Source of the DNA: Candidatus Dadabacteria bacterium
GTDB lineage: Bacteria; Desulfobacterota_D; UBA1144; Nemesobacterales; Nemesobacteraceae
Direction of reading: 5' to 3'
Length of the DNA: 64,000 nt
Assembly (NCBI GenBank): GCA_022827275.1
Contig: JAJDTG010000021.1
Coordinates: forward strand, 21,197-85,196
Part shown: positions 1 through 64,000 of the stretch, piece after piece
Layout: every line of letters begins with the position of its first letter
Numbering within the stretch: position 1 is the stretch's first letter
Position numbers and translations under genes: made by a program
Notes under the pieces: model-generated
What the model saw: only the letters and a program-made list of their open reading frames with translations
Told to the model about the DNA's origin: nothing
The model's database searches: none

Positions 1-755
1 CGGTCTATTAGGTCGACATAGAATTCAACAAACTCGTCTACGAATTCCTTGAGCGTATCTCTGTCCACGACGTCGACGGCGCTTGTTTTGGGAACATAAT
101 GCGGACAGCGTAGTTTGGAAAAAGATAAATCCGAGAAATTATGGTGAAGTCCGGCGACAAGTACCGGGGGCGGCCCCGGGGGAAGTGCCGGTAGTTGCGG
201 TTCGACCATAGCGGCGCAGGCTGCTCTGGCTTCACCGTTGAGGGTGTAATCGACGCAGGCTACCCCGTCTTCACTTTTTTCCAACTCGTCCATGAGATTT
301 TTCATGGGACTATAATTATTCAGGGTTCCGCCCTGCGCCAAGGGGTAGAATGGATGGGGCTGCTGTATTACGCCCTCTTTGCTCATCCGCCATATGTATA
401 CGTCGTCGTTTTGCCAGTCTCCATCTTTTTCTTGAATGAGTCGGAGAAAGGGTGCGAGACCGTTGCGATAATCGGTTAATTGCGTTAAGTGGCCTTTTGC
501 GTGCAGCACGAGTTCCCGCATTTTCATCTTGTCCCCGGCCATGACGTCTCCCGCGGTTACGCTTCCGTTCTCATGGTTGTCCCCGGTGCCCGCTCGGGCC
601 GGGATCTCTGGATAGTTATGGGCATTCAGCGCCCCTGTGTATGAAAAGAAAACGAGCAGCGCCAGCACAGAAGCGAAAAGTACCGTTTTCCCTGTCTTTA
701 TGACGATTTCGTCGCGAAAGCGGCTTTCTGCTTTTTCCGAGTGTGTTGTTTTCAT
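1..755 (-). CDS. Left-truncated secreted/membrane-anchored protein with a Cache-like region (runs off the window start)
   Basis: Own translation of the minus strand from ATG at 755: MKTTHSEKAESRFRDEIVIKTGKTVLFASVLALLVFFSYTGALNAHNYPEIPARAG...DDVYIWRMSKEGVIQQPHPFYPLAQGG...VACVDYTLNGEARAACAAM...VLVAGLHHNFSDLSF...; open to base 1, N-terminal hydrophobic segment, AGAGGAGA ribosome site upstream. Not in the supplied ORF track. Confidence 0.7.
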   Translation of the reverse strand, partial: MKTTHSEKAESRFRDEIVIKTGKTVLFASVLALLVFFSYTGALNAHNYPEIPARAGTGDNHENGSVTAGDVMAGDKMKMRELVLHAKGHLTQLTDYRNGLAPFLRLIQEKDGDWQNDDVYIWRMSKEGVIQQPHPFYPLAQGGTLNNYSPMKNLMDELEKSEDGVACVDYTLNGEARAACAAMVEPQLPALPPGPPPVLVAGLHHNFSDLSFSKLRCPHYVPKTSAVDVVDRDTLKEFVDEFVEFYVDLID

Positions 756-849
756 GCTGGAATCTCCTCTGTTCACCTTAGTTCTTCAGCTCCATTACTA
801 CCCTTTTATAATACCATAACCTTCTGCCCGGATGGGGCAAGCGGTGCCG

Positions 850-2571
850 TCAAGCGACAAGAAACCGGGAGATCTTTCGGATGCTTGCGGCTGCCTCGTA
901 CGGAATTCCGATGCTCACTATCGCCCTTCCCTTTTCGCTAAGAGACTTGAAGTCGCCCGTGGCCTGCGCGGTCTTTAGTATTCCGAAGGAAAATATCGAC
1001 TCCGCGGAACCAACCTCATCAGGTATGGGAAGATCGTTCGCGTTACGGCTTACGATCTGGATGAAGAATCCTTCCCCTGAATCTCCCTTGTGAAGCTGGC
1101 CGGTTGAGTGGAGAAATCTGGGGCCGAAGCCCATAGTTACGGGTACGGATGATATGTTCTCGATCTGCTCCCGGAGGGAGTGGAGTTCCTTTGAATTCTC
1201 TTCTCCCGGGTCCACGTACGCATGGATCGATATGTAGCCCGTTTTTTTCGAAGAGAGGGTGCTTCTTAAATGTTCCGGGGATTCTATGTCTCTGTTGCTT
1301 GAGAAAACGAGATCCTCTATGGAAAAGTCGGTTTTACGGGGTTCGGTTTCTCCGGTTTCCCTGTAGAGCTTAAGAAACTTTCTGGCAAAAGCCTTTGCGG
1401 ACTCTACATCGGGCTGATCGAAGGGGTTTATTCCCATAATGCTTCCCGCAACGGCAACCGCGAACTCAAAACGCAGAAATTCAGCCGCAACCGCGTCGGG
1501 CGAGTCAACGGTTATTCGTACGAAGGGAACACCACCCCGCGCGAGACGTTCCGAGACGGCATCCGTGTCATCGTCCCCTCTCAGGGAAAAAACAATATAC
1601 GCCCTGTCCTCACCGGGTTGCGGCGCTAGGGCGCCCGGCTCGTCAAGCAACGGAAGGATGCCGACGCCCTCTTTTCCAAGACTCTCGGCAATCAGCTGTT
1701 CTGCCCAGTAGCCGAAAGGGAAAAGTTTTTCAGAGAAAACAAAACCCAGCTTGTTTCTTCCCTCCCTCGCCATCACCCCGAGAAAGGTTCCCAGGCGGAG
1801 GGAAGGACTCTCGTTACAGTCTCCCGAAGCTGCGGCGCTTTTAAGTTCAAGCAGCACTGAGGAGGCGGACTGAAGTATCGCGCGCGCATCGACTCCGGCA
1901 AGTGCGGCCGGGACAAGGCCGAAGTAGGAGAGCGCGCTGAACCTTCCACCTACGTTCGGGTCGTTTATAAACACCTTTCTGAATCCGTGTTTGTGGGAGG
2001 TGTCGATCAGCTTTGAGCCGGGATCCGTTATGCAGATGAAATGTTCCCCCGCGGAGTCAGTTTCTTTTGCGAGTTCGCCGTAAAAATATTTCATCAGGGA
2101 AACGGTTTCCACCGTCGAACCTGATTTTGAGGAGACTACGAAGATTGTTTTCGGAAGACTGATGTTCTGCCGGGTTTTCAGTATGAAATCGGGATCCGTC
2201 GTATCAAGAAGGGTAAGACGCAGGAAGCCGCCCCGGGGAGCGAGTATGTTTCTGAACACCTCGCAGGAGAGGCTTGAGCCTCCCATGCCGAGAACCACTA
2301 CGTCGGTGAATCCCGCTTTTCGCACCGATTCTGAGAAATCGCGGATTTCATCCGTCGCCCCGAGCATGTTTTCGGGAAGGTGTACCCAGCCGAGTCGGTT
2401 TGTGATTTCCGAAGGGTCATCCGCCCAGAGCAGGTAATCGTGACCGAAGAATCTCTTGGCAAAGCGGTTTTTTTTGAACTTGAGCAGCTGGGATTCAATT
2501 GCGCTTTGGTAATCGCCCGCGTATTCCGTGTAGCTTAGCGACTCGAAACCGGCTTTGTTCTCGGCGGACAC
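850..2571 (-). CDS. pgi: Glucose-6-phosphate isomerase (SIS-domain, Tal/Pgi C-terminal-type)
   Basis: 573 aa; VVVLGMGGSSLSCEVFRNIL, FVVSSKSGSTVET, GGRFSALSYFGLVPAAL, EQLIAESLGKEG motifs. Confidence 0.85.
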   Translation of the reverse strand: MSAENKAGFESLSYTEYAGDYQSAIESQLLKFKKNRFAKRFFGHDYLLWADDPSEITNRLGWVHLPENMLGATDEIRDFSESVRKAGFTDVVVLGMGGSSLSCEVFRNILAPRGGFLRLTLLDTTDPDFILKTRQNISLPKTIFVVSSKSGSTVETVSLMKYFYGELAKETDSAGEHFICITDPGSKLIDTSHKHGFRKVFINDPNVGGRFSALSYFGLVPAALAGVDARAILQSASSVLLELKSAAASGDCNESPSLRLGTFLGVMAREGRNKLGFVFSEKLFPFGYWAEQLIAESLGKEGVGILPLLDEPGALAPQPGEDRAYIVFSLRGDDDTDAVSERLARGGVPFVRITVDSPDAVAAEFLRFEFAVAVAGSIMGINPFDQPDVESAKAFARKFLKLYRETGETEPRKTDFSIEDLVFSSNRDIESPEHLRSTLSSKKTGYISIHAYVDPGEENSKELHSLREQIENISSVPVTMGFGPRFLHSTGQLHKGDSGEGFFIQIVSRNANDLPIPDEVGSAESIFSFGILKTAQATGDFKSLSEKGRAIVSIGIPYEAAASIRKISRFLVA

Positions 2572-2573
2572 GG

Positions 2574-4568
2574 CTAGTCACCAAGCAGGTCGAGACATTC
2601 TTTGAGTATGGTTTCGGCGTTAAAACCGAAATTGTTCATGACGTCCTGATACGGGGCCGACTCTCCGAAGCAGTCTATTCCGTAGGCTTTGGCGGAAGAG
2701 CTCGAGCCGATGAATCTTTCCCATCCAAGCGTCGCTCCCGCCTCAACGCTGATCCTTGTGGGTACGGAAGGCGGCAGTACGCTGTCTTTATACTCCCGGG
2801 GCTGTGCTTCGAATAGGCTCCAGCAGGGAAGGCTCACCACTCTCGGGTTTTTTCCCGTTTCCCGTAGTTTTTCATAAACTTCAAGGCAGACATGAACCTC
2901 AGAACCTGTGGATATCAGTATAATGTCGGGCGCGCCGTCTGAGTCCGCAAGTACGTAACCGCCCGCAAGAGCTCCCTCGGCCGCCGAGTAGCGGTCCCTG
3001 TCTATTACCGGAACGTTCTGTCTTGTGAGAATGAACGCGGCGGGGCGGTCCGTGAGTCCCATCACGTGCTTCCAGAGGACCGCTAGCTCGTTCGCATCAC
3101 AGGGTCGTATGACATCGATGTTGGGAGTGACTCTCAGGGTCGCCAGATGTTCTATGGGCTGGTGCGTGGGTCCGTCTTCGCCGACCCCTATACTGTCGTG
3201 GGTAAAAATGTAGATGACGGGCAGTTTCATCAGGCCCGCGAGCCTTATCGAAGGTTTCATGTAGTCGGCAAAGACGAAATAGGTCGAGGCATAGGTCTTC
3301 AGTCCGCTGAGGCACATGCCGCTTGCTATTGCCGCCATTGAGTGTTCCCTGACTCCGAAATGAAAATTTCTTCCCTCCCTGTCCTCGGCGGAAAAGCTCG
3401 TCGTACACTTAAGATAGGTTTTAGTCGAAGAGCCCACATCAGCGGCGCCGCCCATAAACCACGGCACTTTTTTCCCTATGGCATTGATTATGCTCGAGTT
3501 CGCGGAACGAGTCGCAACCGGATCTGCGGGATAGGGAAAAAATGGGATGTCAACGTCCCACCCCTCAGGCAGCTTCCTTTTACTAAACATCTCAAAGTCG
3601 TGAGCAAGTTCCGGATATTCGTTTGAATACTTCCTGAAATTCTCCTTCCAGGCCGCTTCGGCATCGTTTCCTCTGGCGATCGCTCCTTCTCTGTAGGAGA
3701 GGATTTCATCTGGAACGTGAAAGTTCCCCGGTGCGTTCCATCCGTAAAATTCCTTTGTCAGACTGACTTCCTCCTCTCCAAGCGGAGCTCCGTGGGCCTC
3801 GCACGTGTTCTGCTTGTTGGGGCTTCCGTATGCTATCTGGCTTTTCAATATGAGAATGGAGGGCTTCTTGGTTTCGGACCGCGCGCGAACAAGGGCTTTT
3901 TCAATTTCTCCAAGATTGTTTGCGTCCGAGACTTCTTCCACGTGCCAGTTGTAGGATTCGAACCGCATCTCCGTGTCCTCGGAATATGCAAGCGAAGTGC
4001 TGCCCTCGATTGTTATGCTGTTGCTGTCGTATATCCAGATCAAATTTCCGAGTCCCAGATGTCCCGCTATGGATGCGGCTTCTGAGGAAATTCCTTCCAT
4101 CATGTCCCCGTCACTGCAGATTGAATACACATGATGATTTATTATATCGTGGCCGGGACGGTTGAAGTGCTCCGAAAGCCATTTACTTGCTATGGCCATT
4201 CCAACCGAATTCGATACTCCCTGCCCCAGAGGCCCGGTCGTGGTCTCAACTCCGGCCGTGATTCCCAGTTCGGGGTGACCGGGACAGCGGCTGTGGAGGC
4301 TTCGGAATTTCTTTATATCGTCAATCGAGATGTCGTATCCGTTTACATAGAGGGCGGCGTAGAGAAGCATGGAAGCGTGACCGGCAGAAAGGACGAAGCG
4401 GTCGCGATTGGTCCAGCTCGGGTTTTTGGGGTTATGCCTTAAGAACTTGTCGAAAAGCACGAAAGCCGTGGGAGCGAGAGCCATCGGGGTTCCCGGATGG
4501 CCGGACTTCGCTTTTTCCACCGCATCCATCGCGAGAGTTCTTATGCAGTTGATTACAAGGTTCTCCAA
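2574..4568 (-). CDS. tkt: Transketolase
   Basis: 664 aa; SGHPGTPMALAPTAFVLF, GPLGQGVSNSVGMA, SDGDMMEGISSEA, GEDGPTHQPIEHLATLR. Confidence 0.95.
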   Translation of the reverse strand: MENLVINCIRTLAMDAVEKAKSGHPGTPMALAPTAFVLFDKFLRHNPKNPSWTNRDRFVLSAGHASMLLYAALYVNGYDISIDDIKKFRSLHSRCPGHPELGITAGVETTTGPLGQGVSNSVGMAIASKWLSEHFNRPGHDIINHHVYSICSDGDMMEGISSEAASIAGHLGLGNLIWIYDSNSITIEGSTSLAYSEDTEMRFESYNWHVEEVSDANNLGEIEKALVRARSETKKPSILILKSQIAYGSPNKQNTCEAHGAPLGEEEVSLTKEFYGWNAPGNFHVPDEILSYREGAIARGNDAEAAWKENFRKYSNEYPELAHDFEMFSKRKLPEGWDVDIPFFPYPADPVATRSANSSIINAIGKKVPWFMGGAADVGSSTKTYLKCTTSFSAEDREGRNFHFGVREHSMAAIASGMCLSGLKTYASTYFVFADYMKPSIRLAGLMKLPVIYIFTHDSIGVGEDGPTHQPIEHLATLRVTPNIDVIRPCDANELAVLWKHVMGLTDRPAAFILTRQNVPVIDRDRYSAAEGALAGGYVLADSDGAPDIILISTGSEVHVCLEVYEKLRETGKNPRVVSLPCWSLFEAQPREYKDSVLPPSVPTRISVEAGATLGWERFIGSSSSAKAYGIDCFGESAPYQDVMNNFGFNAETILKECLDLLGD

Positions 4569-4778
4569 ATTTTCATCCTCGGGGAGAAATCCGCACGGAA
4601 AATTAAAAATCCGTTCCGGCGCGCGCCGGATTCATGTAAAGCGACGGCCGGGGTTTCGCTTTTGCGGGCCGTTTTTAAATTTACTTATAATAAACAATGG
4701 GAATAATATAGCAACATATATCCGGAGGCGGTTTTCGCGGCGTGCGTACGACATGAAACCCGCCGTTTCACGTGCGAA

Positions 4779-5492
4779 ATGAAAAAGGCGGCTTTGGTTA
4801 CAGGTGGGGCGGTGAGAATAGGAAAGGAGATTTCCCTTAACCTCGCACAAAAGGGCTATAATATCGCCCTCCACTACAACTCTTCGGAAAAAGAAGCCTT
4901 AGCTACAAGGGAACTGATTCTCAAGAGCGGTGTTAAATGCGACCTTTTCCAGTGTGACCTTTCATCACCTGATAGCGCGAGAGACCTTGTCCCTGAAGTC
5001 ATGGAGAGCCTTGGGGAGCTCTGCGTTCTTGTTAACAACGCCTCGATCTTTGAGAACGTCGGGTTCCATGATGTCACCCCGGAGTTTCTTGAGACCGACA
5101 TGGCCATAAACTTCAAGGCTCCTTTCTTTCTCTCGCAATCTTTTTCCACCGAGACTAGCGGAGGGCTTATCATTAATTTTCTTGACACTAGGATCAGGAA
5201 AAATCCCGTCGAGCATTTCTCCTACAATCTGAGCAAGAAATGCCTTTATCATTTGACTAAAATGCTCTCAAGAGAACTCGCTCCCGATTTTCGGGTAAAT
5301 GCCTTGTGCCCAGGAGCCGTGCTTGCTCCCCCGGGGTTTGGGGATGACTATGTTCACAGGATGGCACAGGGAACTCCGATGAAGCGTCCAGGTTCTATTG
5401 AGGATATAATAAACGCGTTTAACTATCTTCTAGAGAATAATTACGTTACCGGAGAGTGTCTTTTCGTTGACGGAGGCATGAGCCTTACCTGA
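4779..5492 (+). CDS. Short-chain dehydrogenase/reductase, pteridine-reductase (FolM)-like
   Basis: TGGAVRIGKEI nucleotide-binding loop, VNNAS, YNLSKK active site; directly upstream of folB. Confidence 0.8.
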   Translation: MKKAALVTGGAVRIGKEISLNLAQKGYNIALHYNSSEKEALATRELILKSGVKCDLFQCDLSSPDSARDLVPEVMESLGELCVLVNNASIFENVGFHDVTPEFLETDMAINFKAPFFLSQSFSTETSGGLIINFLDTRIRKNPVEHFSYNLSKKCLYHLTKMLSRELAPDFRVNALCPGAVLAPPGFGDDYVHRMAQGTPMKRPGSIEDIINAFNYLLENNYVTGECLFVDGGMSLT

Positions 5493-5496
5493 TGAG

Positions 5497-5844
5497 ATGA
5501 TAATAAAAATTGAAAACCTTAGGCTTCGCACGATAATAGGAGTTTATGATTGGGAAAAGGAGAACCGCCAGGACCTGATCATAAACGTCACCATCGATTT
5601 CGACGGACGCAAGGCTGTCGAGAGCGACAGCATAGACGATACTTTGGACTACAAGGCCATAAATAAAAAGATCATAAGCTTTGTGGAGACGAATGATTTT
5701 AACCTGCTTGAGAGGGTTGCCGGGGGCATATGCGATATAGTTTTTGAGGATCCGGCGGTGAGGTGGGCGTCGGCGAAGGTGGACAAACCCGGGGCACTTC
5801 GCTTCGCCGATTCCGTTTCGGTAACCGAAGCGAGGGAGAGATAG
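5497..5844 (+). CDS. folB: Dihydroneopterin aldolase
   Basis: 115 aa MIIKIENLRLRTIIGVYDWEKENRQDLIINVTIDFD...DTLDYKAINKKI. Confidence 0.9.
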   Translation: MIIKIENLRLRTIIGVYDWEKENRQDLIINVTIDFDGRKAVESDSIDDTLDYKAINKKIISFVETNDFNLLERVAGGICDIVFEDPAVRWASAKVDKPGALRFADSVSVTEARER

Positions 5845-6264
5845 ACGGGTTCTTGGGAAGACCGGGATTGCGGCGAGACTAGGGCGACTTTTCTGGTTTG
5901 ACGAGGATTTTGAATGCGTAGCGGTCGCGCGGGATTCTTCTCCTTCTGGACGAAACCGAAATCTCTTGGCAATACCACAGTTCTCCGAGACATTGCTGGC
6001 GAGTTTCCAAGGGGTGTCTGCATTCGGGACCATCTCGAATGATTTTATGCGTGATCTAGACATGCAGAACTGAATGGTCTGGTAGTCAGCCGGATGTGCT
6101 CACGTATGAGAACACGCCAGTACTTACCGTATCTCGAACCGGAGGTCGTGCGTGAGAAACTCCTGTGCTATATGCGATAATGGTGATGCCGGGAGAGAAA
6201 ACTGCGAATTTCAAGACATGCTTTTAACTTTTGGTTGTCTGGATGTAGAACATGATCGCTGATT

Positions 6265-6294
6265 ATGATTAGGCGGGAGCATTGGTTAAGGCGG
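6265..6294 (+). repeat. Partial duplicate of the start of the downstream DUF4143 ATPase gene (10 codons then TAG)
   Basis: ATGATTAGGCGGGAGCATTGGTTAAGGCGG TAG (MIRREHWLRR*) versus ATGATTAGGCGAGAGTATTGGCTAAAGCGG at 6346 (MIRREYWLKR). Confidence 0.85.
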
Positions 6295-6345
6295 TAGATT
6301 TGAAAATGCAATTGATTTTTAGTCGTCTAAATATAAAATATAGTT

Positions 6346-7494
6346 ATGATTAGGCGAGAGTATTGGCTAAAGCGGCTTCAGGATGCTTGGTATCGTCGTT
6401 CCATTGTCTGGCTCGCCGGAGTAAGGAGGACGGGCAAGACGACCTTGGCAAAAATGCTGCCTGAAGCAATTTACCTGAACTGCGACCTACCTTCCACGCA
6501 GAGAATTCTGCTGGATCCCGAACTGTTTTTGCGTAGCAACCCAACTGATAAACTTCTGATTCTGGATGAAGTTCATCAATTGGCGGATCCGAGTCTATGT
6601 CTTAAAATTATGGCGGATGAATATCCTGAAATGCGTGTGTTGGCTACCGGTTCGTCCACACTTAACGCTACGCGTAAGTTCCGCGACACACTTGCGGGAC
6701 GCAAACGTTCCATTCGTCTGCTTCCGGTTCTCTGGCGGGAATGCGTTGCGGAATTCGGAATAAAGGATCTTGACCGGCGTCTGCTCCATGGCGGTCTGCC
6801 GGAACCACTGCTGTCCGAAAACATAGACCCCGCTTTCTACCGTGAGTGGATAGACAGTTTCTACGCTCGGGATATGCAGGAACTTTTCGGCATACGCAAC
6901 CGGCGGGGATTTCTCTCGCTGCTGCGTCTGCTGCTGCGCCAGAGCGGTGGGCAGGTGGATTATTCGCGCCTAGCATCTGACAGCGGGCTGAGTCAACCTA
7001 CCGTAAAGACTCATATGGAGTCCATGCGGATCGCCTGTGCGATACACCTTGTCCCGCCCTTTCACGGCGGCGGAAAACGGGAGATAGTGGCCCGCCCGAA
7101 GTGTTATGCGTTTGATACCGGGTTTGTCTGCCACGAGAGGGGCTGGGACTCCATAAGGGACGAGGACCGTGGTCTGCTCTGGGAGCATCTGGTAATTGAC
7201 GCGTTGCGCAGTTGCCATGCGGATGACTCTATCTTTTACTGGCGGGACAAGTCGGGCCGCGAGATAGACTTTGTCGTACGTCGCGGACGGGAACGCGTGG
7301 ATACCATAGAATGCAAAATCAATCTTGAAAAGCTGACTACAACGGCTACGGAAGTTTTTCGTGGCTACTATCCCGAAGGGGACAACTATATGGTGAGTCC
7401 AGGCGTTGAGACATCTTACAGTATCCGCAGAGGTGGCCTGACCTACACGGTCTGCGCTCCTGACAGCGAACCGGGCTGGCCGCGCATTCCATGA
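6346..7494 (+). CDS. AAA-family ATPase with DUF4143-type C-terminus
   Basis: Walker A AGVRRTGKTTLA, LLILDEVHQL Walker B, ATGSS, C-terminal YWRDKSGREIDFVVRRG. Confidence 0.85.
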   Translation: MIRREYWLKRLQDAWYRRSIVWLAGVRRTGKTTLAKMLPEAIYLNCDLPSTQRILLDPELFLRSNPTDKLLILDEVHQLADPSLCLKIMADEYPEMRVLATGSSTLNATRKFRDTLAGRKRSIRLLPVLWRECVAEFGIKDLDRRLLHGGLPEPLLSENIDPAFYREWIDSFYARDMQELFGIRNRRGFLSLLRLLLRQSGGQVDYSRLASDSGLSQPTVKTHMESMRIACAIHLVPPFHGGGKREIVARPKCYAFDTGFVCHERGWDSIRDEDRGLLWEHLVIDALRSCHADDSIFYWRDKSGREIDFVVRRGRERVDTIECKINLEKLTTTATEVFRGYYPEGDNYMVSPGVETSYSIRRGGLTYTVCAPDSEPGWPRIP

Positions 7495-7613
7495 GCTTCG
7501 CTAGGGATGTTTGTTAGAGATTGCTGGCAAAAAACAGCGACGCCAGCGACCTCGGTCAATGCGATTTCAGTTATAATTTCCGGGTTTTAAACCATTAATA
7601 TAAGGTAACTGGG

Positions 7614-8024
7614 TTGAATACAGTTATTGTTGGAATTGGCTCAAACATAGATGCCGAGAAGAACGTAAGTGCCGCCAAACGAATGCTCGGGGAAAAACTC
7701 AACGTTCTCAGAGAATCGGAATTCGTGAGAACTAGGCCTATAGGGCCACGGCAGCAGCAGGATTTTCTAAACGGTTCCCTGCTGCTAAAAACCCGTCTTG
7801 GCCTTAAGCAACTGAAAATCCTGCTCAAGGGAGTGGAGATTGCTCTTGGAAGGGGTGTCAAAGAGGATCGCTACGGCCCGAGAAAAATGGATCTGGATAT
7901 ACTCGTGTGGAACGGAGAGATTGTTGATTCCGATGTTTACGAGCGGGGATTTCTTCGCCGCTCCGTGATCGAACTTTGTCCTGAACTTGAAAAAACATTG
8001 AAGGGGGAGCAGGGTCCTGCTTGA
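7614..8024 (+). CDS. folK: 2-amino-4-hydroxy-6-hydroxymethyldihydropteridine diphosphokinase (HPPK)
   Basis: VIVGIGSNIDAEKN, RTRPIGPRQQQDFLNGSLLL, DRYGPRKMDLDIL; TTG start. Confidence 0.92.
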   Translation: MNTVIVGIGSNIDAEKNVSAAKRMLGEKLNVLRESEFVRTRPIGPRQQQDFLNGSLLLKTRLGLKQLKILLKGVEIALGRGVKEDRYGPRKMDLDILVWNGEIVDSDVYERGFLRRSVIELCPELEKTLKGEQGPA

Positions 8025-8559
8025 AGAAACCGAAATCCTGGAAGGCGTCGGGCTTAAAAAGTTTCTCTCAAAAGACGATATAGAAAACGCCGTTTCGAGG
8101 CTTGCAAGGCAACTTTCAGGAGACTACAAGGGGAAAACTCCCGTTGCGGTCTGCGTTCTTAAGGGGGCGCGTCCCTTTTTTGAAGATCTTCTGGCGCAGG
8201 TGACCGTTAAAGTTGAAAAGCAGTTCCTCAGGGTTTCAAGCTACAGAAAAGGGGCGAGACCGGGGCGCCTCGAGCTCTTAAGAGATATTGAATGCGAATT
8301 GGGGGGCAGGGACGTTATAATAGTTGAGGATATAATTGACACTTCGGAGACTGCGAAGTTTATCCTGCGGCACATGGGATCTAAAAACCCGGATTCGCTT
8401 CGAATATGTACGCTTATAGATAAGAGGGGAAAGGACCCAATGGGTCCCGCGCCCGATTACACGGGTTTTCAGGTGGATGAAGGTTTTCTGGTGGGCTACG
8501 GAATGGACTACATGGAGAGGGGAAGATCACTTGAGGATATATACCTGCTTCAGGAGTAG
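8017..8559 (+). CDS. hpt: Hypoxanthine phosphoribosyltransferase; real N-terminus lies upstream of the track ORF
   Basis: Frame is open from 8002: ...LLEETEILEGVGLKKFLSKDDIENAVSRLARQLSGDYKGKTPVAVCVLKGARPFFEDLLAQVTVKVE...VIIVEDIIDT; PRPP loop VEDIIDT. Start codon uncertain (no ATG/GTG/TTG before 8200; CTG at 8017 is a candidate). Confidence 0.85.
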   Translation: MLEETEILEGVGLKKFLSKDDIENAVSRLARQLSGDYKGKTPVAVCVLKGARPFFEDLLAQVTVKVEKQFLRVSSYRKGARPGRLELLRDIECELGGRDVIIVEDIIDTSETAKFILRHMGSKNPDSLRICTLIDKRGKDPMGPAPDYTGFQVDEGFLVGYGMDYMERGRSLEDIYLLQE

Positions 8560-8598
8560 CTTCATTCTTGCTCCCGACAAAAGGCTACGGAGACGGAC

Positions 8599-10389
8599 AT
8601 GGCGAAAGCAGAAGGCATAAGGTGGAATCTCTCGGATCTTTACGAAGGAATTTCCGACCCACGCGTGGAAAAGGATTTCGAGAAGATATCGGCGCGTGCC
8701 GACAGGTTTGAAAAAAAGTACAGGGGGAAGATAAAATCTCCTTTACTTACCGCGGGGAAGCTCGCGGGAGCGGTGAAAGAGCTTGAGCGCTTGTCGGAAG
8801 GAATCGGAAAGATACTTTCTTTTGCTCATCTTGTCTTCGCGGCCGACACGCGGGATCCTCAAAACGGCGCTTTTCGTTCATCAATGCAGCAGAAGGCGAC
8901 GGAAGTTCAGAAGAAGCTTATTTTCTTTTACGTTGAATGGGTTTCGGTTCCGAAAAAAAGAGCGAAGAAACTTCTTAATAACTCGAAACTTTCGGAGTAC
9001 AGGCATTTTCTCGAGCAGGAAAGACAGTACAGAGACCACACTCTTTCCGAAGCCGAGGAAAAAATACTTCAGGAAAAGTCAAACACCGGGCAAAGGGCGT
9101 TTTCAAGGCTTTTTGACGAGGTCGTGAACAATATCCAGTTTCGTGTGAGACTCTCCGGTAAGACCGAAAGGCTCAACCAATCCCATACCCTCTCGCTTCT
9201 TTACGATCCGGACAGAAAGAAAAGAAAGGCGGCTTGGTCCGGTCTCACAAAGGGACTTAAGGAGAATTCCCACGTACTTACCTACGTATTCAACACACTT
9301 GTAAACGACCACTCGATAAACGACAGGCTTAGAAGCTACGAGGATCCCATGTCGGCGCGTCACCTAAGCAACGAGATATCCCACGGTGCCGTTGAAGCTC
9401 TGCTTGAATCGTGCGAGCGGAACTTCGGATTCGTAAGCCGTTACTACGGACTCAAGGGAAAACTTCTCGGGTACCGCAGATTCTATGACTACGATCGCTA
9501 CGCCCCTTTGGGTTCGGAAAGGGAGCAGGTCCCATGGGACAAGGCAAAGGAAATCGTGCTTTCTTCGTTCGGTGAATTCTCATCCAAGATGAGAAAGACC
9601 GCGTCTTTGTTTTTCGAGAAAAACTGGATAGACGCCGAGCTTCGGGACGGGAAAAGAGGGGGCGCTTTCAGCCACGGCACGGTTCCCGGCGTGCACCCCT
9701 ATGTGTTTATGAACTACACCGGGAAACCGAGAGATGTAATGGTTCTGGCTCACGAGCTTGGTCACGGCGTGCACCAGTATCTTTCGAGACGACAGGGCTA
9801 TTTCCAGGCCCACACGCCTCTTACCACGGCTGAGACCGCAAGCGTCTTTGCGGAGATGCTTGTGTTTCACCGCCTCAAGGAGGAAGAACCGCAAAGGGAA
9901 GGCAGGCTGATTTTGGTAGCGGAGAAACTCGAGGACATAATGGCCACGGTTTTCAGACAGGCGGTGCTTACAAGGTTCGAGCAGAGCCTGCACCGCGAAA
10001 GGAGAGATCAGGGAGAGCTTACGACCGCAAGGATAAGCGAACTCTGGATCGAGGCTAACCGCGAGATGTTCGGAGATTCCGTAACCCTTACCGAAAACTA
10101 TTCTTACTGGTGGCTCTACATTCCTCATTTCATACACTCTCCCTTTTACTGCTACGCGTATTCCTTCGGGGAACTGCTCACCCTGGCTCTTTATGGAATG
10201 TTTTTGGAGCGGGGAAGATCTTTCGTGCCCGATTACATGGAACTTCTTCGGTCCGGGGGAAGCATCTCGCCCTCGGAGCTTCTCTCCAAAGTCGGGGTCG
10301 ATATAAACAATCCTGACTTTTGGCAGACTGGGCTTGACGTGATAGGTGCGATGGTGGATGAAGTTGAGGAACTTGCGGAGCAGTCCTGA
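8599..10389 (+). CDS. pepF: Oligoendopeptidase F (M3 family)
   Basis: 596 aa; zinc motif VLAHELGHGVHQYLS, TAETASVFAEML. Confidence 0.95.
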   Translation: MAKAEGIRWNLSDLYEGISDPRVEKDFEKISARADRFEKKYRGKIKSPLLTAGKLAGAVKELERLSEGIGKILSFAHLVFAADTRDPQNGAFRSSMQQKATEVQKKLIFFYVEWVSVPKKRAKKLLNNSKLSEYRHFLEQERQYRDHTLSEAEEKILQEKSNTGQRAFSRLFDEVVNNIQFRVRLSGKTERLNQSHTLSLLYDPDRKKRKAAWSGLTKGLKENSHVLTYVFNTLVNDHSINDRLRSYEDPMSARHLSNEISHGAVEALLESCERNFGFVSRYYGLKGKLLGYRRFYDYDRYAPLGSEREQVPWDKAKEIVLSSFGEFSSKMRKTASLFFEKNWIDAELRDGKRGGAFSHGTVPGVHPYVFMNYTGKPRDVMVLAHELGHGVHQYLSRRQGYFQAHTPLTTAETASVFAEMLVFHRLKEEEPQREGRLILVAEKLEDIMATVFRQAVLTRFEQSLHRERRDQGELTTARISELWIEANREMFGDSVTLTENYSYWWLYIPHFIHSPFYCYAYSFGELLTLALYGMFLERGRSFVPDYMELLRSGGSISPSELLSKVGVDINNPDFWQTGLDVIGAMVDEVEELAEQS

Positions 10390-10404
10390 CTCGGCTGAGG
10401 GTTT

Positions 10405-11250
10405 TTATTTGGAGTAGGAAGAAATTTTCTCGTATTCGCTTACTATCTTGCTCACAACCGAGTAGTGAACTGAGGCCGCGTCTGCAACCTCTCTCAGCGT
10501 GTAGTCCCCCGTAAGGTAGGTTTTCGCTATCGCTTCCTCCCTTGAGTGTCCGCTTCGCATGAAACCGTTTATCATGCCCGGTACGGGTTTTGTGAGCTGA
10601 TACCTGGGAATATCCTTTGACCGTAAATTCCTCTTAGTTTTTTCCTGCACGATCTCTATGAATTCATCATCGCCGAGATATATCTGCTTTCGGGTTTCCG
10701 AGATCACGTCACGATCGAGATTTTCTTGGAGGAATTCGTCAAAATCATCTATATCCGAGGAAAAGCCTTCTGAGAACCACTCAAGGTCTATGTACCCTGG
10801 CGCTTCATCTTTTCCGTAAACATATCTGCAACTGCTCCATTTGAACTGGTTGGAATGTTTTACGAATCCGGCTCGAAGGGGGAGAAGAAAAATGTGAGCC
10901 ATAAGCGGCAGAAGATATTTTTCCTTCTGGACAACTATGGATTTATATCTTCCCCGGAAAACGTGTCCGTCTGTGTCGTGCAACCTGTTTGAGCGCTGGG
11001 TGTAAACGCCGTTTAGTTGTCTTATGGCTTTTGAGAGGTTAGGCTCCGGGGTCTCGATGACCAAATGGTACCCGTCGGACATGAGGCAGTAGCCAAAGCA
11101 GCGGCATCCGAACCTTGCGCATACCCTCTCAAGAATTTCTATCCAGGCGTTGCCATCGGCTGAATGCTGAAAGACGCTCTGCCCCCTGTTTCCGACTGAG
11201 GAGACGTAATAAACGGCCCCTGCGTATTCCGGTCTTAATGGCCTTGCCAT
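10405..11250 (-). CDS. REP-associated-type Y1 tyrosine transposase (IS200-like, RAYT)
   Basis: 281 aa; MARPLRPEYAGAVYYVSSVGNRGQSVF, GYCLMSDGYHLVIETPEPNLSKAIRQLNGVYTQRSNR, GHVFRGRYKSIVVQKEKYLLPLMAHI; C-terminal HTH-like tail. Confidence 0.88.
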   Translation of the reverse strand: MARPLRPEYAGAVYYVSSVGNRGQSVFQHSADGNAWIEILERVCARFGCRCFGYCLMSDGYHLVIETPEPNLSKAIRQLNGVYTQRSNRLHDTDGHVFRGRYKSIVVQKEKYLLPLMAHIFLLPLRAGFVKHSNQFKWSSCRYVYGKDEAPGYIDLEWFSEGFSSDIDDFDEFLQENLDRDVISETRKQIYLGDDEFIEIVQEKTKRNLRSKDIPRYQLTKPVPGMINGFMRSGHSREEAIAKTYLTGDYTLREVADAASVHYSVVSKIVSEYEKISSYSK

Positions 11251-11314
11251 GAAGAAAATTATAGTGTGGATGAAAAACTATGTCAAGACCTGACCCCTAA
11301 GTCGGATTGTCTTC

Positions 11315-12319
11315 TCAAAGAGCAAGCGCTTTCATAGCAAAAGCTGTCTGTTCCCTCGAAGCGTTGTAGGGAAACATGAGAATGGGAAGATCGGAATTCT
11401 CGGCGAACTCCCTGAGCTTTGCTCTTCCCTCCTCCGGGGAACCGCTCACGGAAACAAGATCAAGCAGTTCATCACTTATGCTTTTTATAGCTTCCGCTCT
11501 GTTTTCCCGCCAGAGCTTTCTCGCTCTATCCGCTTCCTCCCCGAATCCGTAGCTGCTTACGAGTTTGTGGTAATAATCTCCCATGGAGCATACATAAAGG
11601 GCTACAAACTCCCTTACGATTTCTCTTGATTCGTTTCTGTTCTCGGAAACCATCGCCGGAAGAAACGGTGCCACAGTTATTTTTCTTCCGCCGGAAGCAA
11701 GTACCTTTTTTCTTTCGTTTATAAGGCTCGCGGGGCAGAGATAGGGAATCCAGCCGTCAGCAACCTGGGAGGTAAGCTCGATGTTTTTCGGTCCCATGGA
11801 CGCTATGTATATGGGAATCTCGCTTCTTTGGGGCTTAAAAAGGAGTTTGAAGTTTCTAAGCCTGAAAATCTCCCCCTCATATTCAACCCTTTTTCCCGCG
11901 AGTATCATCCTTACTATTTCGACACACTCAAGTGTTCGTTTCAGGGGCCGCTCAAATTTCATGCCGTGCCAGTATTCGTTTAGGTAAACGCTGCTTATCC
12001 CGAGTCCCAGGATTAATCTTTCCCCGCAGTACTCATCCAAGGTGGCCGCCGTCTGTGCTATAAGAGCCGGAGATCTGCTGTAAACGGAGATGATGCCGGT
12101 GGCCAGATTTATTCTTTCCGTGACTGATGCCATGTGGGATATCAAGGAAAATGCGTCCCGTCCCCACATTTCGGGAACCCAGATGGAGTGATAACCCAGA
12201 TCTTCTGCCAGTTTCGAAAAATATGTTAGATCGTCTTTTTTTACATCGGCCCAGTAGGGAACGACGATTCCGGTAAGAGACAATTGTTTCCTCCCAAATG
12301 CGGGTTTGCTCGGGTTCAT
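11315..12319 (-). CDS. LLM-class flavin-dependent oxidoreductase
   Basis: 334 aa luciferase-like TIM barrel: YHSIWVPEMWGRDAFSLISHMA, INLATGIISVYSRSPALIAQTAATLDE. Confidence 0.88.
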   Translation of the reverse strand: MNPSKPAFGRKQLSLTGIVVPYWADVKKDDLTYFSKLAEDLGYHSIWVPEMWGRDAFSLISHMASVTERINLATGIISVYSRSPALIAQTAATLDEYCGERLILGLGISSVYLNEYWHGMKFERPLKRTLECVEIVRMILAGKRVEYEGEIFRLRNFKLLFKPQRSEIPIYIASMGPKNIELTSQVADGWIPYLCPASLINERKKVLASGGRKITVAPFLPAMVSENRNESREIVREFVALYVCSMGDYYHKLVSSYGFGEEADRARKLWRENRAEAIKSISDELLDLVSVSGSPEEGRAKLREFAENSDLPILMFPYNASREQTAFAMKALAL

Positions 12320-12500
12320 TTTACTTGAGAGCGAAGATTGTGGGAAGCACAGAGCACTTAGGGCTCTTATTCCTGCTCCCGGATCTTGGTTTTACCGAGA
12401 CGCTTTTAACGTTCATCTGATAAGTTGGTTAGACTGTTCAGAGAATATCTGCCAGTTTGTCCTCGCAGAAGCACAATTTTTTACTACGGGAGTTAGCAAA

Positions 12501-13715
12501 ATGCGCAAGTTGCCCCCAAGGATGCAGACAAAGCTCTACAAGGAACATCTTTTTCCCGAAGAAACGAGGGAGATCAGGCAGAATGTGAGAGCCTTTGCGG
12601 AAAAAGAAGTCCTTCCGCTTGCTAGGGACATGGGGGAGGAAAGCGAGAGAAACGAGAATTTCCCCCGTGATCTTTTCAACAAAATGGCCGCAGAGGGGTT
12701 TTTCCGGATTCCGTATTCAAAAAAGGACGGGGGACTGGGTCTTTCCTACCCCGCGTGCGCAGCGGCGGTCATGGCAGAGGAGCTTGCCTACATAAGTGCA
12801 AGCGTTGCGGGAACGATAAACGCTCACTTTCTGCTTTCCGGAAAAACCTTGGCTATGGGGTCACCTCACATAAAGGAAAAATATCTCGCCGCGGCTCTTG
12901 ATGGAACCTCGGTGGCGTCATTCGCGATGACGGAGCCCCAGTCGGGTTCTGACGTAAGGACCGAATCTCTTGTAACGAAAGCCCGCAGGAAGGGCAAAAA
13001 ATACATTATAAACGGCCGCAAGCGTTACATAACTAACGCCGGGGTGGCTGATTTTGTGACTCTGCTGGCTTCAGCGGGGGACAAGTCCATAATGATAGTG
13101 GTTGATCTTGATTCGCCGGGCTGTTCCGTGAGCGCCCCGGATAAGAAACTCGGAAACAGGGGAGAGCTTACCTACGACATATACCTTGAAGACGTGGAGG
13201 TGCCCCGGGAAAACCTGATAGGAAAGGAAGGAGATGGCCTTCGGGTCGCCGTCAATTCCCTTCTTTACGGAAGGACAGGAATCGGGGCAAGCGGGGTCGG
13301 GATGGCACAGTCGGCGTTCGATGAGTGCGTGGAGTTCATGAACGAGAGGGAGGCTTTCGGGAAAAAGATAGCCGATTTTCAGTACTGGCAGTTTCTGCTG
13401 GCGCAGAGAGCCGTTGAGATAGAAAATGCCAGAAACCTCTATCTGAAGGCCGCACTCTGCCTTGACAATGGAGACCCTTTTCCGACTTTCGAGACATCCG
13501 CCGCCAAGTACTACGGTTCGGAGATAAGCGTTACCATGGCCCGCGACGCCGTTCAGATATTCGGAGGTCTCGGGCTTATGGTGGAACTTGCCCACGACTC
13601 CTCCACCTACAAGGTTGAGGAGATATACAGGGATTCCAAGGTCGGGGAGATATACGAAGGCACAAACGAGATACACAAGATGATAATAGCAAGATCGATT
13701 TTCGGAAGGAGGTAG
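12501..13715 (+). CDS. Acyl-CoA dehydrogenase (track start 12306 looks too far upstream)
   Basis: MRKLPPRMQTKLYKEHLFPEETREIRQNVRAFAEKEVLP; SFAMTEPQSGSDVRT, YITNAGVADF, QIFGGLG, YEGTNEI. Confidence 0.92.
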   Translation: MRKLPPRMQTKLYKEHLFPEETREIRQNVRAFAEKEVLPLARDMGEESERNENFPRDLFNKMAAEGFFRIPYSKKDGGLGLSYPACAAAVMAEELAYISASVAGTINAHFLLSGKTLAMGSPHIKEKYLAAALDGTSVASFAMTEPQSGSDVRTESLVTKARRKGKKYIINGRKRYITNAGVADFVTLLASAGDKSIMIVVDLDSPGCSVSAPDKKLGNRGELTYDIYLEDVEVPRENLIGKEGDGLRVAVNSLLYGRTGIGASGVGMAQSAFDECVEFMNEREAFGKKIADFQYWQFLLAQRAVEIENARNLYLKAALCLDNGDPFPTFETSAAKYYGSEISVTMARDAVQIFGGLGLMVELAHDSSTYKVEEIYRDSKVGEIYEGTNEIHKMIIARSIFGRR

Positions 13716-13851
13716 TTTTGCTTTGCAGTCAATAAATGCTAAAACCCAGGATAATGGAGTCTTGAAAAGCCCCTTTAATCACTTGTGGCGGGATATTGTG
13801 GTTAACACAAAAGAGATCTCCTCCGGGAGAAAGAAAGAAGCCAGGTCCGGG

Positions 13852-14352
13852 ATGCGCCTTATCTACGGAATTCACGGTACACCGTTTGGAAAATGTCTTA
13901 TCGGGGTCTGCGAAGAAGCTATATGTCATATGAGTTTTTTCCGCACCGATGCTGAAACCCACTTGGAAGAATTCAGGAAGGTATGGCAGAATCCGAAGAA
14001 TCGAAGGGATGACAAAGAGACGGCTGAAGTATTGCGAAACTTGCTGTTTTCCCCAGGAAGACGGCCGCCGGCGATACTGCTCCTTGGAACACGGTTTCAG
14101 CTCAAGGTATGGGAAAAGCTGATGGAGGTCCGGGAGGGTGAAACTTTGTCCTATTCAGAACTTGCGGAGTCCGCAGGAGTACCTACTGCCGTAAGGGCCG
14201 TCTCAAATGCCGTGGCGGGGAATCCGGTTGCTTATTTGGTGCCTTGCCACCGTATTATAGGAAAGGCGGGGGATCTTCACGGCTACCGCTGGGGGCTTGA
14301 CGTGAAAAGGGCGATTCTTGAATACGAAGGGGTTAATCTGGTTTCGCAGTGA
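13852..14352 (+). CDS. ogt: Methylated-DNA--[protein]-cysteine S-methyltransferase (start probably 13852)
   Basis: Active site YLVPCHRIIG; GETLSYSELAESAGVPTAVRAVSNAVAGNP. Confidence 0.88.
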   Translation: MRLIYGIHGTPFGKCLIGVCEEAICHMSFFRTDAETHLEEFRKVWQNPKNRRDDKETAEVLRNLLFSPGRRPPAILLLGTRFQLKVWEKLMEVREGETLSYSELAESAGVPTAVRAVSNAVAGNPVAYLVPCHRIIGKAGDLHGYRWGLDVKRAILEYEGVNLVSQ

Positions 14353-14376
14353 TGAATTAGGTCTGAGTTTGCGCGC

Positions 14377-15432
14377 TCAGCGAAGAGGCTCTTCCTTTGT
14401 CATGCAGTGTATAGCTCCAAATCCCCACACAAGGTCGACGCAGTCAATTCCCACTACATGTCTTGCGGGAAAAAGCTCCGACAGTATACCTAGCGCCTCG
14501 CGGTCTTTCGGATCGTTATAGATGGGAACGAGGACTTTTTCGTTTGAGACATAGAAATTGGCGTAAGTTGCCGGAAGCCTCTCGCCTTCAAAAAAAAGCG
14601 GTGAGGGCATTGGTAAGGGGACGATTTCAATTTTTCCTCCATCTTCGAGCCTTAGGTCCTGGAGCATCTCAAGGTTTTCGCGAAGCGGGCGGTAATTCGG
14701 GTCTCCAGCGCTGTTCTCAAAGCATAAGGCAACCGTGCTGGGATCCGTAAACCTGCATATATCGTCAACATGGCCGTTTGTATCATCTCCCTCTATGCCT
14801 CTGCTAAGCCAGAGAATGTTCGTTGCACCGAAATACTCGGAGAACATTGCATCGTAGTCGTTTTTCTCGAAAGAAGAATTCCTTACCTGTTTGTCCGCGC
14901 TTAGAAGACACTGCTTAGTCGTTATTAAGGAACCTTCTCCGTTTACGTCAATGCTTCCGCCTTCAAGAATGATTTTCTTTCCAAGACGTACAGGGGTTTC
15001 TAAGTCGAAACAAAGGGTCTCGGCCATAAACCCCGGAACCATGTCGTCGTTTTCCCAGTCTGTGTACTTAGCCCATCCGTTAAACCCGAAATCAAGGATG
15101 CTCAGTTTCCCGGAATCATCTCTTACGAAGAAAGGACCGGAATCCCGTATCCAGGACCTGTCTGTGGAGCACTCGTAGAACTCCACGTTGGCAAGATCAG
15201 TTAACCCTTCTCTGAGAAACCCCTCGGCCCGCTTTTGTGTTCCTCCAGGATCAACTATTATTTTCACCTTCTCTGATTCTGATAGGTGGCTTACAATTTC
15301 GCGGTAAACCCTCTTGATCCCCGAGAATCTTCCCGGCCAGTCGCTTATGTTCTGCGGCCACACAAGCCATGTGGCACCGTGAGGTTCCCATTCGGCCGGA
15401 AGTCTATAGCGCACCACCTGAGAATCACTCAA
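14377..15432 (-). CDS. aguA: Agmatine deiminase
   Basis: RYRLPAEWEPHGATWLVWPQN, WIRDSGPFFV, EGGSIDVNGEG, GDDTNGHVDDICRF, VWGFGAIHCMT. Confidence 0.93.
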   Translation of the reverse strand: MSDSQVVRYRLPAEWEPHGATWLVWPQNISDWPGRFSGIKRVYREIVSHLSESEKVKIIVDPGGTQKRAEGFLREGLTDLANVEFYECSTDRSWIRDSGPFFVRDDSGKLSILDFGFNGWAKYTDWENDDMVPGFMAETLCFDLETPVRLGKKIILEGGSIDVNGEGSLITTKQCLLSADKQVRNSSFEKNDYDAMFSEYFGATNILWLSRGIEGDDTNGHVDDICRFTDPSTVALCFENSAGDPNYRPLRENLEMLQDLRLEDGGKIEIVPLPMPSPLFFEGERLPATYANFYVSNEKVLVPIYNDPKDREALGILSELFPARHVVGIDCVDLVWGFGAIHCMTKEEPLR

Positions 15433-15434
15433 TT

Positions 15435-16331
15435 TCAGGTGCTGGGATTATTGTCTATAAACCTTTGCCGAAGCTCGGAGTAGGCATCAATTCTTCGGTC
15501 TCGAAGAAAGGGCCAGTTCCTTCTTGTTTCCTCAAGTTTCCGAAGATCGATCTCGGCCAGTATGATTTCCTCTCTCTTACCGGAAGCCTCGCAAATCACC
15601 GTTCCTTGGGGATCGCAAACAAAGGAATTTCCCCAGAAATTTATTCCTCCGCCGTTTTCTCCCGATTCCTCGAAACCTACTCTGTTCACGGCTGCGACAT
15701 AGATTCCGTTTGAGATTGCATGGGCGCGCTGAACAGTTTTCCATGCTTCAAGTTGAGTACTTTTCGAGCGTTCATTCTCATTCGTGCGCCACCCTATGGC
15801 GGTCGGATAGAAGATAATTTCCGCTCCCTTGAGCGAAGCTATACGCGCGGCTTCGGGATACCACTGATCCCAGCAGATAAGCGTGCCTATCTTTGCAAAG
15901 CCGGTTTCAAAGCACGAAAATCCCGTGTCTCCGGGAGCAAAATAGAACTTCTCGAAATAGCCTGGATCATCCGGTATGTGCATTTTTCTGTAGATGCCGG
16001 AAATCTCTCCGGCGGGATCGATCAGTACGAGGGAGTTGTGATATACTCCGGAAGCCCTCCTCTCAAAAAGTGGGCATATGATAAAAACTCCTCTTTTCTT
16101 CGCTTCTACGCACAATCTGTGCGTTGCCGGACCGGGGATGGGCTCTGCAAGGTCAAAACAGTTCGTGTCTTCCGACTGACAGAAGTATCTTGTTAGGAAA
16201 AGTTCCGGAAGGCAGACTATATTCACTCCAAGGGCCGAAGCCTTTCCTACGCTTGATATGGCTTCTTTTATGTTTTCTTCTCTTTCTTTGTGCGCACGAC
16301 TCTGAACAAGTGCGATTTTGAAAGCACTCAT
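15435..16331 (-). CDS. aguB: N-carbamoylputrescine amidohydrolase (nitrilase superfamily)
   Basis: LPELFLTRYFCQSED, YRKMHIPDDPGYFEKFYFAPGD, GTLICWDQWYPEAAR. Confidence 0.93.
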   Translation of the reverse strand: MSAFKIALVQSRAHKEREENIKEAISSVGKASALGVNIVCLPELFLTRYFCQSEDTNCFDLAEPIPGPATHRLCVEAKKRGVFIICPLFERRASGVYHNSLVLIDPAGEISGIYRKMHIPDDPGYFEKFYFAPGDTGFSCFETGFAKIGTLICWDQWYPEAARIASLKGAEIIFYPTAIGWRTNENERSKSTQLEAWKTVQRAHAISNGIYVAAVNRVGFEESGENGGGINFWGNSFVCDPQGTVICEASGKREEIILAEIDLRKLEETRRNWPFLRDRRIDAYSELRQRFIDNNPST

Positions 16332-16380
16332 ATAAATATGATAACTCCCCGTAACGGGATAATAAAGGAATGTGAACAGT

Positions 16381-16434
16381 CCGATCCGAGTGGGTAGCTC
16401 AAGCCTGATTGCGATGGCTACCCTTGATGATCGG
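16381..16434. repeat. Long imperfect inverted repeat in the gap between aguB and the 16474-17826 gene
   Basis: CCGATC-cgagt-GGGTAGC-(18 nt)-GCTACCC-ttgat-GATCGG: two perfect stems split by a symmetric 5x5 internal loop. Confidence 0.75.
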
Positions 16435-16473
16435 TCACTACGTTACTGCTGGAACTTTCAGAAGAATTCCTTG

Positions 16474-17826
16474 CTAGGTTCGCTTTCTCAGGAAAACGAC
16501 TGGGAACAAAACTGACGCTGCAAGTAGCAGGTTGAACAAAGCCGTATTATCCTGCCCGGCGGCGACCGCGCAACCTCCATCATTGTTTTCAGGTTCGGGA
16601 TAAACTCCGGAACCGAAGATATACATGAAGCGGCCGACAGGATCTTCATGATGACCAACATCTGCCGCTTCGATGTAACTTATCTTGTGTGAATTACCTG
16701 GAACCAAGCTGTTTTCCAGCCATTGCGGAGTTGGTTCATCGCCGGGGCGCAACCAATGATATTCGACAAAGTTCCCTTTTCCTTCTTTAGGAATCCCGTC
16801 TTCGGTTATAAAACTCCTAAGCAGCGTCGCGATATCCTTGTCTCTTTCCCCGTCAACCGGATTTGGATTCGGGTCCCTGAGCTTAAGATTCAGGCCGTTC
16901 AGTTCAGGGCTGTTTCCGTTTAGTATCACGGTGGCATCTTCATCCAGTTCCATGATGAAAACGTATACGCTGCCTTCCTTGAAATCTCCTTCCGAAAAAC
17001 AGGCGATTTTTTTCTGAAATTCCGTGTACCTTATAGAAGCCATATCATCAAACGTTATAGTCCTATCAGGGTCCTCTTTTCTCAACTCCTCCATCGCTTT
17101 TCTTCTACCATCCACCAGCATGTCCTGGGTGACGGAAATAATGCTTTTTACATACAGTTTAAGAAGCAACTTCTGCACATCCAGACTCTCCTCGTCTTCA
17201 ACATCACTGGCTGTGGTGTCGAGTTCGAGACCCGTGCAATCGGGTTCGATTATAGCAGAGTCTTCTTTGTCGTGATGAAAGCCCGCTATGACGATGAACT
17301 CTCCGTAGATTGTATCCACTTTCTCTCCGCAAGCCTGTCTGCTCTCTCCGCCGTATTCGTACCCTGCGCAGCCCCCTTCTTCGATTAATTTCCCTAGGGC
17401 ACCCCCGACCTGCGAACCTACGGCGCCGGGATCAACCACTTTACCATACAGTCCGGGATGTACCGGGTGATTATCTATGATATTAGCGGAGTTTATTACT
17501 ATGGAGTACATGTCATCTGCATCGTTGAAAACTCCCTTCTTTCTTAGCTCCTCGAAAAATGTCACCCAGAGACTTACCAGCTCTTTCTGTTCTTCCAGAG
17601 TGGGATTGGGATTATTGGCTCTTAATAACGGCCTGAAATGTTCAATTACATGGGAGAGAAATTCCCTCACCTCCGCTTCACTTGCGATATCGACATCTTC
17701 CGCCGCCTTATTGCTTTGACTCTCATCATGAGCTGAAGCTTCAATTCCGAACGAAAAAACAAACCCCAGCAAAAGAAATCCCAAGAGCATTCCGCGCGTT
17801 TTAACCTTCATCCTTTTCCTCCTCAC
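16474..17826 (-). CDS. Secreted Cache-like-domain protein with a C-terminal sorting signal (JDVT-CTERM-like)
   Basis: N-terminal signal; C-terminus GGCAVAAGQDNTALFNLLLAASVLFPVVFLRKRT (Gly-Gly-Cys motif + hydrophobic helix + basic end). Confidence 0.65.
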   Translation of the reverse strand: MRRKRMKVKTRGMLLGFLLLGFVFSFGIEASAHDESQSNKAAEDVDIASEAEVREFLSHVIEHFRPLLRANNPNPTLEEQKELVSLWVTFFEELRKKGVFNDADDMYSIVINSANIIDNHPVHPGLYGKVVDPGAVGSQVGGALGKLIEEGGCAGYEYGGESRQACGEKVDTIYGEFIVIAGFHHDKEDSAIIEPDCTGLELDTTASDVEDEESLDVQKLLLKLYVKSIISVTQDMLVDGRRKAMEELRKEDPDRTITFDDMASIRYTEFQKKIACFSEGDFKEGSVYVFIMELDEDATVILNGNSPELNGLNLKLRDPNPNPVDGERDKDIATLLRSFITEDGIPKEGKGNFVEYHWLRPGDEPTPQWLENSLVPGNSHKISYIEAADVGHHEDPVGRFMYIFGSGVYPEPENNDGGCAVAAGQDNTALFNLLLAASVLFPVVFLRKRT

Positions 17827-18009
17827 GCTTTAATATTCCATTTGGTGTTTTTAGGTTTTCTTCCCTAATTTTTGCGTTTGAACAAGAGTGACTCTAACTC
17901 CACTCACGCAAATATTATAACTTTACAAGGTTGATAGTAAAAGGTGAAAAATTTTTCTATCTGAAACTCTTTTAATTAGGCAAACTGGAGGCTGTAATTG
18001 TTTTTCTCG

Positions 18010-18621
18010 TTAACGTTGTGAAAGGGGTATGCGGATAACAACGCCACCCATAGTCTTGCCAAGCTTGAAATCGCTTCGCGGACTGTCTTTGTGATTGTTA
18101 TGGCAGTTAATGCACGCCGGAGCCACGGCAGCATCCGGGTAGACTGCCGTGAAGAATGTTTTTCCACCCAGTGTCTCTTTCGCGTAAAAGGGCTTCTGTC
18201 TCTCAGCTACCGCTTCAAGTCCTTGTTTTTCAACCTCGGTTTTAGGTGCGTTTTGCTTGTTAATCGGCCAGAGCGAAAGAAGGGAATAACTGAAAACGTT
18301 GGTTTTGTCCGAAGCCATTTTGGCTCCCATGCGGAACATCTGGGCCGGCAGTGGAAGTGCCTTGTCATCCTTCCAGTGCTCGCTTGCCTTGATAACTTTT
18401 TCTTCGTCCTGTAGACGATCGACTACTTCGCGGGTGTAGACGGTCCGGTCTGACTCTATTACGGCATAAAGTGCGTCGGCCATCATTCTGGGAGTGAAGA
18501 TGGTGCCGGATTCCTGATTGTCCCCGCTGCCACCACCACCACTGCCGCATCCTATTGCCAAGGCAGCCAAAAAAAACCCACCCAGTGTAAGTGCGCAGAC
18601 AGTTCTGGCTATAATCGTCAT
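18010..18621 (-). CDS. Lipoprotein with a DUF3365-like haem domain and one CxxCH
   Basis: LAALAIGCGSGGGG lipobox; PACINCHNNHKDSPRSDFKLGKTMGGVVIRIPL. Confidence 0.75.
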   Translation of the reverse strand: MTIIARTVCALTLGGFFLAALAIGCGSGGGGSGDNQESGTIFTPRMMADALYAVIESDRTVYTREVVDRLQDEEKVIKASEHWKDDKALPLPAQMFRMGAKMASDKTNVFSYSLLSLWPINKQNAPKTEVEKQGLEAVAERQKPFYAKETLGGKTFFTAVYPDAAVAPACINCHNNHKDSPRSDFKLGKTMGGVVIRIPLSQR

Positions 18622-19943
18622 TTCTTTTTTCTCTTCAGGTCTTCAATCGCTCGCTGCACTGCCATATCGACGCTTTCGACATGACGGGACGGCTGTCCTT
18701 GAAAATTCCGTTCAATGAGAACCGGGTCTGCAAGAGCATCGATCGAAAAGGAAAGCCCGTGACATTCCATGCAGACGCCGCGGATCATCTTCTCGTTCGG
18801 CTGCAAGTTCTTATTTTGATTATGCTGAACTAAAACCCATTTGTCATCCCCTTTTTTGTGTGATTCCCTCGGCAGATGACACGTGGCGCAACTCACACCG
18901 CTTCCCGGGACGCCGATACCGCTTACCTCCTCCTGCCAAAGTTTGAAGTGGGGGGAATCCTTGTAGGACTTGCTGTGGTTATCGGCGTGACACCCGAGGC
19001 AGGAATCCAGCGCGGCTCTGGTGGTATCGAATTTATGGGCGTCATGGCACGACGTGCAGCCGAGTTCGCGTTCCATTGCTTCGGGGTCCATAGACAGGCG
19101 TGCGAGTGACGGTGACATGGGCGAGAGGCCCGAGGCAATGCGCATGCCGTGTTTTCCCCCGAGAAATCCCGAGACTTCGTTTTCATGACAGGACTTACAT
19201 GCCTTATGGGTCGGTGAATCGTCCCACAGGGCTTTGGGGTCCTCAGCGACATGGCAGTCCGAGCAGTTGACCCCTGTGCGGGCGTGGACTGTCCCGGCCC
19301 ATTCGGCAAGCAGAGCGGGGTCGACCTCCCGGTCTGCGGGAGCGTCGTGATCTCCAAACGAAAGAGGGGGACCGAGTGCCTCGGGTTCGTCTCTTTTGCT
19401 CACAAGCGGTGTAACAAGCACCCCGGGTTCGTCGCTGTGTTCAAGTAGAAAGTCTTCGTAGAGAGCCCGGTTATCGTGAAAGTTGTGGCAGCCGGCTGTG
19501 GCGCAGGTGTTAAAGTCCATTTCAGTGTGGGTAGGGCGTTGCTCGGCAATATCGAAATGGCAGTGGAAGCAGTGATCGTCAGGCACCGTGACTCCCATGG
19601 ATGTTACCATTCCTGGGCGATGTTCCACATGGCAACTCACGCACAGGCGCGCGTTGAGGAGTTCAAGCTCCGCGAGGTTGCGCGGGTCGGAGAATACGCT
19701 TTCGGCATGGGAGTCATTTGCCATCTCAAGCTCCTCGGCATGGCAATCAAGACAGGCTTTTTGGGGAACGCCTTCAAATGGGATGTGGCACGCTTCGCAG
19801 GCGAGTTCGATCTGATGGTGTCCATGGGTCGCTTCACCGGGTAGAAAAGCCTGCTGATTATCCGTCTGGAGACGCCAGATGAAAAATGCTCCGATCAGGA
19901 GGTTGCAGAAAACTAGAAGTCCCCAAGAGGTTCGAGTGCGCAC
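18618..19943 (-). CDS. Multihaem cytochrome c (10 CxxCH + 1 CX4CH)
   Basis: CEACH, CLDCH, CVSCH, CFHCH, CATAGCH, CSDCH, CKSCH, CTSCH, CLGCH, CATCH, CMECH; N-terminal TM anchor. Confidence 0.9.
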   Translation of the reverse strand: MRTRTSWGLLVFCNLLIGAFFIWRLQTDNQQAFLPGEATHGHHQIELACEACHIPFEGVPQKACLDCHAEELEMANDSHAESVFSDPRNLAELELLNARLCVSCHVEHRPGMVTSMGVTVPDDHCFHCHFDIAEQRPTHTEMDFNTCATAGCHNFHDNRALYEDFLLEHSDEPGVLVTPLVSKRDEPEALGPPLSFGDHDAPADREVDPALLAEWAGTVHARTGVNCSDCHVAEDPKALWDDSPTHKACKSCHENEVSGFLGGKHGMRIASGLSPMSPSLARLSMDPEAMERELGCTSCHDAHKFDTTRAALDSCLGCHADNHSKSYKDSPHFKLWQEEVSGIGVPGSGVSCATCHLPRESHKKGDDKWVLVQHNQNKNLQPNEKMIRGVCMECHGLSFSIDALADPVLIERNFQGQPSRHVESVDMAVQRAIEDLKRKKK

Positions 19944-19956
19944 GGTTGATTTATCC

Positions 19957-20490
19957 TCAGAAGTAATAGATCGATAGAATGTGCAGGGCTATAAGGGCGG
20001 GAAGCGGCGAGAGTATTAGCACGTGTATCCAGATTATACGCCTTCTCCATTTGTGGCTCAGATGTCTTGCGAACTGATACCGCGACCATATGCTGCCTGC
20101 CGCGAGTGCGCCGCCCAGATTGGCGGCTACGAACACTATCATCAGAGCTAGGTTCAGGTTCGAGCCAAACCGCATGCCCGTATGGGCCACCAGCACGATG
20201 AGTCCCGCTACGCCCAGTATTCCGTGCAAGACCCGCCAGGATGAAAATGAGCCAAACCACAGCCGCCTCCAGTGCTTCCGGAAGTAAAGTGCTAAGCACA
20301 TAAGAGAGAATCCCAGCAGCAAAAATCCCGTGACTTGCTGCCACAGTCCGCTACGCCAGAGTATATCGAAAGGTATGTTCTGGCGGACCGTCCGGGAATA
20401 CGGAATCACCGCTAGAGAGATGATTATAACTAGCGTGACAGCCGAAGCTGCGGCCGTGACAAGTCCCCTAGCCTCTATTCCGCGCAACAA
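19957..20490 (-). CDS. Four-to-five-TM cytochrome b-like membrane protein
   Basis: Hydrophobic helices with His residues (SWRVLHGILG, VAHTGMRFGS, IHVLILSPLPALIALHILSIYYF); same strand and adjacent to the multihaem gene. Confidence 0.6.
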   Translation of the reverse strand: MLRGIEARGLVTAAASAVTLVIIISLAVIPYSRTVRQNIPFDILWRSGLWQQVTGFLLLGFSLMCLALYFRKHWRRLWFGSFSSWRVLHGILGVAGLIVLVAHTGMRFGSNLNLALMIVFVAANLGGALAAGSIWSRYQFARHLSHKWRRRIIWIHVLILSPLPALIALHILSIYYF

Positions 20491-20850
20491 CTTAATGGTC
20501 TATAGCCTCCTCTGCATCCAGCGAGAGTATGCTATTAAAATATATGTTTGTAGAGATGCTTATCAAGCTGGATTGTAACAGTTCTCCCTTGAGCGGTGAT
20601 CAGTTACGCGAGAAACTTGGCAGAAGACAAGAAGTTTCACTCGACGCTTGCCGTCTCCTCGACCAATGCCATTTACGGGGATTCGGGTATCATTAGAAAT
20701 TCAAGAGAATCGGGGAAGTCTACGAGACGCAATCGCGGGGGACACCGAACTCTTTAGGACTTCGCTGTCAGTTTGCGGAAAACTCTCCAAGATGTATTGA
20801 CGGCGGCAAAAGGCTTCACCTGATCTCCGCTACGACCTGATCCTGATAAC

Positions 20851-21612
20851 ATGTACGAATACGATCTTTTTTCCCTAGCCCTGCTTTTTTTGACCGGTGT
20901 TCTGGCCGGATTGATAAATGTGATGGCGGGCGGGGGAAGCAGCATCGTGCTTCCCGTGCTCATATTTCTTGGAATTGATCCCACGGTTGCAAACGGAACA
21001 AACAGGGTGGCGATTCTGTTTCAGAATTTCTTCGCGACTCTCTCCTTCAGAAAAGAAGGCGTTGCCGACATAAAAACCAGCGTCAAGCTGGCGGCTTTTA
21101 CCCTTCCCGGCGTTCTTGTGGGAGCTTTCGCGGCGGTACGGGTGGGGGATGAGCTTTTCGAAAAAATCCTGGCCGTCGTACTTATCTTTGTCTGCGCCTC
21201 TTTTTTCCTTAAAGTTGATTCCTTCGGCAAGTTGCTCGGGGGCAGAGACGAAGCAGGGAGTGGGTGGGTTCTTTGCCCGGCACTTGTACTTATAGGTTTT
21301 TACGGCGGCTTTATCCAGGTCGGGGTGGGACTTTTCATAATGGCGGCTCTTTATCATCTTATGGGAGCATCCCTCGCCAAGGTAAACGCGCACAAGGTAA
21401 TTGTGGTGCTTACCTACACAATTCCCGCAATCTTGATATTCTTTCTAAGCGGTAACATAAGCTGGTTCATAGGGATTTGTCTCGCTGTGGGAAATTCGGT
21501 TGGCGGATGGTTCGGTGCTACGGTTTCTGTAAGGGGCGGCGAAAAATACATAAGGATGGCACTTGTCACTGCCGTCGGGCTTATGGCCCTTAAGCTACTC
21601 GGGGTGTTTTAG
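20851..21612 (+). CDS. Sulfite exporter TauE/SafE family permease
   Basis: FLTGVLAGLINVMAGGGSSIVLPVLIFLGIDPTVANGTNRVAILFQN. Confidence 0.9.
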   Translation: MYEYDLFSLALLFLTGVLAGLINVMAGGGSSIVLPVLIFLGIDPTVANGTNRVAILFQNFFATLSFRKEGVADIKTSVKLAAFTLPGVLVGAFAAVRVGDELFEKILAVVLIFVCASFFLKVDSFGKLLGGRDEAGSGWVLCPALVLIGFYGGFIQVGVGLFIMAALYHLMGASLAKVNAHKVIVVLTYTIPAILIFFLSGNISWFIGICLAVGNSVGGWFGATVSVRGGEKYIRMALVTAVGLMALKLLGVF

Positions 21613-21626
21613 GCGCTTGGCGGGTG

Positions 21627-23654
21627 TCATGCGCCGGAGCCTGAGAGGGGGTTCGCCGCGGTTTTTCTCAGAAATTCGTACAGCGTGTGGTAGATGCTTT
21701 TGTTCTGAATCAGCTTTTCATGAGTTCCCTGCTCCACCACTTCCCCTTTATGGATCACTATTACGTTATCCACGTTCTTTAGGGTTGAGAGCTTATGGGT
21801 TATGACTAGCCTTGTCTGAGAACCTGCATTACTTCTTATCACTTCCTGTACTTTTTCTTCGGTTTCCGCGTCGAGGTGGGAAGTTGCCTCGTCCATTATA
21901 AGAAGTTTCGAATTTTTCCTGACCGCTTTTTCGATTGATCGGGCCTGGGTTTCTCCTGAAGAAAACTTCTCGGTTCCGGCTGTCGAGCCATCCCGCATTT
22001 CTCTTTCATCGGATATGTCCTTTTCGAACAGAAACAGGTCCTGGAAGATGGCGGTTATGTTCGAGCGCAGGTACTGGTTTGACAGTTCCTCGATGTCTAC
22101 GCCATTAAAGAGAATCTGGCCTCTCTGGGGTTTATAGAATTTAAGGATCAGGTTCACGATAGTCGTCTTCCCCGCTCCCGTGATTCCCACAAGGGCGGCG
22201 CTTTCTCCCGGTTTTATTGCAAAGGATGCGTCCTTGAGCACCCATTCACGCTCATTATATGAAAACCACACGCCCTGGAATTCAAGAGAGCCTTCGGTTG
22301 TTGCGGGTACCAGAGATCCGCTTAGCTCGGGTTTTTCCGCCAGGGTGTCGTATAGGTTCTCAGAGGCGGCAACGGCGGACTGAAAGACATTGAATTTTTC
22401 TGAAAGCTCTTGGATGGGCTTGAATATCATTCTTACGTAGTAAAGAAACGCAAGCAGAGTGCCTAGGGAGAGATCAAGGTTCATAACCCCGATTGCCCCG
22501 TACCACAGGATTATCCCGGTTGCTGCTATGCCCACGTATTCTATGGAAGGGCGGAAAATCACGTAGACCCATAGCTGCTGTATATTGGCCCTGTAGTTTT
22601 CCCTGTTTACCTCCCAGAATTTTTCGAAGTTCCTTTTCTCTTTTCCATAAAGTTTAAGGAGCACTATTCCCCTCATGCTTTCGGCTACAAAGGCATTAAG
22701 CTTGCCTATGGTTCTTCGAATCTCCCTGTACACCAGTCGAAGTCGCATTCGGAAAATGGAGACCGTGAAAGCAAGAAACACCGTAAGCGCGACGATTATA
22801 AGCGTAAGCCCGACGTTCATCCTGAACATGATCACCAAGGTGCCGATTATGATTATGATGTCCTTTATGAAGTGTATGAGAACGGATGTGTACATTTCGT
22901 TTATGGCGTTCACGTCGTTTGTGACTCGGGTGGTTATCCTGCCCACCGGGTTTCGGTCGAAGTACTGCTGGGGAAGGGAGAATATGTGGGAGAGGGTGTG
23001 ACTTCGCATGTCGTGCATTATTTTTTGGCCTGAGTAGTGAAGAATGTAGGTAAAAGAAGAGGTGAAGATAAAAATTCCGACTACGGATAAAACCACGTAG
23101 AGAGCAAGGGTCCCGAGCCTTTTTGTCTGTTTTGAGCGAAGAAAAGACACTTTTTCTTTGCCGAGCGACTCGAGGTCCGAATGAGCCAGAAACGCGACCC
23201 CTTCTGTTTGCTCAAACAAGGAGGCGTTTCGAGCTATTATTTCCAAAACCTCCTGTTTTTCATCTCCCTCAAATTCCTTGGGGTCTACCACTATGTATTT
23301 TGTCTCGGAGAATTCAACGCCTGAGCGCTCGATTCTGTCTTTCTCCGAGGAGGAGAGCTTTGAGAAATCGACCAGAAACCCTCCGCCCGCAAGGACAAGA
23401 ATGGATTCCCCCCCGAGTTCCGAGAGCGCCCGCTCCGTTTCTTCCCCTGCCTCTGCCCTGTTCCATGTAGGATAGATATAGCTGTCGACCGCGACTTTGA
23501 TGAGGTATGGAACCGTGATTTCAAGCGTTGCCGTAGCGATCATCAGAAGAAGCGACAGGGCGAAGTAAGAGCGATACTTCCCCAAAAAGCCCAGAATCCA
23601 CCTTAGGATCTTAAGATCGTAAGTTGATTTCCTGTTTCTCTCCAAGTCGCTCAT
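21627..23654 (-). CDS. ABC exporter, permease + ATPase subunit with divergent NBD and large TM1-TM2 insert
   Basis: VGITGAGKTTIVNL Walker A; FSSGET in place of LSGGQ; LLIMDEATSHLD; about 115-aa hydrophilic insertion after the first TM helix. Confidence 0.88.
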   Translation of the reverse strand: MSDLERNRKSTYDLKILRWILGFLGKYRSYFALSLLLMIATATLEITVPYLIKVAVDSYIYPTWNRAEAGEETERALSELGGESILVLAGGGFLVDFSKLSSSEKDRIERSGVEFSETKYIVVDPKEFEGDEKQEVLEIIARNASLFEQTEGVAFLAHSDLESLGKEKVSFLRSKQTKRLGTLALYVVLSVVGIFIFTSSFTYILHYSGQKIMHDMRSHTLSHIFSLPQQYFDRNPVGRITTRVTNDVNAINEMYTSVLIHFIKDIIIIIGTLVIMFRMNVGLTLIIVALTVFLAFTVSIFRMRLRLVYREIRRTIGKLNAFVAESMRGIVLLKLYGKEKRNFEKFWEVNRENYRANIQQLWVYVIFRPSIEYVGIAATGIILWYGAIGVMNLDLSLGTLLAFLYYVRMIFKPIQELSEKFNVFQSAVAASENLYDTLAEKPELSGSLVPATTEGSLEFQGVWFSYNEREWVLKDASFAIKPGESAALVGITGAGKTTIVNLILKFYKPQRGQILFNGVDIEELSNQYLRSNITAIFQDLFLFEKDISDEREMRDGSTAGTEKFSSGETQARSIEKAVRKNSKLLIMDEATSHLDAETEEKVQEVIRSNAGSQTRLVITHKLSTLKNVDNVIVIHKGEVVEQGTHEKLIQNKSIYHTLYEFLRKTAANPLSGSGA

Positions 23655-23663
23655 TTATACACC

Positions 23664-25379
23664 TCAGACAGACTGTAGTTTTTCAAGCGCGTAGTAGACT
23701 CCGCGTTGCTCCATAAGTTCCCCTCGTCCTCCGCTCTCGATTATCTCTCCGTTTTTCATGACCGCGATTCGAGATAATCCCACTACAGAAGATATTCTGT
23801 TTGAGATTATTACCACCGTGCGCCCGCGCATTGCCTCTATCACGTTTGTTATCACGGTGTTCTCCGTCTGCGGATCAAGGGACGAGAGCACGTCATCAAG
23901 TATCAGGACCTCGGGCTTGAGCACCAAGGCCCTCGCTATAGCCAGGCGTTGTCGCTGTCCTCCCGAAAGGCTGAGTCCCCGCTCTCCCACCACGGTGTCG
24001 AATCCCTGCTGAAACTCCATTATCTGTTCGTATATTCCCGCCGTTTTGGCGGCCTGCTCTACCTGTTCGCGGGTTATGCTCGGGTTTATGAAGGTTATGT
24101 TGTCATAAACCGTTCCGCTGAACACGGTTATTTCCTGCGGCACGTAGACGATGGTTTCCTGAAGGCTTTTTCTTGATATCTTCCTTATATCAATTCCGTC
24201 GACCGTTATTTCTCCCGGTTCGGTCTCATGGATTTTCATGAGCAGCTTCATCAGGGTGGTCTTCCCCGAGCCCACAAGACCCGTTATTCCCAGAGTTGTC
24301 CCGCGGGGTATGTGGAGATTAACTTCGCGCAAAGCCGGGGTGGAGCCGTAGGAGAAGGAAACCCCGGAGAATTTTATGTCTCCCTTCAGTTCGTAGTCTT
24401 TTTCCCCTGCCCGGGCTCCATCTTTTGGTTCGACCGCGAAAATGTCGTTCAGCCGGTTTATCGAAGCGTTTCCCCTCTTTAGTAGATCAATCGCCCACCC
24501 CATGGCCATCATGGGCCAGGCGAGCATCATGAGGTAAACCAGTATGGCAGAAAATTCCCCGAGGGTTATTTCAGTGCCGATCGCTCCTGCTCCGCCGAAG
24601 AGAAGAAACAGGGCCGTCGCTAATGAGGGTACGAAGTATATAAACGGCTGAAAGACCGCCCGGATCTTCACTAGGTGTACGTTCTTCTCAAGATAATCCG
24701 CGCTTGCGCGATCAAAATCCCGCTCCTCGGTCCGCTCAAGCCCGAATGCCTTTACCACCTTGATTCCCGATACCGGTTTTCTTGCGCTTTCGGTGAGTTC
24801 CGAGAAGGATTCCTGAGAATGCCGGAATCTGCTCTCTATCATGTTTCCGAACTTGTATATGAAGACGGCGAGGGCGGGAAACGGCAAAAACGCGTAAAGG
24901 GCCATTTCGGGAGAGATGTAAACCATCGCGGCGAAGATGAAGAAAAACAGGAATACTCCGTCGTACGCTATGAGCAGCCCTAGGCCGCAGGAGAACTTTA
25001 GAGTCTCTATATCGTTTACGGTGTGCGCCATCAGGTCGCCGACCTTTCTTCCCGAGAAGAAATCGAAGTTAAGCTTTTGGACGTGCTCAAAGAAATCGTT
25101 TCTGAGGGAATACTCTATTTTCCTCGCTCCGCCCATTATGAAATACCGCCAGCCGAGGCGGAAAAATGCCATTAGCAGCCCGAGACCGAGTATGTAGAGG
25201 GAGTACTTGGTTATGAGGGAAAAATCCGTGCTCTGCAGTGTGAGCTCATCTATTATCCACTGGATTACTATGGGAACTGATAGCTGGGCCATATCCACCA
25301 GCGTGAGAGAAATGAGACCGGTTAGAAACGAGTACCTGTACCGTAAAATAAGGGAGGAGATGCTTGTTTTTCTGACCAA
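23664..25379 (-). CDS. ABC exporter, permease + ATPase subunit (partner)
   Basis: ITGLVGSGKTTLMKLL Walker A; LSLSGGQRQRLAIARAL; Walker B LILDDVLSSLD (Asp instead of catalytic Glu). Confidence 0.9.
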   Translation of the reverse strand: MVRKTSISSLILRYRYSFLTGLISLTLVDMAQLSVPIVIQWIIDELTLQSTDFSLITKYSLYILGLGLLMAFFRLGWRYFIMGGARKIEYSLRNDFFEHVQKLNFDFFSGRKVGDLMAHTVNDIETLKFSCGLGLLIAYDGVFLFFFIFAAMVYISPEMALYAFLPFPALAVFIYKFGNMIESRFRHSQESFSELTESARKPVSGIKVVKAFGLERTEERDFDRASADYLEKNVHLVKIRAVFQPFIYFVPSLATALFLLFGGAGAIGTEITLGEFSAILVYLMMLAWPMMAMGWAIDLLKRGNASINRLNDIFAVEPKDGARAGEKDYELKGDIKFSGVSFSYGSTPALREVNLHIPRGTTLGITGLVGSGKTTLMKLLMKIHETEPGEITVDGIDIRKISRKSLQETIVYVPQEITVFSGTVYDNITFINPSITREQVEQAAKTAGIYEQIMEFQQGFDTVVGERGLSLSGGQRQRLAIARALVLKPEVLILDDVLSSLDPQTENTVITNVIEAMRGRTVVIISNRISSVVGLSRIAVMKNGEIIESGGRGELMEQRGVYYALEKLQSV

Positions 25380-25591
25380 TGGTATACGACGAAATATTTT
25401 ACAGGATCGAAAAGCTAGGCGGCTACCAAGCCTTGATCCTCTCGGATAAAAAGTAAATTTCGGGCGGCGCGCGACCGCTAAATCATTATACAGTGAAAAA
25501 CCCTTAGAAGATACTCCGCTGTATCTGTGGGAGCGGATTTTGCCCAGATGGTCGGGGATAAGGTATTTTTTTTCGAGCGGAGGTAGATAGC

Positions 25592-26203
25592 GTGGAGAAT
25601 GTTTCCTACCAAGTTCCTGCGGGAATTTCGACGGCGCAGCAGATTATAAAGAAAAGCAGGTTCATAGCCACTGTCGGGCGTGCAGGCACGAGACGGGAGG
25701 CCGAAGATTTCATAGAGAGCGTAAGGGCTCTTCATCCCACGGCGAGTCATAACTGCTATGCGTTTTTGTCTTGCGCCCCGGGGGGAACAGATATCGGTTT
25801 CGGCGACGACGGGGAGGTCTCGGGAACCGCCGGGCGGCCCATGATGACTCTTTTGGAACACAGTGGCATAGGGGAGATAGCGGCTGTGGTAACCCGGTAT
25901 TTCGGAGGGATAAAGCTCGGTCCCGGCGGGCTTCTGAGGGCATACACAGGTTCCCTGCGGGCGGCCTTGGGGGAACTTGAACTTGAAGAGCACGTTTCGG
26001 TGAAGGATGGGCACATTGTTTTTTCCTACGCACACGAGAATTCCATAAGGGTTCTGTTTGAGAAATCGGGCGTTACGATAACGAGCGTTGAGCGCGGAGA
26101 GGGTATCCGCTTCGGTTTCACGGTCCCCCTCGGCGTTGCCGCAAGCCTTGAAGAGAGAGTTGCTTCCTTGACCAGAGGGAAATCAAGGCTTGTCTGGACA
26201 TAG
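25592..26203 (+). CDS. yigZ: IMPACT/YigZ family protein
   Basis: SRFIATVGRAGTRREAEDFIESVRALHPTASHNCYAF, DDGEVSGTAGRPM, TRYFGGIKLGPGGLLRAY. Confidence 0.9.
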   Translation: MENVSYQVPAGISTAQQIIKKSRFIATVGRAGTRREAEDFIESVRALHPTASHNCYAFLSCAPGGTDIGFGDDGEVSGTAGRPMMTLLEHSGIGEIAAVVTRYFGGIKLGPGGLLRAYTGSLRAALGELELEEHVSVKDGHIVFSYAHENSIRVLFEKSGVTITSVERGEGIRFGFTVPLGVAASLEERVASLTRGKSRLVWT

Positions 26204-26302
26204 GCAGGCTTCGCGCGTTCCTGGAGGGTGCAATTCTATGTTCTGCCGTACGGTCAAAGCCGGTATACTAACCTTCAATCAATTTCACAGGTGGAGGCGG
26301 TT

Positions 26303-26815
26303 ATGAATGTTTACGATTGCGTAAGATCGCTTAGTTCCGTAAGAAGTTACCTCGACGGGGAAGTTCCGGACGAAGTCATCATGGAAGTCATGGAGTCGGG
26401 GAGGTTCTCGCCGAGTGCCCACAACAATCAGCCTTGGGAATTTGTTCTTATAAAGGACCGTGCAATGCTCCGGCAAATGGGAAAGTACTGCACAAGCGGC
26501 AGTTTCATCGTGCAGGTGGCTTTCGCGGTGGTGCTTTTGGTGGATCCGCAAAGCAAGTGGCACCAGATCGACGGCACCAGGGCTGCGCAGAACATGGTTC
26601 TAGTGGCGTGGAGCCACGGACTCGGGTCCTGCTGGATAGGAAGAATAGAGAAGGAAGAGCTTAAAAGGTATCTGGGAGTGCCGGAAGAGTTCGAAGTCCT
26701 TACCGTGCTTCCTTTCGGCTACTTTGACAAAAGACGGGTCACCACCGGGAAGTTGAGAAAAAGTCCGGACGAGGTGTTTCATCTGGACGGTTACGGAAAA
26801 AGAATTCCGGGATAA
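26303..26815 (+). CDS. Nitroreductase family protein (start probably 26303)
   Basis: RSLSSVRSYLDGEVPDEVIMEVMESGRFSPSAHNNQPWEFVLIKD; GLGSCWIG. Confidence 0.88.
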   Translation: MNVYDCVRSLSSVRSYLDGEVPDEVIMEVMESGRFSPSAHNNQPWEFVLIKDRAMLRQMGKYCTSGSFIVQVAFAVVLLVDPQSKWHQIDGTRAAQNMVLVAWSHGLGSCWIGRIEKEELKRYLGVPEEFEVLTVLPFGYFDKRRVTTGKLRKSPDEVFHLDGYGKRIPG

Positions 26816-26873
26816 GAGGCTTGCGGGACTTTTTGCGTGGCGGACAAAGAAGCGTATTGACGTAAGATTTCAG

Positions 26874-27497
26874 ATGAAAAAATATTTTGTCGAATTCACA
26901 GGAACTTTCTTTCTAGTCTTCACGATAGGGAATGTCGTTGTCGCTCCCGGAGCCGGACTTTTCGCGCCTCTGGCCATAGGGGCCGTACTCACCGCGATGA
27001 TTTACGCGGGGGCACACATTTCAGGAGCACACTATAACCCGGCCGTGACAATGGCATTCTGGTTCAGGGGAAAAATGAATTCGGGTGACATCTTTCCCTA
27101 CATGGTGACGCAGGTTGTTGCGGGGATCTTGGCCGCCTTGGCCGTTTTGCTTGTAAAGGGAACCCCAGAGACCTTGCCCATGGAAATATCTCCCCTACCG
27201 GCTCTAATTGTAGAAACGCTTTTTACCTTCGCGCTCTGTCTGGTGATACTCGAAGTCGCGACTTCGAAAGCGACAAAGGGCAATTCCTATTACGGCATCG
27301 CCGTAGGATTAATAGTCATGGGGGGGACATATGCAGCCGGGAGTATTTCAGGTGGGGTTTTTAATCCCGCGGTGGCGGTGGGAATAATCATAATGGGAAT
27401 CGCGGACCCTTCCTCCATATGGATTTACCTGTGTGCGAACTCTATTGGAGGTTTTTTCGCGCCGGCGATCTACAAGCTCATCCACTCGGACGAGTAA
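26874..27497 (+). CDS. Aquaporin / MIP family channel
   Basis: Two NPA boxes: GAHYNPAVTMAF and GVFNPAVAVGI. Confidence 0.92.
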   Translation: MKKYFVEFTGTFFLVFTIGNVVVAPGAGLFAPLAIGAVLTAMIYAGAHISGAHYNPAVTMAFWFRGKMNSGDIFPYMVTQVVAGILAALAVLLVKGTPETLPMEISPLPALIVETLFTFALCLVILEVATSKATKGNSYYGIAVGLIVMGGTYAAGSISGGVFNPAVAVGIIIMGIADPSSIWIYLCANSIGGFFAPAIYKLIHSDE

Positions 27498-27529
27498 CTT
27501 CGCGGCACAAAGCGTAAGGACTGAGCAGG

Positions 27530-28309
27530 ATGAATCTTAAGAAGCTTGGAAATACGGAGGTATTCATTCCCGAGATCGGACTCGGCACGTGGAACTACAA
27601 AGGAGGAGTAGAGCCTCTGAGGGCAGGTATCAAACTTGGGGCCTCGCTTATAGATACCGCCGAGGGGTACTATACGGAAGACATAGTCGGCGAGGCTGTG
27701 CGGCCCTTCAGAGACGAGGTCATCATAGCGACCAAGGTTTCGGGAAGGAATCTCGCCCACGACAGCGTGATTAAGTCCTGCGAGGCGAGTCTCGAGAAGC
27801 TTGGCACGGACTGCATAGATCTTTACCAGATACACTGGCCGAATCCCCTCTATCCGATAGAAGGGACGATGAGAGCGCTTGAGAAGCTGGTTGACCGCGG
27901 ATGCGTGAGCTATGTCGGGGTGAGCAATTTTTCCGCGAGGCAGATGAGCGAGGCTCAGCGCTATTTCCCCAACTACCCTATAGTCTCAAATCAGGTGCTC
28001 TACAACCTAAACTCGAGAGATATAGAAAAAGAGTTGCTTCCCTACTGTCTGGATAACGAGGTAACCGTAATGGCTTACACCCCGCTTGACAACGGAAGGC
28101 TCTGCCGCCCTGGGGACGGGATTTTGTCCGAGATAGCGGCCGAGACCGGAAAGACGGAGGCTCAGGTTGCCCTTAACTGGTGTGTTTGCCAAGAGAACGT
28201 TATCGTGATTCCGAAGGCGGATTCGGTGGTGAAAACGGTCGAGAACTGCGGGGCCTCGGGATGGAGACTTTCCCCGGAACAGTTGCGCATGCTTGATGAG
28301 GGATTCTGA
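27530..28309 (+). CDS. Aldo/keto reductase
   Basis: LIDTAEGYYTEDIVGEAV, DLYQIHWPNP, GVSNFSARQM, IPKADSVVKTVEN. Confidence 0.92.
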   Translation: MNLKKLGNTEVFIPEIGLGTWNYKGGVEPLRAGIKLGASLIDTAEGYYTEDIVGEAVRPFRDEVIIATKVSGRNLAHDSVIKSCEASLEKLGTDCIDLYQIHWPNPLYPIEGTMRALEKLVDRGCVSYVGVSNFSARQMSEAQRYFPNYPIVSNQVLYNLNSRDIEKELLPYCLDNEVTVMAYTPLDNGRLCRPGDGILSEIAAETGKTEAQVALNWCVCQENVIVIPKADSVVKTVENCGASGWRLSPEQLRMLDEGF

Positions 28310-28383
28310 AGTTTCGTTTTAGGGTCCCATTATGTGATATACTTACCGGGTTGAACACGGAGTAATGAGGAGGAGAGTGTGCG

Positions 28384-29709
28384 ATGAGTCTAAAAAAAAC
28401 GCTTTCACTTTTGGTTTTCTTTTTTGTTTTAGCTTTCTTTTCTTTTACCGATCCCGCTTCAGCGAGCGAGCTTGATACGGGCGATACCGCCTGGATACTG
28501 ATTTCAACTGGACTTGTTCTTTTCATGATGATTCCTGGGCTTGCGCTTTTCTACGGGGGGCTAGTCGGCAAAAAGAATGTTCTTTCGGTGCTAATGCAGT
28601 GCTTTTCGATTACTGCTGTGGTGACTCTCATATGGACGTTTTTCGGTTACAGTATGACTTTTGACACTACCGGCATGGTAGCGGGAGAACTTGGGGTGAA
28701 TGCCTTTGTGGGAGGGTTCTCGAAGGCTTTTCTACATGGGGTAGGAATTGACACTCTTTCGGGGACGATTCCAGAGATTCTGTTCTTCGCCTTCCAGCTT
28801 ACTTTCGCAATCATAACCCCGGGACTTATAATCGGAGCGTTCGCCGAGAGAATGAAGTTCTCGGCTATGCTTCTGTTTACCGCCCTGTGGGTGGTATTCT
28901 GCTACTTCCCGATCGCACACATGGTCTGGGGAGGAGAGGGCTCCTACTTTGGAGACATGGGAGTAATTGACTTTGCAGGCGGAATAGTTGTCCATATTAC
29001 GGCGGGTACCGCGGCCCTTGTGGCAGCGATACTGGTCGGGGCCAGAAGAGGCTACCCAAGGCAACTCCCGCTTCCACACAACCTTACTCTTACAATGATA
29101 GGTACCGCGATGCTCTGGGTCGGATGGTTCGGATTTAATGGGGGAAGCGCCCTTGCGGCCGGTGGGCAGGCGGCCATGGCGGTCGTGGTAACCCAGATTT
29201 CTCCTTGCGTTGCCGCCCTTGTCTGGATATTCATTGAAAACGTGAGGTCAGGCAAGCCCAGCGCTTTGGGTTTTGCGACTGGAGCTATCGCTGGTCTTGC
29301 GGCCATAACACCCGCCTCGGGCACCGTGGGACCGATGGGGGCGATAGCGATAGGGGCCGTATCTTCTGTTCTGGCCTACATAGCAGCGACCTACATCAAG
29401 TTTTATTTCAGGTATGATGACGCGCTTGACGTCGTGGGAGTTCACGGAGTCGGCGGGTTTGTAGGAATTGTGCTTGCCGGGATATTCGCTTCAACCGCTT
29501 ACGGCGGTTCGATTGTGGATCTAGACATAGGCGCGCAGCTCGGCATTCAGCTCTATGGAGGAGTATTCGCCATCGTATACACTGCTGTAGTAAGCTATAT
29601 AGTGCTCAAGGTTGTTGACATGCTTGTCGGGCTCAGGGTCAATGAGGATGAGGAGAGCCAAGGTCTTGACATAACGGATCACGGAGAAGAGGGTTACCAC
29701 GACGTCTAA
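28384..29709 (+). CDS. amt: Ammonium transporter
   Basis: DTAWILISTGLVLFMMIPGLALFYGGLVGKKNVLSVLMQ; DFAGGIVVHITAG; DDALDVVGVHGVGGFVG. Confidence 0.95.
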   Translation: MSLKKTLSLLVFFFVLAFFSFTDPASASELDTGDTAWILISTGLVLFMMIPGLALFYGGLVGKKNVLSVLMQCFSITAVVTLIWTFFGYSMTFDTTGMVAGELGVNAFVGGFSKAFLHGVGIDTLSGTIPEILFFAFQLTFAIITPGLIIGAFAERMKFSAMLLFTALWVVFCYFPIAHMVWGGEGSYFGDMGVIDFAGGIVVHITAGTAALVAAILVGARRGYPRQLPLPHNLTLTMIGTAMLWVGWFGFNGGSALAAGGQAAMAVVVTQISPCVAALVWIFIENVRSGKPSALGFATGAIAGLAAITPASGTVGPMGAIAIGAVSSVLAYIAATYIKFYFRYDDALDVVGVHGVGGFVGIVLAGIFASTAYGGSIVDLDIGAQLGIQLYGGVFAIVYTAVVSYIVLKVVDMLVGLRVNEDEESQGLDITDHGEEGYHDV

Positions 29710-29745
29710 AGTGCGGGTGAGGGTCTGTGCCCGCATGGTTTACGG

Positions 29746-29976
29746 ATGAGCACTCACGCACGGGACTCAAGGGTCTGCGCCTGCGGGTACTCCGTCGGGG
29801 ATCCGTGGGTGGTTCCGAGACAGAGATACTCTTTTTTCGGTTGGTTCGTGATGAGTTGCGGGATAAGCTACCCGCCGAAGCAGATCAACATAGAGTGTGA
29901 ACGCTGTGGGGAGGTTTTCGACGTGATCGAGGGAGACAGAGAATTCCTTGAGGACTATATGCTCCGCAACCGGTGA
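29746..29976 (+). CDS. Small zinc-ribbon-like protein of unknown function
   Basis: 76 aa with CAC and CERC cysteine pairs; short gap after amt. Confidence 0.4.
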   Translation: MSTHARDSRVCACGYSVGDPWVVPRQRYSFFGWFVMSCGISYPPKQINIECERCGEVFDVIEGDREFLEDYMLRNR

Positions 29977-30453
29977 TCACATCTTGTACTTGCCGAAATC
30001 CTCATCCGACATGTCTTCGAGGACATCGCCTGCACTTTGATCCTTATCCCCGATTTTTACGCTGAGAGCGGCTTTTAACACCTCTTCGTCGACCATGATG
30101 CGGCACCCGGTTCTGAGCGCTATCGCTATGGCGTCGCTCGGGCGGGAGTCTACCAGGAGTTCCTCTCCGTCTTTTTTGATGCGAAGGCGGGCGTAAAAGG
30201 TGTTTTCCCGAAGTTCCGTGATCTCTATTTCAATGACCTCATAGCCGGTGGCGGCGATTACGTTTTTCAGAAGATCGTGGGTGAGGGGTCTCGGTCTCGG
30301 AGTTTTTTTGATCTCCATTGCTATGGCGCTTGCCTCCTCGAATCCCACCCAGAGAGGAAGACTCCTTTCCCCTTCCTCTTCATTCAGAATGACAACGGGC
30401 ATATCAGTAAACGGATCGGCGACTATACAGGAAACCTTCATTTCAAGAAACAT
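29977..30453 (-). CDS. Bifunctional nuclease family protein (DUF151)
   Basis: PVVILNEEEGERSLPLWVGFEEASAIAMEI...RPLTHDLL...SRPSDAIAIALR. Confidence 0.9.
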   Translation of the reverse strand: MFLEMKVSCIVADPFTDMPVVILNEEEGERSLPLWVGFEEASAIAMEIKKTPRPRPLTHDLLKNVIAATGYEVIEIEITELRENTFYARLRIKKDGEELLVDSRPSDAIAIALRTGCRIMVDEEVLKAALSVKIGDKDQSAGDVLEDMSDEDFGKYKM

Positions 30454-30470
30454 TTTTCTCCCTCCCTGTG

Positions 30471-31784
30471 TTAATTCAGATATTGTCCTCTAAGCGAATT
30501 CGCAAGCCCTTCAGTTATCCTTACGGACACCATTTTTCCGATCAGCTCTTGTTCTCCTGGGAAATTGACTATCCTGTTGTGCTCTGTTCTCCCGGAAAGC
30601 CACGAGGAGTCGTTTCTGCTCGCATCCTCAACCAAGACCTGCTCGGATTTGCCTATCTGCTGAGCGTTCTTCGCAAAAGTAATTGCCCGCTGGTATTCCT
30701 GAAGGCGCGCGAGCCTCTGTCCTGCCGTCGAGTCTTCCACCCTTTCTCCCGATCTCCAAAGTTCCTCCCCCACCGTTCCCGGGCGCGGCGAGTACTTAAA
30801 TGAAAAGGAACTGTCGAATCCCACTTCTTCGACAAGGCTCATCGTCTGCTCGAAGTCGTCTTCTGTTTCCCCAGGAAACCCTACTATTATATCAGAAGAC
30901 ACGGCTATGTCGGGCATGGCGTCCCTGAGTCTTTTAACGGAATCTATGTACCAGCTCCTTGTATAGGTCCTGTTCATGAGTCTCAACACCTTGTCCGAGC
31001 CCGACTGCACAGGCAGATGAATGTGACGGCATACCTTGGGTACGTCTGCCATTGCCTCCACCATTTTTTTTGTTATGTCTCTCGGATAAGATGTCGTAAA
31101 CCTTATTCTCTCAAGACCGTCAAGCTCCCCGAGTACTCGAAGCAAGTCCCCGAACTTAACCCCTTCCAGCTTCCACGAATTTACCGTCTGTCCTATGAGG
31201 GTTATTTCCTTCACTCCTTTTCCGATAAGGTACCGGGATTCGGCGATGATGTCCTCGATGGGTCTGTTAACCTCGGAACCTCTTACCGTGGGCACTATGC
31301 AGTAAGCGCATTTTTTGTTGCATCCCTGCTGTATGGATACAAATGCCGCGGGTTTTCCCTCTTGGTGGTAGGGAAGAACGTCGAAGGGTTCCTGAATGTC
31401 GAAGGACGTTTCAACGGGCCTTGATTTTTTCTCCCTTATTTCTTCTATAAGCTGTGGGAGTTGCGGAATCGCCCGGGGTCCGAGCACGAAATCAAGATGC
31501 GGTATCCTGCGGATCAGGTCCTCTCCGTAGAGTTGCGCGACGCACCCAGATACCCCTACTATAAGCTCTGGGTTTTTTGCCTTGAGATGCTTGAAGCGCC
31601 CAAGGCTGCTGAGGGCCTTCTGGTCTGCCTTTTCCCGTATGGCGCACGTGTTTACGATTACTATGTTGGCCTCTTTGGGGTCTTCGGTAACACTGGCGCC
31701 GAGAGCATTTTGTATCCTGTCCGAGTCGTACTCGTTCATCTGGCAGCCGTAGGTCTCAAGGTAAAGGGTATCGGTTTTCATCAC
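30471..31784 (-). CDS. miaB: tRNA-2-methylthio-N6-dimethylallyladenosine synthase
   Basis: YLETYGCQMNEYDSD; radical SAM QQGCNKKCAYCIVPTVRGSE. Confidence 0.95.
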   Translation of the reverse strand: MMKTDTLYLETYGCQMNEYDSDRIQNALGASVTEDPKEANIVIVNTCAIREKADQKALSSLGRFKHLKAKNPELIVGVSGCVAQLYGEDLIRRIPHLDFVLGPRAIPQLPQLIEEIREKKSRPVETSFDIQEPFDVLPYHQEGKPAAFVSIQQGCNKKCAYCIVPTVRGSEVNRPIEDIIAESRYLIGKGVKEITLIGQTVNSWKLEGVKFGDLLRVLGELDGLERIRFTTSYPRDITKKMVEAMADVPKVCRHIHLPVQSGSDKVLRLMNRTYTRSWYIDSVKRLRDAMPDIAVSSDIIVGFPGETEDDFEQTMSLVEEVGFDSSFSFKYSPRPGTVGEELWRSGERVEDSTAGQRLARLQEYQRAITFAKNAQQIGKSEQVLVEDASRNDSSWLSGRTEHNRIVNFPGEQELIGKMVSVRITEGLANSLRGQYLN

Positions 31785-31823
31785 AATTGGAAATCGTAAC
31801 GCATGGCCATATAAGTATGGGAA

Positions 31824-33014
31824 TTACGTAGAAGAGTTGACAACTCCGTACACTGTTCCTGGCCGAACGGGCCCTACTTCAGCCCGCTTCATCTCCATCC
31901 TTCCGACCATGCGGGACTCTAGATCAAGCTTCCCACCCGCAATCGAGATGCCTCGATGAAGGATATTTATTGCTGCGTTTACGTCCCTGTCCATTACTAC
32001 CCCACACTCACATCTGTGCGTCCTGACGGACAGAGACTTCTTTACCGTAGCTCCGCAACCTGAACACTCCTGAGACGTTCCCCGGGGATCAACCTCCACC
32101 ACCCTAACGCCGGCACTCTCAGCCTTCTCGTTAAGCAGTGTTATCAACTTACCCCAGCTCTGCTCATGTATGCTCCTCGCAAGTTTACTGTTGCGAACCA
32201 TGTTCTTTGTCCTAAGCTTCTCCACCACTATTAAGTCGTACATCTTTACTATCTCCGCACTCAGGCGGTGAAGATAATCTCTTTCCTTGTCACTTATCCT
32301 CTGCCACTCCCTGGCAAGCAGTAAAACTGCTTTTTTCCAGTTATTGCTTTCCTTCTTCTTGCGGGACACAGAACGCTGAAGCCGTATTATCTCACTCCTG
32401 TTTATCACTCTCTTCTCTACCGTCTTCCCGTCGCTAAGCGTAAGACGCTTCGTTATCCCCATGTCTATGCCCACTGGGTTTGTAATCTCCGCTACAGGCT
32501 CTGTTCTCTCAACTTCATACGACAGGGCCACTTCAGTGCGCAGTGCCTTCCTCGTAATGCGTATAGCTCTCAGAAGTCCGTTCGGTGGAAGTTCACGGGA
32601 TGTCTTTACTTCAATACGGGGAAGTCCCTTTATCCTGAGAACAGTCTTGTTCCCCTCTCTCTTTAACATGTTCCCGCACTGATCGTTTACCTCTATGCTT
32701 CTCCACCTGTGAGAGCTTTTAAAGCGGGGGAAGCCTCCATGGGTAAAAAACCTCTTGTACGCCTTGTCAAGCCTTGAGAGAACACCTCTAAACAGAATAG
32801 CGGATATATCTTTGAATTCCTGAATCTCAGCCCTGACCTCGGTTAGTTCCTTGCACTGATCAAAGTAGCTTCGGCTTTTGCCTGTTTTTTTGTAGCAGTC
32901 AATACGGGACTCAAGGCCGGCGTTATAGAGTTCAGCGGATAATCTCAGCACCTGATCAAGCCTGCTGTGCCCAGCTCTGGATATCTTGGTACGACACTTA
33001 TAAGTCCTTATCAT
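31824..33014 (-). CDS. tnpB: RNA-guided TnpB-type nuclease (IS200/IS605 orfB)
   Basis: GIDMGITKRLTLSDG, IVVEKLRTKNMV, zinc ribbon CSGCGATVKKSLSVRTHRCECG, VMDRDVNAAINIL (RuvC D-E-D all present). Confidence 0.92.
   Translation of the reverse strand: MIRTYKCRTKISRAGHSRLDQVLRLSAELYNAGLESRIDCYKKTGKSRSYFDQCKELTEVRAEIQEFKDISAILFRGVLSRLDKAYKRFFTHGGFPRFKSSHRWRSIEVNDQCGNMLKREGNKTVLRIKGLPRIEVKTSRELPPNGLLRAIRITRKALRTEVALSYEVERTEPVAEITNPVGIDMGITKRLTLSDGKTVEKRVINRSEIIRLQRSVSRKKKESNNWKKAVLLLAREWQRISDKERDYLHRLSAEIVKMYDLIVVEKLRTKNMVRNSKLARSIHEQSWGKLITLLNEKAESAGVRVVEVDPRGTSQECSGCGATVKKSLSVRTHRCECGVVMDRDVNAAINILHRGISIAGGKLDLESRMVGRMEMKRAEVGPVRPGTVYGVVNSST
31861..31873 (-). ncRNA. Candidate omegaRNA 3' hairpin inside the tnpB 3' end
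   Basis: GGCC-gaacg-GGCC stem-loop near the tnpB stop, plus GAGTTGaCAACTC palindrome at 31834-31846; placed where IS605-type guide RNAs end. Boundary not proven. Confidence 0.35.
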
Positions 33015-33067
33015 GGCTATGTATTATACCCAGCACCCTTCTATATGACTACTCAACCTTGTCAACT

Positions 33068-33542
33068 TCACGGTGACCCCTTATCCATCCCCTCGGGAGC
33101 ATCGGCCCTGAGCCGCTTGCCACAGTGAGGACAGTCACAGCCAAAAATGTTTATACGTGTCGTTATCACTTTTACGGGAGGGATCTCAATATGTTCATAG
33201 ATGTCGCAAACCCCCTGAACTGCCTTCTCAACTTCCTCCTCGCAGTGGGGACAACTGTCTATGTATGCGTCCACTACCTTGTCGGGATTGGGATTAAGTT
33301 TGCGCCAGGAACTGAAACCGCGCCCCTTGCGTTTCTTCTTCTCTCCGGGCTTTTTGTTCTCTTTGTGTTCCTGCGAAGGGGGAACGGAGGAATTCGTAGA
33401 ATCCTTCTTCGGCCTGCTAAGACGTCTTTGCAGTTCCAACACCGCTGCTTTTAGCTTCTCAATCTCTTCAGCCTGCTCTACTATCTTGGCCAGCAGTTCT
33501 TCTCTTGTGGCCGATTGTAAAAAAGGGTTCCAAACCTTCCAT
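33068..33542 (-). pseudogene. Decayed IS66-family transposase N-terminus (zf-IS66 region)
   Basis: LLAKIVEQAEEIEKLKAAVLELQRRLSRPKKDSTNSSVPPSQ...SCPHCEEEV...CPHCGKRLRADAPEGMDKGSP then stop; ATG at 33542 is out of frame with the body across a T6 run. Confidence 0.85.
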
Positions 33543-33774
33543 GTATAGTTCTATACACGTATTTTTGAGGGAAAGACCAGAGACCTTTTCTAACTTCCCC
33601 TAATTCCTGATAGAATCTTCCTCAGATTTAGAGCATGAAATCGTTCTGGAAACTGAGGGGTGAGTAGTTACGAAATTTTTATAGTTAGTCTTAATCTGTT
33701 TGACACTTTCTTGTAGATTTAGTAGGTTAGATTTTTTAGAAATTCTAACGTTAATAGGCAGTTGTGTTTTAGAC

Positions 33775-33981
33775 ATGAATAGCAAGAATCGATGGATATT
33801 CTTTGGGGTGGCGGTATTTATTTTGGCAGCGGTGTCTTTCACTCCTCTGGTAATCCCCTATGGAGTGACGGAGCCATATTTTCTGGGACTTCCTAGGACT
33901 CTCTGGGCTGGGTTGGGAATATCCCTCTCCATATATGTGCTGCTTGTTTTGGCAATGCTTACGTCCGGTGACCAAAGGTAG
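33775..33981 (+). CDS. Small two-TM protein (DUF3311-like) paired with the downstream symporter
   Basis: MNSKNRWIFFGVAVFILAAVSFTPLVIPYGVTEPYFLGLPRTLWAGLGISLSIYVLLVLAMLTSGDQR; about 30 nt before the symporter gene. Confidence 0.65.
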   Translation: MNSKNRWIFFGVAVFILAAVSFTPLVIPYGVTEPYFLGLPRTLWAGLGISLSIYVLLVLAMLTSGDQR

Positions 33982-34009
33982 TCTGCCTATATAAGAGGAA
34001 GAAACAGAC

Positions 34010-35449
34010 ATGAACAGGGGAATGGCATTTGTTGCGGTTGCACTGATATATCTTGCAGTGTTGATATCCCTCGCTGTCATAGGAAACAGGAAAAACAAAG
34101 GGGATGAGTACCAGTTCCTTCTTGCGGGAGGCAGTCTTGGAACTATAATCGGCTTCTTAACTTTTTTTGCTACCCTCTACAGTACATTCATATTGATAGG
34201 GATGCCCAATTTCTTCCGCGTACACGGCGTGGGAACGTGGATATTCCTTGGCGTTACCGATATGGCTTTAGCCGTTTTCACGCTTTGGCTCTCACTCAAA
34301 TTAAGGGAAAGGATAGCTTCAACGGATTTTCGGAGCATATCGGACCTGCTGCGTGAAACTTTTAGTTCCCGTGGAGTTTTCGTGTATGTTCTGGGCCTTA
34401 TCATATTTCTTGTTCCCTACATAGCAATTCAGATAAAAGGAGCGTCGGGCATTCTAGCCCACGTTGTTCCCTATGAAGTTCCCCAGTGGGGTTGGGCTGT
34501 CATTATACTGTTTCTTATGTATCTGTACTCTTCCATAGGAGGACTCAGGGGTATTATGTACTGTGATTCACTTCAGGGAATTGTACTGTTTACCGTTATA
34601 TGGATAATGGCATTTATTGTTTTGGATAACTTTGGAGGTATTGGAAAGTTAGTTCAGGCCGTAGCGGAGGAGGAACCTGCACTGTTGTCTACTCCCGGTC
34701 CTAAGGGGTTGTTGTCCGTTCAGTGGCTTATTGCGGGATTTATATCAATTGTGCTGCTACCCGTGTCGCAACCTCAGTTGACTTCGAGGCTCAGCATTCT
34801 GAAGGGTTTGAACGAGAGACGCAAAATTCCGGTTTTGCATGCGTCTTTCACCTTCCTGCTTCTGATAGCGGGGCTTATAATTGGTTTATACGGTGCAGTT
34901 GCAATACCGGCTAAAACGGGTCCGGAGTTCATTGGCAAGCTGATACTTGAACAGAATCCTGTTATAGGTGCCGTTGCCTTGATAGGAATTCTGGCGGCGG
35001 CTATGTCTACATCTGACTCTCAGTTTTTCGCTCTTGGATCCGAGATTAACAATGCTCTTGGCAGGTTTAGCAGGAAGTTAAAAGTATCTCCCATTGTTTT
35101 TGTGAAGCTAGTTATACTAGTATTTTGCATAGCCTCTTTCGTTGTTGCTATGAAGAGTTCTCAGGGAATTATATCTCTTGCTGTGTCGGGATTCATGGGT
35201 ACTGCTCTCATGGCACCTATGGTTCTTACCGCAATTCTGTGCAAAGGAAGAAGCTTCAATTCCGTAATCCCAGTTGTTACAGTTATCAGCCTAGTTGTGT
35301 TTTTACTGTCGCTTTTCGGACTCGTACCGAAAATGATAATGGGTTTACGCATAGATCTGATACTACTCGCCATCAATACGCTGATTACGATTTTAGTAGT
35401 CTTAATCGAACTGAAAAAAACAAATAAAGTATTTCAGCGGATGTCTTGA
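34010..35449 (+). CDS. Sodium:solute symporter (SSS) family transporter
   Basis: 479 aa polytopic; LLAGGSLGTIIGFLTFFATLYSTFILIGMPNFFRVHGVG; GILAAAMSTSDSQFFALGSE. Confidence 0.88.
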   Translation: MNRGMAFVAVALIYLAVLISLAVIGNRKNKGDEYQFLLAGGSLGTIIGFLTFFATLYSTFILIGMPNFFRVHGVGTWIFLGVTDMALAVFTLWLSLKLRERIASTDFRSISDLLRETFSSRGVFVYVLGLIIFLVPYIAIQIKGASGILAHVVPYEVPQWGWAVIILFLMYLYSSIGGLRGIMYCDSLQGIVLFTVIWIMAFIVLDNFGGIGKLVQAVAEEEPALLSTPGPKGLLSVQWLIAGFISIVLLPVSQPQLTSRLSILKGLNERRKIPVLHASFTFLLLIAGLIIGLYGAVAIPAKTGPEFIGKLILEQNPVIGAVALIGILAAAMSTSDSQFFALGSEINNALGRFSRKLKVSPIVFVKLVILVFCIASFVVAMKSSQGIISLAVSGFMGTALMAPMVLTAILCKGRSFNSVIPVVTVISLVVFLLSLFGLVPKMIMGLRIDLILLAINTLITILVVLIELKKTNKVFQRMS

Positions 35450-35652
35450 GACCACAAATTGTTAAAAGGCTGTCCCGCCTAAATTCATCCTTTCAATGCA
35501 GAATTCCAACAATTTTCACGCTGGTTTAGTACTGTTTTTATAGCTTTACAGCCTGAAAATTATTCTCAAAACCATTTAAAATATATTTAGATGATTGAGT
35601 TGAAAAACTTTCTGGATCTTGACATATAGCGGCTTTTGATTTTTTGCATCTC

Positions 35653-37464
35653 ATGCGCGAAAAAATTCTTGAGCTTTCCGAATCTTTTCCCTCCGCAACC
35701 GGAGTTTACATAATGAAAGGGGCGGGCGGCACTCCTGTCTACATAGGCAAGGCCAAGAACCTTCGCGCCCGGGTGATGTCCTATTTCCAGAGGGGAAGCG
35801 ACAGGGGGCAGATACCGTATCTGGTAAGGGAAGTCGACTCGATCGACTACGTGGTGACCGAGGGGGAAAGCGAAGCCCTTTTTATCGAGAATTCCCTTAT
35901 AAAGCGTCACAAACCGAAGTACAACATACGTCTCAAGGACGACAAGACATTTTCGTCTCTTCGCCTCTCGGTAGGAGAGAGGTTCCCCAGGCTTTCGCGC
36001 ACAAGGAGAATACGGGACGACGGGGCGCTTTATTTCGGTCCGTTCGCCTCGGGGAAGTTTCTTAAGAACACAGTAAACCTCGTCCACAGGCTTTTTCCTC
36101 TAAGGGACTGCACCCAGAGCAAGTTCGAAAGGCACAGCACCCGACCTTGTCTTAACTATTTCATGAAGCTTTGCTCGGGCCCCTGCGCGGGCAAGATCTC
36201 GGAGGAGGACTACGGGGAGCTCGTAAGCCAGGCCGCGTCGTTCCTTCGGGGCGAGAGAAAAAAACTGGTGAGAATGATCAGGGAGATGATGGAGAGAGCT
36301 TCAGAGGAGGGAAGGTATGAAAACGCCGCCTACTACAGGGATCAGCTTGTAAGCCTGAAGGAAAACGCCGAGATAGAGAAGGTTACTTCCTCGAGGTTCG
36401 AAGACCTGGACATAGTGGGGTTTTACAGGGATTCGGAACACTACGAGTTCACCGTCCTGCTCTCAAGGGGCGGCTCCGTGATCGACAAGCTCGATTTTTC
36501 CGTAAAAAGCCCCCACGGCGATGAGGCGGAATGCGTTAGGGAATTTCTCGGCAGATTTTATTTCTCCGATCACTACGTTCCAAAGAGAATTCTATTGCCT
36601 CTTTCCATAAGGGACCGCGAGGGGTATTCGGAGTGGCTTACCGAGAAAAGGGGAAAACGGGTTTACGTCGAAACCCCACGGAGGGGGCCTAAGAGCGAGC
36701 TCGTGCGTTTCGCGATGAAAAACGCGCGGGAGAGTTATTTGAGAAAAGCCGAGGAGAGAGCCAAGCAGGGCACGCTTCTTCGAGGCATAAGAAAGTCGGC
36801 CGGCATAAAGCGGGTTCCTTATGCCATAGAATGCTTCGACATATCTAACATCCAGGGGCACCAGACGGTCGCCTCGCTCGTGAGATTCCGAAACGCGAAG
36901 CCTGAGCGGGACAGGTACAGAAGGTACAGGATCACAGCCACCTCGGGACAGGATGATTTCCGGTCGATGTACGAGGTCGTCTACAGGAGGGCTCTTCGGG
37001 CGGGAGATGATAACTGGGATCTTCCGGATCTCATGCTTATAGACGGGGGCAAGGGACAGTTGAATGCCGCCTACGCGGCGCTTAGGGACTGCGGCGTGGA
37101 AAACGAGGTCGATCTCGCCTCGATAGCGAAAACCGAGGGCCGGGGCGGGATCGACAGGATTTTCGTGCACGGAGAAGGCGAACCCTGCGATTTTTCGTCA
37201 AATAAAAAGGGTGTTTACTTCCTGATGAGGGTAAGGGACGAGGCGCACCGCTTCGCGATCACCTATCACAGGGAATTGAGGAAAGGGAAGACCCTGGCTT
37301 CGCAGATGGACGGCGTTCCTGGCATAGGGAAAAAAAGGAAACTCCTGCTTCTTAATCACTTCGGAAGCGTGGAGAAGATAAAAGGGGCCACAGCCGAGGA
37401 GCTCGCCTCCATAAAGGGCATGACGAAACAGGCCGCGCGCAACGTAAAGGAGTTTCTGCGCTAA
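35653..37464 (+). CDS. uvrC: Excinuclease ABC subunit C
   Basis: GVYIMKGAGGTPVYIGKAKNLRARVMSYF; RPCLNYFMKLCSGPCAG; ECFDISNIQG; DLMLIDGGKGQLNAA; helix-hairpin-helix end. Confidence 0.96.
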   Translation: MREKILELSESFPSATGVYIMKGAGGTPVYIGKAKNLRARVMSYFQRGSDRGQIPYLVREVDSIDYVVTEGESEALFIENSLIKRHKPKYNIRLKDDKTFSSLRLSVGERFPRLSRTRRIRDDGALYFGPFASGKFLKNTVNLVHRLFPLRDCTQSKFERHSTRPCLNYFMKLCSGPCAGKISEEDYGELVSQAASFLRGERKKLVRMIREMMERASEEGRYENAAYYRDQLVSLKENAEIEKVTSSRFEDLDIVGFYRDSEHYEFTVLLSRGGSVIDKLDFSVKSPHGDEAECVREFLGRFYFSDHYVPKRILLPLSIRDREGYSEWLTEKRGKRVYVETPRRGPKSELVRFAMKNARESYLRKAEERAKQGTLLRGIRKSAGIKRVPYAIECFDISNIQGHQTVASLVRFRNAKPERDRYRRYRITATSGQDDFRSMYEVVYRRALRAGDDNWDLPDLMLIDGGKGQLNAAYAALRDCGVENEVDLASIAKTEGRGGIDRIFVHGEGEPCDFSSNKKGVYFLMRVRDEAHRFAITYHRELRKGKTLASQMDGVPGIGKKRKLLLLNHFGSVEKIKGATAEELASIKGMTKQAARNVKEFLR

Positions 37465-37547
37465 CCGGCCTTTAGATGCTGTTTTTTCCCCTGTTTTAAA
37501 ATAATAGCTCCATTTACTAAATGTATTGAGTAAAATAACTCATTACT

Positions 37548-38753
37548 GTGAGTAAAAAGACATTTGTGCGTCCATACGCAAAAGAGCTGATCCGCCGTCT
37601 TCGGGAACCGCGGGTTTTCCTGCAGATTATTTCGGGAGCCCGACAGGTAGGTAAAACCACCATGGTTACCCAAGTGGCGGATTCTATCGGTTTGCCCTGT
37701 AGCTTTGCTAGTGCCGATGTGCCCACGTTACGTGGCGTGCAGTGGATCGAGCAACAGTGGGAGGCGGCTCGACTGCTTGAGTCCGAATCAGGAGGAGAGG
37801 GGGCTGTTCTCATTCTGGACGAGGTGCAGAAGGTGCCGCACTGGGCGGAAATGGTTAAGTACCTCTGGGATGAAGACTCGAGAAAACGCCGCAAACTCAA
37901 GGTGGTGCTTCTGGGATCGACCCCGCTTGCACTCGGGCGCGGCTTGACCGAAAGTCTTGCGGGCCGTTTCGAGCTTCTCCACCTGCCACACTGGAGTTTT
38001 TCTGAAATGCGAGAAGCTTTCGACTTTACGCTTGACCAGTATCTGTTCTACGGGGCTTATCCAGGGGCCTTGCCGTTGGTGGGAGATTCAGACCGGTGGA
38101 AGCGCTACATACGTGATTCTCTTATTGAAACGACCATTTCGCGAGAGGTGTTGCTTCTCTCTCGAGTGGATAAGCCGGCACTTCTGCGACGGCTGCTGGA
38201 ACTCGGCTACATGTATTCGGGACAGATCCTTTCCTACACTAAGATGCTCGGACAGTTGCAGGACAAAGGTAATACCGTCACGCTCGCCCATTACCTTGAT
38301 CTGCTCGGAGCGGTAGGGATGCTCACTTGCTTGGGAAAATACTCAGGCGCCAAAGTGAGGCAGAGAAGTTCCATCCCGAAGCTGCAGGTTCTAAATACCG
38401 CACTTATGACAGCCACTTCTCCGCTTACCATGGCACAGGCGCTTGCGGACAGACAGTTCTGGGGAAGACTTGTCGAAAGCGCGGTCGGGGCTCATTTGGT
38501 TAACGCGCAAGCCGGCGGCACGTGTGAGGTCTTTTATTGGCGGGAGCGTAGCCGGGAAGTGGATTTCATCGTGCGCGCGGGAGACGTGTTGACCGCTATC
38601 GAGGTGAAAAGCAGTCGGTCGGTCGATTCGTTGCCCGGGATGGCTGCTTTTGAGAAGAAATTCCCGTCGGTACGGAAGCTTCTGGTGGGGGGAGATGGGA
38701 TCGCGGTCGAGGAGTTTTTATCACAGCCGGTCGAACGCTGGATTCAATCGTGA
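37548..38753 (+). CDS. AAA-family ATPase, DUF4143-type
   Basis: SGARQVGKTTMVTQ Walker A, AVLILDEVQKVPHW, LLGSTPL; C-terminal FYWRERSREVDFIV. Confidence 0.88.
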   Translation: MSKKTFVRPYAKELIRRLREPRVFLQIISGARQVGKTTMVTQVADSIGLPCSFASADVPTLRGVQWIEQQWEAARLLESESGGEGAVLILDEVQKVPHWAEMVKYLWDEDSRKRRKLKVVLLGSTPLALGRGLTESLAGRFELLHLPHWSFSEMREAFDFTLDQYLFYGAYPGALPLVGDSDRWKRYIRDSLIETTISREVLLLSRVDKPALLRRLLELGYMYSGQILSYTKMLGQLQDKGNTVTLAHYLDLLGAVGMLTCLGKYSGAKVRQRSSIPKLQVLNTALMTATSPLTMAQALADRQFWGRLVESAVGAHLVNAQAGGTCEVFYWRERSREVDFIVRAGDVLTAIEVKSSRSVDSLPGMAAFEKKFPSVRKLLVGGDGIAVEEFLSQPVERWIQS

Positions 38754-38799
38754 GCGTTGATTTTCCCGGCCGAATGCAGTGGAACCGAGTCCGCGTCGG

Positions 38800-39705
38800 C
38801 TAATCAAGAAGGCAGAATTCAAGTATGGCCTTTCCCGCGTGAAGCTTATTCTCAGCCTGCGTGAAGGCGATGCAGCTGGGACCGTCCATTACTCCCGCGG
38901 TTATCTCTTCTCCCCTGTGGGCCGGAAGACAGTGCATTATAAGGGGCTCTTTACGGCAGAAGGAAAGAAGTTTCTCGTTTACCTTAAAGGGGCTGAAAAC
39001 CTCGGTGCCCTTTCCCTCTTCTCCCATGCTTACCCAGACGTCGGTATAGATCACGTCAGCATCTCTTACCGCGGAGGCGGGATCGTAGGCAACTTCAATT
39101 TCCGAGTTTCCGAGTTCCGAGGCCTCGTCCATAATCGTCGGGTTGGGCTCATGTCCCGGGGGAACCGCAACCGAGAGGTCAAAGCCCATTATCGCGGAGG
39201 CGGCCACGAAGGAATTGGCTATATTGTTTCCGTCGCCGAGAAAAGCAAGCTTGAACTTCTCGGGATTTATTCCCTGCTCCGAGATTGAAAAGAGGTCGGA
39301 GATTATCTGCGTTGGATGTTCAAGGTCTGTAAGGGCGTTTATCACGGGGACTGTCGAATTCTCCGCGAGTTCAGAGGCTTTTTTCTGTCCGTAGGTTCTT
39401 ATTATTATCCCGTCAAGGTAGGAGGAGAGAATTTTCGCCGTGTCGGCTATGGTTTCCCCTCTTCCGAGCTGGGTATCCGCCGGATTCATGTAAATTGCCT
39501 GGGCGCCCAGATCGAAAAGACCCGCTTCGAAGGAAAGTCTCGTTCTGGTCGACTGTTTTTCAAAAAGAAGACCCACCGACATTCCCTTGAGGCTTTTTGG
39601 ACTCTCGCCCTCTTTTTTCAGTTCCTTCAGTTCGCCGGCGCGGCGGATCATTTCCCTGATCTCGTTTTTTTCAAGATCTGAGACGGCAAGAAGATTCCTA
39701 CCCAC
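38800..39705 (-). CDS. argF: Ornithine carbamoyltransferase
   Basis: FEKQSTRTRLSFEAG, HPTQIISDL, MHCLPAHRGEE. Confidence 0.95.
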   Translation of the reverse strand: MGRNLLAVSDLEKNEIREMIRRAGELKELKKEGESPKSLKGMSVGLLFEKQSTRTRLSFEAGLFDLGAQAIYMNPADTQLGRGETIADTAKILSSYLDGIIIRTYGQKKASELAENSTVPVINALTDLEHPTQIISDLFSISEQGINPEKFKLAFLGDGNNIANSFVAASAIMGFDLSVAVPPGHEPNPTIMDEASELGNSEIEVAYDPASAVRDADVIYTDVWVSMGEEGKGTEVFSPFKVNEKLLSFCRKEPLIMHCLPAHRGEEITAGVMDGPSCIAFTQAENKLHAGKAILEFCLLD

Positions 39706-40906
39706 TTGAAACTACCTCCTCGATGGATTTCGTTATTACGGCGACGGCAAAGTCAACCTCTTCCTCGTTCGTGTTAAGCGGAGGAAGAATCCGAAACACG
39801 CGCTCGACGGTAAGTATAACTAGAAGCCCGTTTTTAACTGAAACCGAAAAACAGTCTCGCGCGAAGGTCCTGTCTGAGAATTCAACCCCGATTATAAGCC
39901 CCTTTCCCCTTACCTCCCTTATATGCTCGGGATATTTCTTCCAGACATCTTCAAGCTTGCCGAGAAAATAGTTTCCGAGATCTGCTGCCCTTTCGACCAG
40001 GTTTTCCCGAAGTATTGTTTCCATCGTGGCGCAGGCCGCCCCCGCAGCCAGGGGATTTCCGCCGAAAGTGCTTCCGTGCGCTCCGGGAGTGAAGTGCTTT
40101 GCCACCTCCTCCGTAGCCAGAACCGCTCCGCACGGCACCCCGCCTCCAAGAGCCTTTGCGAGTGCCACTATGTCGGGCCTTATATCTTCGTGCTCGTAGG
40201 CAAACAGTTTTCCAGTCCTTCCCATCCCGACCTGGATCTCATCGAGTATGAACAGCATGTCGCTTTTCCCGCAGATCTCCCTTACCTTCCTTAGGTATCC
40301 CGTGGGCGGAACGATGACTCCGTTTTCTCCCTGCACCGGCTCGAGAATCACCGCGCAGGGGTTAGTCTCGGCGGCCAGACGGGCTATCGCGTCGGGGTCC
40401 GCGTAGGGAGCGAAGTGGAATCCTTCAAGGAAAGGGGAGAACCCCTCCCTGTATTTTTCAGATCCCGTGGCGCTAAGCGCCCCGAAAGTCCTTCCGTGAA
40501 AAGCTCCTTCGGTTGAAATGACTGCGGATTTTCCGCCGTTTTGCGCTCCCCATTTCCTGGCGAGCTTTATCGAGCCCTCAACGGCTTCGGTTCCGCTGTT
40601 ACAGAAAAACACCCTGTCAGCAAACGAGTTTGAAACGAGCATCTCGGAAAGAGCGCTCTGGTTTTCTATGTTAAACAGGTTTGAGGTGTGAACTAGGGTG
40701 GCAGCCTGGGACGTTATAGCGTCTGTGATCCTGGGGTGACAGTGCCCGAGGTTGTTAACGGCTATCCCGGTCGTGTAGTCAAGATACTTTTTTCCTTCAG
40801 TGTCCCAGAGCCACGAACCGCTTCCCTTCCGCATGGTTATGGGAAGGCGGCTGTAGGTCTCCATCAGGTATTTTCCCCGCGGGTCTTCCATCTTCCCTGG
40901 CCTCAA
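39698..40906 (-). CDS. argD: Acetylornithine aminotransferase
   Basis: FCNSGTEAVEGSIKLARKW, FHGRTFGALSATG, FILDEIQVGMGRTG, LGGGVPCGA. Confidence 0.95.
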   Translation of the reverse strand: MRPGKMEDPRGKYLMETYSRLPITMRKGSGSWLWDTEGKKYLDYTTGIAVNNLGHCHPRITDAITSQAATLVHTSNLFNIENQSALSEMLVSNSFADRVFFCNSGTEAVEGSIKLARKWGAQNGGKSAVISTEGAFHGRTFGALSATGSEKYREGFSPFLEGFHFAPYADPDAIARLAAETNPCAVILEPVQGENGVIVPPTGYLRKVREICGKSDMLFILDEIQVGMGRTGKLFAYEHEDIRPDIVALAKALGGGVPCGAVLATEEVAKHFTPGAHGSTFGGNPLAAGAACATMETILRENLVERAADLGNYFLGKLEDVWKKYPEHIREVRGKGLIIGVEFSDRTFARDCFSVSVKNGLLVILTVERVFRILPPLNTNEEEVDFAVAVITKSIEEVVSSG

Positions 40907-41784
40907 AGAGTTATCTCCGTCCCTATTCCCGAGTCGGTGAGGAGCTCGAGTATGAGAGCCCTTTTTACTCCCCCGTTTATTATGTGCACCTTGCCGACCC
41001 CTTCTTCGAGGGCCTCAAGCGCGCACATTACCTTGGGGATCATTCCGCTGTTTATCGTTCCGTTCCTGATAAGTTTCTCAGCCTGCTTTTTAGTCACGGA
41101 GGATATGAGCTTTCCTTCCTTATCTAGGATGCCGTCAACGTTGGTCAGCAGTATGAACTTTGCGGCGCGAAGCGCTCCTGCTATCTTCCCCGCTACGTGG
41201 TCTGCGTTTATGTTGTAGGTGGTTCCGTCCTCCCCCCACCCTATAGGAGCTATGATCGGAATTATACCCTTGCTTTCAAACACCCTGATTATCTCGGGGT
41301 TTACTTCGTGAACTTCGCCAACGTAGCCGAGGTCTGCGTCCTCGGGAATATCTATGCGATGATCAGCGGCGAATTTATGAAGGTCGAACTTTTTAGCCTT
41401 TATAAGCTTTCCTTCCTTGCCCGAGAGTCCCACTGTCTCCATCTGGTGGCGGTTTATCGATGTTACGATCTGCTGGTTTATCTTTCCGACGAGCACCATC
41501 TCGACCACTTCCATTACCTGCCTGTTGGTAACGCGGAGCCCGGCTATGAATTCGGACTTTATTCCCAGGGTGTCGAGATGCTCCTGGATCTGGGGACCGC
41601 CTCCGTGCACTACTACCGGTTTTATCCCGACGTATTTCATCAGCATGAGGTCGCGCACGAAATTCGAAAGATCCGCCCTGGCTACGCTTCCGCCGTACTT
41701 GACCACGACGGTTTTGCCGTGAAAAGCTTCTATGTAGGGGAGAGCCTCAACCAGTATCTCCGCCCTTTGTGCTGAACTGCTCAT
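40903..41784 (-). CDS. argB: Acetylglutamate kinase (start probably 41784)
   Basis: FHGKTVVVKYGGSV, VVVHGGGPQI, YNINADHVAGKIAGAL, MIPKVMCALEAL. Confidence 0.95.
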   Translation of the reverse strand: MSSSAQRAEILVEALPYIEAFHGKTVVVKYGGSVARADLSNFVRDLMLMKYVGIKPVVVHGGGPQIQEHLDTLGIKSEFIAGLRVTNRQVMEVVEMVLVGKINQQIVTSINRHQMETVGLSGKEGKLIKAKKFDLHKFAADHRIDIPEDADLGYVGEVHEVNPEIIRVFESKGIIPIIAPIGWGEDGTTYNINADHVAGKIAGALRAAKFILLTNVDGILDKEGKLISSVTKKQAEKLIRNGTINSGMIPKVMCALEALEEGVGKVHIINGGVKRALILELLTDSGIGTEITL

Positions 41785-42034
41785 GAAAAACTCCTTTCCG
41801 CAAAAACAAACATTATATAGCAACCAGGATTTTTATTACAACACCTGGGGACAATCATATACGACAATATTAAACTTGACTTAAGAGCGGAACGGAAATG
41901 CATATGCTCCGGAGCGGCGTCATTGGAAAAGTCCCTTCGCCGACGCGCTGGGTTCGCTCACAACCGTCTCACCGGTAGGAAAATGCTGCCCGGTTACGTG
42001 ATCTGAAGCACCTGGAGGCGCAGTTGCCGGTTTA

Positions 42035-44371
42035 TCAGCTTTTGTGCCTATAAGTCAGCTGTACTCCGAGGACCCTGCCTTTGGCAAGCGGCGAGAATGT
42101 CCCGCCAAGAGGTGCCGACAGTGGTGGGGCACCCAGCGTACTGGGCAGCTGACTGTCACCTCCGTGCTTGACTTCGTTAAGCAGGTTCTTGCCGTAAAGG
42201 CCGATTGAGAACCGGCCGTTTGCGGGGACAATGTCAATTCCCGCGTCAAGAATGTTCTGCTCAAGGATATAGCCCCTGTTGTCATCGGTGAAGTATGACT
42301 TGTCACGATAGGCATAGCTTATTCGAGACGTCATCCGCCCCCAGCTGGCCGCTCCGGTGTCGTGGGTAAGTCCCACGCTGTATGTCCACTTAGCGGCGCG
42401 GGGAAGCTCGAGGGCTCCATCCTTTTCGTCAATGGTGCCGTCTAGGTTCAGGTCATGTTTCACCTTGGTGTACTCGGGGTTGACGTACCCTAAAGAACCG
42501 ACCAGGAACAGGTTCTCCGCTATGGCGAACAAACCGTCAAGCTCAAGACCGTAGGTCTCAACATCGGCGGTGTTGTCGATCAACTGAACTATACCGAGTA
42601 CTGGATCGGGAAAGTTGATTTCCCTTTGCACGTCATCAATCATATTATAGAAGACCGCTCCGTATAGACGGCCGCGGTCTTTTGTGACCTTGAATCCGGC
42701 CTCGAAGCTGTCGATTGTTTCTTCATCGTACGGTCCTGGGGAGTGGACGGGTGAGAGGTTGCGGAGATTGTAGCCTCCTGAGCGAAATCCTCTGGTCCAG
42801 TGTCCGTAAACGTTGGCTTCGCTGCTTATGTAATAAGTGGCGCCGAGCTTGGGCGACCAGCTGTGCCATGTCTCCTCATCTATGAAATCAAACTCGCACG
42901 CGGGACCTTCAACGATATTGCAAGACGGTAGCGGCGCAAGGGGACTGCTGGTAGGAATCAAAGCTATTTCACCCTCTCTTTTATCGCGTGTGTATCGCGT
43001 ACCCGCAGTGAGCGTCAACTGGCTTGTGAGATCATAGTCAAGAGAGAGGAACAGACCCAGGGTTTCAACGTCGTATTTCCCGCCTCCGAACTGGGACACG
43101 TCCGTCCCTGGCGGAAAGGGAAGACCCGATGCAGCAATGGCGTCGGTAAGCAGAGAGCGGCGCTCGTGGTAGTTGATCTTGTTGCTAAAGTAGTAGACTC
43201 CCGTAGCCGTATTGAGTTTTTCAAAAAACCTGCCGGTGTAACGCAGTTCGTTGCTCCACTGCCTGTAATTGCTCCATGCCTGCGCATGAATGAGGTTAAG
43301 TGGCGAGGCGTCGAGATCAACTCCCGAGAGGGTTTCTGAATCGCGCCAGCCGAAAATGTTTGTTATCGTGCCGTTGCCGAAACCCACGTCCCAGTCCGCC
43401 CGGGCGGCGAAAAAATGAGCTTCGTTTTCTCTTTTGCCTTCATTATCGATGCTGAAGTCGTGGCTGTCCCGGTCAAAGTTAGCCGCCGCGTTTGAGACGC
43501 CGAATCCGTTTGTGTGGTTCTGTCCCGCGGCGCCGTCGCCGTCAATGCTATCGTATTGGTATCGGAGTACCAGGCTCAGGTCGTCCGTGGGGTCCCAAGT
43601 CAGCACAGGCCGCACCATCCGGACGTCTAGCTCGCCGAAAGCTTCGCCGGTGTGAAGGTTCTTGAACCAGCCGTTGTCCTGGTTGGTGTACGCGGTTATC
43701 CTGGCGCTAACGGTTTCGCTCAGAGGGCCTCCCACCGTGCCCATGTAGTAGCTGTTGAGGCTCTCTCCTCCCCCCTCAAAAGAGGTGCGAAAGGACACCT
43801 CCAGAGTGTCTCCGGGTTTCTTCGTGTTGATGAGTACCGCGCCCCCGGTCACATTACGCCCGAAAAGCGTTCCCTGCGGACCTCTAAGCACCTCGATGCT
43901 CTCGATATCAAGCGTGTCGAACAGGGCGCCGCCGATGTTGGCCCCGAAATACACGCCGTCGACGAACACTCCCACGGTCGGGTCAACGGACGGTATGGAG
44001 CTGTTTATTCCGAGTCCGCGAATGGAAAAGTTGGCGATTCCTCCCACGGTGCCGATGTCGTCAAGCGCGACATTGGGCATCTTTACAGCCAGACTTTCAA
44101 GGTTCCTTACCTTAAGGGCGTCAATCTGCTCGGAACTGAAATGCGTCACAGAGAGCGGAACGTTCTGAATCGACTCTTCCCGTTTTCGCGCCGTGACCGT
44201 GATCTTCTCAAGCAGGGTGCTGTTTACGCCGAATGCGTCCTGAGCTTTTGTGGGGCTTGTGCTGAGAAGCGTCAAAATCGCTCCCATCGCAATCGCACCC
44301 AGAAATTTCCTCAATCCGAATCCCGAAATTCCGCTAATCATGCTGGTAACCCCCCTTATGGCATTTCTCAA
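42035..44371 (-). CDS. TonB-dependent outer-membrane receptor
   Basis: 778 aa; TonB-box-like EKITVTARKREESIQNVPLSVTHFS, plug VEVLRGPQGTLFGRN-type (IEVLRGPQGTLFGRNVTGGAV), beta-barrel C-terminus. Confidence 0.93.
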   Translation of the reverse strand: MRNAIRGVTSMISGISGFGLRKFLGAIAMGAILTLLSTSPTKAQDAFGVNSTLLEKITVTARKREESIQNVPLSVTHFSSEQIDALKVRNLESLAVKMPNVALDDIGTVGGIANFSIRGLGINSSIPSVDPTVGVFVDGVYFGANIGGALFDTLDIESIEVLRGPQGTLFGRNVTGGAVLINTKKPGDTLEVSFRTSFEGGGESLNSYYMGTVGGPLSETVSARITAYTNQDNGWFKNLHTGEAFGELDVRMVRPVLTWDPTDDLSLVLRYQYDSIDGDGAAGQNHTNGFGVSNAAANFDRDSHDFSIDNEGKRENEAHFFAARADWDVGFGNGTITNIFGWRDSETLSGVDLDASPLNLIHAQAWSNYRQWSNELRYTGRFFEKLNTATGVYYFSNKINYHERRSLLTDAIAASGLPFPPGTDVSQFGGGKYDVETLGLFLSLDYDLTSQLTLTAGTRYTRDKREGEIALIPTSSPLAPLPSCNIVEGPACEFDFIDEETWHSWSPKLGATYYISSEANVYGHWTRGFRSGGYNLRNLSPVHSPGPYDEETIDSFEAGFKVTKDRGRLYGAVFYNMIDDVQREINFPDPVLGIVQLIDNTADVETYGLELDGLFAIAENLFLVGSLGYVNPEYTKVKHDLNLDGTIDEKDGALELPRAAKWTYSVGLTHDTGAASWGRMTSRISYAYRDKSYFTDDNRGYILEQNILDAGIDIVPANGRFSIGLYGKNLLNEVKHGGDSQLPSTLGAPPLSAPLGGTFSPLAKGRVLGVQLTYRHKS

Positions 44372-44510
44372 GTATAGGCTGTGTTTCTAACAGCTATTGT
44401 GGACGGTCTTTTGGACCGCTCCCACCTAAAAGGCTGATTATAGCATAAATTAAACTCTCATCGCACGGTTTTTTTAAGGCACACTTGGACGCAGGGACGT
44501 TTTAGGGAGT

Positions 44511-45392
44511 TTAGAGAAGCCCCAGAGCTTTTTTCTGCTGTTTTCCCGTCTCTTTCACCCTTACACGAAACTGGAGTTTGACTTCGACATCGTCCCCGTA
44601 AAAGCTCCCCGAAACAGGGACGATGAGCCCGTGGGTGGCGCCACTTGCGACCGCTATGTGGCGGTCCGCGACCGCGAGACCTGAAGAAGGATCATAACCT
44701 CTCCATCCCCCTCCCGGTATGTAGACCTCGGCCCAGGCGTGAAGCTCGTCTCCTTTTTTTCTTCTTTTGCTGAGTGCATAGCCGCTTACGTGCCTGCACG
44801 CAAGTCCCGCCGAGCGGCAGACGGCCGCGAAAAGCTCCACTAGGTCCCTGCAGGACCCCCTTTTTTCCCTGAGGGTTTTCTCCGCGGACCAGGGTCCGCC
44901 CTGCTCCCTCACAACGTGAGGAAAATTTTCGTATACGTGCTCGCAGAGAGAGAGAATAAAATCCGTGGTTTTTCCCATGGTCTGCGAGAGGATTTTCTCG
45001 CGAAGCGGCGAGACTGCCAGAGCTGTCTTTTTGCTCACCGTGAGGTACGGGCGAAGAGCCGCCTCCTGCTCGCAGGGGTACTCCATCGGCAGATCAAGGA
45101 ACCTTACGTCGGAAACTATGAAGTCAAAAGGGTTCTCCCGAAGCGTTTCGACAACGCAGCTGGTATCGATTGTGAGACTGTCGGACTCGCCTGTAAACCA
45201 AAGGGTAACGGTGGTGTTTCCGTCAAGGTCCGAGTTCACGCTTCTTCCCGCTTCGGGGGGATCCGTCCTGAGCGAAAACATATGGGTCATCTGACCCCCG
45301 TCGTCTCTCGGCCGAAGCCTCACGGTGTGGGGGGCCAGGACCACTTTTTTCCCGTAGGAGTAAGTCGTGTTGTGATCTATACTAAGCAGCAC
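44511..45392 (-). CDS. Transglutaminase-family protein (Anbu cluster)
   Basis: KRGSCRDLVELFAAVCRSAGLACRHVSGYAL...LHAWAEVYIPGGGWRGYDPSSGL. Confidence 0.9.
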   Translation of the reverse strand: MLLSIDHNTTYSYGKKVVLAPHTVRLRPRDDGGQMTHMFSLRTDPPEAGRSVNSDLDGNTTVTLWFTGESDSLTIDTSCVVETLRENPFDFIVSDVRFLDLPMEYPCEQEAALRPYLTVSKKTALAVSPLREKILSQTMGKTTDFILSLCEHVYENFPHVVREQGGPWSAEKTLREKRGSCRDLVELFAAVCRSAGLACRHVSGYALSKRRKKGDELHAWAEVYIPGGGWRGYDPSSGLAVADRHIAVASGATHGLIVPVSGSFYGDDVEVKLQFRVRVKETGKQQKKALGLL

Positions 45393-46119
45393 TTTTCGGG
45401 CTTCTGTTAAAAATTTTTCTTACCCATTCAGCGGGCATTTCCTCGGCCGATTTTCTGAGCCTCTCCTGCCACCAGTTGGATATGTCCGCCAGTTCGTTTT
45501 CGCTGAACCTGTACTGCTCGAGGGAAAATGAATTGCTTCTGTAGACTATGACGTCTATCGGAAAATCGACGTCTATGGCGTTTATGCGGCTTGAATCAAA
45601 CGCGAGGTACGCGATGCGAAGCGCCGTATCGAGGCTCGTGTCGTAGGTAAGTGTTCTTTTTATTATCGGTTTTCCATATTTCGACTCGCCTATTATGATG
45701 TAGGGAGAGGTGGTCCCCACGTTGATCCAGTTCCCCTGGGGATAGACGAGGAAAAGCTGAGGCTCGGGGTCGTTTTCGAACTGCCCTCCTATTATGGAGT
45801 ACATGTTGAAGGAAAGTCCCGATTCAGAAAGCGCCTCTCCGTCCTCTTTTTTCACCCTCCGAAGCTCCTTTGAGAAAATGTTCACTGCCTTATAGAGGCG
45901 GTCAAGGGATTCCTGGGATTGCTCAAGGGCCTCGTCAAGATAGGTGATAGTCTTGTCCCTCGCGGAGCGAAGCCCCGAGGTCATTAGGAAAAAGGAGTTG
46001 TCCCCGGCGCTGTGGGTGGTGACCTTCTTTGCCCGTATGGCTTCGTTTCCCGTTATTATGAGGTTGTCGGCAAGACCGATTATCCCGTCCTTGAGTCTCA
46101 TTCCCACGCAGAAAGTCAT
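45382..46119 (-). CDS. Proteasome-type peptidase, Anbu-like
   Basis: MTFCVGMRLKDGIIGLAD (Thr after Met, Asp17 by proteasome numbering); AKKVTTH lysine region; neighbours match known Anbu clusters. Confidence 0.85.
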   Translation of the reverse strand: MTFCVGMRLKDGIIGLADNLIITGNEAIRAKKVTTHSAGDNSFFLMTSGLRSARDKTITYLDEALEQSQESLDRLYKAVNIFSKELRRVKKEDGEALSESGLSFNMYSIIGGQFENDPEPQLFLVYPQGNWINVGTTSPYIIIGESKYGKPIIKRTLTYDTSLDTALRIAYLAFDSSRINAIDVDFPIDVIVYRSNSFSLEQYRFSENELADISNWWQERLRKSAEEMPAEWVRKIFNRSPKSAA

Positions 46120-46133
46120 CTGTTTTCCCCCTC

Positions 46134-47081
46134 TTAGATATCGTCAAAGCCCCGAAGGACGTTGTCTGTTATGCCGTAGCTGAAGTAGTCGTCGTATATG
46201 CGGTTTCCGACCTCGTTTATGTGGGCCTGGAAGCTGCTTAGGTACTCGTGCATTCCCTTCTGTATTATCTCCCCGACGCTTATGAACCGAAGGTCCGACA
46301 GAAGCCTTCCCATCTCTTTTTCAGTTTCGTTGTTATAGGAGCCGGCCGGGCTGTTGGATATGCAGTGAAGCGACTCGTCGGCCTGCGTGACGCAGTAGAT
46401 TATAGAACGGGGAAACTGGTTATCAAGGATGAGAAAATCAAGCACGTTGCCTATGGATATCTGCTGGTGCTTCGCCTTGTAGGTCTCAAGGGCGCTTGTT
46501 GATTTAAGAAGGGCTATCCACTGCATGTTGTCTATCGACGTTCCCACGAGTTCCGCCTTGGGAAGCAGGGTGTAGTACTTGACGTCGAGGATTCTGGAGG
46601 TGTTGTCGGCCCGTTCCATCTGTTTTCCGAGTTCCGAGAAATGCCACGCCTCGCCGTGGGATATGCTTATGTATCCGGATCCGTGAAAAAGAAGGCTCTG
46701 CACTTTCGCCACTTCGCAGAACTTGCCGGGGTTGTCGAGCAGCTTCTCCTTGGCTTCGTCGCTATTGAGCCTGTGGTAGAAGCGGTTTATTAAGAGCCAC
46801 ATCTCAGAGGAGATTATTTCCCTTACGGAACTTGCGTTCTCGCGGGCGCAGTTAACGCAGGAGATGATGGAGTTCGGGTTGTTTCGGTCAAGGACCATGA
46901 AGTTTATTACGTTCTCCCGGGTAGTGCTGTCATAGAGTCTTCTGAAAAGCTCCATGTCCCCCGTCACCTTTACTATGGGGTCCCATCCCTGTTCAACGGA
47001 GTCGTGGGTGTCAATGGCAAGACCGAGGTTTACGCTTATGAGCCTCGCGGTGTTCCCGGCGCGCTCGGCGTAACGGCTCAT
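46134..47081 (-). CDS. Alpha-E domain protein
   Basis: MSRYAERAGNTARLISVNLG...FLILDNQFPRSIIYCV. Confidence 0.88.
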   Translation of the reverse strand: MSRYAERAGNTARLISVNLGLAIDTHDSVEQGWDPIVKVTGDMELFRRLYDSTTRENVINFMVLDRNNPNSIISCVNCARENASSVREIISSEMWLLINRFYHRLNSDEAKEKLLDNPGKFCEVAKVQSLLFHGSGYISISHGEAWHFSELGKQMERADNTSRILDVKYYTLLPKAELVGTSIDNMQWIALLKSTSALETYKAKHQQISIGNVLDFLILDNQFPRSIIYCVTQADESLHCISNSPAGSYNNETEKEMGRLLSDLRFISVGEIIQKGMHEYLSSFQAHINEVGNRIYDDYFSYGITDNVLRGFDDI

Positions 47082-47107
47082 CCAGTATATAGATTCTGCG
47101 ACGCGAC

Positions 47108-48583
47108 TTAGGATTCTGTGCCTCCTTTGCCCCCGGCGTTCTTTGTGGAAGAAAGCACCCAGGTGTCCTTGCTTCCCCCGCCCTGGGACGAATTGACTAT
47201 CATCGAACCTTTGCGCAGCGCCACCCTGGTGAGACCTCCGGGCAGGACGAATATCTCCTTTCCGTAGAGAATGAAGGGTCTCAGATCGACATGGCGTCCT
47301 TCGAAGTGATCGTCCACTATCACGGGAGCCCGGGAGAGAGACATGGTTTTCTGGGCTATGTAGTTCCTGGGATCCGCCTTTATGTTTTTCTTGGCTTGGG
47401 CAAGTTCCTCTTTTGTTGCCTTGGGTCCGAACACTATCCCGTATCCTCCGGATTCGTTCGCGGGTTTTACGACCAGCTTCTCTATGTTGTCGAGCACGTA
47501 TTTTCTGGCCTCATCCTCCTCGCATATATACGTGGGCACGTTCGGGATTATGGGATCCTCTCCCAGGTAGTATTTTATTATCTTCTCTACGTAGGCGTAT
47601 ATTATCTTGTCGTCGGCCACTCCTCCTCCAGGGGCGTTAGCTATGGCCACGTTTCCGGCCTTGTACGCGCTGAAAAGCCCTGGAACTCCGAGAACTGAAT
47701 CCGGGCGGAACACCTGAGGATCAAGGAAGTTGTCGTCTATCCTTCTGTATATGACGTCTACTTTTTCAAGCCCCTTGGTGGTCTTCAGGTAAACGAAATT
47801 CTCTACCACGACAAGATCTCTCCCTTCGACAAGCTCTATCCCCATCTCCTTTGCCAGAAACGAGTGCTCGAAGTAGGCCGAGTTATAGATCCCCGGGGTG
47901 AGAAGCACCACCTTGGGGTTGGCCGTTCTGTCAGAGAGCAGGTACTGGAGGGTGTCATGGAGGTGGAGTCCGTAATCGCTTATTGGCATTATCTCGACGG
48001 TGCCGAACACCTTGGGAAACGTGCGCTTCAGAAGTTCGCGGTTCTCAAGCACGTAGGAAACGCCGGAGGGGGAGCGCAGGTTGTCTTCGAGTATGTAGAA
48101 GTTCCCGTCAGAATGTCTTATGAGGTCCGTTCCCGTGATGTGGCACCAGATATTCTTAGGCGGGGAAAACCCGACGCAGTCAAGGCGAAACTCCCTGCTT
48201 GAGAGGATGAGTTCTTTGGGAACCACCTTGTCCCTCAGGATTTTCCGGTCGTTGTATATGTCGTCTATGAAGAGGTTAAGCGCGTGGATTCTCTGCTTGA
48301 GGCCTCTTTCTATGAGTTCCCAGTCCTCGGCCGACACTATCCTCGGGATTATGTCGAAGGGAAAAATGTTCTCCTCGGAAGCCTTCTTTTTCTCCGAGTA
48401 GAGGGTGAAGGTGACCCCCATCTCGAACAGGTTCATCTCGGCCGCTTTCTGCCTGTCGATCAGCTCTCCGCCCGAGAGGCTTTCTATCCTGTCGGTTAAA
48501 AAGCGGGTCCACTCATGCGGGGTGGCGTTATCCTTGAATACCTCGTCGTAAAACCCTTCCGTGTCGTAGTTTTTGAAATTCAT
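47108..48583 (-). CDS. Circularly permuted type-2 ATP-grasp protein
   Basis: DDIYNDRKIL, EDNLRSPSGVSYVLENRE, VDVIYRRIDDNFLDPQVF, VVKPANESGGYGIVFG. Confidence 0.92.
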   Translation of the reverse strand: MNFKNYDTEGFYDEVFKDNATPHEWTRFLTDRIESLSGGELIDRQKAAEMNLFEMGVTFTLYSEKKKASEENIFPFDIIPRIVSAEDWELIERGLKQRIHALNLFIDDIYNDRKILRDKVVPKELILSSREFRLDCVGFSPPKNIWCHITGTDLIRHSDGNFYILEDNLRSPSGVSYVLENRELLKRTFPKVFGTVEIMPISDYGLHLHDTLQYLLSDRTANPKVVLLTPGIYNSAYFEHSFLAKEMGIELVEGRDLVVVENFVYLKTTKGLEKVDVIYRRIDDNFLDPQVFRPDSVLGVPGLFSAYKAGNVAIANAPGGGVADDKIIYAYVEKIIKYYLGEDPIIPNVPTYICEEDEARKYVLDNIEKLVVKPANESGGYGIVFGPKATKEELAQAKKNIKADPRNYIAQKTMSLSRAPVIVDDHFEGRHVDLRPFILYGKEIFVLPGGLTRVALRKGSMIVNSSQGGGSKDTWVLSSTKNAGGKGGTES

Positions 48584-48643
48584 TTTGGCTCCAAGGACTT
48601 TTTTGAAGAACTTAACTAAAAGGGAAGATTATGCAAAAGACCC

Positions 48644-49993
48644 CTAGAGTATGTATCTGCTGAGATCCCTGTCCTTGACGATATCGGTTATTTTCTCCTC
48701 AACATAGCTTTTGTCTATGGTGAATTTCTTCTCTTTCATGTCGGGAGCGTTAAAGGAGATTTCGTCAAGCAGCTTCTCAAGAACGGTGTGAAGCCTCCTT
48801 GCCCCTATGTTCTCGGTAGAGCTGTTAACCTCAGCCGCGGTCTCGGCTATTTTCTCTATCGCCTCGTCGGTGAAAGAGAGTTTTATGTCCTCGGTCCTCA
48901 TAAGCTCGGTGTACTGTTTTATAAGCGCGTTTTTGGGTTCGGTGAGGATTCTTATGAAGTCGTCTCTGGTGAGCGCCTCAAGCTCAACCCTTATGGGAAA
49001 ACGTCCCTGGAGTTCAGGTATGAGATCGGAAGGCTTTGAGACGTGAAACGCCCCGGCTCCGATGAAAAGTATGTGGTCGGTCCTGACCATCCCGTGCTTC
49101 GTGGTGACGCTGCTTCCCTCGATTATGGGGAGAAGATCCCTCTGCACTCCTTCCCTTGAAACATCGGGGCCCGAGACGCCGTTTTTCCCGGCGACCTTGT
49201 CTATTTCGTCTATGAAGATTATCCCCGAGTTCTCGGTTCTCTCGAGGGCTAGCTGGGTAACCTTGTCCATGTCTATGAGCTTTCGGGCTTCCTCCTCGGT
49301 GAGGATGTCCATGGCCTCGGGCACCTTGACCTTTCTTACCTTCGATTTTTTGGGCATGAGGCTACCGAGCATCTCCGAGATTCCGGGGTCCATCTCCTCG
49401 ACTCCCGCCTGGCTGAACACCTGTATGGGAAGGCTCCTCGCCGTTATCTCTATCTCGACTTCCCTGTCGTCAAGCTTTCCGTCCCAAAGAAGCTTTCTCA
49501 TCTTCTTTTTGGTCTCGCTCATCCTCTTCTGGGCCTCTTCCATGTCTACTTCCGCCTCGGTCACGGGGCGCGTCGGGACGAGAAGGTCAATGAGCTTGTC
49601 CTCGGCAAGCTCCCTGGCCCTCGTGTTAACCGAGAGGGTTTCTTCCTCTGTGACCATGTTGACGGCTATCTCGGTCAGGTCCCGTATCATCGACTCGACG
49701 TCCCGACCCACGTAGCCGACTTCCGTGAACTTGGATGCCTCAACCTTTACGAAGGGGGCCTGGGCGAGTTTCGCGAGGCGCCTGGCTATTTCTGTTTTTC
49801 CCACGCCGGTGGGTCCCATCATAAGTATGTTCTTGGGGGATATCTCGTCGCGGAGCTCAGGGGATACCTTCTGCCTTCTCCACCTGTTCCGAAGCGCCAC
49901 GCCTACGGCCCTTTTGGCCATGTTCTGTCCGACTATGTACTTGTCTAGTTCCGATACTATTTCCCTCGGGGTGAGGTAGGATTCCTGGGACAT
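48644..49993 (-). CDS. hslU: HslU ATPase
   Basis: [49 protein letters not shown]; ends LSRYIL. Confidence 0.97.
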
Positions 49994-50529
49994 TAGTCTA
50001 TTTCCTCTATGGATATGTGGCTGTTTGTGTAAATGCAGATTCCGGCCGCGATCTCAAGTGAGCGCTTGACTATCTCCAAGGCGGAGAGCTCCGAGTGCTT
50101 CACAAGCGCCAAGGCCGCCGCCTGGGCAAATGGGCCTCCCGAGCCTATGGCTATCACGCTTTCATCGGGCTCTATTATGTCTCCGCTTCCCGAGATTATG
50201 AGCATGGTCTCGGAGTTAGCGACTATCAGCAGGGCTTCGAGCCTCCTCAGGATTCTGTCTGTTCTCCATTCTTTTGCCAGCTCTACCGCGGCACGCTCGA
50301 GGCTTCCCCGGAATTCCTCCAGTTTTCCCTCGAACTTGTCAAAAAGCGTCATTGCGTCCGCCGTTGAGCCTGCGAATCCGGCGCAGATCTTCCCGCCGTA
50401 CATCTTCCTTATCTTGTTCGCTTTATGCTTTACCGCCGTGGCTCCCATGGTCACCTGGCCGTCGCCCCCCAAGGCCACCCGGTCGTCTTTTTTAACGCAT
50501 ATTATCGTGGTTCCGTGAAACTTGCTCAT
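49993..50529 (-). CDS. hslV: HslV peptidase
   Basis: [39 protein letters not shown]. Confidence 0.97.
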
Positions 50530-50552
50530 AATTTTTTTTCCTTCCGTCGCCT

Positions 50553-51428
50553 TTAGGCATTTGGGTGGGTCTTGTCGTAAACCTCCATTATCCGCTCAAC
50601 CGAGAGATGGGTATACCTCTGGGTCGTCGAGAGACTCGCATGGCCGAGCATCTCCTGGATCGCCCGAAGGTCCGCCCCACCCGCAAGCAGGTGGGTGGCA
50701 AACGAGTGTCTCAGCACGTGGGGACTCACGTTTTTTGATATCCCCGATACTAGGCCATACTTCTTTATTATCCGCGCGAGGCTTCTCGTGGTTATTCCGC
50801 CTCCCCGGGAGTTAAGAAATATATGGTCGGATACGGGCTTCAGTGCCCCCCTTATATCAAGGTATTCCCCAAGGGCAGAAAGCGCCTTTGATCCCACGGG
50901 AACGATTCTTTCCTTGTTTCCCTTTCCGCGAACCCTTATTATCGCCTCTCCCATGCTGAGGTCGGCGAGAGTTGTCCCTGCGAGTTCGCTTACCCGGAGG
51001 CCGCTTGAGTAAAGAAGCTCAAGAATTGCCCTGTCGCGCACGCGAAGCGGGTTTTTCTCAGAATCCTTTACGTCGACGAGATTAAACACCTCGTCCACGC
51101 TTAAAAACACGGGGAGGTGCTTTTCCTTTTTAGGGGTGCGCACGAGTTTTGCGGGATTCTGAGTTGCGAGGCCTTTTCTTACCAGATACGAGAAAAAGGA
51201 TCTTATCGCCGATACTTTTCTCTCGACCGAAGAGGGGGAATTTTTTCCGTAGAGTGTTGAGACGTACGCGTTTATGGTTGCAATGTCCGCATCCTCGATT
51301 TTTTTCTCTTCTTTTAAGAGGAAATTGCGGAAATTCTCAAGGTCGCCCCTGTAGGCCTTTATGGTGTGTTCCGAGTAGTTTCTTTCGTCCGAGAGGTGCT
51401 TTATGAAGCTTTCGAGCAGTGCGTTCAT
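50553..51428 (-). CDS. xerC: Tyrosine recombinase XerC-type (housekeeping, next to hslVU)
   Basis: [63 protein letters not shown]. Confidence 0.92.
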
Positions 51429-51544
51429 CTGTACTTCAAATATATACGCTCATTTGCTTTGGACAAGGGAACGGGAAGGCCTGACATGCGATTTAAGCCC
51501 GCTATCCGGATTCTGAATTCAGAGGCGTCTTAAATAGCTGCGGG

Positions 51545-52033
51545 TCATACGACTATACCTAAATCTTCGATCATCTCTATGAAATTGACGCAGGAAACTC
51601 CTTCTTCTTTGCATACCAGCGGAATTTTGTAATTCTTCTTTTTTTGGGGCTTTTATTTTTGCTGCCCTTCGAGGGTTACGACAATTTTATTTTCTATTTT
51701 TGCATACGCAATCAACGTGAGATCCTCCTGATCGACCCCTTTGGATTGATCCGTTATCTGATATCTTGCTTCCAGTTCCAGTGAAAGTTTCTTTGTTTCG
51801 TTGTCAATGGGCGTCTTAATAAAATGATTTTCTCCCAACCATATACTTAGGGGGTCTCGTTCCCTGCCTCGTCTTTCTTTCGGGACAATCTGGTCGTAGA
51901 TGGGCTTGATCAAGATAATGTTGTTTTGATGCGGAGCTACTTTTTCCCATAGCGACGGGAAAATATCAAAGGGATAATTTCTGTTCCAGCACTCTATAAA
52001 AATGTTGGCGTCCGTGCAGTATTTTCCGCTCAC
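51545..52033 (-). pseudogene. DUF4411 (PIN-like) toxin gene with in-frame premature TAA; probable GTG start at 52033
   Basis: SGKYCTDANIFIECWNRNYPFDIFPSLWEKVA...VVTLEGQQK* then, in the same frame, KPQKKKNYKIPLVCKEEGVSCVNFIEMIEDLGIVV* (stop at 51545). Confidence 0.82.
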
Positions 52034-53190
52034 AGTTCTTTCTCCAGCCGGAGGGCGTCCGATGCTTTTTTCAGGCCGAACAACCTGCATAATTTGTGAA
52101 GTCCGATTTCATTGCTGTGGTAAGCTTGGAACAGTGCTCTGGTATAAATATGACCGTACTGGTCAAGCACTTCATCCGGCCGGTTCCTGCCAAGAGGGGG
52201 ACTGCTTTCTTTGAGTTGTTTTTTCTGCTGTTCGTAGAGTTCTTGCAGTTCCGACTCAAGATTCTGATAAATGTCGGAACCGATTATTCCTAATTGTTTC
52301 ATCCGAACAAGGCAGGCGTAACTGCTCACCTTAAAAGACTCTGCTATCTTTTTGATATCATTAAGATCGTCTGCGCGCAGCTTCCGGGCGACGGCCCGAA
52401 ATTCTTTTGAAGGCATCAGCACGTTGGCGGCCAACTCGTCGCACCAGATTTCCGCATCCTGATCGCTGTCTCTCCAGTGAGCAATTTCGCTTTTTTTTCT
52501 CAGCAAATGACCTAGTTCGTGAATCAGAGAGAATGTCCGCGCTTTTTTTGCGTCAGAATTGTTGATAATGATGATCGGCAGGGTCGAATGATATATGGCG
52601 AGACCCCGGAACTGTCCCTCATCGACATGAGACCAACCTTTGTACTTGCTTGTGGTGAAAATGAAAATGCTCTTTTCTTCCAGTTTTTCTTTCCATTCCC
52701 GGAAATCGAGGTTCTCCCCCGCACATTTCAGCCAGTCCCGCACGTGCGCTGCGACGACAGGCGCGGGAGCTTCGGATTCCAGCACTGGCGGATTAAACGG
52801 TTCGACCGGTTCGTCCATGTCTTCCCGCAGTTCAAGAACCAGATCGCGTAATCTCTCTACCATGGCGGTTATGCGGCGTATGTCTGAATTGCTGAAAAAT
52901 TCTCCATACTTGTCCCTGAACTTGCGGAAAGAGAAGTTTCTGCTGAACCGGTACTGCTCCGGCAAGGATTCGGAAACGAACACCCATCTAGGTACTTTGT
53001 AAAGCTCGGCAAGGGTATCCAACTGATTAAAGGTAGGCTTATGACCTTCCTGTTCTATGGCAGCAATTTTCCCAACCCTTTTTTTCACATCGGAAAGGCT
53101 AAGACCGATTTGCTCCCGACATTTACGAAGAATTTCTGGATTAACGTTCTCTACTTTTGCCACCATAAGTTCATATCTCTGGCCGCTCAA
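52030..53190 (-). CDS. XRE-HTH + ImmA/IrrE-type zinc metallopeptidase (partner of DUF4411)
   Basis: N-terminal HTH (CREQIGLSLSDVKKRVGKIAAIEQEGHKPTFNQLDTLAELYKVP); FSLIHELGHLLRKKS; GTGA overlap with the DUF4411 gene. Confidence 0.92.
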   Translation of the reverse strand: MSGQRYELMVAKVENVNPEILRKCREQIGLSLSDVKKRVGKIAAIEQEGHKPTFNQLDTLAELYKVPRWVFVSESLPEQYRFSRNFSFRKFRDKYGEFFSNSDIRRITAMVERLRDLVLELREDMDEPVEPFNPPVLESEAPAPVVAAHVRDWLKCAGENLDFREWKEKLEEKSIFIFTTSKYKGWSHVDEGQFRGLAIYHSTLPIIIINNSDAKKARTFSLIHELGHLLRKKSEIAHWRDSDQDAEIWCDELAANVLMPSKEFRAVARKLRADDLNDIKKIAESFKVSSYACLVRMKQLGIIGSDIYQNLESELQELYEQQKKQLKESSPPLGRNRPDEVLDQYGHIYTRALFQAYHSNEIGLHKLCRLFGLKKASDALRLEKEL

Positions 53191-53503
53191 GTACGCAATT
53201 GCGGCAACAGTATTTTTTCCTGATCAAAGCGATCATTAAAAAATAACACGCAGGCAAGGAAAATTGAAGCGATTTCACAGCTCTGTGCGCATGGTAGAGT
53301 CGTTTCCGCTGACTTTAAAGGCATGGAAGCGCTCCGGGACCTGGCGGGAAATGATTTCGTCTGCGGTATCGCATGGGCCATCGGGACGGACAATGCGGGA
53401 AGCGGGAAAATTCGTTGCGTTATCTTGAAGGTGGTATTTTAGCACCGCCTTATTAATCATAAAAGGGATGCGGAATGATTTATGAATGCTATGCTTATGG
53501 CTC

Positions 53504-54610
53504 ATGCGATGGAACTGGCAACGGCCCGAGTGGCCCGATTTTACCTGCGAACCGGAACTTCTCGAGGGTCCAGAGCATGATTTTCTGCGCGAGACAGGCC
53601 TGCTTTTCGGGGTTTACGGGCGTCTTGACGAGTATGAGCGGAACCGGACCAAAGCGGAGATTCTAGGCGAAGAAGCCCTTAAGACTTCCGAGATCGAGGG
53701 GGAGTATCTTGACCATGAGAACTTGCGGTCGTCTCTTTTCCGGCATTTCGGCCTGCAGACGGACGGTCGTAAGGCGAGACCCGCCGAGACCGGTATCACC
53801 GATCTAATGGTCGACCTCTGCGACACTTGCGAAGATGCGCTTTCCCACGAGATGCTTTACCGCTGGCACAGGATGCTCACGCGCGGGCGTACCGACCTCA
53901 AATGCGTGGGCTGTTACCGCGAGCACGGGGTCGCGGTGGTCTCGGGACCTCTTCACAGGCGCAGGATTCATTTCGAAGCGCCTCCCCCGGAGCGGGTAAA
54001 GCGGGAAATGGATGGATTCGTCCACTGGTTTAACCGAAGTGCCCCGGGCGCCGCGGAACCGCTTCCGGCGCTGGCCCGGGCCGGCACGGCGCATCTTTAT
54101 TTCGAGTGCATTCACCCGTTTGAGGACGGAAACGGCCGCATCGGCCGGGCGGTGTCCGAAAAAGCCCTTGCCCAGTCACTCGGCCACCCCACGCTGATTG
54201 CGCTCGCCACCATGATCAGCAGGAACAGGGGCGCTTATTACGGGGCTCTCGGGGAGGCGAACACGGAAACCGAGATAACCGACTGGCTCTCCTATTTCGC
54301 CCGTACCGTGCTTGACGCGCTTGCCTATACGCGGACCTGCGTGGAATTTCTCGTGGAAAAAGCAAGTCTGCTTGAGCGTATGCGGGGAAAAATGAATCCG
54401 CGACAGGAAAAATGCCTGCTTCGGATGTTCAAGCAGGGCCCCGAGGGTTTTACCGGAGGCCTCAGTGCCGAGAACTATATAAGCATCACCGGGGCCGCGC
54501 GTCCGACCGCCGATCGCGACCTTTCGGACCTAGTTGCTAAAGGCGCGCTCGCAAGAACCGGGCAGCGCAAGTCCGCACGCTACCATCTGAATATCGATCT
54601 GCGGGTCTGA
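53504..54610 (+). CDS. Fic family AMPylase (DUF4172-type N-terminus), start probably 53504
   Basis: MRWNWQRPEWPDFTCEPELL; inhibitory-helix motif TSEIEG; HPFEDGNGRIGRAVSEKAL; C-terminal winged-helix-like region. Confidence 0.92.
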   Translation: MRWNWQRPEWPDFTCEPELLEGPEHDFLRETGLLFGVYGRLDEYERNRTKAEILGEEALKTSEIEGEYLDHENLRSSLFRHFGLQTDGRKARPAETGITDLMVDLCDTCEDALSHEMLYRWHRMLTRGRTDLKCVGCYREHGVAVVSGPLHRRRIHFEAPPPERVKREMDGFVHWFNRSAPGAAEPLPALARAGTAHLYFECIHPFEDGNGRIGRAVSEKALAQSLGHPTLIALATMISRNRGAYYGALGEANTETEITDWLSYFARTVLDALAYTRTCVEFLVEKASLLERMRGKMNPRQEKCLLRMFKQGPEGFTGGLSAENYISITGAARPTADRDLSDLVAKGALARTGQRKSARYHLNIDLRV

Positions 54611-54870
54611 AACTGGATTCGGAGTTCCAAGTTTTTTCGGTGATGCGGGCAGGAAGAAATATAGCCGGTCGCCTTCCATGGCAACCGGAAGATTCTTCGT
54701 CCGATCATTTCACTTGCGGGAAAACACCCGTTCAGATGCGACGGATAAGTTTTGTAAAAATAAAGGTTGCCTTTAGGAATCATAAAGACTGAATTTACAT
54801 ATTCGGAAGAAAAAGGCATGAGGTACAGGACACGTAGATTATCCGGGAGGTTTCTTCGATAATTTCCCGG

Positions 54871-56136
54871 CTAACTACGGGTGAGCCGACCTATGGCGTC
54901 GCCGATTAGCTTGATGTTGGTTCTGCTGACGTTGTGTTGCCGCGCGAGTGTCTTCCATTCTCCAAGGGCGTCTCGCGTGCTCTCGATGATCTGTGCGATC
55001 GTTTTGTTATCAAGGTTGGCTTTCTTTCCCAGGGCTCTTAGATTTTCAGACGAGGGATCTTTGCCTTCACCGAGCACTGTCGTGCTCTGCTGGCCGCCCG
55101 GGCCGGAAGAAAAAGTAATGTCGTAGGCGGGAGACAGTTTCCACTCGCCTTTAAAATCCATAACAAATGAGAAATTCTTCGCGTGATCATCGCGGTTGTG
55201 AGACATAACGTTAAAAACCGCGTGGCGGTACATTTTTTCGACTTCGCGCATATCGCGGGTCATTATCTCCGTTAACGCAAGCAGGTCTTCATAATCAAGA
55301 GACGGAATGCGGAAGTCCGAATGGAGCAGACCGCCGGCTGTATGGACATGCAGACGGGTCATCCCGCCTTCCGATTCTTTGCGGTCAAATCTCCTGGTGG
55401 TGAAATATCCCGGCCCATTTTTTGCCGGGAAAAGCCGGGTCTCGCTCATAAACACTCCCGCTTCCTTAGCCATAAGAGAGTAAACGTATTCAATGGCGCC
55501 AGCATCCGGGCCGTCTTGGGTGTTCGGGAACTTCACAAGCCAGGGAACGTAGCCCTTTCGTCTCTTATTGTCTTCACCATAGATGATTTGGCTGCCGCTC
55601 GGATTGACGCTGATCATCGCCTTGGGGCGTGCTCCCGCGGAGGACCCGCCCAGCGCCACCAGTTCTTCGAGCACGTCTTCAGCCGAGCCCCTCAGAACCT
55701 GCTCCGTTTTTAACGCCAGATCATCAATGTCAAGAGCATCGGAAGGTCTGTCGCCGCTGAGATCAGGCTCATAAACAAGCGCCCCCATGCCCGAGTGTCC
55801 CACATGGGCCAACCTGTCGAGAGCGGTCAGCTGACTGGGCGCTACCCCCTTTGACCTTGCGAGCCGATCAAGCAGCAGACGACCCCATCCATCGGGAAGA
55901 CTGTCATAAAAAACTCCGGGGAGACCCTCAAACAACATGGGATCAAGCGTCATAAGCCCAGATTCTGGCGGAAGATGCAGCGGCGAAATCCTAAGGCCGC
56001 GAAGAATCGGGGAGTGCTCGAAATATATCTTTTCCCTTTCCGCGGAGGCGAGCCTGCCGACCTGGATAGTAGAGCCTTCTCCGAAATCAAGGCTTACCGT
56101 TATCTGGGAGACGGGAGAGTAGTTCATTCCCGCCAC
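54871..56136 (-). CDS. hipA: HipA-family Ser/Thr kinase toxin
   Basis: GVFYDSLPDGWGRLLLDR, GGSSAGARPKAMIS, FTTRRFDR, MSHNRDDHAKNFSF, LSPAYDITFS. Confidence 0.93.
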   Translation of the reverse strand: MAGMNYSPVSQITVSLDFGEGSTIQVGRLASAEREKIYFEHSPILRGLRISPLHLPPESGLMTLDPMLFEGLPGVFYDSLPDGWGRLLLDRLARSKGVAPSQLTALDRLAHVGHSGMGALVYEPDLSGDRPSDALDIDDLALKTEQVLRGSAEDVLEELVALGGSSAGARPKAMISVNPSGSQIIYGEDNKRRKGYVPWLVKFPNTQDGPDAGAIEYVYSLMAKEAGVFMSETRLFPAKNGPGYFTTRRFDRKESEGGMTRLHVHTAGGLLHSDFRIPSLDYEDLLALTEIMTRDMREVEKMYRHAVFNVMSHNRDDHAKNFSFVMDFKGEWKLSPAYDITFSSGPGGQQSTTVLGEGKDPSSENLRALGKKANLDNKTIAQIIESTRDALGEWKTLARQHNVSRTNIKLIGDAIGRLTRS

Positions 56137-56435
56137 CCCTTCTTGCGGGGCGGTTTTTTCCTCTCCGCCTCAAGCACTTCGTCAATGGATGAGTACGTGC
56201 GGGCTGGCGGTTCGGTTGCCCCCACCACATCCTCAAGCGCGTCAAGAACCATGGCGATCTTAAGGAACGACTCAAGGGAGATAATTCCTTTCTGCTCGAA
56301 TTTCCGCAGGGTCGCGAGACTTACCCCCGAGCGTTTTGCCAAGCCCTGCTGCGTGAGCCCCGTGGCAAGGCGTCGGTTACGCATGTTCTCGGCAATTGCT
56401 CCCTGTGCTTTCGAGACTGTAAAGAATAATACCAT
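56124..56435 (-). CDS. hipB: HipB-like XRE antitoxin
   Basis: RLATGLTQQGLAKRSGVSLATLRKFEQKGIISLESFLKIAMVLDAL; overlaps hipA start. Confidence 0.88.
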   Translation of the reverse strand: MVLFFTVSKAQGAIAENMRNRRLATGLTQQGLAKRSGVSLATLRKFEQKGIISLESFLKIAMVLDALEDVVGATEPPARTYSSIDEVLEAERKKPPRKKGWRE

Positions 56436-56465
56436 GATATTAGTAGTAATTCTTTAAACTGATTG

Positions 56466-56485
56466 ACTAATATTATAATATTAGT
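56466..56485. promoter_or_regulatory. 20-bp perfect palindrome, candidate HipB operator
   Basis: ACTAATATTATAATATTAGT, about 30 bp upstream of hipB start at 56435; related half-site ATATTAGT at 56438-56445. Confidence 0.6.
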
Positions 56486-56918
56486 TTTGCTGCTTTTCAA
56501 ATGTTGGTTTTATAGGATCTCCAGGCAATTAAGACTATCTCAATTTCGCAATACAATCCGCCTTAAGCAGGACATGTCTTGTATCTATATCCTGACTTCC
56601 TGTTGGGTATTCATCACGGCGCTTGACCGAGAGTTAGTCCATGGAAGAAGCGTTAACCAAGCCGGGCAGCAAAGCCCGCAACGAGCGTGACGCACTTCCT
56701 GTCATGAAGTCCATTAGCATTGCTACGAAAGTTTGGTCCGAGACGGGGTAGGCATCATAACAAAATTCTAGTACTTACTGGTTTTGTCAAAAAACAAAGC
56801 TGGTGTACCTTATTCCCTTTCGTTTTTCTAATTCTAAAAGTTCAAGATACTGGTGATGTTAGGTAGCTGATGTAAGAAACAGGCTGACTATAAAGATTAA
56901 GACTGCGAGTAGATCAAG

Positions 56919-59900
56919 ATGACCGATTCCTTTTCTCCTGAAATCTTAATTCACGCCGAAATCGCGACAAAACTGAATTTTGCGGCTTACCAAAGTTCAT
57001 TTCCTTTGCTGCGGGATCTCAAAATCGAAAACACCGACTCCGGCAAGCACCTCGACAATCTTACCGTTAAGTTTCGCACCGACCCCCCTTTCGCAGGAGA
57101 AAAAACATGGAGAATAGATCGGGTTGCACCGCGGGAAATGGTGCTGGTAGAGGATATTGATCTCGGTGTTAGCAGTGAATTCCTGTCAAACCTTACCGAA
57201 TCTGTCCGCGGGTCGGTCTTGTTTCAGGTTGAAAAAGACGGATTAATCCTTGGCGAACTCTCAAAACCCATTGAACTGCTCGCATATAACGAGTGGGGCG
57301 GAGCCGGATTCATGCCGGAACTGCTTGCGGCATTTTCCACGCCGAACGACCCCTCGGTTGACAGAATTATCCGAAACGCGAGTGAAATACTGAGCCGGGC
57401 GGGGAAGGGAGCTCAAATTGACGGTTACGAATCCCGTAGCCGTGAGCGCGTGTGGGAAATTGCATCGGCCATCTACACTGCTATTGCCAATCTTAGTCTT
57501 TCCTATTCTGTTGCCCCCGCCAGCTTCGAGAGAAACGGGCAGAAAATCCGTCTTCCAAACCAGATTCTCAGTGCGGGGGTCGCTAATTGCTTGGATGCTT
57601 CTATGTTGTTTGCCTCGGCGCTTGAACAGGCAGGATTAAATCCCATGGTTGCCTTGCTTGAAGGCCATGCGATGGTCGGCGTCTGGCTTCAGCCTGAGGA
57701 ACTTTCCGATGTGTTTATAGAAGAAGCGGAAACACTTAGGAAGTCTGTTGACCTGAAAGAATTGCTGCTTATTGAAACGACATTTGTTGCAACTTCCCCA
57801 ATTCCCTCTTTCTCCATTGCCGTTTCCACTGCCAGAGAGACAATAGCTCCCGACCATGATGATACGTTCATCGTCGCGGTTGATGTTCACCGGGCACGGG
57901 CGCATAAAATCACTCCTCTCGGAATGGGAACAGAGGGCCTGGAGAGAAGAGACGGCCCCGCCCGGGCCACTTCACAAATAGAATTTGAGAGAGCGCCGCA
58001 ACTTCCCGATTTTGATATTGCAGGCTTGGAGGAGGAAGAAAAGCCCGAAACGCCCAGAGGACGACTCGAGCGTTGGCAAAGACGTCTTCTCGATCTTTCG
58101 CTCAGAAATCCCCTGCTAAATCATCGTTCAACAAAATCGAGCATCCAGATTGTCTGTCCGAGCCCGGGTCTACTTGAGGACAAGCTTGCCGACGGAGCCC
58201 GGATACGTATTGATCCCGTTCCCGAAACTCTTAAAGAAAACGGCAAAGCCGCAGTCCCGGAACAGTACGCCCTTGAGGAACTTGAGAAAAACCGGGTACT
58301 CGTTGATCTTTCAAAAGAAGATATTGACAAACGTACCGTCCAAATCTACCGCAGGACTCAGACTTCTCTTCAGGAAGGGGGTGCCAACACTCTTTACCTT
58401 GCTCTGGGATTTTTGCTCTGGAGAAGGAGTGAAAAAGACGGTCGTCGCTTTCGTGCTCCACTGATTCTTCTACCCGTTACGCTGGAGAGGAAATCCGTCC
58501 GAAGCGGAATCCGCATGCTCTCTCATGACGACGAAACGCGTTTTAACACGACTCTTCTCAGGATGTTGCACTCTGACTTTTCAATCGATATCGGGGGGCT
58601 TGACGGTGAATTGCCCCAAGATCAAAGTGGCGTCGACGTAAATAGCGTATGGGACCGGGTCCGCAGGGAAGTAAAGGATATGCCCGGATTTGAGGTTGTC
58701 GAGGATGTGTGCTTGGGTCACTTTTCCTTCTCCAAATATCTCATGTGGAAGGATCTTGTTGATCGTACCGATGCACTTCGTCAGAACTATGTGGTACAGC
58801 ACCTGATAGACACGCCGAACACTCCGTTTTCTTCTGGAATCAGTTTTGTCGAACCCTCTCGCCTTGACCGGGACTACGAACCTTCGGACCTGCTGACCGC
58901 CCTACCTGCCGACTCTTCCCAAGTGTCTGCGATCGCAACAGCAGAGAAAGGAAAGAATTTTATTATCATAGGTCCTCCCGGCACCGGAAAAAGCCAGACG
59001 ATTGCTAACATGATTACGCACTTCTTGGGAAAAAAGAAAACCGTACTTTTCGTTTCCGAAAAGACTGCCGCTCTGGAAGCTGTATATCGAAGATTGAAGA
59101 ACATAGGACTCGGTGATTTCTGCCTCGAACTCCATTCCAACAAGGCTAAAAAAGCCGAAGTATTGGAACAGTTGCAAAAGACTATGGATTTAAGTTGCGA
59201 CTCTCCGGGAAACTGGCGGCAGAAGGCCGACGATCTTAAAAAGCTTCGTAGTTCCCTCAACCTGTTTGCCGAACGGCTGCACATGGAACGCCGAAACGGT
59301 TTGACTCTTCATCGCGCGATGGGAGCAAGTTTGCGGGACCGGGAACTCGTGAAACGCGTCAGCTTCTCGTGGCCCTCGGCTGAGTATCATGACCGAAGCG
59401 CTCTTGAGCAGATGCGGAAGAGCGTTGAGAATCTGGCGGTTCGGGCGCGGGAGATTGACGGGATAGCTTCAGATGTCTTTGACCTTGTAAAGAAATCCGA
59501 GTGGTCTCCTCGGTGGGAAGCTGATGTCGTGCAGCAGGCTCAGGAGTTGTCCGAGGCTGCTGCGGCTGCGGAAGCTGCCCGTCATGCCCTTTGCGAGGCG
59601 GTTGGCATAGATCTGCCCGGCAACTCGGTCTCACGCCTCGAAACACTTGGAGAATTTGCGGTTCTGCTTACCGATTCTCATAAAGAACAAAACGCTCGTT
59701 TCGTCGGAACCGAAGGCCAAGGGCTTATAGAGGATATTAAGGAAGCGATCTTGAGGCTGAAAGCTTATTCCGAACATAAATCCGCTTTGAGTTGTCCCTA
59801 CAAGTCGTTTGCGTGGAGAGAACTTGATGGGGAGGAGATAGAGATGCTCTGGAAAGATGCCGGAGCAGCGTGGTGGCCGAAGAGCTTTTTTCTGCGCCGG

Positions 59901-62105
59901 AACGTAGTGAAGAAAATGCGTTTGAAAGGTGCTGAGGGAACACCCGACCCCGGCCGTGACTCAAAGACTCTGGTACTGCTTCGCATTGAGGGAGAAGCCA
60001 TTGACCGGCTAGATAACCGACTTTGTGAATTCGAAAGCTGGCGCGGGCACGAGAGCGAGCCGGAGATGCTTGAGCGGCTTTATCGTTTCGGTGAACGCAC
60101 GTGCGCTGTAATTGGCAGTATGGTTGAGGGTGCACAAGCCCCGGTGCGTATCCGCGTGGATATCGAGACATTGCTTCGCGATGGAAACGACCTCTTGGCC
60201 GCTGATGCCAAGGTCGGACGGGCGAGCGGGGCTTTTATCGGCGCCGTCGAACATCTGCGAAAAATGGACAGCGAGTTTAAATCTTTGGCGGGGTCGTCGG
60301 TGCTTGAGACTGTAGCGTCTTCGGATCACGCTCTTGAGAAGGTGGCGAAAATCGCGGGTACCATTGCTCGCTCCCGCGACGAACTTCGCGCTTGGTGCGC
60401 TTGGCGCGAAAGCAGAGACGAAGCCGTAAAAATGGATCTCACGGCCCTTGTGGAGGCATTTGAGCGCAAGCATATAAATGTCTCGGATATGGAAAGAACA
60501 TTTGAAGCGGCTTACTGCCACTGGTGGACCGAGACGGTTATTGGAGAAGATGAGATGCTCCGCAAGTTTTCAAGAGCCGAACACGAGGCGAAAATAAGAA
60601 AATTTTGCGAGATCGACGACGATTTCCAGAGAACTACCGCACGATATGTTGCGGCGGAACTTGCGGGTTTGGTGTCTCAACGCAGGGACAACAAAAAGAG
60701 TTCTCAGTGGGGTGTGCTCCAGCGCGAGTTCCAGAAGAAGATGCGTCACAAACCCATTCGTCAGCTAATTAAAGAAGCCTCCGAAGCGGTTTCGACCTTG
60801 GCTCCCTGTTTCATGATGTCGCCGCTTTCTGTTGCTCAGTACCTGTCACCTGAACAGGCACTGTTCGATATCGTCATATTTGACGAGGCTTCCCAGATTC
60901 CGGTCTGGGACGCCATCGGTTCGATAGCCCGAGGGCGTCAGGTGGTCATTACCGGTGACCCGAAACAGATGCCGCCCACGAACTTCTTTAACCGTTCCGA
61001 GGATGATCCCGACGGGGATATCGACACGGATGGAGACCTTGAGAGCATCCTTGATGAAATGCTTGCGGCTGGAATTCCAGATCAGGGACTTAATCTTCAC
61101 TACAGGTCGCGAAAGGAAGGGCTTATCGCGTTTTCAAACAAGCATTACTACGAGAACAGGCTTATCACTTTTCCCGATCCCAACGTTTCCCAAAGTGGTG
61201 TGAGCCTTATTCGGCCCGACGGTTTCTACGCTCGTGGCGGAGCTCGTCACAACGAAGGAGAAGCAAAGGCGATCGTAGAGAATATCGTAAAACGTCTGAC
61301 CGACGAGGATCCTGTCGTCCGCGAGCTCTCAATAGGGGTGGTGACATTTAATTCCGAACAGCAGAATTTGATCAGCAATCTCCTTGATGTCGCACGTTCG
61401 GAGAGGCCTGAGATAGAATGGGCCTTTTCAGATGAGCAAGTCGTTGAACCTGTATTTGTCAAAAACCTCGAAACGGTGCAGGGAGATGAGCGCGACGTGA
61501 TAATGTTCAGCGTTACCTATGGGCCGGATCAGGGCGGTTACGTCTCGATGAATTTCGGTCCTCTTAACCGTGAGGGAGGAGAAAGACGCCTGAATGTGGC
61601 ACTGACTCGGTCTCGCCACGAAATGATCATATTTTCCACCATGCATCCCGACCAAATTGATCTTTCTCGCACACAGGCGCACGCCGTAAGAGATCTTAAG
61701 CATTTTCTGGAATACGCGGAGAGAGGACCACGGGCTTTGGGATCTCAAATCTTGGGTTCGCAGGGAGATTTTGAGTCGCCTTTTGAAGCGGTCGTGGCCT
61801 CTGAACTCAGAACAAAAGGGTGGCAGGTGATACCGCAGGTGGGTGTTTCTGCTTATCGGATTGATTTGGGTGTGGTGCATCCTGATAAACCCGGGTGCTA
61901 CCTTGTGGGAATTGAATGTGATGGAGCAATGTATCACAGCTCTGCTTTTGCCCGTGAGAGGGACAAGATCCGCCAGTCTGTGCTTGAAGGACTGGGATGG
62001 AAGATTCTTCGGATATGGTCGACGGAATGGTGGCTGAGCAAATCCAGGGAGCTTAAAAGAATAGATGATAATCTGCGACATTTGCTCGAACAGGAAAGAC
62101 AATAA
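56919..62105 (+). CDS. Large SF1 helicase (DUF4011-type) with N-terminal transglutaminase-like region and C-terminal Vsr/MTES_1575-like nuclease
   Basis: 1728 aa; [38 protein letters not shown]...[117 protein letters not shown]...[12 protein letters not shown]...[10 protein letters not shown]. Confidence 0.88.
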   Translation: [1728 protein letters not shown]

Positions 62106-62281
62106 CTCTAGTATCTGGATATTGGTTAATTCGAAGAAACCAAATTTTTGTAAGCACATCTATCGGGAACCAAATTGGAGAAATGAATATAGATTTAGCA
62201 AGTCTGCGAAAAATTCCGACCACTACCACTGAGCCTGACAACTCGGAGAAATAACGGCTTGATAATCCCATCTGCTAACTT

Positions 62282-62701
62282 ATGAAATGGCAATCCCTGA
62301 TCTCAGCCCAGAATCTCAAGCTTGCATGGCGACGAATCAATACGGGTCAGAATTTTCAATACAAACGATTTTTTCGCCAAGCCTACCTAGTTTATGAGGG
62401 TGCCGTTGATAAACACATAAAACAACTTCATGATGACTTAAAAGCAAAAGCGTGGGAACCTAGCTGCGCGACGAAGTTGTATATCCCCAAGCCGTCCGGC
62501 CTGCACCGCCCCATATCTCTTCTTGGTATTGAGGATCAGATCCTACTACAAGCTATCGCCAATTTGTTTGCTCGGAACTTATATGAAAAACGGCGAAAAG
62601 TGGAGTTAAAGACGGTATTCAGCAATAAATTATCAAGTTCAAAGGACGATAACGCTTTAAATCTTTCGCAAATTAAAAAAGGAGGCGGCATTTCCTGGTA
62701 A
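62282..62701 (+). pseudogene. N-terminal fragment of a reverse transcriptase, lost before the catalytic YxDD
   Basis: KLYIPKPSGLHRPISLLGIEDQILLQAIANLFARNLYEKRRKVELKTVFSNKLSSSKDD then unrelated sequence at the IS boundary. Confidence 0.75.
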
Positions 62702-62754
62702 ATCCGGTTAGATAAAGATGTTCTAAAATCTATTTAACAGGAGGAAACACCGCC

Positions 62755-63966
62755 ATGGAAGATTGTACAGCAAAGAGCCCCAAAAAGGTAATTCAGATTA
62801 ACCACGAGGAGTTGCGGGATCACCTGAGCTCCCTTGTCACCAACACGGTAGAGGAAGTGCTCAACAAGGTTCTGGACTCTGAAGCAGAGGAGATGGTAGG
62901 GGCGGCTCGGTATGAACGCAGCGCCAGTCGCCAGGACTACCGTTGCGGAAGCTACACGAGGAAACTTCAGACCAAGGCAGGGGAAGTTGAGCTTAACATA
63001 CCCAAGCTTAGGGAACAGAAGTTCCAGACGGCCGTAATAGAGAGATACAGAAGAAGGGAGTCATCCGTGGAAGAAGCCCTGGTGGAGATGTACCTGGCGG
63101 GAGTGTCCACGCGTCGGGTGGCCGATATCACCGAGGCGCTTTGGGACACCCGGGTGAGTTCTGCCACGGTATCGAAGCTCAACCAGAGCGTGTACGAGCA
63201 CATAGAGAAGTGGCGTAACAGGCCCATAGAGGGGGAGTATCCCTATGTTTACCTTGACGGGGTGAGTTTGAAACGCAGCTGGGGAGGCACGGTGGGCAAT
63301 GTATCGGTATTGATAGCAATAGGGGTTGGCACAGACGGTTATCGCAGGGTTCTGGGGGTTGTGGAGGGGGCTAAGGAGGACAAGAGTGGATGGGGAGGGT
63401 TTCTGCGCCACCTTAAGCAAAGGGGGCTTGGGGGAGTAAGGATGTTCGTAAGCGACGCGTGTGTGGGTTTGGTGGAGAGTATAAGGGATTTCTATCCGGA
63501 GGCTCTTTGGCAGCGCTGCGTGGTTCATTTCTACAGAAACGTTTTCAGTTACGTGCCCAGGGGAAGGGTGAGGGAGGTGAGTTTGATGTTAAAGGCGATA
63601 CATGCTTCTGAGAACAGGGAGGCTGCCAGGGCAAAGGCCAGGGAGGTTGTGAAGAGGCTCAAGGAGATGAGATTGGCTTCGGCGGCCAGGTGTGTGGAGG
63701 AGAACATAGAAGAGACGCTGTGCTACTATGAGTTTCCGTCCTCGCACTGGCGAAGGTTGCGTACGAACAATCCTATGGAGAGGATAATAAAGGAGATAAG
63801 GAGGAGATCCCGGGTGGTGGGGGCTTTCCCTGACGGGCAGAGCGCGCTGATGTTGTGCGCGGCGAGGTTAAGGCATATATCTGGGACAAAGTGGGGAAGC
63901 AGAAGGTATCTGGACATGGGTTTGTTAAGGGAAATGGACAGAAAGGAAGTAGTTGAGGTAGGGTAA
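62755..63966 (+). mobile_element. IS256-family (mutator) transposase, 403 aa, intact
   Basis: YERSASRQDYRCGSYTRKLQTKAGEVELNIPKLREQKFQTAVIERYRRRESSVEEALVEMYLAGVSTRRVADITEALW...YVYLDGVSLKR...VSDACVGLVESIRDFYPEALWQRCVVHFYRN...RTNNPMERIIKEIRRRSRVVGAFPD. Confidence 0.95.
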
Positions 63967-64000
63967 TGGACAAGGCCGGAGTTCAGGATCAAAGACTCAT

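Follow-up and report, generated by a model that had tools for sequence, protein, structure and literature searches.

The window analysed here, a 64,000-nucleotide stretch of DNA from a Candidatus Dadabacteria genome, contains on its forward strand a gene (56919..62105) for a 1728-aa protein of the ProA type, in which a putative protease, a helicase and a nuclease are combined. The reading frame runs uninterrupted from an ATG at 56919 to a stop codon at 62105, and the NCBIfam model NF058533 matches residues 20–1727 of its product with 1987.5 bits. The frame is genuine, as it matches the Pfam domains DUF4011 (E 9.8e-50) and MTES_1575 (E 4e-35) and has 67 full-length homologues. Considering that the frame is open, that these homologues exist and that every motif is intact, an artefact or a pseudogene was ruled out.

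No Pfam domain was matched by the first 388 residues of the window protein, and this part was therefore described from structural models and from the homologues. Residues about 8–122 (56940..57284, forward strand, as are all features of the gene) form a β-sandwich-like domain that is built mainly of strands in an AlphaFold model of residues 1–385, where most of it reaches a pLDDT >95; Ig-like β-sandwiches were found among the PDB neighbours of that model. Residues 125–340 (57291..57938) follow as a core resembling transglutaminase-like (TGase) cysteine peptidases, assigned from the AlphaFold model, its PDB neighbours and Pfam matches of the homologues. The predicted nucleophile, Cys224 (57588..57590), opens a helix at core residue 100; the predicted catalytic His250 (57666..57668) opens a strand at core residue 126; and Glu286 (57774..57776), predicted to complete the triad as its acidic residue, comes directly after strand 158–161 of the core model. 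An earlier reading made from the letters alone (hereafter the sequence-only reading) had proposed the same Cys and His at exactly these positions. It had also recognised the acidic residue as Glu, at about 57773–57775, one base off.

Downstream of the core, the DUF4011 domain (PF13195) occupies residues 389–550 (58083..58568). The SF1 helicase begins with the first part of domain 1A (residues 661–760, 58899..59198; AAA_19 at 668–713), which holds the Walker A motif GPPGTGKS (residues 685–692, 58971–58994), and resumes at residues 1235–1573 (60621..61637), where the C-terminal part of AAA_11 (1235–1354) and AAA_12 (1376–1573) were matched and where DIVIFDEAS, the Walker B motif, begins (residue 1317, from 60867). 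The chain ends with a Vsr-like PD-(D/E)xK nuclease domain of the MTES_1575 family (PF18741; residues 1622–1719, 61782..62075), whose motif IECDG lies at residues 1665–1669 (61911–61925). When the coordinates were recomputed, both Walker motifs fell where the sequence-only reading had located them, and its estimate of about 600 aa between Walker A and Walker B agrees with the 632 residues counted. Most of this distance is taken up by an insert of about 470 aa without a Pfam match (residues 761–1230, 59199..60608), the length of which varies from 448 to 479 aa among homologues. Apart from several conserved Trp positions, the insert is among the less conserved parts of the protein, and the suggestion that it might hold a further domain gained nothing from Pfam or from conservation; an extra enzymatic domain is unsupported by the sequence.

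In the window the gene is part of an island: HipBA, Fic and a PIN/M78 pair are found on one side of it, and a reverse transcriptase fragment and an IS256 element on the other. A HipB-like HTH gene (56124–56435; HTH_3 E 2.7e-8) and a HipA-type kinase gene (54871–56136; HipA_C E 6.8e-45), both on the reverse strand, precede it. Beyond them, 53486–54610 encodes a Fic protein with a DUF4172 N-terminus, which matches PADLOC SoFic with an E of 1.2e-39. Still farther upstream, at 51653–53190, a DUF4411 PIN-like gene overlaps a gene for an HTH and M78 (IrrE-like) peptidase protein in what looks like a toxin–antitoxin pair; this pair adjoins a XerC-like recombinase gene and an HslV-like gene. About 450 bp (56460–56918) between HipB and the ProA gene carry no called gene, and a 38-bp piece of this interval has an 84% identical counterpart close to the beginning of contig C12, so that mobile-element remnants may lie in the interval. 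On the 3′ side, an N-terminal fragment of a UG19-class (DRT-type) reverse transcriptase (62282..62701, forward strand; PADLOC RT_UG19 E 4.6e-43, profile positions 2–119 of 562) is interrupted by an IS256 transposase gene (62755–63966). Because the transposase gene lies at the contig end, the remainder of the reverse transcriptase falls outside the contig. No Rfam RNA was found around the ProA gene.

Conservation and fold of the N-terminal core

Bacterial and archaeal genomes were scanned for relatives, and from the 372 found, 79 distinct loci were retained; 67 of these encode full-length homologues, mostly 36–60% identical and spread over several phyla. All counts out of 68 given here refer to these 67 sequences plus the window protein. 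In the alignment of this set, Cys224 and His250 were kept in 68/68 sequences and Glu286 in 67/68, the single substitution being an Asp in a Chthonomonas MAG sequence that is also the most divergent full-length member. Asp226, Gly254, Trp256 and Thr288 were likewise invariant. The Cys-His-Glu triad, conserved from Actinomycetota to Pseudomonadota, showed the same degree of conservation as the motifs of Walker A and the nuclease: the Walker A motif and the FDEASQ of Walker B were present in 68/68 sequences, as were Glu1666 and Asp1668 of the nuclease, and Asp1649 was present in 67/68. All three predicted active sites, namely C224/H250/E286, Walker A with Walker B, and the nuclease D-ExD, are thus invariant or nearly so together. 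Full-length coverage was the criterion by which these homologues were chosen. That the TGase domain is universal among them is therefore partly a product of selection, and the set cannot tell how often the domain is lost. The sequence-only reading had made its proposal depend on the conservation of the Cys, His and Glu in homologues, and the alignment shows the triad kept.

To what fold does this triad belong? The window core taken alone stayed under the Pfam Transglut_core cut-off (14.6 versus 23 bits). Among the 68 members, 24 matched Pfam DUF553 (best E 1.9e-4) and 17 matched Transglut_core (best E 5.2e-4). A profile–profile alignment with TGases from related genomes placed Cys on Cys and His on His, with an E of 0.003 and a reported probability of only 10%. 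The AlphaFold model was of high confidence, with a pLDDT of 92.7 for residues 1–385 and 94.7 for the core (125–340), and the topology of the core was typical of the family, with the Cys at the start of a helix, the His starting a later strand and the Glu right after the next strand. The order Cys, His, acid is also that of the transglutaminase-like superfamily, with Glu rather than Asp as the acid.

Matches of the 1–385 model to TG2 were set aside as TGase evidence, because the β-sandwich could itself match the Ig-like domains of TG2; owing to this ambiguity, a separate model of the core was built and used for the search. Its PDB neighbours were mostly proteins of the TGase or a related fold, including the pseudomurein endoisopeptidases PeiP and PeiW, PNGase, TgpA and LapG, and further neighbours were putative cysteine proteases, Rad4/XPC, arylamine N-acetyltransferases and menin. 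The top two matches were trypanosomatid flagella proteins. The structural matches to TGases were modest (best E 9.5e-4, TM about 0.25–0.38), and the fold is assigned because the list of neighbours is so uniform, not because of the E-values. Conservation, the Pfam matches of homologues, the profile–profile alignment and the AlphaFold model with its PDB neighbours together support the sequence-only reading of a TGase-like Cys-His-Glu domain joined to a DUF4011/SF1 helicase and a Vsr-like nuclease, and we conclude that the N-terminal core is a predicted TGase-like cysteine-peptidase domain.

Family membership, the C-terminal region and mobility

The score of 1987.5 bits exceeds the curated cut-off of 1500 for NF058533, an equivalog model named "anti-phage protein ProA". 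The match starts at residue 20 and covers profile positions 1–1711, spanning the TGase core, DUF4011, the helicase and the nuclease. The Hhe family (NF042953 / PADLOC Hhe), which has the DUF4011-helicase-nuclease body in common with the window protein and matches it best over residues 1109–1723, was excluded, as the score of 825.5 bits is far from the cut-off of 2000. The PADLOC candidate PDC-S37, for which no curated cut-off is given, matched residues 381–1726 with 1183 bits (profile positions 8–1345 of 1550); its profile begins at DUF4011 and leaves the TGase domain outside.

Anantharaman et al. described in 2013 giant proteins with HEPN, a transglutaminase-like peptidase, an SF1 helicase, a Vsr-family REase and wHTH domains, which occur without modification genes. 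In their proposal, the TGase domain adds another line of defence by cleaving proteins, and the C-terminal wHTH domains recognise invading DNA (PMC3710099). The window protein carries the TGase, the SF1 helicase and the MTES_1575 Vsr domain on one chain as do these giants (MTES_1575 and its relatives), and a plasmid-borne relative from Microbacterium, the genus of MTES_1575, has an identical C...H...IETT motif. It differs from them in that no HEPN domain was matched by Pfam, a β-rich N-terminus being found in the AlphaFold model instead, and in that the DUF3320 wHTH is absent. Judged by its sequence, the window protein is a ProA-family member with a domain combination known since 2013, without the wHTH. 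The idea of the sequence-only reading is therefore correct but was already published in outline (PMC3710099), and its description of the system as under-described was too strong, given that NF058533 names the family and that both the architecture and the protein-cleavage proposal date from 2013. The present analysis adds the conservation of the triad across phyla, the apparent repeated loss of DUF3320, the lack of a conserved partner and the mobility of the gene.

Most homologues carry about 200 extra residues with DUF3320, the wHTH region, which corresponds to about positions 1712–1903 of the NF058533 profile; the window protein ends at position 1711 of 1903. DUF3320 is absent from the window protein and from 12 other members, and no remnant of it was found 3′ of the stop codon in another frame in any of these 13 genes. 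Two of the other short members were checked (L020 and L114) and both exceeded the NF058533 cut-off, so that membership of the family does not require DUF3320, the one part of the profile that the window protein lacks. In a quick tree of the helicase-nuclease body, with SH-aLRT support only, the absence of DUF3320 requires 7 changes, at least 5 of which (gains or losses) are forced by well-supported branches. The presence of DUF3320 thus appears to have changed repeatedly, loss being the simplest explanation, and on account of this repeated loss the wHTH looks dispensable. Its recurrent absence speaks against the 2013 proposal that the wHTH recognises invading DNA (PMC3710099).

Within the phylum of the window genome, the ProA cut-off was exceeded in 1 of 58 genomes, namely the window genome itself. 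The helicase-nuclease-body tree mixes phyla, and the window sequence groups with one gammaproteobacterial and one Gemmatimonadota sequence, which points to horizontal transfer. Plasmid-borne relatives were also found (70 records with one place covering at least 80% of the query), including conjugative Klebsiella plasmids. Combined with the occurrence in a single genome of the phylum, carriage on conjugative plasmids indicates that the ProA gene is mobile. The Klebsiella plasmid copy had no close DNA relatives in complete E. coli genomes. Other genomes of the phylum encode four more distantly related DUF4011 helicase-nucleases without a detectable TGase-domain match (L081–L084), which are about 30–44% identical to the window protein in parts of the helicase body; one of them (L084) is in pieces.

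We also examined 65 loci for genes recurring beside the ProA family and found none. The commonest neighbour family, an N6 DNA methylase, was present at 9 loci only, and a partner gene was rejected on this ground; 611 of the 692 neighbour clusters were singletons, and a PADLOC scan of 118 immediate neighbours revealed no dominant family and none that occurred in more than two. The lack of a conserved partner gene makes the system look like a single-gene one. Type I R-M genes were the commonest recognisable defence neighbours (11/65 loci), which, without a matched background, is no more than suggestive as a sign of defence.

Proposed action of the protein and alternatives

We consider that the window protein probably defends against phage on its own, as a single-gene system of the ProA family, in which the helicase and the nuclease would act on DNA and the TGase-like domain on protein. 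SF1 helicases and PD-(D/E)xK nucleases have established functions on DNA, and it is from these functions and from the invariant motifs that we predict the attack on DNA. The SF1 helicase would engage incoming or replicating phage DNA and travel along it, and the C-terminal Vsr-like domain, the active site of which is intact and nearly invariant, would nick or degrade that DNA. We would guess that DNA engagement alters the chain such that the N-terminal Cys-His-Glu domain, presented by the β-sandwich, is switched on. Judging from its fold and conservation, this domain may then act as a cysteine peptidase or acyltransferase; its target, which could be ProA itself or a protein of the phage or the host, is a matter of conjecture. 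A more specific version, which we put forward tentatively, is that ProA works as a protease triggered by DNA: the helicase-nuclease would serve as sensor and first strike, the Cys-His-Glu domain would then cleave one particular protein of the host or the phage, and the wHTH would be an optional accessory. If true, ProA would combine attacks on DNA and on protein in a single chain.

A considerably less likely alternative is that the TGase-like domain is an autoprocessing or regulatory protease, which cuts its own linker (residues 341–388) and so frees the helicase-nuclease upon infection, instead of acting on another protein. The linker is short, is of low confidence in the AlphaFold model and is the least conserved part of the protein (mean majority fraction 0.46), and the freed part would resemble L081, a TGase-less helicase-nuclease that starts right at DUF4011 and occurs alone. 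The variability of the linker, however, speaks against this, since conservation would be expected at a self-cleavage site. It is unlikely that the domain is a binding module that helps the helicase to recognise phage DNA, on the model of Rad4/XPC, a DNA-binding protein that includes a non-catalytic domain of the TGase fold: Rad4/XPC structures are indeed among the PDB neighbours of the core and the rest of the chain is wholly DNA-directed, but if the domain served for binding alone, some members should have lost triad residues, whereas Cys and His are kept throughout and the acid everywhere save for one conservative Asp, the motif being found in an actinomycete too. Finally, a housekeeping helicase-nuclease for DNA repair, and not for defence, is very improbable. 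Repair is a conceivable role for an SF1 helicase joined to a Vsr-like nuclease, and many members lie among unrelated genes, but the patchy occurrence within the phylum, the phylum-mixing tree, the carriage on plasmids and the name of the NCBIfam equivalog all argue against it.

A search of the literature retrieved no paper that settles what the protease domain of ProA does. Neither the invariance of the triad nor the absence of DUF3320 changes the overall picture of bacterial immunity. Returning to the proposed anti-phage protein that would act on both DNA and protein, the invariant Cys-His-Glu triad yields a clean set of mutants for the peptidase-like domain, the helicase and the nuclease: C224A, K691A and D1668A.
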